A model generated the notes under the pieces. The model ran no database searches and was not told the DNA's origin. It worked only from the letters and a program-made list of their open reading frames with translations. Shown here one piece after another: positions 1 to 63,208 of a stretch of DNA of 63,208 nt. Made by a program: the position numbers and the translations under genes. Origin of the DNA: Alphaproteobacteria bacterium (GTDB taxonomy: Bacteria > Pseudomonadota > Alphaproteobacteria > Micavibrionales > Micavibrionaceae). Where the stretch lies: positions 39,155 through 102,362 of the forward strand of contig JAACQG010000006.1 of NCBI GenBank assembly GCA_009995045.1. The letters are read 5' to 3'. The number at the start of each line of letters is the position of its first letter. The first letter of the stretch is position 1.

Positions 1-540
1 CCCGCCTTTTGCCGTCATAAATTCAATAATCTCAATAAACCGTTCGGCTGGCCAAGTCTTACCCGCCCAATTGGCCGTTGGCCCAACCGCCAATATCGCG
101 TCACCAGAGGCAATCACTTTCTGCGCCCCCGTCATTTGGTCTTTGGTAAACCACATCTTCGGCGCAGGAACATCCGCCAAGCCCATAACATCAGCATTCT
201 GCCTAACTTTATGCTGCGCCTTATCAATATGACGCGAGAAAATATGCTTCTCGCGCGAGAAAATAAGCCGCGACACGGCAGAATCGCGCAAATCAATCAC
301 CATATCCCAACGCGTGCCAACAACCTGCTTCCACAATTTGATCCAATGCCCATTGCGCTTTTCTTTTTTAAGCGGGATAATGGCTTCCAACAACGGATAG
401 CCCTGAAACAAAGAGACAGCCAACGGCCCACACGCAATTGTAACCTTGGCGGATGGGTATGTTTTCTCTATATAATGAAGCAAACCAGACGATAAAACAG
501 CATCGCCAATCCGGCTGGATGTGATAAACAATATTTTCAT
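1..540 (-). CDS. Glycosyltransferase family 9 (heptosyltransferase-like), partial
   Basis: N-terminal 180 residues of a GT9 protein; the C-terminus lies beyond the left edge. The reading begins MKILFITSSRIGDAVLSSGL, the GT9 N-terminal pattern with the conserved Gly-Asp, followed by a Rossmann-like fold with VIDLRDSAVSRL near residue 100. An AVGPTANWAGKTWPAERF segment near residues 150-168 matches the nucleotide-sugar-binding start of the second domain. Members transfer heptose or related sugars to lipopolysaccharide core at the cytoplasmic face of the inner membrane. Its ATG at 540 overlaps the first in-frame ATG region of the divergent ygfZ gene. The family is clear; the acceptor sugar is not. 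Confidence 0.85.
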   Translation of the reverse strand, partial: MKILFITSSRIGDAVLSSGLLHYIEKTYPSAKVTIACGPLAVSLFQGYPLLEAIIPLKKEKRNGHWIKLWKQVVGTRWDMVIDLRDSAVSRLIFSREKHIFSRHIDKAQHKVRQNADVMGLADVPAPKMWFTKDQMTGAQKVIASGDAILAVGPTANWAGKTWPAERFIEIIEFMTAKGG

Positions 541-550
541 GAACAACACT

Positions 551-1252
551 ATGCCAGAAACCCCATACTTCGTAAAACTCAAAAACCCCGATCATCAACG
601 TGGGCTTATCCATATCGAGGGACCGGACAGCCGTGACTTCCTCCAAGGGCTCATCACAAATGACATCACAAAACTAACCAAAGCCGCGCCGCTTTATGCC
701 TGTCTCCTCAACGCGCAAGGAAAATTCCTGCATGACTTTTTCCTTATCGAAGGCGAAGGAGTCATCTTGATTGATTGCGAGGGTGGTGCACGCGCCCAAG
801 ACCTCTATCGCCGCCTAAGCATGTACCGCCTGCGCGCTGATGTGCAAATATCGGTGGAGGAAGATATTGACGTATACGCCATTTTTGGCGCAAAACTTGG
901 TTTGCCAGACCCACGTCACCCCGATATGGGCAATCGATCTTTCGAAAAGCCAAACCTTGATGAGCGCCCATTCGACATATGGGATCACAAAAGAATCATC
1001 CTCACAATCCCCGACGGCAGCCGCGACCTCATCCCTGAAAAATCCACAATGGACGAAGCATCTATGGATCAGCTAAACGCCATTGATTACAAAAAAGGCT
1101 GTTATATCGGCCAAGAGCTAACCGCCCGCATGCATTACCGCGGCCTCGGAAAACGAAAGCTAGAAACAATCAAGCTGGACACCATCCCCGATGGCGCAGC
1201 TCTAAGATCATCCTGCGGCGATATTGGGATGGCGTTGGTTAAAAATAGTTAA
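551..1252 (+). CDS. ygfZ: YgfZ/GcvT-like folate-binding Fe-S maintenance protein
   Basis: Folate-binding protein that supports Fe-S enzymes and tRNA thiolation in the cytoplasm. The family signature KKGCYIGQELTARMHYRG, with its conserved Cys, lies near residues 180-197. The N-terminal RGLIHIEGPDSRDFLQGLIT is the usual GcvT-type opening. The start at 551 (MPETPYF) is chosen because it aligns with family N-termini; in-frame GTG 521 and ATG 539 are alternatives that would overlap the divergent glycosyltransferase start. At about 233 residues it is shorter than most alphaproteobacterial homologues (about 280 or more), because the C-terminal barrel is cut back after the signature. The key Cys motif is intact. 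Confidence 0.85.
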   Translation: MPETPYFVKLKNPDHQRGLIHIEGPDSRDFLQGLITNDITKLTKAAPLYACLLNAQGKFLHDFFLIEGEGVILIDCEGGARAQDLYRRLSMYRLRADVQISVEEDIDVYAIFGAKLGLPDPRHPDMGNRSFEKPNLDERPFDIWDHKRIILTIPDGSRDLIPEKSTMDEASMDQLNAIDYKKGCYIGQELTARMHYRGLGKRKLETIKLDTIPDGAALRSSCGDIGMALVKNS

Positions 1253-1419
1253 ACCGCCTCAACGCTAAAAAACGCCTGATACAAAACATAGATAAGCAGC
1301 AAAAAGATCATAATCAGCAAAGCAATCACATCTTTGCGTGAGAACAAAGTATACATATCGAATGTCTTAAGAACCTCTGGCTCTTCTTTTTTCTCATTAG
1401 GCTTTTGATCGCTCATCAT
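1249..1419 (-). CDS. Small single-pass membrane protein, 56 aa
   Basis: Short gene with a charged N-terminal half (MMSDQKPNEKKEEPEVLK) and one hydrophobic helix at about residues 31-52 (VIALLIMIFLLLIYVLYQAF). The ribosome-binding sequence GGGAGAA sits just upstream of the tandem ATG codons at 1419 and 1416. Its stop overlaps the end of ygfZ, in convergent orientation. The layout resembles small inner-membrane proteins with a cytoplasmic N-terminus. No family is recognised; the Shine-Dalgarno and clean membrane segment support a real gene. Confidence 0.6.
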   Translation of the reverse strand: MMSDQKPNEKKEEPEVLKTFDMYTLFSRKDVIALLIMIFLLLIYVLYQAFFSVEAV

Positions 1420-1455
1420 GTTTCTCCCACGTTTTATAAGTTATATGCATTGTAT

Positions 1456-2073
1456 CTAAAATTTCAGCCGTGGCAAATGCCAACGCATTTTATACGCAAC
1501 CAATCGCATCACCAAAAACACAGCAAACACGATCAAGAAATTAACCTCACTGCTCATCTCCATCACATCCAGCCCGTATAAAACCAGCGCAACGAGAATC
1601 GCAATGGATCCATAAAAATCACTTTTAAACACCGCAGGAACCTCATTGACCAAAATATCACGCAAAACACCACCACCCGTTGCGGTTATAAAGCTCAACA
1701 ACATCACGCCAAAAACACTTAAACCCGCATCAATCCCCGCAATCGCCCCCGTAATGCTAAACGCAACAAGGCCAATCGAATCACTCAACACAAAAAGGCT
1801 ACGCCGCTCGAGGGTGGAATATTTAAAACGACATAGCAAATATCCAACGCCGAACATCAACACGACAATGATAAACCCCGTCATATCCGTAAGCGCATAG
1901 GGTGTGCGCCCAATCAAGACATCACGCAAAACACCTCCACCATTGGCCGTCAGAAAAGAGAGGGTGAACACCCCCATCAGGTCAAGCTCCTTGCGCACGC
2001 CAATCAAAAAACCGGACAGCGCAAAGGCAACACCCCCTATCCAGGACGCAAAAAGGAAAACATCAAGGCTCAT
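1456..2073 (-). CDS. TRIC channel / UPF0126 (YadS-like) membrane protein
   Basis: Integral inner-membrane protein of 205 residues with two internally repeated halves, each carrying the family hallmark GGGVLRD (near residues 45-52 and 132-139). Seven hydrophobic segments are visible, the usual count for trimeric intracellular cation channel-like UPF0126 proteins. Some bacterial members are described as glycine transporters or cation channels. It follows ppdK on the same strand with a 12-base gap and could be co-transcribed. The substrate cannot be inferred. Confidence 0.85.
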   Translation of the reverse strand: MSLDVFLFASWIGGVAFALSGFLIGVRKELDLMGVFTLSFLTANGGGVLRDVLIGRTPYALTDMTGFIIVVLMFGVGYLLCRFKYSTLERRSLFVLSDSIGLVAFSITGAIAGIDAGLSVFGVMLLSFITATGGGVLRDILVNEVPAVFKSDFYGSIAILVALVLYGLDVMEMSSEVNFLIVFAVFLVMRLVAYKMRWHLPRLKF

Positions 2074-2085
2074 AAGGATAAAATA

Positions 2086-4794
2086 TTAAGCGGCTTTTTT
2101 TGCATTCGCCTCAACAGGCTTTCCCAGGCCATTCTCCTTTTTAATCGCAGCCTGTGCCGCCGCAAGACGGGCAATTGGCACACGATATGGAGAACAAGAC
2201 ACATAATCCAACCCAACGCTCTCACAAAATGCGATAGACGCCGGATCACCACCATGCTCACCACAGATACCAAGCTTGATATCAGGGCGCGTCTGACGAC
2301 CACCATGCACAGCAACTTCAACCAATCGCCCAACACCTTCTACATCAATTGATGCAAATGGGTCGCGCTCATAGATGCCTTGCCCGACATAAGCGGGAAG
2401 GAAATTGGCCGCGTCATCACGGCTCATACCAAGCGTTGTTTGCGTAAGGTCATTGGTTCCAAAGCTGAAGAAATCAGCGCTTTCCGCGATTTTATCAGCG
2501 GTCAAACATGCACGCGGCAATTCAATCATTGTACCCACGATATAATTAAGCGTGCTGCCTTTTTCTTCAAACACAGTCTTGGCAACCGCCTCAACTTTCG
2601 CACGAAGAATATCAAGCTCAGCCTTCGCCCCAACAAGCGGGATCATAACTTCAGGAGTAACCGTCTCACCCGTTTTCGCAGCAGCCTCTAAAGCCCCTTC
2701 GAAAATCGCACGCGCTTGCATCTCGTATATCTCTGGATATGTGATACCAAGACGACATCCGCGATGACCAAGCATCGGGTTGCTCTCATGCAAATCTTCC
2801 AAACGGCGACGCACAACATCTTTATCGATACCCGCGATATTAGCAAAGTTATCAACATCTTCAGCAGAATGTGGCAAAAATTCATGCAATGGCGGATCAA
2901 GCAAGCGAACCGTAACAGGCAACCCGCTCATGATCTCGAACAATTCCGCAAAATCAGAACGTTGTTCAGGTAGCAATTTAGCAAGAGCAGCGCGACGCTC
3001 ACTTTCGTTATTTGCAAAAATCATCTCACGTACATTTTGAATACGATCCGCATCAAAGAACATATGCTCCGTGCGGCAAAGGCCAATGCCCTCCGCGCCA
3101 AATTCACGCGCAGTTTTCGCATCAAGCGGCGTTTCCGCATTGGTACGAATACCCATACGGCGACGCTCATCCGCCCAGCCCATAAGCAAACCGAAATCAC
3201 CCGATAGCTCTGGCTTGATCGTATCAACCGCACCAACCATCACTTCGCCCGTTGAACCATCAAGCGTGATAATATCGCCCTCGCGAAGCTCACGCTCACC
3301 GATGCGGATAATCTTGGATTTGGCATCAATGTTCAATTCACCCGCACCCGCAACACAACATGTTCCCATGCCGCGCGCAACAACCGCCGCGTGAGATGTC
3401 ATCCCGCCGCGTGATGTCAAAATACCCGCAGATGCATGCATCCCTGTAATGTCTTCAGGCGATGTTTCCTGACGACAAAGGATAACCACTTTACCGGCAT
3501 TGGCCTGCGTTTCCGCTTCTTCTGATGTAAATACAATCTTACCAGACGCCGCACCCGGAGATGCCGGAAGACCGCGCGTAATCACATCTTTCGCCGCATC
3601 AGGGTCAAGCGTGGGGTGAAGCAATTGATCAAGGCTTTGCGGATCAACACGAAGCAATGCTTCTTCTTGTGTGATCAAACCTTCTTCAACCATATCAACC
3701 GCAATCTTAAGCGCCGCTTTCGCAGTGCGCTTTCCTGCACGTGTTTGAAGCATGAAGAGCTTATCTTTTTGAACCGTGAACTCAAGATCTTGAATATCAC
3801 GATAATGCTTTTCTAACTTAAGACGCGTGTCATCAAGCTGTTTGAAAACAGCCGGCATGCTCTCTTCCATCGAAGGCATATCACTGCCCTCTTTCTCGCG
3901 ACCATATTTGGTCAGGCTTTGTGGTGTGCGAATACCCGCAACAACATCTTCACCCTGCGCATTGATCAAATATTCACCATAGAAATAATTTTCGCCCGTG
4001 GATGGATCACGCGTAAACGCAACACCAGTGGCACAATCTTGCCCCATATTCCCAAACACCATGGATTGCACATTAACCGCCGTGCCCCATGTCGCAGGAA
4101 TTTCGTGAATGCGGCGATAGGTGATCGCCCGTGGAACCATCCATGATCCAAACACCGCGCCAACCGCGCCCCAAAGTTGCTCATGTGGGTCAGTCGGGAA
4201 TGGCTTGCCAATCTCACGCTCAACAACCTCTTTATATTCCGCAACGATCTCTTTCCAACCATCCGCAGGGATATCTGTATCCTGACGAAGGTTTTCATCG
4301 CGTTTGTAACGCTCAATCACATCTTCAAATTCATGATGATCCACACCAAGAACAACATCACCGTACATTTGAATAAAGCGACGATACGAATCCCACGCAA
4401 AACGCTCATCTCCAGATGCCTTCGCAAGGCCCTCAACCGTTTCATCATTGAGACCAAGGTTCAAAACCGTATCCATCATACCGGGCATAGAAACCCGCGC
4501 ACCAGAACGAACAGAAACAAGAAGCGGATTTTCCGCATCCCCAAATTTCATATCCATTTCTTTTTCAACAAGCGCCAAAGCATTTTCAACCTGCGCCTTT
4601 AGCTCATCTGGGTAGTTATGATCATTATCGTAATAGGCAGTACAAACCTCGGTCGTAATTGTAAAACCAGGAGGGACAGGAAGCCCGAGAGATGCCATCT
4701 CCGCAAGGTTACATCCTTTTCCACCAAGAAGGTTACGCATTGTCGCATCGCCCTCGTTATTCTCCGCACCGAAACTATAAACCCATTTGGACAT
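2086..4794 (-). CDS. ppdK: Pyruvate, phosphate dikinase
   Basis: Interconverts pyruvate + ATP + Pi with phosphoenolpyruvate + AMP + PPi in the cytoplasm. At 902 residues it is full length. The N-terminal nucleotide-binding domain opens with LLGGKGCNLAEMASLGLPVP (about residues 22-41). The swivelling phosphohistidine domain carries GGMTSHAAVVARGMG with the catalytic His near residue 464. The C-terminal PEP/pyruvate barrel carries CGEHGGDPASI near residue 844. AGGAGAG upstream supports ATG 4794. The gene stands alone, so a gluconeogenic or PPi-linked glycolytic role is open. Confidence 0.97.
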   Translation of the reverse strand: MSKWVYSFGAENNEGDATMRNLLGGKGCNLAEMASLGLPVPPGFTITTEVCTAYYDNDHNYPDELKAQVENALALVEKEMDMKFGDAENPLLVSVRSGARVSMPGMMDTVLNLGLNDETVEGLAKASGDERFAWDSYRRFIQMYGDVVLGVDHHEFEDVIERYKRDENLRQDTDIPADGWKEIVAEYKEVVEREIGKPFPTDPHEQLWGAVGAVFGSWMVPRAITYRRIHEIPATWGTAVNVQSMVFGNMGQDCATGVAFTRDPSTGENYFYGEYLINAQGEDVVAGIRTPQSLTKYGREKEGSDMPSMEESMPAVFKQLDDTRLKLEKHYRDIQDLEFTVQKDKLFMLQTRAGKRTAKAALKIAVDMVEEGLITQEEALLRVDPQSLDQLLHPTLDPDAAKDVITRGLPASPGAASGKIVFTSEEAETQANAGKVVILCRQETSPEDITGMHASAGILTSRGGMTSHAAVVARGMGTCCVAGAGELNIDAKSKIIRIGERELREGDIITLDGSTGEVMVGAVDTIKPELSGDFGLLMGWADERRRMGIRTNAETPLDAKTAREFGAEGIGLCRTEHMFFDADRIQNVREMIFANNESERRAALAKLLPEQRSDFAELFEIMSGLPVTVRLLDPPLHEFLPHSAEDVDNFANIAGIDKDVVRRRLEDLHESNPMLGHRGCRLGITYPEIYEMQARAIFEGALEAAAKTGETVTPEVMIPLVGAKAELDILRAKVEAVAKTVFEEKGSTLNYIVGTMIELPRACLTADKIAESADFFSFGTNDLTQTTLGMSRDDAANFLPAYVGQGIYERDPFASIDVEGVGRLVEVAVHGGRQTRPDIKLGICGEHGGDPASIAFCESVGLDYVSCSPYRVPIARLAAAQAAIKKENGLGKPVEANAKKAA

Positions 4795-4855
4795 GAAATT
4801 GCTCTCCTAAAAAACTGCCAAAACGTATATCGTAAGCAGGGTTTAGCACATAAAA

Positions 4856-5371
4856 TTATATTTGCAAACTTTTGATAAGCATTAAACTCACATCATCATC
4901 AATCGGATGAAAAGCACCGCGCTGTATGGTCTGGCGATCATATGTTAATCCATTGCCATCGGGAATATATCCGCGCCGCACATATAATTGCTGCGCCGCG
5001 CCATAAGATGAGTCCATTCCAACACCGATTCCCATATATTCCTTGCCCGCTTTTCGCGCCAATTCTTCACAATGCTCAATCATACACGTTGCGATTCCCC
5101 GACGACGATACGCGGATAATACATTCAAATCCTGAATCTCGGGGATATCCATCTTGCGAAAGAAAACATATTTCGGCTCCCACGCAAGCATGCCATACCC
5201 CGCATCCTGTCCATCAATCGAGGCAATCAACACATCACGCATCCCTTTTTGTTGATGCTCCAACGCATAATCGAAATACCCATCCGATTTCGCCGCCCCC
5301 ATAGAAAGCGCCATATCCCATAATTTGGGAATATCTTTAAGCGTTGCTGTGCGTAGTTTTATGTTTTCCAT
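4856..5371 (-). CDS. GNAT-family N-acetyltransferase
   Basis: A 171-residue GNAT protein. The acetyl-CoA-binding motif A reads NVLSAYRRRGIATCMIEHCEE (about residues 82-102, R/Q-x-x-G-x-A pattern), and the C-terminal AAQQLYVRRGYIPDG is the motif B/GY pattern. It sits upstream of ppdK on the same strand, 61 bases away. The substrate is unknown; the two genes need not be linked in function. The start at 5371 (MENIKLRTATLKDIP) has the classical GNAT beginning, with the first beta strand immediately after Met. Confidence 0.85.
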   Translation of the reverse strand: MENIKLRTATLKDIPKLWDMALSMGAAKSDGYFDYALEHQQKGMRDVLIASIDGQDAGYGMLAWEPKYVFFRKMDIPEIQDLNVLSAYRRRGIATCMIEHCEELARKAGKEYMGIGVGMDSSYGAAQQLYVRRGYIPDGNGLTYDRQTIQRGAFHPIDDDVSLMLIKSLQI

Positions 5372-5407
5372 TTGCGCATATCATACAAAACTTTATACAC
5401 TACAGAC

Positions 5408-5956
5408 ATGAAAAAAATCGCTTTAACCACGCTTATTCTCGGCCTGTCCACCTCACTTGCGCCTTCGCTCGCATTCGCGCAGCAACCGCAATATACCGGC
5501 GGCATGAAATACACCACCATGCGCCCCGCACAGCCAAATGACAGCGATAAAAAACCCGTCTACAACAGAAAACCAACATCACAAGAAGCGCAAAACACCA
5601 AAAACGACGCGCTTCCCAATATTGACGAACCCACCGCAAAACCAGCCGAGCAAAGCGTATGGGACAAATACAAAGAATTAGCCGCAGGCAAAACAGCAAA
5701 AGATGGCGATGAGTCCAAACCACAAAAACCAAAAAAGCCAGAAACGCCTGAAAGCATAGATACAAGCAAGCAAGCGCAAACCAAGCAAAGCACGACAGGC
5801 ATCGGTGCAATCATCCAAGATTACCGCCGCACCAAAGAAAAACGCGGCCAAATGAAAAGCATCAGATTCCCAAAACCTGAAGTCGAAAAACCACAAGTAG
5901 CAATCCCCAGCGTCGAAAAACCAGATGCAAAACCAGAGGATAAATCAAAGAGCTAA
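5408..5956 (+). CDS. Secreted Lys/Pro-rich protein of unknown function
   Basis: Starts MKKIALTTLILGLSTSLAPS with a clear Sec signal peptide ending near AFAQ (about residue 24). The rest is low-complexity and hydrophilic, rich in Lys, Pro, Glu and Gln, with repeated short KP, PEKP and EKP motifs toward the C-terminus (EKPQVAIP, VEKPDAKPEDK). It is probably an unstructured periplasmic protein of 182 residues. A longer reading from 5372 exists but would bury the signal peptide. No family is recognised. It converges with the DUF2007 gene, overlapping its end by 4 bases. Confidence 0.7.
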   Translation: MKKIALTTLILGLSTSLAPSLAFAQQPQYTGGMKYTTMRPAQPNDSDKKPVYNRKPTSQEAQNTKNDALPNIDEPTAKPAEQSVWDKYKELAAGKTAKDGDESKPQKPKKPETPESIDTSKQAQTKQSTTGIGAIIQDYRRTKEKRGQMKSIRFPKPEVEKPQVAIPSVEKPDAKPEDKSKS

Positions 5957-6162
5957 TCTTGGTCTTTATGCTCCTCAATAAGCGCTAACGCCGCATCAAA
6001 ATCATCATCCAACACCATCATGCGCGGCAGAATATTGCCAATTCCACTCATGAGAGTGCCGCTATGCTCATCCATGATCACCGCATGAATATCGTAATCA
6101 GACAAAAACTGTTGAATGAGTTTTAACTCAAACACATTATCACTGCGTAAAATTTCCTTCAA
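5953..6162 (-). CDS. DUF2007 putative signal-transducing protein
   Basis: A 69-residue protein matching the DUF2007 pattern: an N-terminal MKEILRSDNVFELKLIQQFL helix, then a GIGNILPRMMVLDDDFDAA core and a C-terminal acidic helix. This domain is a small GlnB-like ferredoxin fold of unknown role. It is divergent from ispB with a 40-base gap; a DUF2007 gene beside a polyprenyl synthase gene is a familiar alphaproteobacterial pairing. The family is fairly sure, the function unknown. Confidence 0.75.
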   Translation of the reverse strand: MKEILRSDNVFELKLIQQFLSDYDIHAVIMDEHSGTLMSGIGNILPRMMVLDDDFDAALALIEEHKDQD

Positions 6163-6202
6163 ACCACTTGTCCTCCGCGCTCAAAGCTGATTAAACAAAG
6201 CT

Positions 6203-7234
6203 ATGGGACATGCCACAGAAAAACAAGAGCCAACGCACATGCCAGATGACAACAACAGCAACCCGCTGGAGCGGCTCGCCGCCATGCTTGATGATGATAT
6301 GCGCGCAACCAATGGCGTCATCATCAGGCGCATGCAATCACCTGTCGAGCTAATCCCGCAGCTTGCGACATATCTGATCGCCGCTGGCGGCAAACGCATT
6401 CGCCCGCTCCTCACACTCGCCGCCACCCATATTTACGGCGGAGATTTGAAGCACGCGCAAAAACTAGCCGCATCCGTTGAATTCATCCACACCGCCACCC
6501 TTCTCCATGATGACGTTGTTGATGAAAGCCTTGAGCGTCGCGGTAAAGAAGCCGCCAACCTCGTCTTCGGCAACCAAGCCAGCGTGCTTGTCGGTGATTT
6601 CCTTTTCTCACGCGCATTTGAATTGATGACCGAATGTGAAAACATCCAAATCTTAAAGATTCTTTCCAACGCCTCCGCAATCATCACCGAAGGCGAAGTC
6701 TTACAGCTGAGCGCCGCAGGCAATATCAATACATCCATGGATGACTATATCCAAATCATCACATCTAAGACCGCCGCCCTCTTCGCCGCCGCCTGTGAAG
6801 TCGGCCCCGTCCTCGCAGGCGCAGAACAAACCCAAGCAAAAGCAATGCATGATTACGGCCATTACATGGGCATCGCCTTCCAAATCGCCGATGATGCGCT
6901 CGATTACAGCAGCGACCGCGAGACACTCGGCAAAGTCATCGGCGACGATTTTAGAGAAGGAAAAATCACCGCCCCCATCCTGCTCGCCCTTAAAAACGCA
7001 GACGCCGCGGAAAGTGAATTTTGGGCCCGCACTCTAGTTAAAGGCGAGCAAAATGATACCGACCTAAAAACCGCGCAAGATATCCTTAACAAGCACGACA
7101 GCATCAATGGCTCCCTCGCTCTCGCGCAAGAATATGCAGACAAAGCACAACTAGCGTTGGAAAAAATACCAGAAAGCCCCCTTCGCGCTTTACTCCACGA
7201 TCTCGTTCCCTATACAATTTTTCGTAAAGCATAA
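6203..7234 (+). CDS. ispB: Long-chain polyprenyl diphosphate synthase
   Basis: Condenses isopentenyl diphosphate onto allylic diphosphates to make the octa- to decaprenyl side chain of ubiquinone. The first Asp-rich motif LLHDDVVDESLERRG lies near residues 99-113 and the second, DDALDYSSD, near residues 231-239. GGKRIRPLL near residue 61 is the IPP-binding region. At 343 residues it is normal for the family. An alternative start at 6239 (MPDDNNSNPLERL) is equally plausible because neither has a strong ribosome-binding sequence. The chain length cannot be read from sequence alone. Confidence 0.93.
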   Translation: MGHATEKQEPTHMPDDNNSNPLERLAAMLDDDMRATNGVIIRRMQSPVELIPQLATYLIAAGGKRIRPLLTLAATHIYGGDLKHAQKLAASVEFIHTATLLHDDVVDESLERRGKEAANLVFGNQASVLVGDFLFSRAFELMTECENIQILKILSNASAIITEGEVLQLSAAGNINTSMDDYIQIITSKTAALFAAACEVGPVLAGAEQTQAKAMHDYGHYMGIAFQIADDALDYSSDRETLGKVIGDDFREGKITAPILLALKNADAAESEFWARTLVKGEQNDTDLKTAQDILNKHDSINGSLALAQEYADKAQLALEKIPESPLRALLHDLVPYTIFRKA

Positions 7235-7258
7235 GCTTTTAAAATTGAAGGAATACAT

Positions 7259-8716
7259 TTGCCCGATAATAGCCACCTATCAGACCATATCGTTGACAGA
7301 ATGGAGCGTCTCGCGGAGATAGGCCATTGGCGCTGGAACGTGCGTGAGAAAAAACTGTTCTGGTCCAAAGGGGTATACAAAATTCACGGCTTAGATTTCC
7401 TAGAATACAGCCCAACCGTAGACGCCGCTATCGATGGATACATTGAAGAAGACCGTTATCAAGTAGAGCAAGCCTTAAATTACGCCATTGAAAACAAAGC
7501 GCCGTTCAAAGTAGAGGCACGCATCAAACGCCCGAATGATGAGATACGCCATATCGTATCACAAGGCGAATGCGAAACAGATGAAGACGGTGAATTAATC
7601 GCCGTTTTTGGCATCATCCAGGATATAACCCTCATCAAACAACAAGAAGAGCTTTACCAATTATCCGCCATGGCTTCCGACGCGGCGATATGGGATTGGG
7701 ATATCGCAAAAGATAGCCTTCGATGGGCGGGCCGCTCGGCTCAGGTTTTGGGATATCCGATCAATGACAATCTGCCAATGAGCACGGCTGATTTTTATGA
7801 AACCATGCTTCATCCCGATGATATTCAAACATTGAAAAAAGCATTCGAAAATCACTTCACAAAGCTAGACAATTTAAACATTGAAGTCCGATTAAAACGC
7901 CAAGATGGAACATTTGAATGGTTCTTATCCCGCGCTCAGGCACAATTTGACGAGCTTGGAAAAGCAATCCGTGTGTGCGGCTCCATGACAAGCATTCAGC
8001 AGGTAAAAGATATTCAAGACAAATTGGAAGGCTCAAACTCTGATCTGGAAAGTTTTGCATGCATGGCCGCGCATGAAATAAAAAGACCCATTCGCTCTAT
8101 CGCTAGTTATCTCGAACTCATACAAATGAAAGAAAAAGATTTAGCCGCAGAGCCAAAAGACTATATTGCAAAATCAATTGAGATCGCCAACGAAACCAGC
8201 CATATGGTCGATGAAATCCTCGAATATGCAAGCCTTCAAGACGCTGAATTAACCCTATCCGAAATCAATACAGATAAAGTCATAAAGCTTATCATTCGTT
8301 CGATGAAAGAAGACATCAAGCAAACAGGCACAAGAATTGGACTGGGAAATCTTCCCGTCATCATTGGGGATGAAACAAAATTAAAAACAGTCATCACCAA
8401 CATCATACAAAATGCATTAAAATACACTGCGGACAAACCGCCTGAAATTGAAATCAATATTTTTGAGGACACAGATAAATGGCGCTTTTCATTCAGCGAT
8501 AATGGACGCGGCATGTCTCAAAAAGATGCGGATAAAGCATTCGTAATGTTCGAACGCGCCGACAATATCGGCAACATCAAAGGCACAGGAATCGGCCTGG
8601 CGATCTGTAACCGCATTATCAATATGCACGAAGGAAACATATGGATAGAGTCCAAACTGAATAAAGGCACCACCTTTTATTTCACAATCCCAAAAGATTT
8701 AGAGAAAAAGAAGTAA
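7259..8716 (+). CDS. Soluble PAS-domain sensor histidine kinase
   Basis: Signalling kinase of 485 residues with no membrane segment. Two PAS/PAC modules (about residues 15-128 and 135-250, the second with WDIAKDSLRWAGR and FEWFLSRAQAQ) precede the transmitter. The H-box AAHEIKRPIRSIASYLELI has its His near residue 271. The N-box is NIIQNALKY (about residue 380), followed by DNGRGMS and GTGIGLAIC. The H-box region resembles Cph1-type phytochrome kinases. The start is TTG 7259, supported by GAAGGA 7 bases upstream. The gene sits 3 bases before an Rcp1-like regulator and upstream of a permease in one operon, so it probably phosphorylates that regulator. No PAS ligand can be predicted. Confidence 0.9.
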   Translation: MPDNSHLSDHIVDRMERLAEIGHWRWNVREKKLFWSKGVYKIHGLDFLEYSPTVDAAIDGYIEEDRYQVEQALNYAIENKAPFKVEARIKRPNDEIRHIVSQGECETDEDGELIAVFGIIQDITLIKQQEELYQLSAMASDAAIWDWDIAKDSLRWAGRSAQVLGYPINDNLPMSTADFYETMLHPDDIQTLKKAFENHFTKLDNLNIEVRLKRQDGTFEWFLSRAQAQFDELGKAIRVCGSMTSIQQVKDIQDKLEGSNSDLESFACMAAHEIKRPIRSIASYLELIQMKEKDLAAEPKDYIAKSIEIANETSHMVDEILEYASLQDAELTLSEINTDKVIKLIIRSMKEDIKQTGTRIGLGNLPVIIGDETKLKTVITNIIQNALKYTADKPPEIEINIFEDTDKWRFSFSDNGRGMSQKDADKAFVMFERADNIGNIKGTGIGLAICNRIINMHEGNIWIESKLNKGTTFYFTIPKDLEKKK

Positions 8717-8719
8717 AAC

Positions 8720-9151
8720 ATGCCACAACCAAACATTCTCATCATTGACGACAGCGAAACCGACTCATTGATCATGCGCGAAGCACTAAGCCAAGTCGTC
8801 ATGGGCAATAACATCACCATATTAAACAACGCGACAGAGGCAATAGACCTGCTGAACCTAAAAGGTGATTATAAAGAGGCAGAAAGACCTGACCTAATTA
8901 TCCTTGATATCAATATGCCCGATTTTGACGGTTTTGAATTTTTGCGTGTCATCAAAAAAGACCCGCGCTTTATTCACATCCCCACAATTGCCTTAAGCGG
9001 ATCAAAAGATCCAAAAGAAGTTTTTAAAAGCTATAAACTCGGCGCCAATTGCTTTATTCATAAACCGAACGATATTAAGAAATTCAAGCAGGTTGTCGCG
9101 ATTATAAATGAGTTCTGGCTCGGCATCGCGCAATTGCCCAAAAAAGATTAA
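8720..9151 (+). CDS. Rcp1-like single-domain response regulator
   Basis: Receiver-only protein of 143 residues. Acidic pocket IIDDSETD at the N-terminus, phospho-acceptor Asp in LIILDINMPDFDG near residue 61, Ser in ALSGSKD and the invariant Lys in CFIHKPNDI. The C-terminal ANCFIHKP...FWLGIAQLP pattern is that of the Rcp1 family paired with phytochrome-type kinases. It follows the kinase gene after 3 bases. With no output domain it probably works by phospho-relay or protein contact rather than DNA binding. Confidence 0.93.
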   Translation: MPQPNILIIDDSETDSLIMREALSQVVMGNNITILNNATEAIDLLNLKGDYKEAERPDLIILDINMPDFDGFEFLRVIKKDPRFIHIPTIALSGSKDPKEVFKSYKLGANCFIHKPNDIKKFKQVVAIINEFWLGIAQLPKKD

Positions 9152-9165
9152 CCAAGGAAATAAAA

Positions 9166-10209
9166 ATGTCCGATTGTTGCGGGACAGAAGCTAAGAAAAA
9201 ACATGGGCCCCACTTTGACCCGATTTTACATGGAAGCTTAGCTGTTATCGCGTTAACGCTCATCTTGTCATTTGCGCATGCGCCCATCCCAAACCTCGAC
9301 CATTTCGCCCACACCATCATCGATTTCTTAAAAACAATGTGGTGGGGAATTTTAATGGGCATGGTCTTTGTCGGTGTCATGAACAAAATTCCACGCGAAT
9401 ATTTTAATCACCTCCTCGGCAAAGGTGATAAATTCCCCGATATCCTTAAGGCCGCCGCCGCGGGCGTCCTGCTTGATTTATGCTCGCACGGCATATTAAT
9501 GATCGGCGCAAAGTTATACGAGCGCGGCGCAAGCTACGCGCAGCTCTTAACGTTCCTTATCGCCAGCCCATGGAATTCGTTTTCACTCACCCTCATCCTG
9601 ATCTCACTCATCGGGTTTAAATGGACATTGACCTATATCCTTGCTTCAATGCTGATTGCGATCATCACGGGTGTGATTGTCATGATGCTCACCAAGCGCG
9701 GTAAAATCCCCGCCAATCCATACACCCCTGAAACAGATAAAAATTTCAATTTCAAAACAAACGCATTGCGTGACCTCAAAGCAATCAATTGGTCACCCAA
9801 ATTCATCATCGAGATTTTCACAGGCAGCACACATGAACTTAAAATCCTGCTTAAATGGTTACTGCTCGGCGTTATCATTGCGTCTGCAATCCGCGCTTTC
9901 GTGCCGCTCGATTTCTTCCAGACCTTTTTCGGCCCAACGCTAATCGGCCTCCTGCTCACCTTGATTGCCACAAGCATCATCGAAGTATGCTCCGAAGGCT
10001 CCGCGCCAATTGCATCAGAAATTGTAAACACAGCGGGCGCAGCAGGGAACGGCTTTACATTCCTTATGGCAGGCGTTGCAACTGATTACACGGAAATCAT
10101 GGTGCTAAAAGAAACAACGAAATCGTGGAAACTCGCGCTTATTCTACCGCTGATCACCGTGCCGCAAATCATTGTGCTGGGGTACATCTTCAACAATATC
10201 GCGATTTAA
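9166..10209 (+). CDS. YraQ/ArsP-type permease (DUF318)
   Basis: Membrane protein of 347 residues with roughly eight to ten hydrophobic segments. It carries the PF03773-type features DLCSHGILMIGAKLYERGAS and IEVCSEGSAPIASEIV, two related pore motifs. The N-terminus has a Cys pair (MSDCCGTEAKKKHGPHFDP) with a following HGPH, which could bind metal. Family members include ArsP (organoarsenic efflux) and poorly characterised permeases. AAGGAA precedes ATG 9166. Its position directly after the kinase and regulator suggests its activity or expression is tied to that signal. The substrate is unknown. Confidence 0.85.
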   Translation: MSDCCGTEAKKKHGPHFDPILHGSLAVIALTLILSFAHAPIPNLDHFAHTIIDFLKTMWWGILMGMVFVGVMNKIPREYFNHLLGKGDKFPDILKAAAAGVLLDLCSHGILMIGAKLYERGASYAQLLTFLIASPWNSFSLTLILISLIGFKWTLTYILASMLIAIITGVIVMMLTKRGKIPANPYTPETDKNFNFKTNALRDLKAINWSPKFIIEIFTGSTHELKILLKWLLLGVIIASAIRAFVPLDFFQTFFGPTLIGLLLTLIATSIIEVCSEGSAPIASEIVNTAGAAGNGFTFLMAGVATDYTEIMVLKETTKSWKLALILPLITVPQIIVLGYIFNNIAI

Positions 10210-10575
10210 TTACTGACAAGGATATGCGTTGTATAAAGCAAGCGCCACACCCGGCGCAGCGATAAAACTGCTATGCTGGTTTTGATGGCGCAGAACATAG
10301 CTCTGCACGCGGTTTTGAACCTGTGCCATGCCTGCTTTTTCTGGCACACAAAAATCAATCCCCGGCGCGGTGCCTAATGATTTCAGCAATGTATGATAAT
10401 CAAGAATGCCCGCAATGTAAGCCTGACACGCGATATGCCCGCCAGGTGTAATTTCCTTGCCATTCTTATCGCTCGCGCAAACACTCATCAGATATTGACC
10501 GGAAAACCGCGCAGCTTGCGCCTGCAGAGGCACAGTAATAAACACGCAAAGCATAATGACAGATCTAATCGTCAT
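10210..10575 (-). CDS. Rap1a/Tai-like small secreted protein
   Basis: A 121-residue protein with a signal peptide (MTIRSVIMLCVFITVPLQAQAA) and Cys residues spaced as in the Rap1a/Tai domain: LMSVCAS, HIACQAYIAGILDYH, IDFCVPEKA and a terminal AYPCQ. That domain includes immunity proteins against type VI peptidoglycan amidases, but many members sit away from effectors, and no effector is visible here. Its ATG lies inside the last codons of the upstream SUV3-like gene (11-base overlap), so translation is probably coupled. An immunity role is not supported by context. Confidence 0.65.
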   Translation of the reverse strand: MTIRSVIMLCVFITVPLQAQAARFSGQYLMSVCASDKNGKEITPGGHIACQAYIAGILDYHTLLKSLGTAPGIDFCVPEKAGMAQVQNRVQSYVLRHQNQHSSFIAAPGVALALYNAYPCQ

Positions 10576-11752
10576 TGCCTGTTTTCAATTGCTGAAGAAT
10601 TGCGAATGGAGAATCTTCTACCTTTTTAGCCTTCGCGCTCATCACCTTCGGCTGGCGATCATCTTGCTTGTTGCGCTTGCCCTTTGGCTTATTATCTTTT
10701 TTATTCTGCTTTTGAGCATCCGGCTTCTTGTAGGGTTTGCGCGCATCACCTGATGTTTTTTTCTCAAATGCCTTGCCGCGCTTTAAATGAAATTCCGCCA
10801 ATTCCGGCTTTTTCTCAGGCGCAGGCTTAGCACCCTCAGCAGGTGTTTCAGCCACGGCAGAATCGGTCGCATCAGAAGCAGGCGAAGCCGCCTCTTCAAC
10901 TGGCGCATCTACAGCAACAGCCTCAGGCTCTTTCGGCGCATCTTCAATCTTCTTATGCCCCATAGCGCTTAAGACGCCATAAAGATCATCAATCGGACAA
11001 CCAAGCCATTCCGCCATCTGATGCTGCGCACGGAATTTTCCCTTATCCGCAGAATCATAAACCGCACAAATCACCCGATCGAGCATATCAATACGGATCG
11101 CACGATTACCAAAGACTGGATAGCCAATCGCCTGATAGAAATCCTTATTCACCGCATCCGCATCAACAACCTGCGAGACAATCCCATCATTGGGAACATT
11201 CGCGGGCAAGCTCTCGCCGTTATGAAGTGACCACAACAAACCACGAAGACGAACCCCCGCAGGCTTGTTCAGCGCAGGAATAAACACCAAAATCGGCCCA
11301 AGACGCACACGCTTAGCACGTAACACACGGCGATCATCCACATCAATTTGCGCAATCAATCCCTCAATTTTCTCACGCGGTAAGATCCCCATAGAATCAT
11401 AAACCGCATCCAAAATCGCCTGAACATTCTCAGTGATCGCAGGCAATGGCGCAGGTGCTTCTTCACCCTCTTTTGCTTCTGGCTGCTTCAACGGCTCTTT
11501 AAGGCCAACAATCAGCTCAAGCACAGTCCCAATATGCGCATCACGCCAAGCCTCAAGCCGCGTAATAAGCGCCGCTTCATCAACACCCTTCGCATTGGTA
11601 ATCACGATAGATGGTTTAAGAGGAACCTCACCTTTTGCCAATTTTGCGACAGGCTCACCCGCAAGCGGATTGCTCTCAACCGCTTGAAAATTTATTGTGC
11701 CATCTTCCGCCAACCTAAACTGCGTATCTTTTACATCTAAAATAGAAGCCAT
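10565..11752 (-). CDS. Stand-alone C-terminal domain of SUV3-like helicase
   Basis: A 395-residue protein resembling the C-terminal third of alphaproteobacterial SUV3-like RNA/DNA helicases. Recognisable pieces are RVRLGPILVFIPALNKPAG (about residue 150), RGLLWSLHNG, FYQAIGYPVFGNRAIRIDML (about residues 207-226), a LGCPIDDLYGVLSAMGH segment, a Lys-rich tail and the terminal SPFAILQQLK that closes these helicases. No Walker A, DEAD or other ATPase motif is present, and the upstream gene is hemW, so the helicase core is not adjacent. It could act as an accessory RNA-binding subunit or be the remnant of a split gene. The assignment is from remembered family sequence and needs a profile search. 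Confidence 0.6.
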   Translation of the reverse strand: MASILDVKDTQFRLAEDGTINFQAVESNPLAGEPVAKLAKGEVPLKPSIVITNAKGVDEAALITRLEAWRDAHIGTVLELIVGLKEPLKQPEAKEGEEAPAPLPAITENVQAILDAVYDSMGILPREKIEGLIAQIDVDDRRVLRAKRVRLGPILVFIPALNKPAGVRLRGLLWSLHNGESLPANVPNDGIVSQVVDADAVNKDFYQAIGYPVFGNRAIRIDMLDRVICAVYDSADKGKFRAQHQMAEWLGCPIDDLYGVLSAMGHKKIEDAPKEPEAVAVDAPVEEAASPASDATDSAVAETPAEGAKPAPEKKPELAEFHLKRGKAFEKKTSGDARKPYKKPDAQKQNKKDNKPKGKRNKQDDRQPKVMSAKAKKVEDSPFAILQQLKTGNDD

Positions 11753-11785
11753 CTCATTCCCTAGTATTATATCTTATGCGGCACA

Positions 11786-12955
11786 TTACCGCGGTGTTTC
11801 ATCAAAAACAAATGGTAAAATCGCATTCAGCCGCAAAAGCCCCTCTCGTGTGAGGCGAATATGCGCGTCGTTAAATTCAACCCATCCCTGATCCGCTAAT
11901 ATCTGCACCTTATCACGCCGCAAATATTTCCAATCAACACTGCCTAGCGCTATCCCCGAAACAAGCCGCAATCCCATCATCAACCGTTCAAACACTTGAT
12001 CCGATTGCGATAATACAGAATAAGGATGCGTGCCAGCGCGATAATCCGTGCGCTCGCTCTCAACACGCTCCAACCAAATCTGCGGCGCGGCATGATCACG
12101 GGTGGCATATTTCGCCCCCTCGCTCGTGATCCGCCCATGCGCACCCGGGCCAATGCCGATATAGTCACAATAGTTCCAATAAATCAGATTATGCCGACAC
12201 TGATCCGCGCCATCGCGGGCATGATTAGACACCTCATACGCAGGCAAACCGCCCGCCCCTAAAACATCTTGCGTAACACCATAAAAATCCGCCGCAAGAT
12301 CTTGTTCTGGAACATGAAAACGCCCCTGCTCATGATCATAATAAAACGGAGTGTTTCGCTCTATCGTCAATTGATACGCAGAGACATGATCGACTTGTAA
12401 ATCAAGCACTTGCTTTAATTCCCTAGACCAATCGTCAAGCGTCTGCTCAGGACGCCCATAAATCAAATCAAAGCTCACACGATCAAAATTTTTCCGTGCA
12501 ATCTCTAACGCCTTTAGCGCCGCCTTCGCATCATGCTCACGCCCCAAAAATTTCAAATCAGAATCATTGAGCGCCTGTACACCAAGCGAAACCCGATTCA
12601 CCCCCGCATCCGCAAAAGCCGATAATTTCGCATTTTCAACCGATGTCGGATTGGCCTCCATTGAAATTTCCAACGCTTCATCGCATTCCCACAACGTGCG
12701 AACACGATCCAAAATGGCTGCCATAACCCGCGGCTCCATAAGCGATGGCGTGCCACCGCCAAAGAATACCGACGACAAAACGCGCCCCTCGGTTTGCTGT
12801 GCATAAAATTCCATCGCCCGAAGATACGCCGCCAGCCAACGATCATGATCCACTGCGTCAAATGCATGTGTGTTAAAATCACAATACGGGCATTTCGACA
12901 AACAAAAGGGCCAGTGAAAATACAATCCCAACTGGCCCTGATTATTCTGTGACAC
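11786..12955 (-). CDS. hemW: HemW-like radical SAM heme chaperone
   Basis: Radical SAM protein related to coproporphyrinogen III oxidase HemN but of the HemW type (heme insertion). At 389 residues it opens GLYFHWPFCLSKCPYCDFNT, carrying the CxxxCxxC cluster motif at about residues 18-26. FFGGGTPSLM (about 64-73) and SMEANPTSVEN follow, as in the family. It lies 22 bases downstream of the IcmD-like gene and near rph-rdgB, a common alphaproteobacterial neighbourhood. HemN itself would carry extra N-terminal residues that are absent here. Confidence 0.92.
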   Translation of the reverse strand: MSQNNQGQLGLYFHWPFCLSKCPYCDFNTHAFDAVDHDRWLAAYLRAMEFYAQQTEGRVLSSVFFGGGTPSLMEPRVMAAILDRVRTLWECDEALEISMEANPTSVENAKLSAFADAGVNRVSLGVQALNDSDLKFLGREHDAKAALKALEIARKNFDRVSFDLIYGRPEQTLDDWSRELKQVLDLQVDHVSAYQLTIERNTPFYYDHEQGRFHVPEQDLAADFYGVTQDVLGAGGLPAYEVSNHARDGADQCRHNLIYWNYCDYIGIGPGAHGRITSEGAKYATRDHAAPQIWLERVESERTDYRAGTHPYSVLSQSDQVFERLMMGLRLVSGIALGSVDWKYLRRDKVQILADQGWVEFNDAHIRLTREGLLRLNAILPFVFDETPR

Positions 12956-12977
12956 TGTAATGAATGCCTATGTCTAG

Positions 12978-13370
12978 TTAGTTAACACCAAGCTCAACCT
13001 TGTTAAGCTTAGGTGGAGAAATGGATGTGCCGGATGTACCGATTGTGTTCAACATTGATTCAAACACGATAGGAAGACCAAATAACGCGCCGCCCGCCGC
13101 AAGACGAACCGCACCATCTTTCATCGGTGTCTGTGTTGGGTTTTCAACGTGATCCTTGATCTTCATAATACCAAGCGCCCCCATCAAGAGACCAACAAGA
13201 TAAGCCATACCAGAGATTAACCCCGGCAATTCTTCAATCGAACCAGTGATGTTCGCAGCGATATCGCTAAAATCTTGCCCAGCCGCCTGCACGTCTTGCG
13301 CGCCAGCCATAAGCGCGACCAATGTCGCCGCCTGAACTTTCAAACTTTGCTTAGATAAAAAAGAAACCAT
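12978..13370 (-). CDS. IcmD/DotP-like (TraQ-like) small membrane protein
   Basis: A 130-residue protein with a signal-like N-terminus ending near QDVQAAGQ and two hydrophobic segments (about residues 47-68 and 88-107) separated by a short loop KIKDHVENPTQTPMKDG. That loop matches the HxxNPTQxP signature of Legionella IcmD/DotP and of IncI plasmid TraQ, components of type IVB secretion or conjugation systems. AGGAGAA precedes ATG 13370. No other dot/icm or tra gene lies in the window, so it is an orphan here. VirB2/TrbC-type pilins share the two-helix layout and are the main alternative. Confidence 0.6.
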   Translation of the reverse strand: MVSFLSKQSLKVQAATLVALMAGAQDVQAAGQDFSDIAANITGSIEELPGLISGMAYLVGLLMGALGIMKIKDHVENPTQTPMKDGAVRLAAGGALFGLPIVFESMLNTIGTSGTSISPPKLNKVELGVN

Positions 13371-13466
13371 CTCGTTCTCCTATAAATTCTGATGTGACCT
13401 GTATATATGCCTACACCAAGCCAATGTCAAATTTTCGCCACAATTGAGATGACTTTTTTATGGATA

Positions 13467-14078
13467 TCATTCAGCGTTAAAAATCGCCGCAACCATTTGC
13501 CTAAAAGCATCTGCGCGATGTGACATATCGTGCTTCACACTTGGCTCCATCTCGGCAAAGGTAACATCATATCCATCAGGAACAAAAATAGGATCATACC
13601 CAAACCCATGATCTCCGCGCGGCGGAAATTCAAGCGTGCCATTCACGCGCCCTTCAAAACTCTCAACATGACCATCTGGCCACGCCAATGTCAGCGCACA
13701 TATAAACGCGCCAGAGCGATCAGGGATATCACCCATCGCTTCTTTGACGCGCCCCATCGCATAAGAAAAATCACGACTGCCATCCTCTTTTTCCGCCCAT
13801 CGCGCCGAATATATACCCGGATCCCCTCCAAGCGCATTCACCGCCAACCCGCTGTCATCCGCCAAAGCAGGCATACCGGAAACACGCGCCGCCGCCAATG
13901 CCTTTAACTCCGCATTGCCGATGAATGTATCCTCGGTTTCTTCTGGCTCCGCCAAATCAAGATCACCGGCAGTAAAAAACTGCGCAACATATGGCTGCAA
14001 AAGCGCAGAAATCTCCCGCGCCTTTCCTGCGTTGTGGGTAGCAATCACAAGCCTTTCGGATTCAAAGCGTCTGCGCAT
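13467..14078 (-). CDS. rdgB: RdgB/HAM1 non-canonical purine NTP pyrophosphatase
   Basis: Hydrolyses dITP, ITP and XTP to monophosphates, keeping deaminated purines out of DNA. The protein opens with the family motif [13 protein letters not shown] and carries [15 protein letters not shown] (about residues 73-87) and ISGxF-like RSGAF plus [12 protein letters not shown]. The start at 14078 is chosen because ATG and the rph stop share a base (TAATG), giving coupled translation; a longer reading to 14126 would lie wholly inside rph. At 203 residues it is normal length. Confidence 0.95.
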
Positions 14079-14800
14079 TAAGCAATCCCCAAAACCTCTT
14101 TTTGAATCTTGGTCAGATCCGCACAACCAGTTTTCGCAAGCGCCAAAAGCTGAATAAACTCTTCTTCGCTGAACGGTTCTTTCTCGGCTGTCCCCTGAAT
14201 TTCAACTATACCGCCATTGCCCGTAATCACAAAATTCGCATCTGTATCCGCATCTGAATCTTCATCATAATCCAAATCTGCGACAGGAACGCCCTGATAC
14301 ACACCACAAGAAATCGCAGAAACACTATCGCTCATCGGCACAGCTTTGAGCGCACCAGTTTTTACGATATGTTGAAACGCAAAATGCAGCGCCACAAAAC
14401 CGCCCGTAATCGCCGCTGTGCGCGTACCGCCATCGGCTTGTATCACATCACAATCAACGCGCACTTGGCGCTCGCCCATCGCTTCAAAATCAACAACGCT
14501 TCGAAGAGCGCGGCCAATAAGGCGCTGAATTTCCTGCGTACGGCCCGATTGCTTCCCGCGCGCCGCTTCACGATCCATACGTGACCCAGTTGAGCGCGGC
14601 AACATGCCATACTCACCCGTAACCCAGCCCTTACCCGTGTTCTTCATCCAACCCGGCACACGTTCTTCAACGCTCGCCAGACACAGAACATGCGTATCAC
14701 CAAATTTCACAAGGCATGATCCTTCGGCATGTTTATTGACATGGGGAATAATCTCTACGGTGCGAATTTGCTCTGGCTTACGCCCTGATGGTCTGGTCAT
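14078..14800 (-). CDS. rph: Ribonuclease PH
   Basis: Phosphorolytic 3'-5' exoribonuclease that trims tRNA 3' ends. The 240-residue sequence begins [17 protein letters not shown] and contains [54 protein letters not shown] and [19 protein letters not shown], all typical. It is translationally coupled to rdgB through the shared TAATG. In many alphaproteobacteria hrcA lies next to rph; here a secreted protein gene is divergent instead. Confidence 0.97.
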
Positions 14801-14985
14801 GTATATAAATCCTTACGTGATATTTCTTATTTTATTTCATCTATTAAAACTATCGCGACCATAACCACCCGACCTTGCATGTCAACAAAAGAGTGGGGAT
14901 GAACCCAACATTCTCCCGCCTAAACACTTGCGCCACAAAACACCAAGGCTTAACGTAAGTGGAATTAATAATAAGGTATACAATT

Positions 14986-15834
14986 ATGCGTCTTTTAACT
15001 GTACTCGCCCTGACATTTTGTGCATCCCTTCCCTTTGCGGCGCTCAACCGCGCGCAAGCAGAGGGCGTTAAAATGATGCCTAATTATTACTATGACATCA
15101 ACGTCGTGCGCCCAACAGATACCGCAAACGCAAAAGACGGTGATTTCTCAATCCGCCTAACGTCTCCTGGTGCTATGACAGGATGTTATAAGATAAACCC
15201 CGCAAACATCGAAATCGTTGACGCAGGCGCGGTCATCTTCGTTAAACTTGAAGAAGGCGATGTTGAGCTGGAAAAAACCACAAATTACGGCCAATTTGGC
15301 TGTGAAATGACATCCGGCTCACAATATATCGACATCCCGTTTAATAAAGATAAACTTGCCCAAAACAACACCGATAAAATCACAATCTCCAGCAAAACAA
15401 TCGGAAAGCTTTTCGACATCAAAGTTGAAACAAGCGAGCACAAAGTCACCCTAGAAACTGAGCTTAAAACAGGCGTAAGACTGCCCGACAGTAAGAAGAA
15501 AAAAATCATTGATCATTGGTTTTACCCTGACAACACAATCATCGTTTTTGCCAACAACATGGATAAAAACCCCGACATACTCAAACAAGTTAAAGTCGTC
15601 GCAGGCAATCGCGGCCTCACCCCCATGAACATTGAATTGAAAGGCTTTGAACCCTCTGACGAAAAGCTGTTCTTTATCGACACTAAAAATATATTCTCTG
15701 ATGCCTTCGATGAAAAAAGTACAATATCAATTGGCCATGTCACGACAAGTGAAGAATATCACGGCGCGAATGGGCCATATATAAAAAAATCAAAACAAGC
15801 TGTTTTCGCAAGAAAACCCAATTCAAAAGATTAA
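14986..15834 (+). CDS. Secreted protein of unknown function
   Basis: A 282-residue protein with a Sec signal peptide (MRLLTVLALTFCASLPFAAL, cleavage likely after AQA near residue 26). The mature part is mixed alpha/beta with two Cys (GCYKI and FGCEM) that may form a disulfide, and no membrane segment. The start at 14986 follows AAGG and gives the best signal peptide. No family is recognised. It lies between divergent rph and downstream grpE, where hrcA is often found in related bacteria, but nothing in the sequence resembles a DNA-binding repressor. Confidence 0.75.
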   Translation: MRLLTVLALTFCASLPFAALNRAQAEGVKMMPNYYYDINVVRPTDTANAKDGDFSIRLTSPGAMTGCYKINPANIEIVDAGAVIFVKLEEGDVELEKTTNYGQFGCEMTSGSQYIDIPFNKDKLAQNNTDKITISSKTIGKLFDIKVETSEHKVTLETELKTGVRLPDSKKKKIIDHWFYPDNTIIVFANNMDKNPDILKQVKVVAGNRGLTPMNIELKGFEPSDEKLFFIDTKNIFSDAFDEKSTISIGHVTTSEEYHGANGPYIKKSKQAVFARKPNSKD

Positions 15835-15910
15835 ACACAAGCAAGCCAACCATAAAAATAATAACCAACCACACTTGCAACATAAAAAGAAAACCATTAA
15901 ATCAGCCATT

Positions 15911-16645
15911 ATGACTTATAATCCATACCACGATCCAATCAACGAAAACAACGCAGAAGAAACACCACTTCAGCGTTCCGCTCGCCTTGAAGCCGAAGCC
16001 CTCGCACAAAGAAGAGCGCAGGCACAAGAACAAAGCGACCCGCTATCGCCCGAGCCCAATCTCGACACCCCAGAAGAAGCAGAGCTTTACCCGCAAGAAG
16101 ATGAGCTTGGCGCAGGCATGAGCGAATCCGATGGACACGCAGTTATCTTACGCCTTCAAAAAGAACTCAGCGAAACAAACGACAAAATGATTCGCGCCGT
16201 AGCCGAAACCGAAAATATCCGCCGCCGTGCCGTCAAAGAACGCGCCGATGCCAGCAAATACTCCATTGCGAATTTTGCAAAAGAACTGCTCAGCGTTTCT
16301 GACAACTTGCGCCGCGCCCTCGAAGCCATCCCCGCAGAATTTGCAGAAAATGATCAGCTAAAAGGATTAATCGGCGGTATCGAAGCAACCGAACGCGAAC
16401 TTCTTCGCGCATTCGAAAGAAACGGCATTCAGAAATTAGAGACCGCCGAAGGCGTGTTTAACCCCAACCATCACGAAGTCATGTTCGAAACACCCGGAAC
16501 CGGACAGCCTGCGGGCACAATCATACAAACATTGGAACCTGGCTACATGCTGCATGACCGATTACTTCGCCCTGCTCGCGTTGGCGTTGCAAAAGATGAT
16601 GGCAGCGCACCGCCAGAAACTGCGGGTATTGATACGCAGGCATAA
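15911..16645 (+). CDS. grpE: GrpE nucleotide exchange factor
   Basis: Co-chaperone that releases ADP from DnaK. The N-terminal 60 residues are acidic and disordered, followed by a long coiled coil (LQKELSETNDKMIRAVAETE...RRRAVKERADA, about residues 82-115) and the C-terminal beta domain with the signature GVFNPNHHEVMFETPG and GYMLHDRLLRPARVGVAK. Start 15911 (MTYNPYHDP) is preferred over 15875; neither has a strong ribosome-binding site. It lies 124 bases before dnaK. Confidence 0.95.
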   Translation: MTYNPYHDPINENNAEETPLQRSARLEAEALAQRRAQAQEQSDPLSPEPNLDTPEEAELYPQEDELGAGMSESDGHAVILRLQKELSETNDKMIRAVAETENIRRRAVKERADASKYSIANFAKELLSVSDNLRRALEAIPAEFAENDQLKGLIGGIEATERELLRAFERNGIQKLETAEGVFNPNHHEVMFETPGTGQPAGTIIQTLEPGYMLHDRLLRPARVGVAKDDGSAPPETAGIDTQA

Positions 16646-16670
16646 AATACAAAAAAGTTTCGCCCAAAAA

Positions 16671-16700
16671 CTTGAAATGTAAGATCAGCACGCCTATTAT
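16671..16700 (+). promoter_or_regulatory. Candidate sigma-32 (RpoH) promoter of dnaK
   Basis: CTTG (16671-16674) and CCTATTA (16693-16699), 18 bases apart, fit the alphaproteobacterial heat-shock pattern CTTG-N17/18-CYTATNT with one mismatch. It lies about 70 bases before the dnaK start. An inverted repeat CAGCAC (16686-16691) / GTGCTG (16711-16716) overlaps the expected start site, but its spacing does not match CIRCE. Confidence 0.55.
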
Positions 16701-16769
16701 CATTTTATGAGTGCTGTGAAAAACGGGCTCAAAATTAAATATAAATCTTGCTTAATATAGGAGATTGCC

Positions 16770-18710
16770 ATGAGCAAAATTATCGGTATCGATTTAGGTA
16801 CAACAAATTCTTGTGTAGCCATTATGGACGGGAAAGAACCCCGCGTCATAGAAAACGCAGAAGGCGCAAGAACAACCCCTTCAATGATTGCATTTGCAAA
16901 AGACGGTGAGCGCCTCGTCGGCCAACCCGCAAAACGCCAAGCGGTCACAAACCCTCAACAAACATTATATGCCATCAAACGTTTGATCGGCCGCCCTTTC
17001 AAGGACAAGCAAGTTCAAGAAATGGCCAAAAACGCCCCCTTTAAAATCATCGAAGGCGACAACGGCGATGCATGGGTTGAGGTAGACGGCGAAACATACG
17101 CACCGTCACAAATTTCAGCGATGCTTTTGCAGAAAATGAAAGAAACCGCCGAAGCATTCTTGGGCGAAAAAGTAACAAAAGCGGTCATCACCGTTCCTGC
17201 TTACTTCAACGACTCACAACGCCAAGCAACAAAAGATGCGGGTAGAATTGCGGGCCTTGAAGTTGAGCGCATCATCAACGAACCAACCGCTGCTGCCCTT
17301 GCCTATGGCTTGGACAAAAAAGAAAGTGGCACGATTGTTGTTTACGACTTGGGTGGTGGTACATTTGATGTGTCCGTCCTAGAAGTCGGCGATGGCGTAT
17401 TCGAAGTGAAATCAACCAATGGTGATACATTCCTCGGTGGTGAAGATTTTGACTCACGCATCATTGACTACCTCGCAGATGAGTTCAAAAAATCTGACGG
17501 TATCGACCTTCGCCAAGACAAACTTGCGCTTCAACGTCTAAAAGAAGCCGCAGAAAAAGCCAAGATCGAGCTATCATCAACATCACAAACCGAAGTAAAC
17601 CTTCCTTTCGTAACCGCAGATTCATCTGGCCCGAAACATCTTCAGGTCACGCTATCTCGCTCTAAACTCGAAAGCCTTGTTGAAGACCTCATCAAACGCT
17701 CAATCGAACCTGTAAAAAAAGCACTGGCTGATGCTGGCCTCAAACCAGGTGAAATTGATGATGTGATCATGGTCGGCGGTATGACCCGCATGCCAAAAGT
17801 TCTCGAAACCGTAAAAGAATATTTTGGTAAAGAACCACATAAAGGTGTTAACCCTGACGAAGTTGTTGCCGACGGTGCAGCAATTCAGGGCGGCGTCCTT
17901 CAAGGCGACGTGAAAGACGTTCTCCTTCTCGATGTAACTCCGCTTTCACTTGGGATCGAAACATTGGGCGGCGTGTTCACACGTTTGATTGACCGCAACA
18001 CAACAATCCCCACGAAAAAGTCACAGACTTTCTCAACCGCGGAAGACAATCAGAACGCAGTGACCATCCGCGTATTCCAAGGAGAACGTGAAATGGCGGC
18101 AGACAATAAGATGCTCGGTCAATTCGACCTCGTCGGCATCCCCCCTGCTCCACGCGGCATACCACAGGTCGAAGTGACATTTGACATTGATGCCAACGGT
18201 ATCGTCAACGTATCCGCAAAAGACAAGGCAACGAATAAGGAACAACAAATCCGCATTCAAGCCTCTGGCGGCCTATCCGATGCCGATATTGAACAAATGG
18301 TCAAAGACGCCGAAGCCAATGCCGATTCCGATAAGAAAAAGCGTGACGCAGTAGAAGCGAGAAACCAAGCCGAAAGCATGATTCACGCAACGGAAAAAGC
18401 AATCGAAGATTTGGGTGATGACGCACCCGATGATGAGAAAAGCAGTGCAGAAGATGCAATTCAGGCATTGAAAGACGTGATAGACAGCGATGACGCAGAA
18501 ATCATCAAGGCAAAAACTGAGGAACTCTCAGAAGCCAGCATGAGACTCGGCGAACTTGTGTATCGCAAAGCACAAGAAGAAGACGCAGGACAAGCTCAAG
18601 ACGACGTGTCTGACACCGTCCACGCCGACGAAGATGAAGTCATCGAAGCCGACTTCACCGATGTTGACGATGAAGATGCAGATTCAGAAAAAAATGAAAA
18701 ATCTGCTTAA
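16770..18710 (+). CDS. dnaK: Chaperone DnaK (Hsp70)
   Basis: ATP-dependent folding chaperone, 646 residues. Starts [21 protein letters not shown] (phosphate-1 motif). [21 protein letters not shown] and VILVGG-type [16 protein letters not shown] follow, then the substrate domain ([17 protein letters not shown]). The acidic C-terminal tail is typical of proteobacterial DnaK. AGGAGAT precedes the ATG. A strong terminator directly follows the stop, separating it from the J-protein genes. Confidence 0.99.
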
Positions 18711-18721
18711 TTAAGCACATG

Positions 18722-18765
18722 TTGAGGTGCGCCATACAAATGCTATGGTGTACCTCAATTTTTTT
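18722..18765 (+). terminator. Rho-independent terminator after dnaK
   Basis: Arms at 18722-18736 and 18744-18758 pair over 15 positions, two of them G-U, around a 7-base loop, and are followed by seven T. It should end most dnaK transcripts before the two J-protein genes. Confidence 0.9.
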
Positions 18766-18782
18766 GACAAAAAAGAGCGCAA

Positions 18783-19109
18783 ATGAAAGACAGTTTCTCA
18801 TATTACGATATCCTTGGCATTCCGAACAGAGCATCGGATGACGATATCAAACGTGCTTATCTCAATTTGGCAAAAAAATACCACCCGGATTACAACCCAC
18901 ATAATCGCAAACTCGCATCGCATAGATTTCAAGCCATCCTTGAAGCATATGAAGCAATCAAAACACGTGAAAAACGCGCCGCCTATAATCGCAAATTGCG
19001 ATTAGCCGCAGAAAACGACAATCAAAAACCTGCGGGCGACAGCATCTTTTCAAAACTCGGAACGCTGTTCACAATCAACAAACAGCCACATAAAGAGACA
19101 CAAAAATAA
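18783..19109 (+). CDS. Small J-domain protein
   Basis: A 108-residue protein whose first 65 residues form a J domain: [20 protein letters not shown] (helices I-II), the invariant HPD in KKYHPDYNP at about residues 36-44, then [23 protein letters not shown] (helix III-IV). There is no Gly/Phe region, zinc finger or substrate domain; a 40-residue polar tail follows. It should stimulate DnaK ATPase. The stop and the dnaJ ATG overlap (TAATG at 19107-19111), so the two are translationally coupled. Placement between dnaK and dnaJ is unusual. Confidence 0.85.
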
Positions 19110-20275
19110 TGGCCAAAGATTTTTACAAAACCCTAGAGGTTGATAAAAGCGCAAGCAAAGAAGAGCTGAAAAAAGCGTATCGCAAACTTGCGATGAAATA
19201 TCACCCCGATCAAAACAAAGACAATCCCGAAGCAGAAGCAAAATTCAAAGAAATTAGCGAAGCTTACGACATCCTTAAAGACGACCAAAAACGCGCAGCC
19301 TATGATCAATATGGTAACGCCGCATTCGATGGTTCTATGGGCGGCGGAGCGGCAGGCGGATTTGGCGGCGGCGCTGGATTTGGCGGAGCGGGCGCATTCT
19401 CTGACATATTTGAAGACATGTTCGGTGACATGATGGGCGGCGGTCGCGGCGGAAGAGGCGGCGGAGCTGCACGCGGATCAGACTTGCAATACACACTCGA
19501 AATCTCCCTAGAAGACGCCTTCAAAGGCAAAGAAGCCAAAATCAAAGTACCTGTCAATGAAACATGCGACAGCTGCAAAGGCTCCGGCGCGAAAGACGGC
19601 TCCGGCGCAGCAACCTGCTCAACATGTGACGGCGCAGGACGCGTGCGCCAACAACAGGGGTTCTTCACTGTGGAGCGAACTTGCCCGACCTGTAACGGAC
19701 AAGGCAACATCATCAAAGATGCCTGTAACGCATGTGGCGGTGAAGGTCGCAAGAAAAAAGAAAAAAACCTCCAAATCAAAGTCCCCGCAGGCGTAGAAAG
19801 CGGCAGACGTATCCGCTTAAGCGGCGAGGGAGAAGCAGGCCTGCGCGGTGGTCCACACGGCGACCTCTATGTTCTCTTATCTGTAAAACCGCATAAATTC
19901 TTCAAACGCAACGGCGCCAATCTTTATGGCCGCGTTCCGATCGCCATTACAAAAGCAGCATTGGGCGGCGAAGTACAAGTTCCGACAATCGAAGGAAAAT
20001 CTGCAAAAGTCAAAATCCCCGCAGGCACGCAAACAGGTCAACAATTCCGCCTAAAAGATAAAGGCATGACCATGATGCAAACATCCAATCGCGGTGATCT
20101 TTTCATTGAGATATTCGTTGAAACCCCTGTTAACTTGAATAAAGAACAGCAAGAGTTGATGAAAAAACTGGATAAAGATGTGGGCGACGGAAACGCAGGA
20201 TCAAGTAAACACTCCCCTGAATCGAGTGGGTTCTTTACAAAAATGCGCGATATATGGGATGATCTAAAAGATTAA
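19109..20275 (+). CDS. dnaJ: Chaperone DnaJ
   Basis: Hsp40 co-chaperone, 388 residues, type I. N-terminal J domain with HPD in [10 protein letters not shown] (about residues 29-38), a Gly-rich G/F linker (about 74-125), four CxxCxGxG zinc repeats ([32 protein letters not shown] at about 150-212) and the C-terminal substrate-binding domain. The ATG overlaps the stop of the small J protein. Confidence 0.98.
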
Positions 20276-20293
20276 ATTTTAATTAGGAAACCC

Positions 20294-20695
20294 ATGGCTG
20301 ATGATACAATTATTACATCGCTGAACTTTAACGACAATATCCCCGGAAAAGTTCTAAACGATAAAAAAAACGAGCTAGATGTCCTGATTGGATATGTAAG
20401 CGGCCTTCCCATGCGCTACGAAAGCGAATCCAGCCATAATCGTGGACTTGCACTTGCGCTTTTTGACAAAGGAATTGGCCAAAGCGAGCTTGATAAACGA
20501 TGCCAAAAACTCTCCGAAGATTGCCGCATAGAAAAGCTCGACGTCCTAATCACAAAGGGAGACTACCCATTTGACAGGCGCTGGTATCTCATCGGTGATC
20601 TTACCAAAATGTTGACCATCGCCCAAAAAGGAAAAATGCAAACGCCGTTCAGCGACTTTTTCTACGATGAAATTTTAGAAATATTGGATCAATAA
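20294..20695 (+). CDS. Conserved-looking hypothetical protein
   Basis: A 133-residue soluble protein of mixed charge, not recognised. It has a central LDVLITKGDYPFDRRWYLIGDL segment with alternating hydrophobic residues, and no signal peptide or membrane helix. It is preceded by AGGAAA and placed 18 bases after dnaJ and 2 bases before dapB, so it is almost certainly co-transcribed with both. Confidence 0.75.
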   Translation: MADDTIITSLNFNDNIPGKVLNDKKNELDVLIGYVSGLPMRYESESSHNRGLALALFDKGIGQSELDKRCQKLSEDCRIEKLDVLITKGDYPFDRRWYLIGDLTKMLTIAQKGKMQTPFSDFFYDEILEILDQ

Positions 20696-20697
20696 TT

Positions 20698-21468
20698 ATG
20701 CGCATTGGCATCACGGGCTGCACGGGACGTGTCGGCAAAATATTAATCGAAGAACTAAGCAACGGAAGCTGGGATGGCTTAGAGCTTTCTTGTGGACACG
20801 CGCGCGACACATCCAAAGTAAAAGACCCATCCTTCACCGTCACAGATGATGCAGATGAGCTATTCAAACATTCAGATGCCGTCATCGACTTCACCCTCCC
20901 TGATGCCCTGCCCGCACATTTAATCTTAGCGGCAAAACATAAAACCGCACTTATCATCGGCACCACAGGCATTGATGAAAAAGGCGAAGCCGCCATTAAG
21001 AACGCCGCAAAAGACACGGCCATCGTCTATGCCGCCAATATGAGCCTCGGTGTAAACCTGCTCCTCGCCCTCGTCGAGCGCGCCGCGGCCAGCCTGAATG
21101 ACGACTGGGATATCGAAATTTTCGAAAGCCACCATAAACACAAAATCGACGCCCCCTCAGGGACAGCCCTCGCAATCGGTAAAGCCGCCGCAGAGGGACG
21201 TAACGTGAACCTCGACGATGTCAAAGTCACCGCCCGCGACGGCGTAACAGGTGAGCGCAAAAAAGGGGATATCGGGTTTTCAGTTGCGCGCGGCGGCGAT
21301 GTCGTCGGTGAACACACTGCATTTTTCTACGGCGCAGGCGAGCGCATTGAACTCACACACATGGCGCGCGACCGCAGCCTCTTTGCACGCGGCGCACTAC
21401 AAGCGGCCAAATGGTGCGACGGCAAACCCGCCGGATTATACTCAATGAAAGATGTGCTCGGCCTCTAA
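20698..21468 (+). CDS. dapB: 4-hydroxy-tetrahydrodipicolinate reductase
   Basis: NAD(P)H-dependent step of the lysine/diaminopimelate pathway. The Rossmann N-terminus is MRIGITGCTGRVGKILIEEL. IIGTTGIDEKG (about residue 84) and the catalytic signature ESHHKHKIDAPSGTAL (about residues 143-158) are intact. The 256-residue length is normal. It supplies meso-DAP for peptidoglycan as well as lysine. It is the last gene of the dnaJ transcription unit and converges with ogt. Confidence 0.97.
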   Translation: MRIGITGCTGRVGKILIEELSNGSWDGLELSCGHARDTSKVKDPSFTVTDDADELFKHSDAVIDFTLPDALPAHLILAAKHKTALIIGTTGIDEKGEAAIKNAAKDTAIVYAANMSLGVNLLLALVERAAASLNDDWDIEIFESHHKHKIDAPSGTALAIGKAAAEGRNVNLDDVKVTARDGVTGERKKGDIGFSVARGGDVVGEHTAFFYGAGERIELTHMARDRSLFARGALQAAKWCDGKPAGLYSMKDVLGL

Positions 21469-21472
21469 AACG

Positions 21473-22015
21473 CTATGCCGCCAAAGAAACATTTTCCTCA
21501 AGCAACAAATTACGCTTAATCTCAACACCCCAACCATAATGACCAATCCCGCCAGAGGCCTGAACAACGCGGTGACATGGCACAATAAGAGAAACAGGGT
21601 TTTCACCCACCGCACTGCCCACCGCGCGCGCGGCCAAGGGACGTCCAATTTTTCGGGCAATATCGCTATAGGCACAAACCTGCCCTTTAGGAATACCCAT
21701 CAACGCCTCCCAAACCGCAATTTGAAAATCGCTGCCCCGTAAATCCAAGGGCAGCATATCAAAACGATCATATTCCCACGCATCCATAACCTGATTGATA
21801 AAAGCATTCATACCCGCATCATCACGCACCAAATAGGCACCGGAAAAGTGACGCTCCAACCTCTCTAAACCATTACCCTTAAATGCTAAATTCTGCCCAC
21901 GATCGACCATAAAGCCCAACCAGCAAATCCCCTTAGCCGTGCGCGCCAAAACGATTTGGCCAATAGTGGTAGAATGAATACCGTAGTGAATATACTCTGG
22001 AGATAAAGACATCAT
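21473..22015 (-). CDS. ogt: Methylated-DNA-[protein]-cysteine S-methyltransferase
   Basis: Suicide repair protein that takes the alkyl group from O6-alkylguanine. The active site IVPCHRVVQASGGIGHYGWG lies at about residues 142-161, and the preceding GSAVGENPVS helix-turn-helix contacts DNA. FQIAVWEALMGIPKGQVCAYSDIA is the usual start of the C-terminal domain. The N-terminal RNase H-like half is present, but there is no Ada metal-binding domain. Confidence 0.95.
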   Translation of the reverse strand: MMSLSPEYIHYGIHSTTIGQIVLARTAKGICWLGFMVDRGQNLAFKGNGLERLERHFSGAYLVRDDAGMNAFINQVMDAWEYDRFDMLPLDLRGSDFQIAVWEALMGIPKGQVCAYSDIARKIGRPLAARAVGSAVGENPVSLIVPCHRVVQASGGIGHYGWGVEIKRNLLLEENVSLAA

Positions 22016-22112
22016 ATCTCTCCTGCTGGTTGAATAAATTCAGACTATGGATTTTCTCTGCGATTTACAAATTTTTTACACAAAACACTGATAAGCATGA
22101 TAAAAATGCCCT

Positions 22113-22781
22113 ATGCCAAAACCACCTACCAAGCCATATAAAAAACGCATGCCCAAAGAAGATATCTTTGAATTCTTCAAACGCCTGCATGCCATTGACC
22201 CTGAACCAACCAGCGACCTTGAATGGACCAACGCCTACACATTGCTGGTTGCCGTCACCCTCTCCGCTCAGGCCACAGATGAAGGCGTTAACCGCGCCAC
22301 AAAAGAGCTATTCAAAATCGTCGACACACCAGAAAAAATGCGCGACCTTGGCCTCGAACCATTAAAAGAACACATAAAAACAATCGGTCTTTATAACAAC
22401 AAAGCCAAAAACGTTATCGCCATGGCTGATATCCTCATCAATGAGTTTGATGGCCAAGTGCCGCAAACACGCGATGAATTAACCTCACTCCCCGGTGTGG
22501 GCAGGAAAACCGCAAATGTCGTCTTGAATGTTGTTTTTGGCAAGCCAACCATGGCAGTCGACACCCATATCTTCCGCGTGTCTAACCGCACAGGCATGGC
22601 ACCGGGCAAAAACCCGGATCAAGTCGAACTGGCTCTATTGAAAATAATGCCTGAAGAATTCGCACTTCACGCACATCATTGGCTCATCCTACATGGGCGC
22701 TATACTTGCGTTGCGCGCAAACCAAAATGCGACCAATGCGTGGTTTATGATCTATGCCAATTTAAGGAAAAAACAGCTTAA
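22113..22781 (+). CDS. nth: Endonuclease III
   Basis: DNA glycosylase/AP lyase for oxidised pyrimidines. Helix-hairpin-helix LPGVGRKTANVVL with the catalytic Lys and the downstream AVDTHIFRVSNR with the catalytic Asp. The C-terminal 4Fe-4S loop has the spacing C-x6-C-x2-C-x5-C (CVARKPKCDQCVVYDLC). At 222 residues it is normal; the first 13 residues are a basic extension. Confidence 0.97.
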   Translation: MPKPPTKPYKKRMPKEDIFEFFKRLHAIDPEPTSDLEWTNAYTLLVAVTLSAQATDEGVNRATKELFKIVDTPEKMRDLGLEPLKEHIKTIGLYNNKAKNVIAMADILINEFDGQVPQTRDELTSLPGVGRKTANVVLNVVFGKPTMAVDTHIFRVSNRTGMAPGKNPDQVELALLKIMPEEFALHAHHWLILHGRYTCVARKPKCDQCVVYDLCQFKEKTA

Positions 22782-22817
22782 AAAACCCGCGCCTTAATGA
22801 GTGCCGATCTAACGAGC

Positions 22818-23330
22818 CTATTGCGCCGGTGCTTTAAAGATCGCGTTAATATCAATCAATGAAATCATCGTATCATGCGCAACCAAATCCTGCATACAAT
22901 CACTCGCCGCGACTGAATCTTTCGCACGGGTATCACGTTGGCGCACTTCATAATGGGCAACATGTGATCGGGCAACATCCTCAACACGATCCACTGTGAA
23001 ATAGACATCCATCACGCAGTTATCATTGCGGTATTGCCAAATTGTTGTCGGCAAATCACGACGAACCAATTCCGGCTTATCAAAAATTTGAACGATATCA
23101 TGACCGCTAAGATCAAGGATTTGATCAACATCCTTACGAAGACGCGCACTCAAATGACGCTTGCGTGCTGGCTTGTAATTAGCCATCTCGCCTTGTCCAT
23201 CCCCATTGCCGATGGACGCATAAGCATAATTACGATCACCACCCGCAAAGGAGAGATAAACCGCAAACGCGGCAACCGCGCAAAAACATGCAATTATAAA
23301 ATGTGTGTGTTTATTATTTATCATAATCAA
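22818..23330 (-). CDS. Membrane-anchored hypothetical protein
   Basis: A 170-residue protein with one N-terminal hydrophobic helix (FIIACFCAVAAFAVYLSF, about residues 11-28) and a periplasmic or soluble remainder. The core has IVQIFDKPELVRRDLPTTIW and a QYRNDNCVMDVYF beta segment, similar in feel to small lipoprotein/SmpA-like folds, and a second Cys (SDCMQDL) that could pair with the first. No family is assigned. A terminator for the upstream bactofilin gene lies just before it. Confidence 0.65.
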   Translation of the reverse strand: MIMINNKHTHFIIACFCAVAAFAVYLSFAGGDRNYAYASIGNGDGQGEMANYKPARKRHLSARLRKDVDQILDLSGHDIVQIFDKPELVRRDLPTTIWQYRNDNCVMDVYFTVDRVEDVARSHVAHYEVRQRDTRAKDSVAASDCMQDLVAHDTMISLIDINAIFKAPAQ

Positions 23331-23351
23331 TACTCAAAATATTTTTCCCTT

Positions 23352-23388
23352 AAAAAAGCAAGAGCCGCACACGAAAACAGCTCTTGCT
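23352..23388 (-). terminator. Rho-independent terminator after bactofilin gene
   Basis: On the minus strand, AGCAAGAGC (23388-23380) and GCTCTTGCT (23365-23357) form a perfect 9-base stem around a 14-base loop, followed by six T. It ends transcripts from the bactofilin gene. Confidence 0.88.
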
Positions 23389-23431
23389 ATATGGGGACTA
23401 TAAATTTTACTCAAAAAATTACCGCGCTGAA

Positions 23432-24256
23432 TTACTCAGCAGCCGTGGCAGCTTTACTAAAAAGACCACCGTCGCTATTGGCCGGCTCAGGCTTATTCTC
23501 AGTTTGAGCCTTTTGTGGCTTTCCCGCAGATTTTGGTGCCTCTTTTTTAGCCGCTGAAGGAGCAGGTTTAGTTGACGCTGCAACACCGCTAAGTGGTGTA
23601 AGCTTACCGTCAATAATCGCGCCAGCTTCGATTTCCAATTCTTTATATGCAATCGTACCTGTAACAGTCGCACCTTCACGAAGAACAAGACGTCCATGCG
23701 CAGTGATATCGCCTTCAAAGCGACCAGCGATTGTTGCATCTTCAATTTCAACAGTACCGTAAAATACGCCTGTCTCTGCAATATCAAGAACGCTCGCGCC
23801 CTTCAATGCTGCTTCAACTGTACCTTCAACAAGAAGATAGTCACATGACTCAATCTCACCAGACATTGTAATACCAGCACCGATTGTCAAGCGACGATCA
23901 CCCGCAGATGCAGGGGCATTCGATGCCGCATGTGATGGCGCATAGCCAGAATATGACGGTGATACTGACGCGGAACCAGGATAACCACCTGTGCTTGCTG
24001 GTGCTGTTCCTGCACGTTGGTAAGCAGATGATGGAATATCGATCTGTGCTTCTTTTTTATCTTCTGATGCTGTTTCAGATTGGCTCATTGGGGCTGCTTC
24101 CTTTTCTGGTTGGGAATTTGTTTCTTTAGTATCCTGAATTGCTTTTTCTTGTGTAACCGCTTCCGGTTTTGCTTCTACTATTTTGCTTTCATTGGCCGAC
24201 TTATTTGTCGCGTCTGAAGGCTCATTTTCTGTTTCGGACTTAACACGATGAAACAT
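23432..24256 (-). CDS. Bactofilin-domain protein
   Basis: Cytoskeletal polymer-forming protein. The C-terminal part (about residues 130-235) is a beta-helical bactofilin domain: ITMSGEIESCDYLLVEGTVE, VFYGTVEIEDATIAGRFEGD, HGRLVLREGATVTGTI, KELEIEAGAIIDGKL. It is flanked by a long disordered, Glu/Ser/Ala-rich N-terminus and an Ala/Lys tail. GGGGAGA 6 bases upstream fixes the start at 24256 (MFHRVKSETENE); an upstream reading to 24397 has no such signal. Bactofilins organise cell-shape or envelope machinery. The unusually long N-terminal arm may be the partner- or membrane-binding part. Confidence 0.88.
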   Translation of the reverse strand: MFHRVKSETENEPSDATNKSANESKIVEAKPEAVTQEKAIQDTKETNSQPEKEAAPMSQSETASEDKKEAQIDIPSSAYQRAGTAPASTGGYPGSASVSPSYSGYAPSHAASNAPASAGDRRLTIGAGITMSGEIESCDYLLVEGTVEAALKGASVLDIAETGVFYGTVEIEDATIAGRFEGDITAHGRLVLREGATVTGTIAYKELEIEAGAIIDGKLTPLSGVAASTKPAPSAAKKEAPKSAGKPQKAQTENKPEPANSDGGLFSKAATAAE

Positions 24257-24480
24257 ATTTTCTCCCCACGTATAGGTTAACGGATTAAACACATCTGATC
24301 CGTACAGTAAAAAGCATGGATCAAAACTCATATAACTATTGTTTAGTAATGCGCATCTCTTAGCATGCAGGGCCGATAGTGACAAGAAATAAATCATCGA
24401 AACCCGCCAAAAGGCACTTAAAGAATTGGTTCTACTGCATTAATTTTTCTGGATAATTTTGCAAACCCTCACACTTAAAA

Positions 24481-26343
24481 TTAAGTATGAAAGTGATCAT
24501 ATATTTTCTGCGCTAGCTGTTTGGATATACCATCAACACTCGCAAGGTCATCAACCCCTGCCCCCGAAACCGCTTTTGCCGATCCAAAGCGATGCAATAA
24601 CGCCCGCTTTCGTGACCCTCCAACACCCGCAATTTCATCAAGCGGGTTTTGTGAAATCTGCTTCACACGACGCGCCCGATGTGTCCCGATCGCAAAGCGA
24701 TGAACCTCATCACGCAGCCGTTGAAGATAATGCAAAACAGGATCATTAATAGGAAGCTGAAACCCCATCTTTCCACCCGCCACAAAAAACTGCTCACGCC
24801 CCGCATTCCGGTCTTCTCCCTTGGCAATCGCCACCAAGGTCAGCTTATCCAGCAAGCCATAATCTTCCAAAACCTCACGACAAACGGACAATTGTCCTTT
24901 ACCACCATCAACCAGCACGAGATCAGGCCAATTGCTCTCATCGCCCTCCTCTTGCTCTTTCATCGCCCGTTTAAACCTGCGCTCAAAAACCTCACGCATC
25001 ATGCCGTAATCATCTGCCGCATCGGCGCGGCGAATGTTAAACTTGCGATATGCATTTTTTTGAAACCCGTCCGGCCCCGCAACAACCATGCCGCCGACCA
25101 TATTCGTGCCAGAGATATGCGAGTTATCATAAACCTCAATGCGCTTTGGCGGCTCTTCCATGCCAAACAATTCAGCAACCCCCTGCAGATGACGTGCCTC
25201 CGTCTCCTTTTCCAACAGATGCCGCTCAATCGCCGCAACCGCATTCTTAGCCACAAAATCTAACACACGCTTGCGACCACCACGTTGCGGCTGACTAATC
25301 TTCACCTTCGCATCAATCTTTGACCCGAATGCTTCCTCGATTAAAAGCTTATCAACAGGAACATGAGACACCAAAATCTCTCGTGGCACAGGCTTATTCT
25401 CGTAAAACTGTGCCATAAACGCGCCCATCACATCCTCCAGCGCATCATCAGGGCTGTGTCGCGGAAAATACGAGCGGTTACCGAAATTTCGTCCTGATCG
25501 GAAGAAAAACACCTGCACGCAAATCTTTCCTGCCTTTTGCACCAGCGCAATAACATCCGCGTTTTTCATCCCCTCAAGATTAATATCCTGACGCGCCTGT
25601 ATCCCCGCAAGCGCCTTAATACGATCACGATAGCGCGCAGCCTCCTCGTAATTCATCCCATCACTGGCCGCCTGCATTTTCGCCTGCATTCGCTTTTGTA
25701 CCGCATGACTTTTCCCCTCAAGGAAATCCTGCGCCTCGCGCATCTGCTCCGCATACTCATCCTTGGACACCTTTCCCACACACGGCGCAGTGCAGCGTTT
25801 AATGTGGTATTGCAGGCACGGACGGTTACGATTAGAAAAATAACTATCCGTACAGTTTCGAATTAAAAACACCCGCTGCAAGATGCCAATCGTACGGTTA
25901 ACATCCCCCGCACTGGCGAATGGCCCGAAATAATCCCCCTTGCGTTTTTTCACCCCGCGATGCTTGGTGACTTGCGGGTAATCATGATCACTGGGCACAA
26001 AAATATACGGAAAGGATTTATCATCACGCAGCAAAATATTATAACGCGGCTTCAGCTTTTTAATAAGATTACTCTCCAAAAGCAAAGCCTCGGCTTCCGT
26101 ATGCGTATGAATAAACTCCATCTTGCGTGTTTGCGAAATCATCCGCTGAAGGCGAAACGGAAGACGCGCAAAATTGGTGTAAGACGTCACCCGTTTCTTC
26201 AATGATTTCGCCTTACCGACATATAAAATATCATCCTTATCAGAAATCATCCGATACACACCGGGCGTATCGGGCAGTTTCTGCGCGTGGGATCGAATAA
26301 CCGCCACACCCTTTTCTATCATTGATAAATCATCAAAACTCAT
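24481..26343 (-). CDS. uvrC: Excinuclease ABC subunit C
   Basis: Makes both incisions in nucleotide excision repair. The N-terminal GIY-YIG nuclease reads TPGVYRMISDKDDILYVGKAKSLKKR (about residues 24-50 in two stretches). Next come the Cys-containing linker, a UVR motif (about residue 210), the RNase H-like 5' nuclease with EVYDNSHISGTNMVGGMV and LVDGGKGQL, and a C-terminal double helix-hairpin-helix (IAGVGGSRKRALLHRFGSAK). At 620 residues it is full length. Confidence 0.98.
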   Translation of the reverse strand: MSFDDLSMIEKGVAVIRSHAQKLPDTPGVYRMISDKDDILYVGKAKSLKKRVTSYTNFARLPFRLQRMISQTRKMEFIHTHTEAEALLLESNLIKKLKPRYNILLRDDKSFPYIFVPSDHDYPQVTKHRGVKKRKGDYFGPFASAGDVNRTIGILQRVFLIRNCTDSYFSNRNRPCLQYHIKRCTAPCVGKVSKDEYAEQMREAQDFLEGKSHAVQKRMQAKMQAASDGMNYEEAARYRDRIKALAGIQARQDINLEGMKNADVIALVQKAGKICVQVFFFRSGRNFGNRSYFPRHSPDDALEDVMGAFMAQFYENKPVPREILVSHVPVDKLLIEEAFGSKIDAKVKISQPQRGGRKRVLDFVAKNAVAAIERHLLEKETEARHLQGVAELFGMEEPPKRIEVYDNSHISGTNMVGGMVVAGPDGFQKNAYRKFNIRRADAADDYGMMREVFERRFKRAMKEQEEGDESNWPDLVLVDGGKGQLSVCREVLEDYGLLDKLTLVAIAKGEDRNAGREQFFVAGGKMGFQLPINDPVLHYLQRLRDEVHRFAIGTHRARRVKQISQNPLDEIAGVGGSRKRALLHRFGSAKAVSGAGVDDLASVDGISKQLAQKIYDHFHT

Positions 26344-26429
26344 AAGAAAGATTTAGAACGCGCACCATCGAAAAGCAATCTCGCAAAACTCTTAAAGCAC
26401 AGAGACATACACTTTATACTTGACAAACA

Positions 26430-26456
26430 TTGCAATATATCAACTATTGATTGCAA
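26430..26456. promoter_or_regulatory. Inverted repeat upstream of pentapeptide gene
   Basis: Perfect 7-base arms TTGCAAT (26430-26436) and ATTGCAA (26450-26456) with a 13-base spacer, immediately after a TTGACA (26420-26425) that could be a -35 element. It lies 56 bases before the pentapeptide-repeat gene. It could be an operator; no known regulator is matched. Confidence 0.35.
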
Positions 26457-26511
26457 TTAAATCTGGTCTTGCACATCAATGCAAAACAACAAACTGCGTG
26501 GGAGTACACTA

Positions 26512-27096
26512 ATGAAAAATTATAAATTAATCAGCAAAGACACTGAAAAAACACTATTTTCTGGATTTTTCCAAGACTTTAAAACCTGTTTAGAAGAGGC
26601 TGTTTCCAGAAGAATACCACTGAATAAAATCAATCTCAGCGGGAAAAACCTAAGCAACGCCAATCTTGATGACGGTATCTTTGGCGAAGCCGATTTTACA
26701 AACACCAACCTCACCGGCGCAAACATCTCCGAAAGCTATTGCAAAGGTGCAAATTTCGAAAACGCATCACTGTTTAACACATGCCTCGCTTACTCAAACC
26801 TGACAGGCTGTAATTTCAAACACGCCTCTTTCGGTGCAACTGATATGAGCGCCGCCATCATTGACCGCGCACAATTTTCAACCCTGTCCGCATTCACCAT
26901 CGATTTCACCAAAATCCGTCAAATGCGCGGTTGCACCTATCACGCGCATGATGGTCAGATATCAACATTATCCAAACCACCCATCGTCATAACAGGGATC
27001 GCCCCGTCCCCGATAATCATGCTCGACGACCATGTCTATACGGGACATCACCGCATTTTACTCACCGCCGAATCAGAATATGTAAAAATACATTGA
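26512..27096 (+). CDS. Pentapeptide-repeat protein
   Basis: A 194-residue protein. Residues about 45-120 form a right-handed beta-helix of A(D/N)LxX repeats: INLSGKNLSNANLDDGIFGEADFTN and onward through TNLTGANIS, KGANFENASL, SNLTGCNFKHASFGATDMSAA. The last 70 residues (IRQMRGCTYHAHDGQIST...) are not repetitive and may form a separate cap. The GGGAG before ATG 26512 supports that start over 26479. Pentapeptide proteins can mimic DNA and protect gyrase, but many have other roles; none can be chosen here. Confidence 0.85.
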   Translation: MKNYKLISKDTEKTLFSGFFQDFKTCLEEAVSRRIPLNKINLSGKNLSNANLDDGIFGEADFTNTNLTGANISESYCKGANFENASLFNTCLAYSNLTGCNFKHASFGATDMSAAIIDRAQFSTLSAFTIDFTKIRQMRGCTYHAHDGQISTLSKPPIVITGIAPSPIIMLDDHVYTGHHRILLTAESEYVKIH

Positions 27097-27409
27097 CATA
27101 ACAACCCATGATTGATATCGATAAAACAAAGAAAAGACCTGCATACCAAAGCAGGACTTAAGTTTCGTGTTAAGGATTATATATAAATGCATTGCTACTG
27201 GCGATTTAAGCACATGTTCGCTGTATATTCTGAAGTGTCAAAGAATATCGGCCCGCCCCCTTTTATCTACATACAACGCATAAAAAGTGAACTTATAATT
27301 GAATTTCCGTATGGGTATGCAATTATAACACCAAGACATGTTTTACATGGCGAATGCCGCTCACCTAAAATTGAGCATGAACAAAGCCAGAAACACGAAA
27401 TGAGTACAT
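27097..27409. other. Intergenic region, 313 bases
   Basis: AT-rich spacer between the pentapeptide gene and the MarR-like gene. It contains a weak CCTGC/GCAGG hairpin near 27140-27158 without a clear T run. A reading frame from 27187 to 27465 overlaps the MarR-like gene, has no ribosome-binding sequence and looks non-coding. No convincing gene is visible. Confidence 0.5.
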
Positions 27410-27736
27410 ATGAAAAAAGAAATCGAAGGCTTTTTAGGGCTTCTGAGGGAATTACAAAAAATTGACCCTGAATTCCCGCTGCAATACGCGATATGCCTCG
27501 CTGAAGTCACATTAAATGAAGGACTGTCAGTAACAGAGCTTTCCAACCGAACCGGCCTTGCCCTCTCCACTGTCTCACGCATTGTCGGCGCATTATCAAA
27601 ATACCGCCAAATGGGAAAACCATACGAGCTCATCGACCTAAAAACATCCGAAACATCTCGCCGCACAAAAGAAATATACCTCACCAAAAAAGGAAAACGC
27701 ATCGTTGGCAATATCGCGGGTTTAATGGCGGCTTAA
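27410..27736 (+). CDS. MarR-like winged-helix regulator
   Basis: A 108-residue DNA-binding protein. An N-terminal helix (EIEGFLGLLRELQKIDPEFP) leads into a winged helix-turn-helix with EGLSVTELSNRTGLALSTVSRIVGAL (about residues 42-67), followed by the wing SRRTKEIYLTKKGKRIVGNI. It lacks the long C-terminal dimerisation helix of full MarR proteins, so it is a minimal version. Its target is unknown. It overlaps the end of a convergent gene by 4 bases. Confidence 0.75.
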   Translation: MKKEIEGFLGLLRELQKIDPEFPLQYAICLAEVTLNEGLSVTELSNRTGLALSTVSRIVGALSKYRQMGKPYELIDLKTSETSRRTKEIYLTKKGKRIVGNIAGLMAA

Positions 27737-28020
27737 TCGAAAGATAGATGTTTCCCTGAAACCTCAAGCAAAGGAAAATGATTACCAGAAGCAGCTACAT
27801 CCAAAATTCTTTTAACAACTTCAAAATCCGTCTGCGCCATCTTGATCTCTCCTCGCCCATTTATCATATTCAAAGATAATTCACGAAGAGCAGTACTTAC
27901 ATGCGCGGCGTCTAAAGCGTCAACCGCATTAGCTGCAGCCCGCAATTGCGCTGCTAAAACTGGGTGGTCTGTTTGCTCAGCTACAGCAATTTGCGCAGCT
28001 ACACCATCATGAAAACTCAT
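27733..28020 (-). CDS. Hypothetical small protein
   Basis: A 95-residue soluble protein, Ala-rich in the first half (AAQIAVAEQTDHPVLAAQLRAAANAVDALDAAHVSTAL), largely helical by composition. Start 28020 (MSFHDGVAAQ) is chosen over 28038 because a purine-rich AAGAAG precedes it. No family is recognised. Its 3' end overlaps the MarR-like gene by 4 bases. Confidence 0.6.
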   Translation of the reverse strand: MSFHDGVAAQIAVAEQTDHPVLAAQLRAAANAVDALDAAHVSTALRELSLNMINGRGEIKMAQTDFEVVKRILDVAASGNHFPLLEVSGKHLSFD

Positions 28021-28134
28021 ATCATTTCTTCTTGTCATGAGTTATGTATATACATAAAAATATACATAGACAAGCATAAAAAGTGAAGGCAGTCCAAACC
28101 TTACCGACGGAAAGGTCTAGCATTAATTTTAAGA

Positions 28135-28220
28135 TGGTGCGGGTGGGGGGACTTGAACCCCCACGCCCATACGGACAACAGATTTTAAGTCTGCAGCGTC
28201 TACCATTCCGCCACACCCGC
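28135..28220 (-). tRNA. tRNA-Leu (anticodon UAA)
   Basis: The minus strand reads an acceptor arm GCGGGTG ... CACCCGC with discriminator A and an encoded CCA (28137-28135). The anticodon stem GCAGA/TCTGT encloses the loop CTTAAAA, giving anticodon TAA, which reads UUA. A long variable arm (TTGTCCGTATGGGCGTG region) and the T arm GGGGGTTCAAGTCCCCC mark a class II leucine tRNA. Confidence 0.97.
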
Positions 28221-28289
28221 ACATCTTAAGGCAATATCAATACGGGCATTGGAAACGAATTTCAAGCGGCAATAAGACACAAAATACCT

Positions 28290-28886
28290 TTATATACAAA
28301 GCGACGCATTTTCTGGCTTTTTACACCCGTTTATCAAATCCTGAATGATAGGCGACGAATTATAATAATCATCCGCGCGATAGCGAAGCAAAACACCACC
28401 GCTCTGCGGCTTTAACAAAAACGCATCCAATGTATGGTCGCTTACAACACTGCGCGCATTATCAAATGTGAAAGGATCGCCATATACTTCTGATACATCA
28501 CGCAATTGATCAAGCTCCCCGGTTAATATCGTGAAATTCAAATTCGCATACGTATCTGTAACGCTGGCAAGGTTTTCGCGCCGCGAAGGATCTGGTTGAT
28601 TTTTAAACTTGGGCATAATTAATACAGGCTGCAATGGCGCACTCGAAGACACCCAATCAATCACGCCCTGGATTCCTATAAAAGCAGCACCACAACTTGG
28701 GTATCGTTGCTCAGCCGTCATAAATAACGCAACGGAAAACCGGTCAAGTTGAGGCTCAAAATTCCGCCCCGTGTTAATATCAATCAATTGCGATAATGGA
28801 TGTGATCGACTTTGCGCATGCGATGGTGAAACATTACTCGCCGCAGCAAACGCCGCCGCCCCCCTCAAAAAATAACGTCTATTCAT
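28290..28886 (-). CDS. SCO1/SenC-like protein with altered metal site
   Basis: A 198-residue exported protein with a twin-arginine-like signal (MNRRYFLRGAAAFAAASNVS, cleavage near HAQ). The mature part follows a thioredoxin-like SCO layout: LFMTAEQRYPSCGAAF where SCO proteins have CxxxC, then TDTYANLNFTILTGELDQLRDV and VSDHTLDAFLLKPQ with the conserved His. Only the second Cys of the CxxxC pair is present. SCO proteins deliver copper to cytochrome oxidase; with one Cys lost, redox or copper binding must differ. GGGGAG supports the start at 28886. It is last in a four-gene minus-strand cluster. Confidence 0.65.
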   Translation of the reverse strand: MNRRYFLRGAAAFAAASNVSPSHAQSRSHPLSQLIDINTGRNFEPQLDRFSVALFMTAEQRYPSCGAAFIGIQGVIDWVSSSAPLQPVLIMPKFKNQPDPSRRENLASVTDTYANLNFTILTGELDQLRDVSEVYGDPFTFDNARSVVSDHTLDAFLLKPQSGGVLLRYRADDYYNSSPIIQDLINGCKKPENASLCI

Positions 28887-28890
28887 AACA

Positions 28891-29220
28891 TTAACTCCCC
28901 AAAATCGACATCGCATCAGCAGCAAGTTTAGGCGCCGCCACCGCACCAGCACCGTGAGCTGCATGCGCTGACATATCCATACTACCCCACTCATACCCCC
29001 CCATTAGGGCAACATCAGGTGAAACCGTATTGTTAAATAATTCAGCAATACCACCATCAAACGCAAAGTCGTACATACTAGTTGTCAACATTTCAAACGC
29101 CCCTGATAAAGACCCTAATAAAGTAGGGCTAGGCAACATCATTGCAGCCATAGGAACCATCCAGACAGCATGCATAGCAGCATGTTTCACAACATGTGAA
29201 AAAACACTCGTTAAAGACAT
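28891..29220 (-). CDS. Met/His-rich small exported or membrane protein
   Basis: A 109-residue protein with a hydrophobic N-terminal stretch (AAMHAVWMVPMAAMMLPSPTLL) unusually rich in Met and His, and a C-terminal WGSMDMSAHAAHGAGA segment. Met/His clusters are common in copper-handling proteins. GGGAGCGGG precedes ATG 29220. It lies 10 bases after the outer-membrane protein gene and 4 bases before the SCO-like gene, so it is part of that operon. No family is recognised. Confidence 0.65.
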   Translation of the reverse strand: MSLTSVFSHVVKHAAMHAVWMVPMAAMMLPSPTLLGSLSGAFEMLTTSMYDFAFDGGIAELFNNTVSPDVALMGGYEWGSMDMSAHAAHGAGAVAAPKLAADAMSILGS

Positions 29221-29230
29221 GTCCCGCTCC

Positions 29231-30361
29231 CTAAAAGGCTTTTTGCCAGCCAAGCGTGAAAGTATAATCACGCTTCATCTGCGGACCATTCAGGTCTTCA
29301 TAGATCGGCGCGGCAGCTTCAAAGGCAAGACGATTGCCCTTCAACACGCCCCCCGTCGAAAGCAAGTTCACACCAAACGCAGCCTCCACGCGCTGACCGC
29401 CATAATTATCCGGATCAGCCGTCTGAACGGGGGCAACAATATTCGCATCAATGCCGTCAATATCACCCTGCGTCTCACCTTCAAGTCTCAATGATGTAGA
29501 AATCCAAGGCGCCCACTCATAAGCCCCCCAAGCCGTTACAGCGTGCTTATCACCCCACGCATAACCCTGATCATTCTCATCCTCCAAACGGATCTCGGCA
29601 CTGTATTGCGCGCCCCAAGACCAATCATGATGAACACCAGAATACGTCACACCCGGATGAAGATCATACGTCCCCGTTCCAAGCTGCATCCCATAAGGAA
29701 GGCGCATACGCATATTCATATTCATCGGCGTAAGAACAGTGCCCTCTTCCTTGATCGATCCCGTAGGAATGCTCACACCAAGGTTCAAATGCACATGATT
29801 CACATCATCCTCATAAAGCTTCACAAGCCCCGAAAGCGATGTATCGCCCCAGCCTTCGCTTTGCGTTTTGAAACTGCCCAAACGGGTTGTCCCCATGCCG
29901 CCCTGAAACGTCACAAGGTCCATGTCCTTTTCCATCCACATGGCCATCCCCATCAGCGTCAGCCAATCCGTCGGCGCATACATCGCGCCAAACATATGCA
30001 TATCCATGTCCATCTTCGTTGGCACAACGCGCAACGTGCCCGGCTGTCCCGCAACGCCGGAAAAACGGTTAGCCACGCTTGTTACAATCTCTTCAGGCGA
30101 GAGATCATCGCGGCCATCGCGGTTTCCCTCCATCGCCATATGCTTATAACGATAAGAGAGCATCCACTCACCCTTACCATGCATATGATCCCCCATCACA
30201 CCAATCGGCGCATGCGAACTCGCACCACTAGACACATGAAGGTTTTTGTCGCAATCACATTCTTCTTGAGCATTCTCGCCATGCGCAAAAACGGGTGAAG
30301 GTTTAACAACAGAGACAATAGAAAGACAGGCCACGCCTGTAAGCAAAATAGTTTTGGTCAT
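29231..30361 (-). CDS. Outer-membrane beta-barrel protein of copper cluster
   Basis: A 376-residue protein with a signal peptide (MTKTILLTGVACLSIVSVVK, cleavage near FAHG). The mature N-terminus has an HGENAQEECDCDKN Cys/His patch, then PIGVMGDHMHGKGEWMLSYR and Met-rich turns (KMDMDMHMFGAM, PMNMNMRMRLPYGM). Alternating beta strands end in a terminal aromatic (TLGWQKAF), as in outer-membrane barrels. Related proteins annotated as transporters are often found beside copper-resistance genes. Met-rich loops are consistent with Cu(I) binding or export; direct function is inferred. Confidence 0.72.
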   Translation of the reverse strand: MTKTILLTGVACLSIVSVVKPSPVFAHGENAQEECDCDKNLHVSSGASSHAPIGVMGDHMHGKGEWMLSYRYKHMAMEGNRDGRDDLSPEEIVTSVANRFSGVAGQPGTLRVVPTKMDMDMHMFGAMYAPTDWLTLMGMAMWMEKDMDLVTFQGGMGTTRLGSFKTQSEGWGDTSLSGLVKLYEDDVNHVHLNLGVSIPTGSIKEEGTVLTPMNMNMRMRLPYGMQLGTGTYDLHPGVTYSGVHHDWSWGAQYSAEIRLEDENDQGYAWGDKHAVTAWGAYEWAPWISTSLRLEGETQGDIDGIDANIVAPVQTADPDNYGGQRVEAAFGVNLLSTGGVLKGNRLAFEAAAPIYEDLNGPQMKRDYTFTLGWQKAF

Positions 30362-30409
30362 GATTTTCTCCTAAAAAATCAAATTATAAAAAGGGGTAAT
30401 GATTTGGTT

Positions 30410-30790
30410 TTAGGAGAATTGTGGCGGGCCACGCGGCTGATAAAGAGAAAGCTTGGAACCAAGCGGAATAGACGTACCACTGGAAACAACAAGGTAACGC
30501 GGCAAAACAGCCATCGCAATGACATGTGACTGCACTTGATTATACTTCTGATGCGCAGAGGCAAAACAAAACGGACATTTTTCCATCGCCTGCAAATCCG
30601 AAGAAACAGGCGCAGGCTCGGCAAATGGGTCAAGCGAAGCATCAACCTCAACGCTCTGCACCGAACCATCCGCCGCACAAATTTGAATAAACGAAGAATT
30701 GCCCGATATAAACGCACAGGCCGGCGATATTCCGGCAAACACAATCGCCAGAACCACCAATGCATGAATGTAAACATGACGTGCGCTCAT
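30410..30790 (-). CDS. DUF2946-like exported protein
   Basis: A 126-residue protein with an N-terminal membrane/signal segment (IHALVVLAIVFAGISPACAF). It shows the DUF2946 pattern: IQICAADG, a central EKCPFCFASAHQ and a terminal PRGPP. DUF2946 proteins commonly sit beside copper-handling genes. It is the first gene of a minus-strand cluster with the barrel protein, Met/His-rich protein and SCO-like protein. Confidence 0.72.
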   Translation of the reverse strand: MSARHVYIHALVVLAIVFAGISPACAFISGNSSFIQICAADGSVQSVEVDASLDPFAEPAPVSSDLQAMEKCPFCFASAHQKYNQVQSHVIAMAVLPRYLVVSSGTSIPLGSKLSLYQPRGPPQFS

Positions 30791-30810
30791 AAACTTTAGT
30801 TACGCGCATC

Positions 30811-30823
30811 GCATTATAAATGC
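30811..30823 (-). promoter_or_regulatory. Candidate -10 and inverted repeat of the copper cluster
   Basis: On the minus strand a TATAAT (30818-30813) lies within GCATT-TAT-AATGC, a small inverted repeat, 23 bases before the DUF2946 start. No good -35 element is visible 17 bases upstream, which is common for activator-dependent promoters. The regulator is unknown. Confidence 0.3.
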
Positions 30824-30833
30824 AATATCGTAT

Positions 30834-31592
30834 CTACATTATTTTCAGAGAAATACCGTTTTGGCTCAACGCATCCACCAGCATCGCCTGAGCACGATCC
30901 AACATATCCGCCTCAACACTGCGCAAAACAACACTAACACCCCAGCCCGCATTTTGCTTAAACTGCGGGTAACTGCCGATATCCACATGAGGGAACGCAT
31001 CCTGCACCACCGCCAATAACGCGGCAATCTCGCTTTCTGGTGATTCCACCATAACGGTACGCGCCAAAGTCGGCTGACCGCCTTCAATCATCGTCAAAAC
31101 ATGATCCAACATGCCTTGCATAATTTTCGGCACACCCGCCATCACAAAGACATTCTCAATCCGAAATCCCGGCGCAGCGGAAACAGGATTATCAATCAAA
31201 TCCAAATCCACATGAACCGGCATATTCGCCATGCTCGCCCGCGCATCCGTGAAATCCGCATCCCCGTAATATTCATGCAAAACCGCATAAGCCCCGTCAT
31301 GACGGCCAAATTCAACGCCAAACGCTTTAGCGACACTGGCGGCGGTAATATCATCATGCGTCGGCCCAATCCCGCCCGTTGTAAACACATAATCAAATCT
31401 GGCACGCATCTCATTCAACGTGGCGACGATCACATCCTCAATATCGGGCACCACACGCACCTGCCGCAACGGCGCACCATGATCGCTCATTTTCTCGCCA
31501 ATATATTGCGTATTCTTATCTTGCGTGCGCCCCGATAAGATTTCATTTCCTATAATCAAAAGGGAAGATGTTTTGTTCACTTGTTTTTCCAT
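30834..31592 (-). CDS. CinA-type molybdopterin-binding domain protein
   Basis: A 252-residue protein covering the N-terminal CinA/MoCF domain: IIGNEILSGRTQDKNTQYI, then VFTTGGIGPTHDDITAASVAKAFG (about residues 69-92) and VFVMAGVPKIMQGML. The C-terminal PncC deamidase domain of full CinA is absent, which is normal for this alphaproteobacterial form. Probable activity is on pyrophosphate-linked nucleotides or molybdopterin; the exact role is unproven. It is divergent from map by 26 bases. Confidence 0.85.
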   Translation of the reverse strand: MEKQVNKTSSLLIIGNEILSGRTQDKNTQYIGEKMSDHGAPLRQVRVVPDIEDVIVATLNEMRARFDYVFTTGGIGPTHDDITAASVAKAFGVEFGRHDGAYAVLHEYYGDADFTDARASMANMPVHVDLDLIDNPVSAAPGFRIENVFVMAGVPKIMQGMLDHVLTMIEGGQPTLARTVMVESPESEIAALLAVVQDAFPHVDIGSYPQFKQNAGWGVSVVLRSVEADMLDRAQAMLVDALSQNGISLKIM

Positions 31593-31618
31593 GTATATCC
31601 TTGTAAATACATTAACCT

Positions 31619-32428
31619 ATGAATCAAGCAGCAAAATACAACCAAGACGGAATCCAAATCCACACCCAATCAGACTTCGAAGGCATGCGCAAAGCAGGCA
31701 AACTGGCCGCCGAAGTTCTCGACATGATCACCGAGCATGTGCAACCCGGCGTAACAACCGAACATCTCGACGATCTATGCCGCAAAATGATTGAAACAAA
31801 CGGCGCAATCCCTGCCCCGCTGAACTATAAAGGATTCCCAAAATCCATATGCACATCAATCAATCATGTCGTATGTCATGGCATCCCTGGCGATAAAAAA
31901 CTCTTAAATGGCGACATTCTCAACATCGACGTCACCGTCATCCTCGATGGCTGGCACGGTGATACATCGCGCATGTTTTTTGTTGGCGATAAAATCTCGG
32001 TTAAGGCAAAGCGCCTCTGCGATGTCACATATGATTGCATGATGAAAGGGATCGAAGCTGTTCGCCCCGGCGCAACATTGGGCGATGTCGGTCACGCCAT
32101 TCAAGAATACGCCGAAGGACAACGCTTCTCGGTTGTACGTGATTTCTGTGGCCACGGTTTAGGGCGCGTTTTCCACGCCCCGCCATCGGTCATGCATATC
32201 GGCACGCCAAACACAGGAACCGTCCTCGAAGCAGGAATGATCTTTACAATTGAACCAATGATTAATGCTGGTGATTACACCACTAAAGTCTTAGGGGACG
32301 GCTGGACAGCCGTAACAAGAGATCGGTCCCTATCCGCTCAATTCGAGCATTCTTTAGCAGTAACAGACGACGGCTTCGAAATCTTCACACATTCGCCAAA
32401 AGGCTATACAAAGCCGCCTTACGTCTGA
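31619..32428 (+). CDS. map: Methionine aminopeptidase type I
   Basis: Removes N-terminal Met from nascent proteins. At 269 residues it carries the five metal ligands: Asp pair in NIDVTVILDGWHGDTSR (about residues 101-117), His in CGHGLGRVFH, Glu in FTIEPMINAG and Glu in AQFEHSLAV. SICTSINHVVCHGIPGDK is the substrate-side His segment. Map close to radC is a known alphaproteobacterial arrangement. Confidence 0.97.
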   Translation: MNQAAKYNQDGIQIHTQSDFEGMRKAGKLAAEVLDMITEHVQPGVTTEHLDDLCRKMIETNGAIPAPLNYKGFPKSICTSINHVVCHGIPGDKKLLNGDILNIDVTVILDGWHGDTSRMFFVGDKISVKAKRLCDVTYDCMMKGIEAVRPGATLGDVGHAIQEYAEGQRFSVVRDFCGHGLGRVFHAPPSVMHIGTPNTGTVLEAGMIFTIEPMINAGDYTTKVLGDGWTAVTRDRSLSAQFEHSLAVTDDGFEIFTHSPKGYTKPPYV

Positions 32429-32451
32429 TTATAGTTTTATAAAAGCTATTG

Positions 32452-32589
32452 TTAAATACCCTTGGCTTGCTCTAATTCAGCCTGTGTCTGAGCCATTCTA
32501 CGCTGAGCTTCTTCCGTCACAGCCTGGCTAATTAACGCTGACTGAGCCTCACTAATTTTACGCATGCCTTTTCCTAAATCCAAAGCCAT
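32452..32589 (-). CDS. Hypothetical 45-aa helical protein
   Basis: A short gene with a strong ribosome-binding sequence (GGGAGGA, 5-6 bases before ATG 32589). The product MALDLGKGMRKISEAQSALI... is highly helical and rich in Ala, Gln and Glu, with a heptad-like second half (EEAQRRMAQTQAELEQAKGI). It has no signal peptide. It lies downstream of the 101-residue membrane protein on the same strand. The strong ribosome site is the main support. Confidence 0.55.
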   Translation of the reverse strand: MALDLGKGMRKISEAQSALISQAVTEEAQRRMAQTQAELEQAKGI

Positions 32590-32703
32590 AATTCATCCTC
32601 CCTGTTGATGTTTGATTACGTATAATTAATCATATCTAAAATTAATAAATAAATAATTATCTTTATGTAAAATTTTATCTAAATGGGAAAAAATAGTATA
32701 AAT

Positions 32704-33009
32704 TTAGGCAGGATCAGCCCTGAAAAACTCCAAAACACCGTCGATAAAACGATCAGCAGGCCCCTCGTATGAAGGCGGTTTATCAATTGGCTCCCCCTCA
32801 TAAACCGCAAGGCGTGAGATACTTGCTCCATAAATTCCGCCTATCACAGCCCCACACGCCCCGCCTGCAACAGCATCTTTAAAGGCGCTTGCGTGTGCGC
32901 TCAAATCTTCATGAACCCCACAAACAGCACCAGCAATAGCACCAATCCCTGCGGTTGCTATATACATTTTCACAGATAATGAATCCGGCGGTGTTTCTTT
33001 ATATTTCAT
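32704..33009 (-). CDS. Gly-zipper membrane protein, hypothetical
   Basis: A 101-residue protein with two small hydrophobic stretches dense in Gly/Ala (YIATAGIGAIAGAVCGV and AVAGGACGAVIGGIYGASI, about residues 16-32 and 46-64), a pattern of Gly-zipper helices that pack in membranes. N- and C-termini are polar. No family is recognised. It faces radC divergently and is followed on its own strand by the 45-residue gene. Confidence 0.6.
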   Translation of the reverse strand: MKYKETPPDSLSVKMYIATAGIGAIAGAVCGVHEDLSAHASAFKDAVAGGACGAVIGGIYGASISRLAVYEGEPIDKPPSYEGPADRFIDGVLEFFRADPA

Positions 33010-33092
33010 ACAGCCACATTTAAACTATATGTAAATTATGTCAATAAAAAAAATAAGCGTGCATCTGCAACCATGAGCGGTTAATAATAATC

Positions 33093-33812
33093 ATGGCATC
33101 TGAAAAAAAATCACTTACCCATGACAATAATAAAACTGACGAACCGCACTATAAAGGTCATCGTCAACGCCTTCGCGAACGATTTCTTGTCGGCGGTTCC
33201 GATGCTCTTCAGGATTATGAACTGCTTGAGCTCCTCCTTTTTCTGGCAATCCCGCGACGCGATGTAAAACCACTGGCAAAAACACTGCTAAAATCCTTCG
33301 GCTCCCTACCTGAACTTATGGCGGCCACACCTGAAGAACTCACGCGCATTGAAGGAGTTTCCGAAAACACCGCCACCGCGATCAAATCAATTGAAGCCAT
33401 CGCCGCCCGCATGATGCGACAGGACTTAGAAGGAAAACCAGTGCTCAATTCATGGTCACGCCTTATGGATTATTGCTACGCCACCATGGCACACGAAAAG
33501 AAAGAACATTTCCGCGTTCTCTTTCTCAACAAAAAGAACGAGCTTATTGGCGATGAAATACAAGGATCAGGAACAGTCGATCACACCCCCGCCTATCCCC
33601 GCGAAATCATGAAACGCAGCCTTGAGCTAGGCGCAACTGCGATCATCCTCATGCACAACCACCCCAGCGGTGATTCAACTCCATCACAAGCGGATATCAC
33701 CATGACGCAACACATCATCCGCGCCGCCGAACCATTCAACATCACAATCCACGACCACATCATTATCTCTCGCAATGGTTACACCAGTATGAAAAACAAA
33801 GGATTAATATAA
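33093..33812 (+). CDS. radC: RadC-family JAB/MPN protein
   Basis: A 239-residue RadC. An N-terminal helix-hairpin-helix (LLKSFGSLPELMAATPEELTRI, then EGVSENTATAIKSI) precedes the MPN+ metalloprotease-like domain with EIMKRSLELGATAIILMHNH and HNHPSGDSTPSQAD (JAMM His-x-His...Asp). Although named for repair, the biological role of RadC is unsettled. Confidence 0.95.
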   Translation: MASEKKSLTHDNNKTDEPHYKGHRQRLRERFLVGGSDALQDYELLELLLFLAIPRRDVKPLAKTLLKSFGSLPELMAATPEELTRIEGVSENTATAIKSIEAIAARMMRQDLEGKPVLNSWSRLMDYCYATMAHEKKEHFRVLFLNKKNELIGDEIQGSGTVDHTPAYPREIMKRSLELGATAIILMHNHPSGDSTPSQADITMTQHIIRAAEPFNITIHDHIIISRNGYTSMKNKGLI

Positions 33813-33821
33813 ATTTTCATC

Positions 33822-33869
33822 GCAAATAGACCGTCAAATTTGACATTTGCACTATGAAAAGTAGATAAT
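33822..33869 (+). promoter_or_regulatory. Promoter with overlapping palindrome, response-regulator gene
   Basis: TTGACA (33840-33845) and GATAAT (33864-33869) are 18 bases apart, a good sigma-70 promoter 34 bases before the regulator ATG. The -35 overlaps a perfect 12-base palindrome GTCAAATTTGAC (33833-33844), flanked by GCAAAT (33822-33827) and ATTTGC (33845-33850). The position would suit a repressor operator. Confidence 0.6.
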
Positions 33870-33902
33870 GCTAAAAATCAAAACGAAAGAATTCTCAACG
33901 CT

Positions 33903-34331
33903 ATGAACCAAGACATTATTAACATGATTAATAAGGACACTTTGTCACAGCCTAAAATCCTTTTGATTGAAGATTGCAAATGCGACACCGTATTAATCAA
34001 GCACATCCTGTCCGAATATTATCCGTTCACCCTCGTCGATAGCGCAGAAACAAAAAATTCCGCCCTCCAATATCTTGAGAAAAATGAATATGATTTAATT
34101 CTACTCGATCTAAACCTGCCAGATACAACGGGGCTTTCCGATATCCAAGATATCCGCAACAACGCAAAAGCCATCCCACTGATAATCATCACAGGATCAT
34201 GCAACGAAACAACGAAAGAAGCCGCCACGAAATACGGCGCAAACGGCATCATCGGTAAAGCCGAACTCATCGGCATCTCGTTCTTCACCGCAATGGAACA
34301 AGCCGTTAATAACGTCAAACACGCTGCCTAA
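33903..34331 (+). CDS. Single-domain response regulator
   Basis: A 142-residue receiver protein. Acidic residues in LIEDCKCDT, phospho-acceptor Asp in LILLDLNLPDTTG near residue 67, Thr in IIITGSCNET and Lys in IIGKAELIG. It has no output domain and no kinase gene nearby, so its partner is encoded elsewhere. The first 19 residues are an extension before the domain. It is monocistronic, with its own promoter and palindrome just upstream. Confidence 0.9.
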   Translation: MNQDIINMINKDTLSQPKILLIEDCKCDTVLIKHILSEYYPFTLVDSAETKNSALQYLEKNEYDLILLDLNLPDTTGLSDIQDIRNNAKAIPLIIITGSCNETTKEAATKYGANGIIGKAELIGISFFTAMEQAVNNVKHAA

Positions 34332-34413
34332 AACCCAATTTGCATGTGCATGATGCCATCATTTTGAAACGGCACGACTCCCCTAGCGCAAAGAATCAGG
34401 GTTTAATGCTCAC

Positions 34414-35154
34414 ATGCTAAGAACAACAACCCTCGCCCTTTTATGCTCCTTCATGCTCTGCGCATGCCAAACCACAAAAACCACGCCCAATTCCAATCGC
34501 CTCGCACAAGTAAAAAGCATGCGCCTCACAGATGTGAGCGATGAAATGCGCACCCAGCACCTTGAAATCGGCCAACCAACATTCATTCGCATTTTTAAGG
34601 AAGAAAAAATCCTTGAGACATGGATCCAAGACACGCAAACAAAACGCTACTTCCCCTATAAACAATTCCCGATTTGCAAATTCTCCGGCAGGCTAGGACC
34701 AAAACTCGCGGAAGGAGACGGACAAGCGCCCGAAGGCTTTTACGAAGTCAACGCACAGCAACTCAATCCATGGAGCAAATACCACCTATCCTTCAATCTC
34801 GGTTTCCCCAATACATATGACCGCGCCCGCCTACGCACAGGATCAAATATCATGGTTCATGGGGGATGCAAATCAATCGGCTGCTACGCCATCACAGATA
34901 AAGCTATGGAAGAAGTCTACCTCATGACCGAAGCCGCCATCGCAAACGGCCACACTGTCCCCGTTCACATCTTCCCCTTCCGCATGACCCTACAAAAAAT
35001 GTTCGAAACAAAACACAGCCGCTGGCGCGACGAATGGGCTAACCTCAGACAAGGCTACGACGCATTCGAACGAACAAAAATTCCGCCAAAGCCAATATTT
35101 AAAAATTACAAATATGCGTTCGGCCAACAAGATTTTGAAGCCGCATTATACTAA
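34414..35154 (+). CDS. L,D-transpeptidase (YafK/YkuD type), lipoprotein
   Basis: A 246-residue envelope enzyme. The lipobox LCAC in ALLCSFMLCACQTTKTT marks a lipoprotein with Cys at residue 18. The YkuD active site reads IMVHGGCKSIGCYAIT (about residues 144-159), with catalytic Cys near residue 157 after the SIG. YafK-like members form or cleave peptidoglycan cross-links or lipoprotein attachments. It is preceded by no close gene on the same strand. Confidence 0.92.
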   Translation: MLRTTTLALLCSFMLCACQTTKTTPNSNRLAQVKSMRLTDVSDEMRTQHLEIGQPTFIRIFKEEKILETWIQDTQTKRYFPYKQFPICKFSGRLGPKLAEGDGQAPEGFYEVNAQQLNPWSKYHLSFNLGFPNTYDRARLRTGSNIMVHGGCKSIGCYAITDKAMEEVYLMTEAAIANGHTVPVHIFPFRMTLQKMFETKHSRWRDEWANLRQGYDAFERTKIPPKPIFKNYKYAFGQQDFEAALY

Positions 35155-35155
35155 G

Positions 35156-35497
35156 CTATGCCATCCCTGCAGGAGGCGTATAAGCTTGCCCAATAAGGGG
35201 CGGACCGCAATATGGAACATCCTCAGACATTTCCTTGAGCTTATCCTCTAACCCAGGAACCTCCCCATACAACTGACTTAAATCCACCAGCCCTTCATTT
35301 TCCATACGAGCAATATTTTCGAGAGGAATTGGAACTACGCCAGCATACTCCTCTTCAATAAACAAACTATTGCCGTCTATAGTCGGAGAATATGCCGAAC
35401 CATCATTAAATGATTGAATAATACCTATATCCCGCGACAAATCTTCACATGCCGCAAACTCCGCAGACAAAGTAAAACCATTATTAACATCAACCAT
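35156..35497 (-). CDS. Hypothetical acidic protein
   Basis: A 113-residue acidic protein without membrane segments, ending in a Pro-rich CGPPLIGQAYTPPAGMA. GAGG 5 bases before ATG 35497 decides the start (MVDVNNGFTL) over longer readings from 35521 or 35605. No family is recognised. It converges on the L,D-transpeptidase gene with a 1-base gap. Confidence 0.55.
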   Translation of the reverse strand: MVDVNNGFTLSAEFAACEDLSRDIGIIQSFNDGSAYSPTIDGNSLFIEEEYAGVVPIPLENIARMENEGLVDLSQLYGEVPGLEDKLKEMSEDVPYCGPPLIGQAYTPPAGMA

Positions 35498-35656
35498 ATT
35501 AACCTCAAATATTATTTTCATAATAAATACTACAGAGAAAATATTAAGAACCCCTAAACCCCCTTTAGATGTCAAAAAATTTCGTCCATCCCTAGACACG
35601 CACACTATAAATATGTATTTGATACACCTGACTTCACGACTGCATTGTATTAAAGA

Positions 35657-35875
35657 ATGAAAAAATTTTTCTGCGCCATATTGCCGATTGTTTTAATGAT
35701 AGCATCCATACTATTCACGCTTGCACTCTATATTCAGGCATTACTAAACGGCGATTACTCTGGATTATATCTGTTCTCAATGCTGATTCTTCCTTATGTG
35801 ATGGTGATCGGCCTTTTTTGGTTTGCCCTACTAGGCTCGGTTTACATGACGAAAAAACCCTCTGATAAAATTTGA
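35657..35875 (+). CDS. Small two-helix membrane protein
   Basis: A 72-residue protein with two hydrophobic helices (about residues 5-29 and 38-62) and a Lys-rich C-terminus (MTKKPSDKI). It lies 10 bases before purB on the same strand and may share its transcript. No family is recognised. Confidence 0.6.
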   Translation: MKKFFCAILPIVLMIASILFTLALYIQALLNGDYSGLYLFSMLILPYVMVIGLFWFALLGSVYMTKKPSDKI

Positions 35876-35885
35876 AAGATAAAAA

Positions 35886-37199
35886 ATGATCCCCCGTTAT
35901 TCCCGCCCCGAAATGGCTGATATTTTCGAACAAGAAAACAAATTCAAAATCTGGTTAGAGGTTGAAACCCTCGCACTCGAGAAAATGGCGGAAATGGGCA
36001 CTGTCCCAATGAGCGCGGCAAAAGCGTTGCGCGAAAAGGGAAATTTCAACGTTGAGCGCATCAACGAAATCGAAGCCGAAGTCCACCACGACGTCATAGC
36101 CTTCCTGACCTCAGTCGCCGAATTCGTCGGTGAAGACAGCCGCTACGTCCACCAAGGGATGACCAGCTCCGACGTGATCGACACGTCCTTCGCCGTCATG
36201 CTCACCCAAGCCGCCGATCTTATTATCGCCGACCTCGACAAACTTCTCGCCGCCCTCAAAAAACGCAGCCTTGAGCATAAAGACACTCTCTGCATTGGCC
36301 GCAGCCACGGCATCCACGGTGAACCGACAACATTCGGCATGAAGCTCGCCGGACATTACGCCGCCTTCGCCCGCGCCAAAAAGCGCATGATCGCCGCGAA
36401 GGACGAAGTCAGCACAATCACAATTTCCGGCGCCGTCGGCACATACGCCACCGCCTCCCCCGATATCGAGGCACATGTCGCAAAAGAGCTTGGCCTGCGC
36501 CCTGAGACAGTCGCAACACAAGTCATCCCCCGCGACCGCCACGCGATGTTCTTCGCTACACTTGGCGTCATCGCAAGCTCCATCGAAAACCTCGCGGTAG
36601 AAATTCGCCACTTACAACGCACCGAAGTCCGCGAAGCCGAAGAATATTTCGACGTAAAGCAAAAAGGCTCCTCCGCGATGCCACATAAGCGCAACCCGAT
36701 CGGCACAGAAAACATGACCGGACAAGCGCGCATCATCCGCGCCGCCGTGATCCCCGCCCTCGAAAACGTCGCCCTCTGGCATGAACGCGACATCTCGCAC
36801 TCATCCGTTGAGCGCACAATCCTGCCCGATGCCCTCATCAGCGCAGATTACGCCCTCAACCGCCTCGCCGGTATTATCGATAAACTCCTCGTATACCCCG
36901 ATCGTATGATCCACAATCTGGAAATGACCGGCGGCCTCGTATTTTCCCAACGCACCATGCTCGCCCTCACACAGGCAGGTATCAGCCGCGAAGACGCCTA
37001 CCGCATTGTCCAAAAATCCGCGATGCAAGTTTGGGCCGACCGCAGCACAGGAAAAGGCACAATGATGCTCCGCGATGCGCTTGAGAGTGATTCACAAGTT
37101 ACTGAAAAACTTGACAAAGATGCGCTCGACGCTATCTTTAGTTACGATGCTTACACCAAGAATATTCCAAGCATCATTGAACGCGCATTAGCAGAATAA
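35886..37199 (+). CDS. purB: Adenylosuccinate lyase
   Basis: Catalyses two steps of purine synthesis (SAICAR to AICAR, adenylosuccinate to AMP). At 437 residues it starts MIPRYSRPEMADIFEQENKF. It carries the fumarase-superfamily signature GSSAMPHKRNPIG (about residues 260-272) and the conserved VHQGMTSSDVIDT and GRSHGIHGEPTTFG segments with catalytic His residues. The bfr gene follows 10 bases after its stop. Confidence 0.98.
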   Translation: MIPRYSRPEMADIFEQENKFKIWLEVETLALEKMAEMGTVPMSAAKALREKGNFNVERINEIEAEVHHDVIAFLTSVAEFVGEDSRYVHQGMTSSDVIDTSFAVMLTQAADLIIADLDKLLAALKKRSLEHKDTLCIGRSHGIHGEPTTFGMKLAGHYAAFARAKKRMIAAKDEVSTITISGAVGTYATASPDIEAHVAKELGLRPETVATQVIPRDRHAMFFATLGVIASSIENLAVEIRHLQRTEVREAEEYFDVKQKGSSAMPHKRNPIGTENMTGQARIIRAAVIPALENVALWHERDISHSSVERTILPDALISADYALNRLAGIIDKLLVYPDRMIHNLEMTGGLVFSQRTMLALTQAGISREDAYRIVQKSAMQVWADRSTGKGTMMLRDALESDSQVTEKLDKDALDAIFSYDAYTKNIPSIIERALAE

Positions 37200-37209
37200 G
37201 GAGACCGTC

Positions 37210-37698
37210 ATGAAGGGCGATAAAAAAGTCATAGAACATCTAAACGCAGCACTTAAGAAAGAATTAGGGGCTATCAATCAATACTTCCTCCATGCACGCA
37301 TGCTCGAAGATTGGGGCGTAACAAAGCTCGGTAAGCACGAATACAACGAATCCATCGAAGAAATGAAACACGCGGACGAACTCATCACCCGCATCCTTTT
37401 CCTCGGCGGCCTTCCAAACCTTCAGGAAGTTGCAAAGCTTCACATCGGTGAGAACGTTAAAGAAATCCTCGAATGCGACCTCAAAATCGAAGTCGAAGGC
37501 GTAAAAGCATATAAAGAAGCCATCGTCTACAGCCGCGAAGTCCAAGATTTCGTCTCTGAAGACCTCTTCAAAAAGATCCTTCACGATGAAGAAGGCCATG
37601 TCGATTATTTGGAAACTCAACTAGAGCTTATCGAACAAATCGGCATTGAAAAATACATCCAGCTCAACTCCGAAAGCCCCCTCGACAGCGAGGCTTAA
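37210..37698 (+). CDS. bfr: Bacterioferritin
   Basis: Iron-storage subunit, 162 residues, that assembles into a 24-mer with haem at subunit interfaces. Ferroxidase ligands are visible as Glu in KKELGAINQY, Glu/His in EEMKHAD and Glu/His in HDEEGHVD. Met52, the haem ligand, is present in the EEMKHAD motif. AAGGAG precedes the ATG and the gene follows purB by 10 bases. The bfd gene lies 1.3 kb downstream rather than adjacent. Confidence 0.97.
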   Translation: MKGDKKVIEHLNAALKKELGAINQYFLHARMLEDWGVTKLGKHEYNESIEEMKHADELITRILFLGGLPNLQEVAKLHIGENVKEILECDLKIEVEGVKAYKEAIVYSREVQDFVSEDLFKKILHDEEGHVDYLETQLELIEQIGIEKYIQLNSESPLDSEA

Positions 37699-37714
37699 GA
37701 GCCAAAGGAAAGCT

Positions 37715-38317
37715 ATGCACAAACATGCTAAAGCAATAATACTAGGATGCGCCGTCATAACGACCGGCGCATTTTTGACATCTAACGGACACTCCGCGAA
37801 CAAACCTGATCTATGCGCGATTGTGGTCGATGGCGTCGAACATGGCATGTCAAACGCCCAAGTGATAAAAACCTTAGAGTCCAAAGATTACACGCATAAA
37901 TTACATCCGTCCTCCCCGCCAATTACAGAATTGAAATCCCTTACCTTTGAAAAACAAGACGATCAAAACAAAAATAAATTCACTTACCGCACAGCTACAA
38001 ATGATACAATCGGCCATCTAACACATATTTTTTCTTCAAAAACCGATAAAACAAAAAGCGCTAGCCTCGATGAAAATCAAAATGTGAACTGGTCCAAACA
38101 CCCATATAGCGATGAAATCAATGCACTCATGGGCAAGTTCTGCGAACGCGCAAAAGACAACAAAGCAGGACGTTGCATCGATCAGCCAAGAATAAAGAAA
38201 ATGTATCTGGAAGAAACAACAGTGCAAGACGGGAAACAATGGACATGCCGCCTATCTATCGGCGTCACATCAAACGGCCTAAACACCGACATTCAAATCA
38301 AAGTTAAAGACATTTAA
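37715..38317 (+). CDS. Secreted protein of unknown function
   Basis: A 200-residue protein with a signal peptide (MHKHAKAIILGCAVITTGAF, cleavage near HSA) and several Cys (PDLCAIV, FCERA, GRCIDQ, WTCRLS) likely paired in the periplasm. AAAGGAAAG fixes the ATG at 37715, 16 bases after bfr. No family is recognised. It may share the purB-bfr transcript. Confidence 0.7.
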   Translation: MHKHAKAIILGCAVITTGAFLTSNGHSANKPDLCAIVVDGVEHGMSNAQVIKTLESKDYTHKLHPSSPPITELKSLTFEKQDDQNKNKFTYRTATNDTIGHLTHIFSSKTDKTKSASLDENQNVNWSKHPYSDEINALMGKFCERAKDNKAGRCIDQPRIKKMYLEETTVQDGKQWTCRLSIGVTSNGLNTDIQIKVKDI

Positions 38318-38826
38318 GTCCTAACACCTTTTAGCATAGTCTCGTCATATTCATCTCGCCCACCATGCAACACAGAAAAATCCCCCGTCGATTCAACAAC
38401 GACCGCGCGCACTTGCTCCAAATTCAAAACATTACTCTCACGCAGCTTCGCGTATAAATCATCTTCCGTAAAATTTGTTCTCTTCAATGCATCATACAAT
38501 ATTTCCCCATCAAGCATCACAACACGCGGCTCATTATCAAAGATAGAAAAATTCAAATGCGTTCTGGCATATGAAATGATAGTCTTCCATAGCAATAACG
38601 CCGCTATAGCGAGCAACGCTTGAAGGATCGACGGCTCTTTGGAAAGCACACTTGTCGCCAATATGGAGCCAATAGCAACGGTAACAGCGAAATCATGCCC
38701 CGATATCTTTGCAAAACTTCGCAGCCCATTTAGCCGCACAACTAAAATAAGCCCCGCATAAACCAAAAGCGTCGTCAGCAAAATACCGCTCACCTGCGCC
38801 ACATCAATAGAAAACCAAGACTCCAT
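38314..38826 (-). CDS. DUF421 (YetF/YcaP-like) membrane protein
   Basis: A 170-residue protein with three N-terminal hydrophobic helices, including LVYAGLILVVRLNGLRSFAK and the conserved HDFAVTVAIGSILATSVLS. A soluble C-terminal DUF421 domain follows, with PRVVMLDGEILYDALKRTNFTEDDLYAKLRESN. Relatives affect envelope or spore properties, but the mechanism is unknown. Its end overlaps the plus-strand gene at 38317 by 4 bases. Confidence 0.85.
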   Translation of the reverse strand: MESWFSIDVAQVSGILLTTLLVYAGLILVVRLNGLRSFAKISGHDFAVTVAIGSILATSVLSKEPSILQALLAIAALLLWKTIISYARTHLNFSIFDNEPRVVMLDGEILYDALKRTNFTEDDLYAKLRESNVLNLEQVRAVVVESTGDFSVLHGGRDEYDETMLKGVRT

Positions 38827-38913
38827 AAAATCCCCCTTTACTTAACTTCAAACGTTTTTTCACCCCTATAGTTCCATCACCCTTCAGCTTCGCTTCAGAT
38901 TAAAATGCAATCA

Positions 38914-38932
38914 TATAATGAGAATGACTTGC
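38914..38932 (+). promoter_or_regulatory. Candidate Fur box upstream of bfd
   Basis: The 19 bases match the classical Fur consensus at 13 positions (AATGAGAATGAC core). A TATAAT (38914-38919) lies within it, so Fur binding would block the -10 region. It lies 66 bases before the bfd ATG. Iron-starvation control of bfd is well known in other proteobacteria. Confidence 0.5.
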
Positions 38933-38997
38933 AATTCCATTTGGAATCGCACATATTATGAATGTAACTAAGAATCAATCTCAGCGGAGTAACGCAC

Positions 38998-39183
38998 ATG
39001 TTTGTTTGTCTTTGCCATCCGTTTTCGGACAAAAAAGTAAAAGAATACCTGGACGCCAGCGGCAGATCCACGGTGTCAAAAACATATTCCGCATGCTCTG
39101 GCGGCCAAAACCCCAATTGCTGCCAATGCCTTGAGACTCTTAAAGACATTGTAAAAACACACAATGCTGGCGCAACCGCCTAA
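38998..39183 (+). CDS. bfd: Bacterioferritin-associated ferredoxin-like protein
   Basis: A 61-residue [2Fe-2S] protein with the Bfd-type cluster pattern: CLC near residues 4-6, and PNCCQCL at about residues 38-44 giving the CxxC, preceded by a CSGGQ turn. Bfd reduces bacterioferritin to release stored iron. Upstream lies a Fur-type site, consistent with iron control. The bfr gene is on the same strand 1.3 kb upstream. Confidence 0.85.
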   Translation: MFVCLCHPFSDKKVKEYLDASGRSTVSKTYSACSGGQNPNCCQCLETLKDIVKTHNAGATA

Positions 39184-39273
39184 AACGCCGCCAAGAGCAA
39201 ATCACTTGCAATACACGCCCCCTTATGGCACGGATTAACGACAAATAGTCTTAACCCATGTAAAGGAAATATA

Positions 39274-39936
39274 ATGCTCAAGACATTCATGTTAACACTC
39301 AGCAGCCTGCTCCTCATCTCATCAGCAAACGCTGCATCCCCCGCTGATACGCTCTTGTTAGAACTCTCATCCGGCGGAACAGCCACAATCGAATTGCTCC
39401 CCGACCGCGCACCAGAACATGTTGAGCGCGTAAAAGAGCTTACACGCGAAGGCTTCTACGACGGTATCATTTTCCACCGCGTGATTGATGGCTTCATGGC
39501 ACAAACTGGCGACCCAACCGGAACAGGTATGGGCGGATCAGACAAACCCGACCTTAAAGACTCTTTCACCAACTACGTATACAAACGTGGAACAGTTGGC
39601 GCAGCGTCATCAGGACCAAACACAGCAAACTCACAATTCTTTATCTGCTTTAACGATAATGGCTGTCGTGATTTAACAGGTAAATATACCGTATGGGGAC
39701 AAGTTATCGACGGCATGGAATATGTTGATGCGATCAAAAAAGGCGTTCCCGCGAAAAACCCCGATAAAATCGTAAAGGCAACAATTCTTGCTGACACACT
39801 CAAAGCTGAAACACCTGCAAAAGTAGAAGCGCCCGCAGAAAAAGAATCAGCACAAGACGCCGTTGAAGAAACCCAAGCCCCTGAAGCACCTTCTGAAAAA
39901 ATGGAAGAAGAAACAGCGCCAGTGGCAAACCACTAA
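39274..39936 (+). CDS. Exported cyclophilin-type peptidyl-prolyl isomerase
   Basis: A 220-residue protein with a signal peptide (MLKTFMLTLSSLLLISSANA) and a bacterial cyclophilin domain: FYDGIIFHRVIDGFMAQTGD, GTGMGGSD, TANSQFFICF and YTVWGQVIDGMEYVDAI. The catalytic FHRVIDGFMAQ is intact. The C-terminal 45 residues are acidic, Glu/Pro/Ala-rich and probably unstructured. AAAGGAAA precedes the ATG. A close paralogue follows 24 bases later. Confidence 0.95.
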   Translation: MLKTFMLTLSSLLLISSANAASPADTLLLELSSGGTATIELLPDRAPEHVERVKELTREGFYDGIIFHRVIDGFMAQTGDPTGTGMGGSDKPDLKDSFTNYVYKRGTVGAASSGPNTANSQFFICFNDNGCRDLTGKYTVWGQVIDGMEYVDAIKKGVPAKNPDKIVKATILADTLKAETPAKVEAPAEKESAQDAVEETQAPEAPSEKMEEETAPVANH

Positions 39937-39960
39937 TATAAAAACAAAAAGGATAACCCC

Positions 39961-40482
39961 ATGACAACTTCTAATGACGCAGCCAGCCCTGCGGACACAA
40001 TGCACATCGAATTATCGACTGGTGGCACCATCACAATTGAAATGCTACCCGATCGTGCCCCGGGCCACGTTGAACGCATCAAAGAATTAACACGCGAAGG
40101 CTTTTACGATGGCATCGTATTCCACCGTGTGATTGATGGCTTCATGGCACAAACTGGTGACCCGACTGGAACTGGCATGGGGGGATCTGACAAACCTGAC
40201 CTAAAGGCAGAATTTTCGGATTACGAATATAAACGCGGTACAATCGGCATGGCACGCACTGCCGCCCCCGATAGCGCAAATTCACAATTCTTCATCGCCT
40301 TCAGTGATGAAGGCTGCAGCTTCCTAACGGGTCAATATACCGTATGGGGACAAGTGACAGAAGGCATGGAACATGTGGATGCAATCGCCCTTGGCGAACC
40401 ACCTGCAAATCCTGATAAAATTGTGAAAGCAACTATTGCGTCTGACTCACAAGAAGAACAAGAAAGCGAAGCCGCTGAATAA
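39961..40482 (+). CDS. Cyclophilin-type peptidyl-prolyl isomerase (cytoplasmic)
   Basis: A 173-residue paralogue of the preceding gene with the same FHRVIDGFMAQTGD, GTGMGGSD and NSQFFIAF motifs but no signal peptide. Its N-terminus, MTTSNDAASPADTMHIEL, keeps the AASPADT that directly follows the signal peptide of the first copy. This suggests duplication of the exported gene with loss of the signal. It is probably cytoplasmic and co-transcribed with its partner. Confidence 0.94.
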   Translation: MTTSNDAASPADTMHIELSTGGTITIEMLPDRAPGHVERIKELTREGFYDGIVFHRVIDGFMAQTGDPTGTGMGGSDKPDLKAEFSDYEYKRGTIGMARTAAPDSANSQFFIAFSDEGCSFLTGQYTVWGQVTEGMEHVDAIALGEPPANPDKIVKATIASDSQEEQESEAAE

Positions 40483-40483
40483 G

Positions 40484-41362
40484 CTACTTTTTCTTATTAT
40501 TTGATTTCGAAGATGCGGAAGGTTTAGCGCCTTTCGCATTTTTCTTTTTCGGCTCATCTGCTTTCTGCGCATCAACATCTTCACTCACATCAACAGGATC
40601 AGCCACTTCAACCGATGCCGCACCATCATCACTCTCATCATCTTCCAGCGTAAATCCAGTCGGCCCGCCAATAATATCCTCATCCACCTCTAGCTCCACA
40701 CCTTGCGCAACAGCCTTAACCTCTAGAGATTTCAAACGCTTTGCCTCACCCGGCTCAAGCTCACAAATTTTAGCAACAGCCAAAATATCTTTAATCCGCT
40801 GATCAAGGCGCTTTGCGTCATGCAAAGGATCAGCAACATCAATGCGCAACAACATTACACCATCTTTAAAAATCAATATGACCCAGCTATTGGGAATCTC
40901 CATTAATTCACAAATGGCTTTAATGCGCGCATCATTTAAATATGAATCCAATACCTGCTTATGATTACTGCTCGCTATATATGATTTCTTCCATGCCTCA
41001 TGCTTGGGCAACAATTCCTGCTTAAATCGTAGCTTTTTCAAGATCGGAACCATACCGCCACTGGCAATACCGCCATCAATTGGCATAGAGCTGTTTAAAT
41101 TCACCTCAATCGCCGTCAATTTTCGCACACCCCGCGCATCTGCGCTTACATGTTCACTGGTAAATACACCAACCGTGTGATCACCAATCACACCATTAAG
41201 CTCCGCACCACTCATAAGTGACTGAGAATTATATCTTAACTTGCGCTTTTCAGCGAAAATCGACCATGCCCGCTTTTGCTTCATCAAGATCCAAAACGTC
41301 CACGCCACAAAAACAGCCAAAGACAATGCAAGAAAAGCCCAAACAATTAACCAAAGATTCAA
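40484..41362 (-). CDS. Membrane-anchored hypothetical protein
   Basis: A 292-residue protein with one N-terminal membrane helix (LIVWAFLALSLAVFVAWTFWIL, about residues 4-25), a soluble mixed alpha/beta domain to about residue 210, and an acidic then Lys/Asn/Ser-rich disordered tail ending in NNKKK. No family is recognised. It converges on the second cyclophilin with a 1-base gap. Confidence 0.7.
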   Translation of the reverse strand: MNLWLIVWAFLALSLAVFVAWTFWILMKQKRAWSIFAEKRKLRYNSQSLMSGAELNGVIGDHTVGVFTSEHVSADARGVRKLTAIEVNLNSSMPIDGGIASGGMVPILKKLRFKQELLPKHEAWKKSYIASSNHKQVLDSYLNDARIKAICELMEIPNSWVILIFKDGVMLLRIDVADPLHDAKRLDQRIKDILAVAKICELEPGEAKRLKSLEVKAVAQGVELEVDEDIIGGPTGFTLEDDESDDGAASVEVADPVDVSEDVDAQKADEPKKKNAKGAKPSASSKSNNKKK

Positions 41363-41486
41363 AGCAAAAGCCCCTTTTTATTAAAATTAACCTCTTCCAT
41401 ACTAAAGACAATTTATGAATGAATCCATAAGCGTATCAAAACAAGCCCCAGAGAACCGTCTTATACTGAAAGATAAACACAATATC

Positions 41487-41675
41487 TCAACTATCATTAA
41501 GCGCCTCTAACACATCCAAATCCTTGTTAATCGCCGAGAATAATGCATATACAGTGTCACTCAAATGAGAGCTTGGATCATTATCAACACGTGTTAAATT
41601 AATAATTGCGTATAGTTGAGAAATTTGAACCCGACAACGCTCCAAAGCAAGTTTTTGTAAAATGATACTGTTCAT
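41487..41675 (-). CDS. Small helical hypothetical protein
   Basis: A 62-residue helical protein (LQKLALERCRVQISQLYAII and a second helix SDTVYALFSAINKDLDVLEA). A good GGGAG lies 6 bases before ATG 41675. No signal peptide or known family. It is divergent from the XRE/TrmB-like regulator, with a very AT-rich 138-base promoter region between them. Confidence 0.6.
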   Translation of the reverse strand: MNSIILQKLALERCRVQISQLYAIINLTRVDNDPSSHLSDTVYALFSAINKDLDVLEALNDS

Positions 41676-41813
41676 AACGACTCCCTAATGTTATATTTTT
41701 AACAACTATAGTTTTATTTTATTAAGCATAAGTAAAAAGTTTAATATTTTTTAAATCTAAGATTGACTTTATACACGCTGAATATACAATTAATCTAATA
41801 TAAAGAGGATATT

Positions 41814-42482
41814 ATGATTACTATTGAACAATGCCGCGGAGCACGAGGAATACTAGGATGGACACAACAAGATCTAGCCGACGCATCTGGCCTATCCAAA
41901 ACTGCAATCAATAATTTCGAAAAAGGTCATTCCGACATCAAGGCTGAATCTTTGCGCGCTATCCGCATGGCATTCGAAAGCACGGATATTGAATTTATAG
42001 GCGAATCCGGCGTCGCCAAAAAAACAGAATCGTTCAAAATCATTCGTGGCGAATTCGCGCTTTCCCAACTTATTGACGATATGCACAAAACCATCAAAAA
42101 CACCGAAACTGAAATTTTAATCAGCTTTGTTGATGAAAATCTTGCAAACAGATTAACAACTCAAAAAATCTTCAAGCACATCGAATTCATCAAAAACAAC
42201 AACATCAAACAGCGTATCTTATGCTTCACTGGCTCCGACAGCATCTTAAGCCCCACGGAAGAATGTCGATGGATCAGCGAGGATTATAAAACCATCGCAA
42301 CCACGACATATATCTATGGCGATAAAATCGCGCATGAGTTATGGGATCAATCGATGATAATCGTTACCCGCAGCGTCGACGCCGCAAAATCAGAACGCGC
42401 ACGCTTTGAAAAACTCTGGCAAGCCGCAACAATCCCTGAAGAATTAAGCAACAATTCTCAAAGAGCGATCAATAACAATTAA
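41814..42482 (+). CDS. XRE helix-turn-helix regulator with TrmB-like sensor domain
   Basis: A 222-residue regulator. N-terminal XRE HTH: GWTQQDLADASGLSKTAINNFEKG (about residues 15-38). The remaining 150 residues are not typical of XRE proteins: a segment ILISFVDENLANRLTTQ, RILCFTGSDSI, TYIYGDKIAHELWDQSMIIV and SERARFEKLWQAA. These resemble the PLD-like ligand-binding part of TrmB-type regulators, where YGDK and the closing RFExLW are recurring. It ends with a terminator. Target and ligand unknown; it may control itself or the divergent small gene. Confidence 0.75.
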   Translation: MITIEQCRGARGILGWTQQDLADASGLSKTAINNFEKGHSDIKAESLRAIRMAFESTDIEFIGESGVAKKTESFKIIRGEFALSQLIDDMHKTIKNTETEILISFVDENLANRLTTQKIFKHIEFIKNNNIKQRILCFTGSDSILSPTEECRWISEDYKTIATTTYIYGDKIAHELWDQSMIIVTRSVDAAKSERARFEKLWQAATIPEELSNNSQRAINNN

Positions 42483-42485
42483 AAA

Positions 42486-42517
42486 TGGCGGAACCCGCTA
42501 AGGCCCCGCCAATTTTA
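42486..42517 (+). terminator. Probable terminator after XRE/TrmB-like gene
   Basis: TGGCGG (42486-42491) pairs with CCGCCA (42506-42511), possibly extended inward, followed by a short AATTTTAT. It serves the XRE gene and may act in both directions with the convergent repeat protein gene. Confidence 0.55.
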
Positions 42518-42564
42518 TCACCCTTTTCTACAAGGAAACTTATTATAAGAGCATCCGCCCTTAA

Positions 42565-43224
42565 TTAATGAAAAACAACATTGTCATCGGCTTGATGCAT
42601 ATCCACATGAACACGCCCCTGTGACACACTATGCCCAAGGTTCTGAGGAATAGAGATACTCAAACCTTTCGGGGTATGATCCACAGATGCTTGCGGCTCT
42701 GTCATCTTAAGCGCCAAAGTGCTCATTTGTGACAACAAATCCTCAGCATGCGAGACAAGAGCCTCGGCCTTGCCTGTGCTAATAAGATCAGTAGTCGCCG
42801 CAACCGCCATCTTCTCTGATACAATCTCCTCATGCGCATTCACAGTCTCGATCTTTTCATCAAGCTTTTGAATCGCCTGACTGAAAAATCCAGTTTGCTT
42901 ATTCACAATATCAACATCTTTCTCAAGCTTTTGAACCGTGCTCATAAACGCATTGGCTTGCTCACCAACGCCGCTCACTTTGGCTTCCATCTGATGAATA
43001 GCATGACTAAACGAACTCGCTTGCCCGTCAACAACCTCCACCTTCTGTTCCAATTTATGAATAGCATCGCTAAAAAAGCCCGTTTGCTTTCGAACAACCT
43101 CAAAGCCCGAACGCAACCGCTCGAACCCCGCACCCAGCACTACACTGGTACCTATCGCGGCAATCGCCGAGAATACCGCCATCATAAGCGAGACAGCAAC
43201 CACCGTTTCAACTTCCATCGTCAT
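42565..43224 (-). CDS. Membrane-anchored coiled-coil protein with 21-residue repeats
   Basis: A 219-residue protein with one N-terminal helix (VVAVSLMMAVFSAIAAIGTSVV). Four tandem repeats of exactly 21 residues follow (about 47-130), starting QTGFFSDAIHKLEQKVEVVD, QASSFSHAIHQMEAKVSGVG, QANAFMSTVQKLEKDVDIVN and QTGFFSQAIQKLDEKIETVN. Twenty-one residues is three heptads, so this is a long parallel coiled coil, like methyl-accepting or tethering stalks. The C-terminal 70 residues are polar. No signalling HAMP or MCP motif is seen, and no known family is recognised. Confidence 0.75.
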   Translation of the reverse strand: MTMEVETVVAVSLMMAVFSAIAAIGTSVVLGAGFERLRSGFEVVRKQTGFFSDAIHKLEQKVEVVDGQASSFSHAIHQMEAKVSGVGEQANAFMSTVQKLEKDVDIVNKQTGFFSQAIQKLDEKIETVNAHEEIVSEKMAVAATTDLISTGKAEALVSHAEDLLSQMSTLALKMTEPQASVDHTPKGLSISIPQNLGHSVSQGRVHVDMHQADDNVVFH

Positions 43225-43478
43225 AACCCTAACCCTTTCGTTTTGTGATTATTATTGTGGTACACACACGAACCCTATTGCGCCCAATAACTTTGGGACA
43301 GGCGCAAGAAAACAACATCGTGCAATCAAGAAAAGCGCTGCTTTAAAAGGAGGTATAAAACAGCACCAACAATTATTATGTTAAATGAATAGCATTAAGG
43401 ATGCGTTATTTTTCAAACACATCAAACTTAAATTTAGATCAATTTTGAAGAAGTTTAATAAGGCGACAATGCGCGCAC

Positions 43479-43796
43479 TTATTTTTTGATCTGATCGCGG
43501 AAGATTTTTTCAGCCGGAACAGGTTCAACCGCTGGCGCAGCCTCAGACTTCGTAAGAGCCTCTCTGACCGCTGGCTTCCAATCACGCTCAACATTTTTCA
43601 CAACAGGCGCAGTTTCAAGCTTAAGCTCTTTAACCGGCATCATCTTCGCCAAAACATATGCCACGCCGCTACCCGCAGTACGTTGATTACCATAAGGGAA
43701 CATAGTATTTGTTTTCACAAATTCATACCCATCACCACAACCAGCAAGTAAAAATACAGAAGAAGCAGAAAGAATAATCGCGCGTTTAAGTGCCAT
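43479..43796 (-). CDS. Putative lipoprotein
   Basis: A 105-residue protein with a lipobox: SVFLLAGCGDGYEF, Cys at residue 20 of MALKRAIILS.... The mature part is short, Lys/Glu/Pro-rich, and ends in EKIFRDQIKK. AAAGG lies 7 bases before ATG 43796. No family is recognised. Its upstream region contains two DnaA boxes. Confidence 0.7.
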   Translation of the reverse strand: MALKRAIILSASSVFLLAGCGDGYEFVKTNTMFPYGNQRTAGSGVAYVLAKMMPVKELKLETAPVVKNVERDWKPAVREALTKSEAAPAVEPVPAEKIFRDQIKK

Positions 43797-43845
43797 GACA
43801 GGACCTTTAATAGAATGAATAATTATATGTGAAAAAACGCAGTGC

Positions 43846-43877
43846 TTATGCACAAACAATACACACAATTATCCACA
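43846..43877 (+). promoter_or_regulatory. DnaA box pair, left cluster
   Basis: Two perfect DnaA boxes (TTATNCACA): TTATGCACA at 43846-43854 and TTATCCACA at 43869-43877, both in plus orientation, 14 bases apart. An AT-rich tract follows at about 43892-43916. They lie upstream of the lipoprotein gene and at the end of the acetyltransferase gene. See also the inverted boxes on the other side of that gene. Confidence 0.75.
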
Positions 43878-43917
43878 GGCACAAGAGTCCACGAAAATAT
43901 ATTACATTTAAAAAAGA

Positions 43918-44454
43918 TTACGCCTTAACGTGATACAAAACAAAAGAACCCAGCGGATGATCCTTCGGTAAAGTGGGGTATTGAAATTCTCCGCCCTTCA
44001 CCTTTTTCATGCCGATCTTTTCCATCACGCCGATGGATCGCTTATTATCAAAAACAGTAAAGGCAACAATCTCGTCCATGCCGTGATCTTCAAGGCCATG
44101 CTTCAAAACACCAGCCGCCGCTTCACTCGCATATCCCTTACCCCAAAAATCATAATCAAGACGCCACGCAATCTCTATCGCGGGCGTGAACGCAGCCTTA
44201 AACGGCACATCCTGCAATCCTGTTGCGCCCATAAACGCGCCATCTTCTTTACGCTCCAACACATATATGCCATAGCCATTCTTGTCGTAATGCTTGATAA
44301 ATCGATCAACCAGCTTGTTGGAATCTGCCTCCGTCAAAGAACGTGGCAAATACTCCATAATCACCGGATCGGCATTCATCCGCGCAAACGGTGCCCGATC
44401 TTTGTCTTGCCACTCACGAAGGATTATTCTGTCTGTTTCTAATATTTTGCTCAT
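43918..44454 (-). CDS. GNAT acetyltransferase, RimJ/RimL-like
   Basis: A 178-residue protein of the ribosomal-protein N-acetyltransferase type. It opens ILETDRIILREWQDKDRAPF and carries EIAWRLDYDFWGKGYASEAA (about residues 91-110) with the acetyl-CoA motif and VFDNKRSIGVMEKIGMKKV. The substrate is unknown. It is flanked on both sides by DnaA-box clusters. Confidence 0.9.
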   Translation of the reverse strand: MSKILETDRIILREWQDKDRAPFARMNADPVIMEYLPRSLTEADSNKLVDRFIKHYDKNGYGIYVLERKEDGAFMGATGLQDVPFKAAFTPAIEIAWRLDYDFWGKGYASEAAAGVLKHGLEDHGMDEIVAFTVFDNKRSIGVMEKIGMKKVKGGEFQYPTLPKDHPLGSFVLYHVKA

Positions 44455-44516
44455 GGCTAGACGCTAAATGACATTGCCCAAATGACCAAGTGTTATATCG
44501 TATGAATACACGGAAA

Positions 44517-44562
44517 TGTGCATAACATTGCCTATATAAATATGTGGATAAGCTGTGGATAC
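44517..44562 (-). promoter_or_regulatory. DnaA box triplet, right cluster
   Basis: On the plus strand: TGTGCATAA (44517-44525), TGTGGATAA (44543-44551) and TGTGGATAC (44554-44562). These are two perfect boxes and one with a single mismatch, all in minus orientation, opposite to the left cluster. The surrounding bases 44526-44542 are AT-rich. Confidence 0.75.
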
Positions 44563-44620
44563 TTTCCCCCCACATCCCACACTAACCGCACAGCCAAGCA
44601 TTCTCTGTTACCTTACTATA

Positions 44621-45166
44621 ATGAACATCCTAAAAACGCTTACCTTGAGCGCTGTCATAATAACCTCAATAACCACACACGCTTTTGCCAATGAAGGATA
44701 CCCCGTTGGCAATGATATTGAGCGCCTTAAAGCCATTCAAATCAGCACACCAAACGATTTGCAATTGGACTGTAATGAGCTCTCAAGCGAAGCTTACAAA
44801 ATGAAAAAGATCATTCAAACCACGCAAAATATAAAAGATACATCCGACCTAAAAAGCAACGGCGTCACCGCGGCAGGTGCATTAGGATCGCTCATAATCG
44901 GCACCGCAACGGGTGGCATCGGCCTCGCCATTGGTGGCTATTTAATGCATCAAAACATCGAAGAACGCGGCGACAAAGCCGACGACATTCAATATATAGC
45001 TGCTCAACGCCGCACCCTCATGCTCGGCATTCATAACGCAAAAGGATGCTTCGGCCCCACTGAGGATGCCATGCTCCCCCCGACTGAATTCGACCCAATC
45101 GCACAAATCGCACTCAGCGCACTTAACGAAGAGCGACCGAACCATCATAGCGGTTACAATGACTAA
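44621..45166 (+). CDS. Secreted protein with Gly-rich hydrophobic segment
   Basis: A 181-residue protein with a signal peptide (MNILKTLTLSAVIITSITTH, cleavage near AFA). The middle holds a Gly-zipper-like hydrophobic stretch (AAGALGSLIIGTATGGIGLAIGGYLM, about residues 86-111), possibly membrane-inserting. Cys at LDCNELS and GCFGP. The start at 44621 gives the signal peptide; a longer reading from 44555 does not. No family is recognised. Confidence 0.65.
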   Translation: MNILKTLTLSAVIITSITTHAFANEGYPVGNDIERLKAIQISTPNDLQLDCNELSSEAYKMKKIIQTTQNIKDTSDLKSNGVTAAGALGSLIIGTATGGIGLAIGGYLMHQNIEERGDKADDIQYIAAQRRTLMLGIHNAKGCFGPTEDAMLPPTEFDPIAQIALSALNEERPNHHSGYND

Positions 45167-45247
45167 ACACCCATAAATCAAGATTCTTGCCAAATCCGCT
45201 ATAAACTTGCTACAAATTAATTACCAAAATTTTTGCAAGGATTTATC

Positions 45248-45634
45248 ATGACAAAAAAATATCTTCTGGGTGCATTGCTTGCACTCGCAATCATCCCTAA
45301 CGCAGCAAACGCACAAGGCCTTTTTGATCGCATCAATGGCGTCGTCAACAAAGTCGACGAAACACTCACCACAAGCGAACGCGCACAAAACAGCATTGAC
45401 CGCATCATGGATAAAGTCCCGGAAAGCCAAAAAGAAGAACCTGCCACACAGCCACAAGAGCAAATTCAGCCAAAGATACACGTGCAACCAACACAAGCAT
45501 CCGCTGTTACGACAATGACCGCCGAGCAAGAAGAAGCAATCCTTCAACAAGCCCGCGAAATTGAAGAACGCAAAATCCTAGAGGCAGCAGAGCGCATCAA
45601 AAAACAACGCGCCGCAATGCCCGCGAACAATTAA
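45248..45634 (+). CDS. Secreted coiled-coil-like protein
   Basis: A 128-residue protein with a signal peptide (MTKKYLLGALLALAIIPNAA, cleavage near NAQ). The mature part is amphipathic, Gln/Glu/Lys-rich, with a Pro/Gln linker (about residues 60-90) and a C-terminal helix (EEAILQQAREIEERKILEAA). AAGGAT before ATG 45248 decides the start. No family is recognised. Confidence 0.65.
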   Translation: MTKKYLLGALLALAIIPNAANAQGLFDRINGVVNKVDETLTTSERAQNSIDRIMDKVPESQKEEPATQPQEQIQPKIHVQPTQASAVTTMTAEQEEAILQQAREIEERKILEAAERIKKQRAAMPANN

Positions 45635-45643
45635 AATAAAAAA

Positions 45644-46336
45644 TTATCGCATCGGCAAATGGCCAGGCTCAACAAGGGCTTGGCCATTTTCAATTTTACC
45701 CGAACGCAAAATCACACCACCAACACCATCAACCAAAACCTCATATCCGCCGTCTTCAGTTTTGAATATCACGGAATATAAACGCCCCTGCCCGTCTTCT
45801 ATAACATTCACCTGAACATCACGCGACGGCGGCGCTTCAGATAGCGCAATATTAAGCGCCTCATCCTTCGAAATCGGCTCTCCAGTTGGTGCCTCCAATG
45901 GACGACGATACGGCTTGCGAGCAGGCTTAGGAACATCAGAGACAGCCGCTACCTTCGCTTTAACCTGCGGCTTTGCTTTGGGCTTCACCACCTCTTGACG
46001 AAGCTCAGATGCAGGCTCAGCTTGAGCCTCGGGCTTGGTTTCAACTTCAGGCTCAGACACAATATTTAACGCAGGAACATCCCCATGAACAACATCATCA
46101 ACACGCTCAGCGCGCATAACAGGCTCCCGCGCAATTTCCACTTCAACGGCTGGCGGCCTCTTACGCATCACAACAGAATCCTGCGCCGACACCCCAGACC
46201 CAGCACTTCCGTTACCACTGCCAAGCGGAATAACCTCTTTCGTGCCATCATCACGAATAATCGTAATCGCATCTCCCTGCGCAAAAACGGGGAAAGCCAA
46301 AACACACAAACAACTGCTCAATAAAAATGTCTTCAT
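45644..46336 (-). CDS. Secreted PepSY-like domain protein
   Basis: A 230-residue protein with a signal peptide (MKTFLLSSCLCVLAFPVFAQ). A central Pro/Glu/Lys-rich linker is followed by a C-terminal PepSY-like domain: ISKDEALNIALSEAPPSRDV then YSVIFKTEDGGYEVLVDG and VILRSGKIENG (about residues 150-215). PepSY domains often inhibit or regulate peptidases. The start at 46336 gives the signal peptide; a longer reading from 46393 does not. Confidence 0.7.
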   Translation of the reverse strand: MKTFLLSSCLCVLAFPVFAQGDAITIIRDDGTKEVIPLGSGNGSAGSGVSAQDSVVMRKRPPAVEVEIAREPVMRAERVDDVVHGDVPALNIVSEPEVETKPEAQAEPASELRQEVVKPKAKPQVKAKVAAVSDVPKPARKPYRRPLEAPTGEPISKDEALNIALSEAPPSRDVQVNVIEDGQGRLYSVIFKTEDGGYEVLVDGVGGVILRSGKIENGQALVEPGHLPMR

Positions 46337-46466
46337 ATCGCCACTATAATAGATTCGCAGAGCATGAAAAGAAAATGCAGCCGCCATCACCAAATTGAAT
46401 ACAGTTTTCCCATATTTTAACCCTTAAACGCTTCCACATCATAAAAATCCTTGATATGTTGATGCC

Positions 46467-47468
46467 ATGAAAAAAAGCAATAAACACATTTTAGCCACTG
46501 CGGCTTTACTCCCTTTGGCTATATCACCATGCATGAGCGCACAGGCACAAACCGTTAAATTCCAAAACCCATCCGTCACAATTTACGACCTTGATGGCAT
46601 ATCTAACACTGCGTCTGCACCTACACGCACAGCCACGCAAAACTACAATGCCCCCACAATCCCCGCGCCATCACAAGAAGCCATCGATAACGTCGCCGCC
46701 GGACGCGTCGTAACAAGAGCGCCAGTGACAACACCATCACAATCAGCAACGCAAGCGCCAACCGCCGCACCACCACCACTTGATGCGGGATGGCTCGGCG
46801 CAAAATGGAGTGGCCGTGTCAACCTTGGCGCATCTCTCCAAACCGGAAACACCGAACAAGACGCCATCAACGGTGATGCCTCCGTCAAGGCGAAATGGCA
46901 TAAATTCAACGGCGATCCACTTCACCGCGCCAGCATCAAAGCTGAAATCAACCGCGAAACCGAAAACGACGACACCACCGAAGACAATCGCAGCATCCAA
47001 GGCGCGTATGATTACTTCGTGAATAAAAAATGGTTCATCAACTCAACCCTCGGCTTCGAACAAGACGACATCGAAAAACTTGACCTGCGCACAACTGCGG
47101 GTATCGGTTTAGGGCACCAAGCCTTCGAAAGCGATAACCTCAACCTACAATATGTTATCGGACCAAGCTACTTGCGCGAAGAATACGAAAGCGGCGATAC
47201 AGACGACAGCGCCGCATTACGCTGGGCGCTTGATTACGATCAAAAAATACTCGGCAGCACGCTCGAAGCGTATCACGACCATGAAATATTCGTGCCTGTT
47301 GGTGACACAAACGCATTCCTACTCGACACCAGAACAGGCCTACGCATCCCCTTAAAAGCAGGACTAGTCGTCAGCGGCGAAGTCCAATTCGACTGGGACA
47401 ACGACCCCGCCCCCGGCACAAAAGAAGACGACACAACCTACGCCGTAAAACTCGGCTATGAATGGTAA
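46467..47468 (+). CDS. DUF481 (YdiY-like) outer-membrane barrel
   Basis: A 333-residue protein with a signal peptide (cleavage near AQAQ, about residue 28), a Pro/Thr/Ala linker and a C-terminal barrel from GWLGAKWSGRVNLGASLQTG onward. Strands such as FINSTLGFEQDDIEKLDLRT and GIGLGHQAF are DUF481-like, and the terminal YAVKLGYEW ends in an aromatic. Some homologues are salt-induced outer-membrane proteins. The function is not known. Confidence 0.88.
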   Translation: MKKSNKHILATAALLPLAISPCMSAQAQTVKFQNPSVTIYDLDGISNTASAPTRTATQNYNAPTIPAPSQEAIDNVAAGRVVTRAPVTTPSQSATQAPTAAPPPLDAGWLGAKWSGRVNLGASLQTGNTEQDAINGDASVKAKWHKFNGDPLHRASIKAEINRETENDDTTEDNRSIQGAYDYFVNKKWFINSTLGFEQDDIEKLDLRTTAGIGLGHQAFESDNLNLQYVIGPSYLREEYESGDTDDSAALRWALDYDQKILGSTLEAYHDHEIFVPVGDTNAFLLDTRTGLRIPLKAGLVVSGEVQFDWDNDPAPGTKEDDTTYAVKLGYEW

Positions 47469-47506
47469 AGCTTCTATTCGTACAATAACCCTGCTAAACT
47501 CTGCGC

Positions 47507-47827
47507 ATGGATTTTCTTGACATACCAACCGACGCCAGCGTCATTGACCTTCTTTATGTCACCATCGTATTTATCGCGGTGTTTGGATATGTGCCGCAAA
47601 TCTTCAAACTCTGGAAATCCAAAAGCGACAGCATGGATATCTCAATCGCAACATGGCTCATCTGGCTATACACTTGGGTGGTCACGCTTTTATACGGCAT
47701 GTTCGAACTACACGATCTTAAACTCTGCCTTGTCGCGATCATCAATTTGATCGGTCATGTCGCCATCATATCCCTAACATTACGCAATAGAAATCGATTC
47801 AAAAAAGATAAACAAATCACTGAATAA
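47507..47827 (+). CDS. PQ-loop/SemiSWEET-like small membrane protein
   Basis: A 106-residue three-helix protein with the PQ motif in FGYVPQIFKLWKSKSDSMDI (about residues 26-45), then ATWLIWLYTWVVTLLYGMF and a third helix. Bacterial SemiSWEETs are half-transporters that dimerise to move sugars; other PQ-loop proteins carry amino acids. The substrate is not predictable. It follows the DUF481 gene by 38 bases. Confidence 0.75.
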   Translation: MDFLDIPTDASVIDLLYVTIVFIAVFGYVPQIFKLWKSKSDSMDISIATWLIWLYTWVVTLLYGMFELHDLKLCLVAIINLIGHVAIISLTLRNRNRFKKDKQITE

Positions 47828-47898
47828 ATTGATACTTTGCTTTGTCCCAATCCTTTGATAAGATGCGTACATCCTAACAACAAAAAAGGGGCTTCCCC

Positions 47899-48210
47899 AT
47901 GAAGACTTTACTCAACACACTATTTATCTGCGTTGCCGGCATCTCACTCTCTGCATGTGCAGATGGCCTCGGCAATTTTGAAAACGAACCACCATACTCA
48001 CAAGAACGCACCGCACAGGACGAGCACACACCCGCGCCTGTCATGGAAACTGAAACTGTTATCGTAGAAACACCTGCGCCAATGTGCAAACCATGTGAAG
48101 ATTGTTCCGCACACAAAAGCCGCATCGCAACCCTCGAAAGCGAACTCGCCGCATGCCGCGAAGCAAGCAACCGCGTTCGTGATGCATATACCGACACATT
48201 AAAGAAATAA
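47899..48210 (+). CDS. Small lipoprotein
   Basis: A 103-residue protein with a lipobox LSAC (Cys about residue 20 of MKTLLNTLFICVAGISLSAC). The mature half has a CKPCEDCSAHKS cluster of Cys, then a helical tail (RIATLESELAACREASNRVR). GGGG upstream. It is followed by a strong terminator. Confidence 0.7.
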   Translation: MKTLLNTLFICVAGISLSACADGLGNFENEPPYSQERTAQDEHTPAPVMETETVIVETPAPMCKPCEDCSAHKSRIATLESELAACREASNRVRDAYTDTLKK

Positions 48211-48233
48211 GCTTTTAACGCTTTACCCCATCC

Positions 48234-48272
48234 AAATGGCGCTACCCCACAAAGGTAAGCGCCATTTTTTTT
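48234..48272 (+). terminator. Rho-independent terminator
   Basis: Arms AAATGGCGCT-ACC (48234-48246) and GGTAAGCGCCATTT (48254-48267) form a 13-base stem with one bulged base around a short loop, followed by eight T (48265-48272, partly in the stem). It ends the lipoprotein transcript. Confidence 0.88.
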
Positions 48273-48282
48273 AAAATTAAAA

Positions 48283-48311
48283 TTGACTTATGAAAATAAG
48301 ATAGCTATAAA
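48283..48311 (+). promoter_or_regulatory. Sigma-70-type promoter
   Basis: TTGACT (48283-48288) and TATAAA (48306-48311), exactly 17 bases apart and 33 bases before the ATG at 48344. It directly follows the terminator of the upstream gene. Confidence 0.7.
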
Positions 48312-48343
48312 ACTAAAAAATTGACATAAAGCAAGGCGCTACC

Positions 48344-49042
48344 ATGAGAACAATGGACTTCGACGAGATACAAAACGGAAACATAATAATAATAAGATCT
48401 GCGGAAAAAGCATATTTGGCATACGTCAAAGATCTTTCCGAAACAGAACTTACCGTTCTACCAATGGCACCTGCCGATCAAGAAATTGCCAATCTAAAAC
48501 CCGACACGCATTTAATAGATGACCCAAACATCATAAGCATGGCAGACATTAGAACACCGCATAAGGTTTACTTATTCGGCGTTATCGCCCGCAAGGAAGA
48601 TTTTGAAGATGGGCAAGTACAGAGGGTAGGATTCCTTGGTGGACAATCAGTTGAAGAAAGACGTGAAGTTAACAGGGCGGCAGGCGCCGCACAGCGAAAA
48701 ACGCCAAAAATGTTTCGCGTACCATTAAGCACATTAGGAAAAATACCGTTCCCGGAAACTACGCTCACACAACTTTCCGTATCAAAAGCATTTGGCAATT
48801 TGCCTCCCCCTGCTTTTATAACTGGCGACACGCCTCAACCGAGGCTCCCCGCTACATTTGATGCTAAAGCCCATGGCTTTGCCGATGCAGATACAAAGCC
48901 ACCAGCGAGACACGAAAAAAGAGACGACCCATTTGGCGGAACATTCGATCTTGTCGAAGCAGAAGAAGATGATGATCATGTATTTGCCATCGATGGGTTT
49001 GGCAAAGAAGAGCAAACATTCGATTTCGATCCAAACTCGTAA
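48344..49042 (+). CDS. Hypothetical protein
   Basis: A 232-residue soluble protein. The first 95 residues look like a small beta-rich domain (FDEIQNGNIIIIRSAEKAYL, YLAYVKDLSETELTVLPMAP). The rest is Arg/Pro-rich and then acidic (VEAEEDDDHVFAIDGFG). No family is recognised. It has its own promoter and a 33-base gap to lysS. Confidence 0.7.
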   Translation: MRTMDFDEIQNGNIIIIRSAEKAYLAYVKDLSETELTVLPMAPADQEIANLKPDTHLIDDPNIISMADIRTPHKVYLFGVIARKEDFEDGQVQRVGFLGGQSVEERREVNRAAGAAQRKTPKMFRVPLSTLGKIPFPETTLTQLSVSKAFGNLPPPAFITGDTPQPRLPATFDAKAHGFADADTKPPARHEKRDDPFGGTFDLVEAEEDDDHVFAIDGFGKEEQTFDFDPNS

Positions 49043-49075
49043 ACTCCCCTCTTCCCTTGCAAAACCAACTCTGCT

Positions 49076-50794
49076 ATGAATTTTGGCATGACAGATTTAG
49101 CGCAAGATACAAAAACAGACATCCCCCAAGACATCGCGAATGCATCACGTGCATGGCCGTTTGAGGAAGCAAAAGCCATCATCAAACGCCTTCGCGCCAT
49201 GAACAAAGGTGAGATCAAGGCCGGACCAAAAGGCTATGTCCTATTCGAAACCGGATACGGCCCCTCTGGCCTGCCACATATCGGCACATTCGGCGAAGTT
49301 GCACGCACCACAATGGTCATGCGTGCCTTCCAACGCCTCGCGCCGGATATCCCGACAAAGCTAATCTGCTTTTCCGATGACATGGATGGCCTACGCAAAG
49401 TTCCCACAAATGTTCCAAATCAGGACAAGCTCACCACTGCGCTCGGCATGCCGCTCTCATCGGTTCCAAACCCCTTCGATACAGATCACAAAAGCTTCTC
49501 CGGGCATAACAACGCCATGCTCTGCGACTTCCTTGACAGCTTTGGCTTCGAATATGAATTCATGAGCTCATCCGAAGATTGCTATAAAAACGGCAAATTC
49601 GATAATGCCCTCAAACTCATGCTTGAAAAATATGACGAAGTCCGCAACGCTGTCCTACCAATTTTAGGGGAAGACCGAAAAGCAACATATTCACCGATTT
49701 TCCCGATCATCCAAAAAGACGGCCCCGATGGAAAACAACCCTTTATCCTGCATAACGCGATTTTGAAATCCGTGGATGACGCCGCAAACGGCATCGCCAC
49801 ATTCGAAATTGCCGATGACAGCGAAAAAGAACGCACAGGATACGCCAAAGGCGATATCGTCACACAAAGCATTTTAGGCGGCGGCTGCAAAGCACAATGG
49901 CGCGCCGATTGGGCATTGCGTTGGTACGCGCTTGACGTCGATTACGAAATGGCAGGAAAAGACCTCGTCACCGCCGCAGAAATCGCCGCAAAAATCACAC
50001 AAATCATGGGCGGCAGAGGCCCCGCAGGATTCCGTTACGAACTATTCCTCGACGAAGAAGGCAAAAAAATCTCCAAATCAAAAGGCAATGGCCTGACGAT
50101 GGATGAGTGGCTCACTTACGCCCCGCATGAAAGCCTTGCTTATTATATGTATCAACGCCCGACGACCGCAAAGAAACTCTATTTCGATGTGATCCCAAAA
50201 GCCGTAGATGAATACATCCAATTCGCCGAAAAATTGGCACAGCAAGAACACAAGCAAAAATTGGAAAACCCTGCATGGTACATCCATAACGGGAAAGTGC
50301 CCAATAGCCAGCACACCCCCATCACATTCGCGCTATTGCTAAACCTCGTAAACGCGGCCAATACCGAAGACCCTGATGTGCTCTGGAACTTTATCCAAAG
50401 CTATGCGCCAGATGCGACCCCTGAAAGTGCCCCCTTCTTGGATCGCCTCGTGGGATTCGCCATTCGCTATTACAAAGATTTCGTCCTGCCCGAAAAAACA
50501 TACCGCAGCCCAGACACACGCGAAACCGCGGCGCTCAATGCGCTCGCCGATAAGCTTGAAACAATGGACACCGGATTAGACGCAGACGAATACATGACCG
50601 AAGTCTTCAGCGCAGGAAAAGAAAACGGATACGAAAAAGACGAACTCCGCAACTGGTTCCAAGCGATCTATGAAGTCTGCCTCGGACAATCCCAAGGCCC
50701 ACGCTTCGGAAGCTTCATTCAGCTATACGGCGTCAAGGATACGGCAAGCTTAATACGCGATGCACTGAATGGAAAATTCGCAAAAGCGGCCTAA
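49076..50794 (+). CDS. lysS: Class I lysyl-tRNA synthetase
   Basis: Charges tRNA-Lys. This is the class I (archaeal-type) enzyme, also found in many alphaproteobacteria. The HIGH-like motif lies in FETGYGPSGLPHIGTFGEV (about residues 59-77), and the KMSKS-like KISKSKGNG lies near residue 332. At 572 residues it is typical. A start at 49088 (MTDLAQDT) is also possible. Confidence 0.95.
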   Translation: MNFGMTDLAQDTKTDIPQDIANASRAWPFEEAKAIIKRLRAMNKGEIKAGPKGYVLFETGYGPSGLPHIGTFGEVARTTMVMRAFQRLAPDIPTKLICFSDDMDGLRKVPTNVPNQDKLTTALGMPLSSVPNPFDTDHKSFSGHNNAMLCDFLDSFGFEYEFMSSSEDCYKNGKFDNALKLMLEKYDEVRNAVLPILGEDRKATYSPIFPIIQKDGPDGKQPFILHNAILKSVDDAANGIATFEIADDSEKERTGYAKGDIVTQSILGGGCKAQWRADWALRWYALDVDYEMAGKDLVTAAEIAAKITQIMGGRGPAGFRYELFLDEEGKKISKSKGNGLTMDEWLTYAPHESLAYYMYQRPTTAKKLYFDVIPKAVDEYIQFAEKLAQQEHKQKLENPAWYIHNGKVPNSQHTPITFALLLNLVNAANTEDPDVLWNFIQSYAPDATPESAPFLDRLVGFAIRYYKDFVLPEKTYRSPDTRETAALNALADKLETMDTGLDADEYMTEVFSAGKENGYEKDELRNWFQAIYEVCLGQSQGPRFGSFIQLYGVKDTASLIRDALNGKFAKAA

Positions 50795-50846
50795 ATCCAT
50801 TGCTAAGAACACAGCTACCCCTATGAAAAACAAGGCACAAACGTCG

Positions 50847-50898
50847 TTTACATAAAATATCCATCTAATTTGCATAAAATTTTATGTAAATTTAAGAT
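50847..50898 (+). promoter_or_regulatory. Promoter with triplicated TTTRCATAAAAT operator
   Basis: TTGCAT (50870-50875) and TAAGAT (50893-50898), 17 bases apart, make a sigma-70-type promoter. Over it lie TTTACATAAAAT (50847-50858) and TTTGCATAAAAT (50869-50880), with the start points 22 bases apart, and an inverted ATTTTATGTAAA (50879-50890). The last two form a 22-base near-palindrome across the -35 region. Confidence 0.6.
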
Positions 50899-50971
50899 AA
50901 ATTAACCATTACCGCGTTATGATTAAGATATGAGGCAAGTCAGCTTCATACTTATTAAAAAGGAATTGCGC

Positions 50972-51481
50972 GTGTTCGGGCTTCATAATTTACAAATCAA
51001 TCCTAAAAAGGTGTTATCAAAGTTGAGCGACTTCGAAAACTTCTGCCTCGGCCGCTTAAACCTCACCCCTACAGAATTCACGGATTTGAACATGGAATTA
51101 AGCATGGGCGCTGTGTTCCACATCGGCAAACGACGCTTCGCAAAAGAGTTAGACGGAAAGCACCTCCTGTGGACAGGGTTAGATGATCGCGAATATGATC
51201 TCGGCCCTGTCCATAAACTCGACATTTTCCACTACGGCCCAGGCTTTCACAGAAACGCGACAATGTCACTTGGGCATGACTTGGTTGAAAACAATGAAGT
51301 GATGCAAATCCCCGGATTAAAAAAACAAATCAGCGTTGTTAAATTAAAAAACGGTAGTATTGGCGTTGGGCCAAACTACAAAGTCGCGCTCAGGAATGCC
51401 GCAATCAAAATGTATCTCGAGAAAGAATTCCGCCGCGCCAACCCTCTTGACGGATGGAAAGCACATTACGGCAACGCTTAA
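50972..51481 (+). CDS. Hypothetical protein controlled by operator region
   Basis: A soluble protein of 169 residues if started at GTG 50972, which has AAAAGGAA 6-9 bases upstream; ATG 50930 gives 183 residues but has no ribosome-binding sequence. A central DLNMELSMGAVFHIGKRRF and a C-terminal RNAAIKMYLEKEFRRANPL helix are visible, with no signal peptide or membrane segment. It is unlike any family I recognise. Its start overlaps the operator-promoter region described just upstream, so it is probably regulated. Confidence 0.6.
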   Translation: MFGLHNLQINPKKVLSKLSDFENFCLGRLNLTPTEFTDLNMELSMGAVFHIGKRRFAKELDGKHLLWTGLDDREYDLGPVHKLDIFHYGPGFHRNATMSLGHDLVENNEVMQIPGLKKQISVVKLKNGSIGVGPNYKVALRNAAIKMYLEKEFRRANPLDGWKAHYGNA

Positions 51482-52155
51482 TCATCAATCTTGGACAGAT
51501 CAAACCCCATTTCGGGAAAACCAAGCTTTTCAACATCATAACAATCACCTTTACGAATTACCGCATCAGGTGACCAATATGTCACAACCTTATCCAAATC
51601 TGGTCGATCCCGATCGCTTTGTGTGACCTCACACCTTCCGATGTAAAAGAACCCAATCACATGATCGCGCGCATCCAATCCCATCGCCGCCTTAACATTG
51701 CCATCATAAGCATACCACTCACTCAACCACTGCACCCCATAGCCAAGCGCATGCGCCGCAAGCGATAAATTCTGCCCCGCCGCACCACCGGATAAAACCT
51801 GTTCCCAAATTGCTTTCTTGCCCTTACGCGCACGCGACACCAACGCAATCACAAGCGGCGCACGCAAAAACCGTCCACGCTCTGCCTCAACCTTATCTGG
51901 CCGCGCATTCGGATTGGCCGCAACATAAGCATCCGCAATCACATCACCAATCTGCGCCCGCGCCTCCCCTTCAAACACCAAAGCATACCAAGGGCACATT
52001 TTCCCGTGATCAGGAACGCGCAAAGCCGCCGTTATAATTTGCGAAATTTCATCCGAAGACGGACCGGGTGCGACCAAGTCATCAACCTTCGCACTACGCC
52101 GCTTCAGCAAATATTCCAATACACCGTTGTTTGGTTTGCCTGTAATCACTTCCAT
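51478..52155 (-). CDS. Nitroreductase (YdjA-like)
   Basis: A 225-residue flavoprotein of the nitroreductase family. N-terminal LLKRRSAKVDDL, then RVPDHGKMCPWYALVFEGEARA (about residues 48-69) and GAAGQNLSLAAHALGYGVQW (about 125-144), the latter the flavin contact loop. Such enzymes reduce nitro or quinone compounds with NAD(P)H. It overlaps the end of the preceding hypothetical gene by 4 bases, in convergent orientation. Confidence 0.92.
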   Translation of the reverse strand: MEVITGKPNNGVLEYLLKRRSAKVDDLVAPGPSSDEISQIITAALRVPDHGKMCPWYALVFEGEARAQIGDVIADAYVAANPNARPDKVEAERGRFLRAPLVIALVSRARKGKKAIWEQVLSGGAAGQNLSLAAHALGYGVQWLSEWYAYDGNVKAAMGLDARDHVIGFFYIGRCEVTQSDRDRPDLDKVVTYWSPDAVIRKGDCYDVEKLGFPEMGFDLSKIDD

Positions 52156-52209
52156 GCTATATCCCTTGTCTGAGTATGAGTAAATGTAAACGGCAGGGAT
52201 TGAAAATCA

Positions 52210-53352
52210 ATGAATAAGGACTTAACACAACTTAAAACATTGGTGATAGATGTCTGGGAAAACGGCATCATGGGTGTCGATATCGGCCAGATCATTATCG
52301 CCCTCGCGATCTTCTTCGCATTCCTCCTCATCCGCGGAATGTTTAGCCGATACGTACTAAACTATCTCCACACATGGGCCTCGAAAACAACAACAAAACT
52401 AGACGATAAAATCGTCGATGCCCTCATCCCTCCCATCAAATTTATACCGATCATCCTCGGTATCTTTTTCGCCAGCCAATACATGAACCCCGACGAAAAA
52501 GCCGCACAATTCATGATCAACATTGAACGTTCAATGATTGCCTTCACAATTTTCTGGGCATTACACAGAACGCTAGAACCGCTGAGCCATAGCCTCAAAA
52601 AACTAGAACAACTCCTCACCCGCGCAATGATGGTGTGGATGTTCAAGGTTCTAAAAGTCCTCGTGGTCTTCATCGGCGGCGCGGTGATCCTTGAAATTTG
52701 GGGCATCGCTGTCGGCCCACTTCTCGCCGGCCTCGGCCTCTTCGGCGCAGCCGTAGCATTAGGCGCACAAGATCTATTCAAAAACCTGATCGGCGGCATC
52801 ACGATTTTGGCCGAAAAACGCTTCCACCCAGGCGAATGGATCATGGTCGACGGCGTCGTTGAAGGCGTTGTCGAGGAAATCGGTTTCCGTTCCACCCGCG
52901 TGCGGCGCTTCGACAAAGCGCCCGTCCACGTGCCCAACGCAAACCTATCCGACACCGTCGTTACAAATTTCAGCCGAATGACACATCGCCGCATCAAATG
53001 GGCAATCGGCGTAGAATACAAAACCAATGTTGAGCAGCTTCAGATTATCCGCGATGAAATCATGAAATACATCATCGAAAACGACAAATTCGCCAGCCCC
53101 GAAGACGTCAGCACATTCGTCCGCGTCGACAGCTTCAATGCATCATCCATTGATTTCTTGGTATATTGCTTCACCAAAACAACAGTCTGGGGCGAATGGC
53201 TGGAAATTAAAGAAGAATTCGCGCTTGTGATCAAAGAGATCGTAGAGGAAAAAGCAGGAACAGGCTTCGCCTTCCCATCACAATCCATCTACATCGAAAA
53301 TCTCCCCGGCGAGACAGCAGAAACATTCATCCCACCACAAAAAAAATCCTGA
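52210..53352 (+). CDS. MscS-family mechanosensitive channel
   Basis: A 380-residue inner-membrane channel. About four hydrophobic segments lead to the pore helix GLGLFGAAVALGAQDLFKNL (about residues 174-193), followed by the beta-domain signature FHPGEWIMVDGVVEGVVEEI and TRVRRFDKAPVHVPNANL. The C-terminal 100 residues form the alpha/beta vestibule. It releases solutes under osmotic downshock. Confidence 0.95.
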   Translation: MNKDLTQLKTLVIDVWENGIMGVDIGQIIIALAIFFAFLLIRGMFSRYVLNYLHTWASKTTTKLDDKIVDALIPPIKFIPIILGIFFASQYMNPDEKAAQFMINIERSMIAFTIFWALHRTLEPLSHSLKKLEQLLTRAMMVWMFKVLKVLVVFIGGAVILEIWGIAVGPLLAGLGLFGAAVALGAQDLFKNLIGGITILAEKRFHPGEWIMVDGVVEGVVEEIGFRSTRVRRFDKAPVHVPNANLSDTVVTNFSRMTHRRIKWAIGVEYKTNVEQLQIIRDEIMKYIIENDKFASPEDVSTFVRVDSFNASSIDFLVYCFTKTTVWGEWLEIKEEFALVIKEIVEEKAGTGFAFPSQSIYIENLPGETAETFIPPQKKS

Positions 53353-53353
53353 T

Positions 53354-53650
53354 CTAAGCCACGGAACCATTAGGATCTAGGATCGGCACTTCAGAATCAG
53401 GCTGATCAGTGCAAAGCTGCTGAACACCCCCGTGACCTTGATGCGCATCACGCCAAGCCTCTCCAGACAAATCTTCAAATGGCAAAGGTGCCGTAGGATC
53501 AACCTCCATACCTGAATTAATATTATCCATCACAGATTCCCAGATTCCCCTAAGCATACCTTCCCCTTCATAAATGTTATGGTTATAGACACTATCATAT
53601 AATTGCTGCTTCGCAACATAATAATAAAATACAAAACCAATAGCCCCCAT
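53354..53650 (-). CDS. Single-helix hypothetical protein
   Basis: A 98-residue protein with a short N-terminal membrane helix (MGAIGFVFYYYVAKQQLYDS) and a polar, acidic remainder (MEVDPTAPLPFEDLSGEAW). No family is recognised. It is convergent with the MscS gene by 1 base and divergent from the helicase gene by 25 bases. Confidence 0.55.
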   Translation of the reverse strand: MGAIGFVFYYYVAKQQLYDSVYNHNIYEGEGMLRGIWESVMDNINSGMEVDPTAPLPFEDLSGEAWRDAHQGHGGVQQLCTDQPDSEVPILDPNGSVA

Positions 53651-53675
53651 AATACTTCATGGTTAAAATAACGCC

Positions 53676-56456
53676 ATGATTCCCGAAACCGCATCACGCC
53701 CGAAAATCTCCCTGCCCGACATTCCCGCGCTATGCTTGAATGCGAAATCGGCCTATATCCTCACGGGCGACGGCGAATTACAGACAATGTCCCACGCAAA
53801 AGCCGCCAGCCTTATCCATAAAAAACCCGTCCTCGTCTGTCACGCCCCTTATATCCGCGGACGTTTAGGCAGAAACGCTGAGTTTTTCGCTTTCGACCTG
53901 CTTGAACTCTACGCCTTCGTCCATCCGGGGCAATTCGCCACTCCCACCATCAATGGCCTATGCAAAGCCGTCGGCTTGGGTCAGCCGCAATCCTTTGAAG
54001 ACGCGCCAATGGCAATGGTTGATATCGCCCGCGCACTCCTCGGCGACCTACAATCCGACCCGTATAGCGCAAAAGCAAACCCGATCAACATCGCACAAGT
54101 CATGGGCATGAATGGCAATGGATGGGGATGGACACCCTTCATCTTTTCCGCCCTCGACAAGCAATACGACCCCGCCGTGCCCGTCAATTCAAAGACAGGA
54201 TTAAACGTCTGGAAAAACCTGCCCGAATGGAGCGAGGACGCACCACCACCGCCCGCATCACATCATGCCGTAACAGGCGACGAAGCCCGCGAACGCCTTC
54301 AAAAACTCTTGGGGCACGAATCCGAACAACGCAAACCACAGGTCGAATTTGCCACCAACATCACCGCCGCCTTCGCCCCCAAACAAGATGTCGACGCCCC
54401 ACATGTCGTCCTCGCCGAAGCAGGAACAGGCGTTGGTAAAACCCTCGGCTACCTCGCCCCCGCCAGCGTATGGGCAGAAAAAAACCAAGGCAGCGTATGG
54501 ATCTCAACCTACACCAAAAATCTGCAACGCCAAATCGATCAAGAGCTTGACCGCCTCTACCCGCAAGCTGAAATAAAAGACGCCCATGTCGCAACACGCA
54601 AAGGGCGCGAAAATTACCTCTGCCTCCTCAACCTCGAAGAAACCGCAAACAGCGCGGCTCTAGCCAAACATGTCACCACCGCAATCGCCATGGGCATCAT
54701 GGCACGATGGGTCGCCGCCACAAAAGATGGCGACCTCACCGGCGGTCAATATCCCGGCTGGCTCACCAGCATCCTCGGCTACGCCAATTCATCGGGCTTA
54801 TCCGATCGCCGCGGCGAATGCGTATATTCCGCCTGCGACCATTACTCAAAATGCTTCGTCGAGCATTCCATCCGCAACGCAAAATCTGCCCGCCTCGTCG
54901 TGGCCAACCATGCGCTTGTGATGATCAACGCCGCAATCGCATCCCCCGATGATGATATGCCAACCCGCTATGTCTTTGACGAAGGACACCACCTCTTCGA
55001 CGCCGCCGACAGCGCCTACGCCGCCCACCTCACAGCCCGTGAAACGCGCGACCTGCGCCGCTGGCTGCTCGGTAACGAGGGCGGCAGACGAGGCTCCCGC
55101 GCACGCGGTATCAAACGCCGCGCCGAAGACCTCGCCGAAGGTATGCACGACGCCGAAGACGCCTTACGCAAAATCCTAAGCGCCGCCGAATGCCTGCCCA
55201 TGGATAACTGGACACGCCGCCTGCGCGATGGTCAACCAAGCGGCCAGGCCGAAATCTTCATGGCCACCGTCTACACCCAAGTCTTCGCCCGCAGCAATGG
55301 CCGCGAAGGGCCATACTCCCTCGAAACCGAAGTCTTCCCCGTCGATGAACCCGTCATGCAAGCCGCATCAAAGCTTAAATCCGCGCTCATCGCCCTGCAA
55401 AAACCGATGAATAAACTCGCCAAGATATTCCACAAAAAACTCACCGATGACGATGAGGGCATGCTCGACAGCGACACAAGAAAACGCCTCGAAGCCGTCA
55501 GCGCATCTCTGGAACGGCGCGCAACCCTAACCATCGGCGCATGGATCGCCATGCTCGAAAACCTCAACAAAGAACAAAAAGCAGATGAATTCATCGACTG
55601 GTTAGAGATCGAACGCATCGACGGCAAAGCCATTGATGTCGGATATTACCGCCACCATGTCGACCCCATGAAGCCATTCGCCGCCTCGATGGCGCCGCAC
55701 CTGCACGGCATGGCTGTCACCTCCGCAACATTGCGCGACAGCGACGATTGGCAAAATGCCCGCATCCGCAGCGGCGCACATTACCTCTCCCCCAATTCGC
55801 ATGACGTCAGCTACAGCTCACCATTCGATTACGCCAAACAAACAAAAATATTCGTCATCAACGATGTCCGCAAAGACGACCTCGCCCAAGTCGCCGCCGC
55901 CTACAAAGCCCTTTTCCTCGCAAGCGGCGGCTCCGCACTAGGACTGTTCACTGCCATTTCACGCCTGCGCGCCGTCCACAACGCAATCGCCGCCCCCCTC
56001 GAGGAACGTGGCATCCCCGTATACGCCCAACATGTCGACGATATCGACGCAGGCACATTGGTCGACATGTTCCGCGAAGATACAAAATCCTGCCTCCTTG
56101 GTACTGATGCGATTCGCGACGGCGTAGATGTACCGGGCGACTCTTTACGCCTCATTGCATTCGACCGTGTTCCATGGCCACGCCCAACAATTCTCCACAA
56201 GGCACGCCGCAATGCATTCGCCGACATGATGACACAAGACAACGTCAAATCCCCCCGCGCTTATGACGAAATGCTCACCCGCCTCAAACTCAAACAAGCC
56301 TTTGGCCGCCTCATCAGACGCAGCAATGACAAGGGCATTTTCGTGATGATGGACCCCATGCTACCCACCCGCCTGCAAAACGCATTCCCAAAAGATGTCG
56401 AAGTTATAAAGACAGGATTAAACGACGTCGTCACCGAGATTAAGAATTTTTTGTAA
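53676..56456 (+). CDS. DinG/XPD-like Fe-S DNA helicase
   Basis: A 926-residue superfamily 2 helicase. Walker A in VVLAEAGTGVGKTLG (about residues 244-258). Four cluster-type Cys: YLCLLN near residue 314 and CVYSACDHYSKC near 384-395. A DEGH box lies in YVFDEGHHLF (about 431-440), with motif VI TDAIRDGVDVPGDSLRLIAFDR near 809-830 and the terminal QAFGRLIRR. The 230-residue N-terminal extension with FAFDLLELYAFVHPG is typical of alphaproteobacterial members. It probably resolves R-loops or G-quadruplexes. Confidence 0.95.
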   Translation: MIPETASRPKISLPDIPALCLNAKSAYILTGDGELQTMSHAKAASLIHKKPVLVCHAPYIRGRLGRNAEFFAFDLLELYAFVHPGQFATPTINGLCKAVGLGQPQSFEDAPMAMVDIARALLGDLQSDPYSAKANPINIAQVMGMNGNGWGWTPFIFSALDKQYDPAVPVNSKTGLNVWKNLPEWSEDAPPPPASHHAVTGDEARERLQKLLGHESEQRKPQVEFATNITAAFAPKQDVDAPHVVLAEAGTGVGKTLGYLAPASVWAEKNQGSVWISTYTKNLQRQIDQELDRLYPQAEIKDAHVATRKGRENYLCLLNLEETANSAALAKHVTTAIAMGIMARWVAATKDGDLTGGQYPGWLTSILGYANSSGLSDRRGECVYSACDHYSKCFVEHSIRNAKSARLVVANHALVMINAAIASPDDDMPTRYVFDEGHHLFDAADSAYAAHLTARETRDLRRWLLGNEGGRRGSRARGIKRRAEDLAEGMHDAEDALRKILSAAECLPMDNWTRRLRDGQPSGQAEIFMATVYTQVFARSNGREGPYSLETEVFPVDEPVMQAASKLKSALIALQKPMNKLAKIFHKKLTDDDEGMLDSDTRKRLEAVSASLERRATLTIGAWIAMLENLNKEQKADEFIDWLEIERIDGKAIDVGYYRHHVDPMKPFAASMAPHLHGMAVTSATLRDSDDWQNARIRSGAHYLSPNSHDVSYSSPFDYAKQTKIFVINDVRKDDLAQVAAAYKALFLASGGSALGLFTAISRLRAVHNAIAAPLEERGIPVYAQHVDDIDAGTLVDMFREDTKSCLLGTDAIRDGVDVPGDSLRLIAFDRVPWPRPTILHKARRNAFADMMTQDNVKSPRAYDEMLTRLKLKQAFGRLIRRSNDKGIFVMMDPMLPTRLQNAFPKDVEVIKTGLNDVVTEIKNFL

Positions 56457-56486
56457 TTTCCGAATAAAATATGCTAAAGCTCTTAT

Positions 56487-57896
56487 ATGAAGCCATTCGT
56501 TGTTGAGTTAAAAGAACGCGACCCACTAACCGTCTTTTCGGCGGTGGAACACCTCCCTTATTCCCTCCTCCTCGACAGCGCGGATTTGGCACATAAAAAC
56601 GCCCGATATTCCTTCGTTCTATCCCACCCAATCGAAACCATAGAAACCAAAAACGGTGTCTCCACACTGACCAATTGGGATGAACAAACCAAACAAGAAT
56701 GCGACCCGTTCGACATTCTATCCAAACGCATGAAATATTGGTGCGACAACGTCGAAACCGCCCGCGGCCTTCCCCCCTTCCAAGGGGGCGCAGCCGGATT
56801 ATTCGGCTATGATTTAGGGCGCGGCATCGAAGATATTCCCAAAACAGCAATAGACAATGAAACCATGCCCGATATGGCCGTTGGCATCTACGACACCGTC
56901 ATCGCATTCGACCATGAAAAAAACCAAAGCTGGATCATCACCCACGCTGATGATTACAACACAGCCCTGCGCAAACAAGGATACCTCCTAAACCTTATCG
57001 AAGACGCACATAAACCAGCCCCCGAAAACGAAACACATCTCGACTGGCACGCCAATTTCACCCGCCACGACTACGAAAACACCATTCAAACAACAATTGA
57101 CTACATCAAGGCCGGCGACATCTTCCAAGCCAATATCGCCCAACGCTTCGACGCCGACCTGCCTGAAAATTTCAGCCCGTTCGGCCACTATCTGCGCCTG
57201 CGTGACATCAACGCTGCACCTTTCGCGTGTTATATGAATTTGGGAAATATCCAAATCTCATCCGCCTCCCCCGAGCGCTTCCTCTCCTGCCGCTACGGAA
57301 AGGTCTTCACACAACCAATCAAAGGCACACGCCCCGTCTCCAGCGATAAAATCATCAATGACGCAGCAAAACTGAGCCTCCGCAACAGCGAAAAAGACAA
57401 AGCCGAAAACACAATGATCGTCGATCTCCTGCGCAATGACCTTTCAAAAGTCTGCACCGCCGATAGCGTAGAAGTCAGTGATCTATGCGCCCTCGAAACA
57501 TTCGCCTCCGTCCACCATCTCGTCTCCACCATCCGCGGCGAACTCAAAAAAGACAAAACCGCCATCGACCTCCTAAAGTCATGTTTCCCCGGCGGCTCAA
57601 TCACGGGCGCGCCAAAAATCCGCGCCATGGAAATCATTGAGGAATTAGAACCAACCCGCCGTGGCCCCTATTGCGGATCCATGGGCTATATCGGCTTTGA
57701 TGGCACAATGGACACCAACATCCTCATCCGCACTCTGGTTTTTGAAGAGGGAAAAGTATCCTTACAAAGCGGCGGCGGTATCGTCGTCGATTCCATCCCC
57801 TCCGACGAATACCAAGAAACCCTCGACAAAGCCCGCGCCATGTTCCGCAGCTTCGAAGACACCGAAGACAACGGCTCAATCCCACTCGCGAGCTAG
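56487..57896 (+). CDS. pabB: Aminodeoxychorismate synthase component I
   Basis: With PabA makes 4-amino-4-deoxychorismate from chorismate and glutamine, toward folate. At 469 residues, the chorismate-binding half has GDIFQANIAQRF (about residues 210-221), QPIKGTRP, and FPGGSITGAPKIRAMEIIEE (about 367-386). PabB rather than TrpE is favoured by the pabA-pabC neighbours. The pabA gene follows after 116 bases that contain a perfect hairpin. Confidence 0.95.
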   Translation: MKPFVVELKERDPLTVFSAVEHLPYSLLLDSADLAHKNARYSFVLSHPIETIETKNGVSTLTNWDEQTKQECDPFDILSKRMKYWCDNVETARGLPPFQGGAAGLFGYDLGRGIEDIPKTAIDNETMPDMAVGIYDTVIAFDHEKNQSWIITHADDYNTALRKQGYLLNLIEDAHKPAPENETHLDWHANFTRHDYENTIQTTIDYIKAGDIFQANIAQRFDADLPENFSPFGHYLRLRDINAAPFACYMNLGNIQISSASPERFLSCRYGKVFTQPIKGTRPVSSDKIINDAAKLSLRNSEKDKAENTMIVDLLRNDLSKVCTADSVEVSDLCALETFASVHHLVSTIRGELKKDKTAIDLLKSCFPGGSITGAPKIRAMEIIEELEPTRRGPYCGSMGYIGFDGTMDTNILIRTLVFEEGKVSLQSGGGIVVDSIPSDEYQETLDKARAMFRSFEDTEDNGSIPLAS

Positions 57897-57947
57897 AACA
57901 ATATCATAACCACAAACCTATTTCATTTTGCACTAGGCACACGGAAC

Positions 57948-57970
57948 CTACCCTAGTAAAACTAGGGTAG
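57948..57970. promoter_or_regulatory. Perfect hairpin between pabB and pabA
   Basis: CTACCCTAG (57948-57956) and CTAGGGTAG (57962-57970) form a perfect 9-base stem with loop TAAAA. No T run follows, so it is not a simple terminator. It could be an operator or an RNA processing/stability element. Confidence 0.5.
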
Positions 57971-58012
57971 CGACGCACGAACATCGCGCAAGGTGACATT
58001 GGAAAAACCTAA

Positions 58013-58606
58013 ATGTATTTGATCATCGATAACTACGACTCATTCGTCCATAACCTCGCGCGATATTTCGCGCTGGCAGGTGTTGAATATGACGTTGTGC
58101 GTAACGATAAAATCACCATCAAAGAGATCAAAAAACGCAACCCCGCCGCCATCATCTTATCCCCCGGCCCATGCTCCCCCGATGAAGCAGGCATATGTGT
58201 CGAAGCCATAAAACAATGTGGCGACAAAACCCCCATCCTCGGCGTATGTTTAGGCCACCAAGCCATCGCAAACGCCTATGGCGGCACAACCCAAAAAAGC
58301 GATACCCCCATTCACGGCAAAAGCTCCCTAATCACACATAACAAAAAAGGAATTTTTAAATCCCTCCCCACACCGTTACAGGTCGGGCGTTATCACTCAC
58401 TCGCAATCACCCTCCCCCCAAAAAGCGACCTAAACACAACCGCAAAATTGGATGACGGTACAATCATGGCAATGCAGCATAAAACACACCCCGTCTACGG
58501 TGTACAATTCCACCCCGAGTCAATCCTCACCCAAGATGGCCTACAAATTATAAAGAATTTCGTAGATATCGCCGCCGCTTGGAACAAAAAGAAAGACAGC
58601 GCATGA
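58013..58606 (+). CDS. pabA: Aminodeoxychorismate synthase component II (glutaminase)
   Basis: Class I glutamine amidotransferase, 197 residues. It begins MYLIIDNYDSFVHNLARYF. The catalytic Cys lies in GVCLGHQAIANAYGG (about residues 81-95), and His-Glu in GVQFHPESIL near 164-173. It supplies ammonia to PabB. Its stop overlaps the pabC ATG (ATGA at 58603-58606), so translation is coupled. Confidence 0.96.
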   Translation: MYLIIDNYDSFVHNLARYFALAGVEYDVVRNDKITIKEIKKRNPAAIILSPGPCSPDEAGICVEAIKQCGDKTPILGVCLGHQAIANAYGGTTQKSDTPIHGKSSLITHNKKGIFKSLPTPLQVGRYHSLAITLPPKSDLNTTAKLDDGTIMAMQHKTHPVYGVQFHPESILTQDGLQIIKNFVDIAAAWNKKKDSA

Positions 58607-59448
58607 TCAAAAAATTGCTGCAAAAAAGAAAAGAAAACAAAAAAGTTTTCGCCTTCAATGACCGCATCCGTTTGGGCGATGGCGTCTTCGACACAATGCT
58701 GGTGATCGTTAAAAAAAACGAACAAGGATTATTGAACGCATCCAATCTTTTCCCTGATATACATTTTGCCCGCCTGCTCGAAAACGCACAATCAATCGGC
58801 ATAAACGCCAATGACCTGCCAAGCGAACAAGAGCTTGAAAAAACGATGCTGGAACTAGAAGAAAAAACACCATTAGACATTGGCCGATACGCCCTCAACA
58901 CCATCATCACACGCGGACAAGCAAAGCGCGGCCTCATGCCCCCCATTGATTGCACCCCAACAATCGAAATGCGCCTAAGCCCCGCCCCCGATAGCTTCCC
59001 CGACATTCAAGCTATCATAAGCAAAACCGTAAAGCGCAACGAAGGCTCCCCCCTAAGCCGCATAAAATCCTGCAATTACGGTGATAACATCATGGCGCTT
59101 ATTGAGGCCCGCGACCAAGGCGCAAACGAAGCCATCCTGACAAACAACAAAGGATTCATAACCTGCGCCAGCGCCGGAAATATCTTTTTCTGCATCAACA
59201 ATCAACTGGTCACACCACCATTATCCGACGGTGTCATGGACGGCGTAACCCGCAAGCTCGCCATCGAGAAATACAACGTGACGCAGCGCAGCATAACCGA
59301 AGACGATCTGATAAATGCACACGGAATATACATCACCAATTCCATTCGCGGCGCGATGCATGTATCATCACTAAACGGCAAACCCTTGCCCGAACCATCC
59401 ATCAAAATTGATAAGGATTTTCACATCACATGGCATTCGAAACTCTAA
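58603..59448 (+). CDS. pabC: Aminodeoxychorismate lyase (class IV PLP)
   Basis: PLP-dependent lyase releasing pyruvate to give 4-aminobenzoate. At 281 residues it carries RIRLGDGVFDTMLVIVKKN at the N-terminus, the PLP Lys in SRIKSCNYGDNIMALIEARD (about residues 150-169), and NEAILTNNKGFITCASAGNI. Start 58603 is fixed by the ATGA overlap with pabA. Related branched-chain or D-amino acid aminotransferases are the alternative, but context favours PabC. Its end overlaps the next gene by 19 bases. Confidence 0.92.
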   Translation: MIKKLLQKRKENKKVFAFNDRIRLGDGVFDTMLVIVKKNEQGLLNASNLFPDIHFARLLENAQSIGINANDLPSEQELEKTMLELEEKTPLDIGRYALNTIITRGQAKRGLMPPIDCTPTIEMRLSPAPDSFPDIQAIISKTVKRNEGSPLSRIKSCNYGDNIMALIEARDQGANEAILTNNKGFITCASAGNIFFCINNQLVTPPLSDGVMDGVTRKLAIEKYNVTQRSITEDDLINAHGIYITNSIRGAMHVSSLNGKPLPEPSIKIDKDFHITWHSKL

Positions 59449-60353
59449 CCGTCTATCTCGGATCATCTGGTCACGCGCGTGACATCTTCCAAAATTCCGC
59501 CACTGAGATGGGCACATTAATCGGACAAAATAACAAACGCCTCGTTTATGGCGGTATGGACGCTGGCCTCATGGGACGTGTCGCTCTCGCCGCCCTCGAT
59601 TCCGGCGCGCATGTCACGGGCATCATCCCGCGCAAACTAAAAGACAGCGAACGCATCCTCACCAACCTTTCAGAAACAGTAATGGTTGAAGATTTATGGG
59701 ATCGCAAAAAACGCATGTTCAAATTGGCCGATGCCGTCATAACCCTCCCCGGCGGCTACGGCACAATGGATGAGGCCTTAGAGGTTCTATACTGGGCCAA
59801 TCTCGGCCTGCACAACATCCCGCTCGTCCTCGTCAATATCGACGGCTATTGGAACGACATGATCGCCTATATCAAAACCCTCCCCGATTATGATGCATGT
59901 TTTCTCATCGTTGTGAATGCTGTCAAAGATGTCATCCCCGCCCTCGAAGCATTCACCCAGCCCCCCGCACCGACCGAACAAACAGACCGCTTCCCGCATT
60001 TCGAAGATGAAATCGCCCGCGACACAAAAGAGCCAATCGTCATCGACATTCCATCCATCGAAAACACCTATTACGCGATCTGCGCCCTCGGCCTCAAACA
60101 ACTCCACAAACATAAACGCGCCATCGGCTTCCTCAACCAAGACGGTGAATTCGATCACCTCTTGGCATGGATCAATACGGCAGCAAAAGAACACTTCATC
60201 ACAGAAAACTGCCTGAAACTATTCGCGGTTGGAAACGAAGAAAATACCCTTCGAAAAGAGCTAAAATCTCAAACCTATATCGAAATAGACCTCCACGAGG
60301 CTAAATGGGGAAAAGCCCAAGACGAACCTCTAAAAGAGGTTAAAATTAATTAG
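59430..60353 (+). CDS. LOG-family protein with second partial LOG module
   Basis: A 307-residue protein; ordinary LOG proteins have about 180-200. The first 180 residues are a complete LOG domain: YGGMDAGLMGRVALAALDSGA, the Arg motif WDRKKRMFKLADA and catalytic PGGYGTMDEALEVLYWA (about residues 104-120), then VLVNIDGYWNDMIAYIKTL. After a linker, residues 230-285 (NQDGEFDHLLAWINTAAKEH, KLFAVGNEENTLRKEL) resemble a second copy of the LOG C-terminal part without its catalytic half. LOG enzymes release free base from nucleoside monophosphates. Fourth gene of the pab operon. Confidence 0.85.
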   Translation: MAFETLTVYLGSSGHARDIFQNSATEMGTLIGQNNKRLVYGGMDAGLMGRVALAALDSGAHVTGIIPRKLKDSERILTNLSETVMVEDLWDRKKRMFKLADAVITLPGGYGTMDEALEVLYWANLGLHNIPLVLVNIDGYWNDMIAYIKTLPDYDACFLIVVNAVKDVIPALEAFTQPPAPTEQTDRFPHFEDEIARDTKEPIVIDIPSIENTYYAICALGLKQLHKHKRAIGFLNQDGEFDHLLAWINTAAKEHFITENCLKLFAVGNEENTLRKELKSQTYIEIDLHEAKWGKAQDEPLKEVKIN

Positions 60354-60732
60354 CAAATGTAGCAGTTACACCGACCACCTCATCACGCTCAATAACATGA
60401 AGACGTTTAACGATTGTTCTTTGCGGATTCACACGATCCAACTCTGCAACAACATAATATTTATCAGTTGTCTGAATAAGTGAACCTTTAAAGCTGTGTT
60501 GAGCGGTATAAAAAATAAAATCAGAATAAATGCTGGATCCCTTTTGATTATCCAGCGTTCTTAAAACCTCATCAATACTGTCATCACTGCTCTTAATCTC
60601 AAAATTTCTTAAGCCACCAGCATCAACATAAGATTGTATCGTATCATGCGAAGTCTGCGCATAAACCTTCGCGGGTAAAACGCTGAGCATTGATAAACAT
60701 AAAACAGGAATAAATCGCTTAGAAAAAACCAT
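60346..60732 (-). CDS. Secreted hypothetical protein at end of atp operon
   Basis: A 128-residue protein with a signal peptide (MVFSKRFIPVLCLSMLSVLP, cleavage near VYAQ). The mature part is beta-rich, including SDFIFYTAQHSFKGSLIQTT and YYVVAELDRVNPQRTIV. AAGGGG overlaps the start region, 8 bases after atpC. No family is recognised. It appears to be transcribed with the ATP synthase genes; its end overlaps the LOG-family gene by 8 bases. Confidence 0.65.
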   Translation of the reverse strand: MVFSKRFIPVLCLSMLSVLPAKVYAQTSHDTIQSYVDAGGLRNFEIKSSDDSIDEVLRTLDNQKGSSIYSDFIFYTAQHSFKGSLIQTTDKYYVVAELDRVNPQRTIVKRLHVIERDEVVGVTATFAN

Positions 60733-60740
60733 TAAGCCCC

Positions 60741-61157
60741 TTAAGCAGCAATCGCCTCGAGCTTTGCATTCACCAACGTCAAATGCTTAAGAACGCGCGC
60801 CTTATCAACCGCCTCTTTCGCAAGGCCTAAATCCTCGCTCAAATCAGCCGCTTTTTGTGTAAGAGCCTCTTGATCAAGATCAGAAATATTAATCGCCTCT
60901 TCCGCCAAAACCGTGCATTGCTCTTGCGTCACATCAGCAAAACCACCGGCGATAAAAATACGACGAACATCTTGGCCTTCAACATGAAGCTCAACAACAC
61001 CGACTTTCAAAGACGCAACAAGCGCAGAGTGACCGGCCAAAACACCAATCTGCCCCTCTGTACCCGGGATCACCGCCATAGTCACGGGTTCAGACACCAA
61101 ACGGCGTTCTGGGGAAACCAACTCGAATTGGATCATTTTTTGTGTAGCATCTGCCAT
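60741..61157 (-). CDS. atpC: ATP synthase epsilon subunit
   Basis: Rotor stalk subunit of F1, 138 residues. N-terminal beta sandwich MIQFELVSPERRLVSEPV with IPGTEGQIGVLAGHSALVAS and FIAGGFADVTQEQCTVLAEE. The C-terminal helices (NISDLDQEALTQKAADLSED) are typical. The ATG shares bases with the stop of the upstream amphi-Trp gene (TAATG at 61159-61155). Confidence 0.96.
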   Translation of the reverse strand: MADATQKMIQFELVSPERRLVSEPVTMAVIPGTEGQIGVLAGHSALVASLKVGVVELHVEGQDVRRIFIAGGFADVTQEQCTVLAEEAINISDLDQEALTQKAADLSEDLGLAKEAVDKARVLKHLTLVNAKLEAIAA

Positions 61158-61378
61158 TATTCATCTTCCCATTTAATCTGGAATTCAATTTCATGCGCGC
61201 CATCTTCGCGCTCATGCTCAACTGTAAATCTCGCGCGATCAGGAACATATAGTCTCTCTCCCGCAATTTGGATTTCAAAATTCTCGCCCGTTTCAATGGT
61301 ATCCGCCAAACGACGCAATTTTTCTACAAATTGCTTGTTGGTATATTCCTTCTCAACATCACGTTCGTCGTCAGTCAT
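61157..61378 (-). CDS. Amphi-Trp domain protein inside the ATP synthase operon
   Basis: A 73-residue soluble protein with the amphi-Trp domain layout: an N-terminal helix (KQFVEKLRRLADTIETGENF), beta strand IQIAGERLYVPDRA, and a C-terminal strand ending EIEFQIKWEDE with the conserved Trp. It lies between atpD and atpC on the same strand, 115 bases after atpD, and is coupled to atpC through TAATG. Amphi-Trp proteins have no known function; this placement suggests a role linked to ATP synthase or simple operon capture. Confidence 0.8.
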   Translation of the reverse strand: MTDDERDVEKEYTNKQFVEKLRRLADTIETGENFEIQIAGERLYVPDRARFTVEHEREDGAHEIEFQIKWEDE

Positions 61379-61409
61379 AAGTCTCTCTTATCATTAAGGC
61401 AAAGAGCGT

Positions 61410-61490
61410 TTCGATCTGGCTAGGCGGTCTAGCTGACGCGTATTTTATACGCGAAGCGACGACCAACAACGCCAGAGCGGAACGATCGAA
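61410..61490 (-). other. Structured spacer between atpD and amphi-Trp gene
   Basis: TTCGATC (61410-61416) and GATCGAA (61484-61490) pair to close an 81-base element. Inside, GCCAG (61471-61475) can pair with CTGGC (61416-61420), and CGCGTAT (61437-61443) with ATACGCG (61447-61453) forms a perfect 7-base hairpin with a TTT loop. It could tune relative expression of beta and epsilon or be a dispersed palindromic repeat. Confidence 0.5.
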
Positions 61491-61493
61491 GCT

Positions 61494-63208
<1,715 letters not shown>

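Follow-up and report, generated by a model that had tools for sequence, protein, structure and literature searches.

What does a dense cluster of DnaA boxes do in the genome of a Micavibrio-type bacterium, at a place where it surrounds an acetyltransferase gene? The window, a stretch of 63,208 nucleotides on the 231.8-kb contig C29 of a 1.89-Mb assembly in 32 contigs, holds four perfect copies of TTATNCACA and one copy of GTATCCACA within 717 bp (43846-44562), at exactly the positions named in the original prediction, which had offered three readings: a replication origin, a datA-like site that titrates DnaA, or a DnaA-controlled promoter pair. The sites and the genes around them are as follows.

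43479..43796, minus strand: gene for a small conserved lipoprotein (lipobox-like LAGC, by eye)
43828-43836, minus strand: one-mismatch site TTTTTCACA, adjoining the left group and absent from the original count
43846-43854, plus strand: perfect DnaA box TTATGCACA, left group, between the GNAT gene end and the lipoprotein gene start
43869-43877, plus strand: perfect DnaA box TTATCCACA, left group
43918..44454, minus strand: GNAT acetyltransferase gene (PF13302 match; closest solved relative PA3944, E 9e-58)
44517-44525, minus strand: perfect DnaA box TTATGCACA, right group, in the divergent intergenic region
44543-44551, minus strand: perfect DnaA box TTATCCACA, right group
44554-44562, minus strand: one-mismatch box GTATCCACA, right group, close to the position that relatives keep
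44621..45166, plus strand: divergent gene for a glycine-rich, secreted-looking protein (signal-peptide-like by eye)

The left boxes lie between two minus-strand genes, 58-81 bp before the lipoprotein start. The right boxes occupy the region between the GNAT gene and the divergent gene. They lie 67-104 bp ahead of the divergent ATG (44621) and 71-108 bp ahead of the start of the GNAT gene, with GTATCCACA at 67 bp from the former and 108 bp from the latter. Among 105 family genomes searched, a strong GNAT homologue (E 1e-20) was found in 24, a lipoprotein match in 69 and a match to the divergent gene in 26. No family was assigned to the lipoprotein or the 44621 protein in Pfam or NCBIfam at E 0.001, one of these scans having used longer upstream starts for both proteins. 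The predicted change in gene direction across the cluster holds only locally: the three genes directly to the left are on the minus strand, but farther out most of the longer ORFs between 35886 and 40482 are on the plus strand. At 39274-40482 there are two adjacent, similar genes, which we take from their sequence to encode cyclophilin-type peptidyl-prolyl isomerases and which match the same place in relatives.

The cluster is, as had been proposed, far above chance expectation. The window contains seven perfect sites where 2.17 are expected, and none of 100 shuffles reached seven. Across the whole assembly there are 68 perfect sites compared with 53 for a reversed control pattern, so that the assembly-wide enrichment is slight; among these 68, only here do four fall within 706 bp, an arrangement with a frequency of 5e-5 when 68 sites are placed uniformly. 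This frequency argues against a chance cluster, or drift in one species, although one-mismatch sites are themselves common in the window (173 matches to TTWTNCACA, 124 expected). The AT-rich tracts noted around the boxes are also real: GC content is 0.33-0.34 at 43750-43949, where the left group lies, and 0.37-0.44 near the right group, compared with 0.43-0.54 in 4-kb bins of the window. We found no CtrA site of the form TTAA-N7-TTAA near the cluster; GANTC is present at 43885 and 44321, and a scan of the region for sigma-70-like promoters returned four where 3.6 are expected, no more than chance.

Several DnaA boxes beside AT-rich tracts could mark the chromosomal replication origin, but base skew and gene context speak against this. 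C exceeds G on both sides of the cluster in the window bins, and each of the 47 5-kb bins along C29 has negative skew (-0.04 to -0.28), in agreement with the original remark that no skew switch is evident. Four relatives likewise show no sustained change of sign around the homologous locus, with one of eight bins in L060 departing. The contig of G003 that carries the locus at 127 kb has positive skew at 60, 200 and 350 kb; at the beginning of the contig and from 500 kb onward the skew is close to zero. We looked for a hemE match in this genome and found none.

We read the surroundings of hemE in eight genomes of this family, and in five of them (G002, G007, G017, G028 and G030) the skew switch lies beside the gene. 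The sign changes within 20 kb around hemE in G002, G007, G017 and G030, some kilobases before the gene in the case of G007. In G028, which is a single contig, seven samples between 0 and 1.2 Mb have positive skew and six between 1.4 and 2.4 Mb have negative skew, with a further sign change at the start of the record, where hemE sits. G006 and G016 have no clear flip at hemE. In the genome of the window, hemE is found not on C29 but on C27, a contig that has only 2.66 kb to the left of hemE, is positive in all 10 bins read there and is too short on that side to show a flip. Because skew is negative throughout C29 and hemE is on another contig, the cluster is not oriC; the origin reading is refuted, and we leave it next to no probability. 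The origin of this genome is likely to be the segment before hemE (L231 about 2308-2538; G000:C27), to judge by its sequence, and its boxes are apparently weak: five one-mismatch sites lie 129-351 bp before the start of the hemE match, with no perfect box from 2.5 kb before to 1.5 kb after that start. Because the hemE region holds only one-mismatch boxes, this comparison suggests that a genome may have its origin elsewhere than at its strongest box cluster.

The relatives used for comparison, from a named collection, comprise Micavibrio sp. and further alphaproteobacterial MAGs. We compared 20 Micavibrio-like loci out of 80 retrieved, counting sites within one mismatch. The 200 bp upstream of GNAT contain 18 sites (3.8 expected) and the downstream side 13 (2.6 expected). 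In a separate count, the gene-free DNA adjoining GNAT has 26 sites where 3.8 are expected, about a 7-fold excess, compared with 18 where 18.6 are expected in the remaining gene-free DNA of the same loci, which is thus not enriched. With the window excluded, and with L072 and L074 removed as close to L067, 18 relatives still have 31 sites against an expectation of 6.5; the maximum in 150 shuffles was 14, and none of 399 permuted motifs reached 31. When no motif was preset, the top 6-mer in the same comparison without the window was TCCACA/TGTGGA (19 occurrences, 2.3 expected). Because the enrichment adjoins GNAT only and holds without the window, we conclude that the sites are kept while their flanks diverge.

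The cluster is therefore conserved, though unevenly. The original prediction had named a lack of conservation among the grounds for refuting it, and on this point the outcome favors the prediction. At least one site is present in 14 of the 20 relatives, mostly in one-mismatch forms (TTGTCCACA and similar); perfect boxes occur in only two (L063 and L079), five retain a single site, and the positions of the left group are variable. Six relatives (L065, L066, L067, L072, L073 and L074) have no site within one mismatch at the locus, as a chance cluster would allow, but the persistence of the enrichment once the window is set aside makes that explanation very improbable. A link between the box and this GNAT in all bacteria was also considered and rejected: 38 distant homologues, drawn from the 60 loci outside the Micavibrio-like 20, have eight sites where 6.1 are expected.

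Three other features of these loci were noted. In L079, which belongs to the same genus, the lipoprotein gene is inverted and the divergent region between it and GNAT contains TTATCCACA and three one-mismatch sites, all in one orientation. By eye, an GGGGNNAA element (as GGGGATAAG, GGGGACAA or GGGGGCAA) recurs about 50-75 bp before the GNAT start in L062, L063, L064, L068, L069, L071, L073 and L075. Hexamers resembling TATAAG or TATAAT, also found by eye, stop roughly 4-6 bp short of the GNAT ATG in L064, L067, L069, L074 and L075, and their transcripts would therefore be leaderless or have very short leaders, if these hexamers are real.

We then asked which gene the boxes go with. Upstream of the lipoprotein gene there are 19 sites (3.0 expected) in 17 genomes that have GNAT, the window's own three sites included, and seven (4.25 expected) in 13 genomes that lack it, these counts covering 30 loci out of 72 matches. 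Clear enrichment upstream of this gene is found only where GNAT is present, and a link of the box to the lipoprotein gene alone was rejected. The orthologue of the 44621 gene behaves in the same manner, with 14 sites (3.0 expected) in 15 genomes with GNAT, again including the window, and three (2.4 expected) in 11 genomes without GNAT, where enrichment is weak or absent. One of the genomes without GNAT, G032, has TTGTCCACA 58 bp before the divergent gene.

Where the upstream box is kept, its orientation is constant in nine genomes of four genera. Its distance to the ATG of the 44621 orthologue was compiled by hand, with start codons picked by eye among in-frame ATGs in favor of those that precede a signal-peptide-like stretch. 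Seven genomes (G000, G003, G006, G008, G016, G117 and G118) have a distance of 67-76 bp, and two (G017 and G074) have 91-96 bp. The distance to the GNAT start is 82-108 bp in eight genomes and 148 bp in G008. Measured to the real start codons, the standard deviation is 10.4 for the 44621 orthologue and 19.0 for GNAT, which would tie the box more closely to the former, but this difference rests on G008 and the idea was rejected: without the largest value each standard deviation is 7.7-7.8, so distance singles out neither promoter.

Of 14 genomes with the head-to-head pair, 9 have a site in the same orientation, compared with none of seven with GNAT only and 1 of 11 with the 44621 gene only. Comparing pair with single-gene genomes gives Fisher p values of 0.007 and 0.012, for tallies made by hand on species that are not independent and with an orientation rule set after looking. 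G020, whose genes are on different contigs, and G077 and G090, whose GNAT is distant or partial, stand outside these counts. When orientation is ignored, an upstream site is found in three of the seven GNAT-only genomes (L078, L079 and L080) and in 10 of the 14 with the pair, and the link of the box to the pair is therefore weaker than the Fisher value suggests. The kept orientation and the similar distances to both starts nevertheless point to control of the divergent pair.

Of the three readings originally proposed, a DnaA-controlled promoter pair is thus the best supported. Conservation is confined to these intergenic regions, and the orientation and distance of the upstream box are kept; the binding itself is predicted from sequence. 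We consider it about evenly balanced whether the locus is a conserved cis-regulatory region in which DnaA, the most likely binder of the boxes, regulates the divergent pair and perhaps the lipoprotein gene. The right boxes would lie in the shared upstream region of the GNAT gene and the secreted-looking gene at 44621, and the left pair would act before the lipoprotein gene. By binding these boxes, DnaA would raise or lower transcription of the pair, as at known DnaA-regulated promoters, and the lipoprotein gene may be controlled likewise. The level or nucleotide state of DnaA would then set transcription and tie these genes to the replication cycle. In Caulobacter and E. coli, DnaA is established as both an activator and a repressor of promoters that carry boxes, according to the available part of PMC8203912; for the present locus we infer DnaA as the binder, the sign of its effect, the promoters that respond and the timing in the cell cycle.

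Acetylation of DnaA is known in E. coli (available part of PMC4971506), and at the present locus inward-pointing boxes stand on both sides of a GNAT gene. These two facts together raise the idea that DnaA controls the GNAT, which would itself modify DnaA or a target in the envelope, so that replication and acetylation would form a feedback loop in the Micavibrio-type lineage. We regard such a loop as highly speculative and most probably wrong.

The strongest doubt about control by DnaA concerns which protein binds. The element could instead be the operator of another transcription factor, with a DnaA-box-like site of about TTGTCCACA or TCCACA-N6-TGTGGA, of which the perfect boxes in the window are one version. 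TTGTCCACA is found upstream of GNAT in 4 of the 20 relatives (L070, L071, L076 and L077), and L076 and L077 have the inverted repeat TCCACA-N6-TGTGGA, a usual shape for an operator. GGACAA/TTGTCC, the second-ranked 6-mer with the window excluded, fits such a factor, but TTATCC is enriched as well in that comparison (12 occurrences, 3.0 expected), and the four perfect TTATNCACA boxes of the window and TTATCCACA in L079 also speak against it. Taken together, this makes another factor a possibility to be taken seriously, if a distinctly doubtful one. A conserved HTH gene nearby was tried as the owner of the site and rejected: its upstream regions contain no site where 3.0 are expected (nine loci from six genomes, three of them read twice), so it is not obviously the owner. 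Upstream of the coiled-coil gene there is one site where 3.5 are expected (12 loci), and upstream of a cyclophilin-like gene there are two where 0.5 are expected (three loci).

A datA-like locus, at which boxes away from oriC titrate or inactivate DnaA and the genes are bystanders, would account for a four-box cluster that is unique among the perfect sites in this assembly. Because the hemE region lacks a perfect box and the cluster is elsewhere, strong sites do lie away from a weak-box origin, as this reading would have it. However, where GNAT is missing, the enrichment before the lipoprotein gene and before the 44621 orthologue is weak or absent, and five of the 20 relatives have a single site only. 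Minimal datA requires an IHF site, according to the available part of PMC10380432, and the exact IHF consensus WATCAANNNNTTR is absent between 28790 and 47848; two one-mismatch matches fall within 43600-44750, one of them overlapping the boxes. We therefore judge a titrating or inactivating locus of this kind, the second of the original readings, to be unlikely, though plain titration keeps some probability.

If DnaA does control these promoters, replication would be linked to genes for envelope or secreted proteins. To judge from the available part of PMC8203912, DnaA as a transcription factor has been worked out for few species and promoters, and a promoter region with kept DnaA-box-like sites offers a testable target in the Micavibrio lineage. 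Our literature search for Micavibrio together with DnaA returned only work on Bdellovibrio, with one mention each in the text available, and among the titles returned for datA, DARS or the DnaA regulon in alphaproteobacteria none concerned this locus. A second DnaA target is possible elsewhere in the same genome, where two perfect TTATCCACA boxes whose starts are 12 bp apart lie in an intergenic region (L053 6328-6348; G000:C9:49327-49347) and precede a 324-aa ORF (L053 5316-6290, minus strand).

Compared with known systems, the cluster shares DnaA-box-like sites in AT-rich DNA with the alphaproteobacterial oriC beside hemE, but the skew switch of the family, where seen, is at hemE and not at the cluster. 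Like datA of E. coli, it has several DnaA boxes distant from oriC; unlike datA, it has no exact IHF consensus nearby, has a single site in several relatives, and has its sites in upstream regions, where they are weak or absent if GNAT is missing. The close group of three boxes at 44517-44562 recalls DARS1 and DARS2. In the DARS core, box I is opposed to boxes II and III, whereas the three boxes of the right group are all on the minus strand, again without an exact IHF consensus. DARS2 has IHF and Fis sites, and the absence of the exact IHF consensus between 28790 and 47848 speaks against a copy of it here as well. With the DnaA-regulated promoters described in the available part of PMC8203912 (dnaA and nrdAB of E. 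coli; gcrA, ftsZ and podJ of Caulobacter), the cluster has in common upstream boxes in one to several copies. It differs from them in its putative targets, a GNAT, a secreted-looking protein and a lipoprotein, in that binding is predicted, and in that an entire gene lies between its two groups of boxes.
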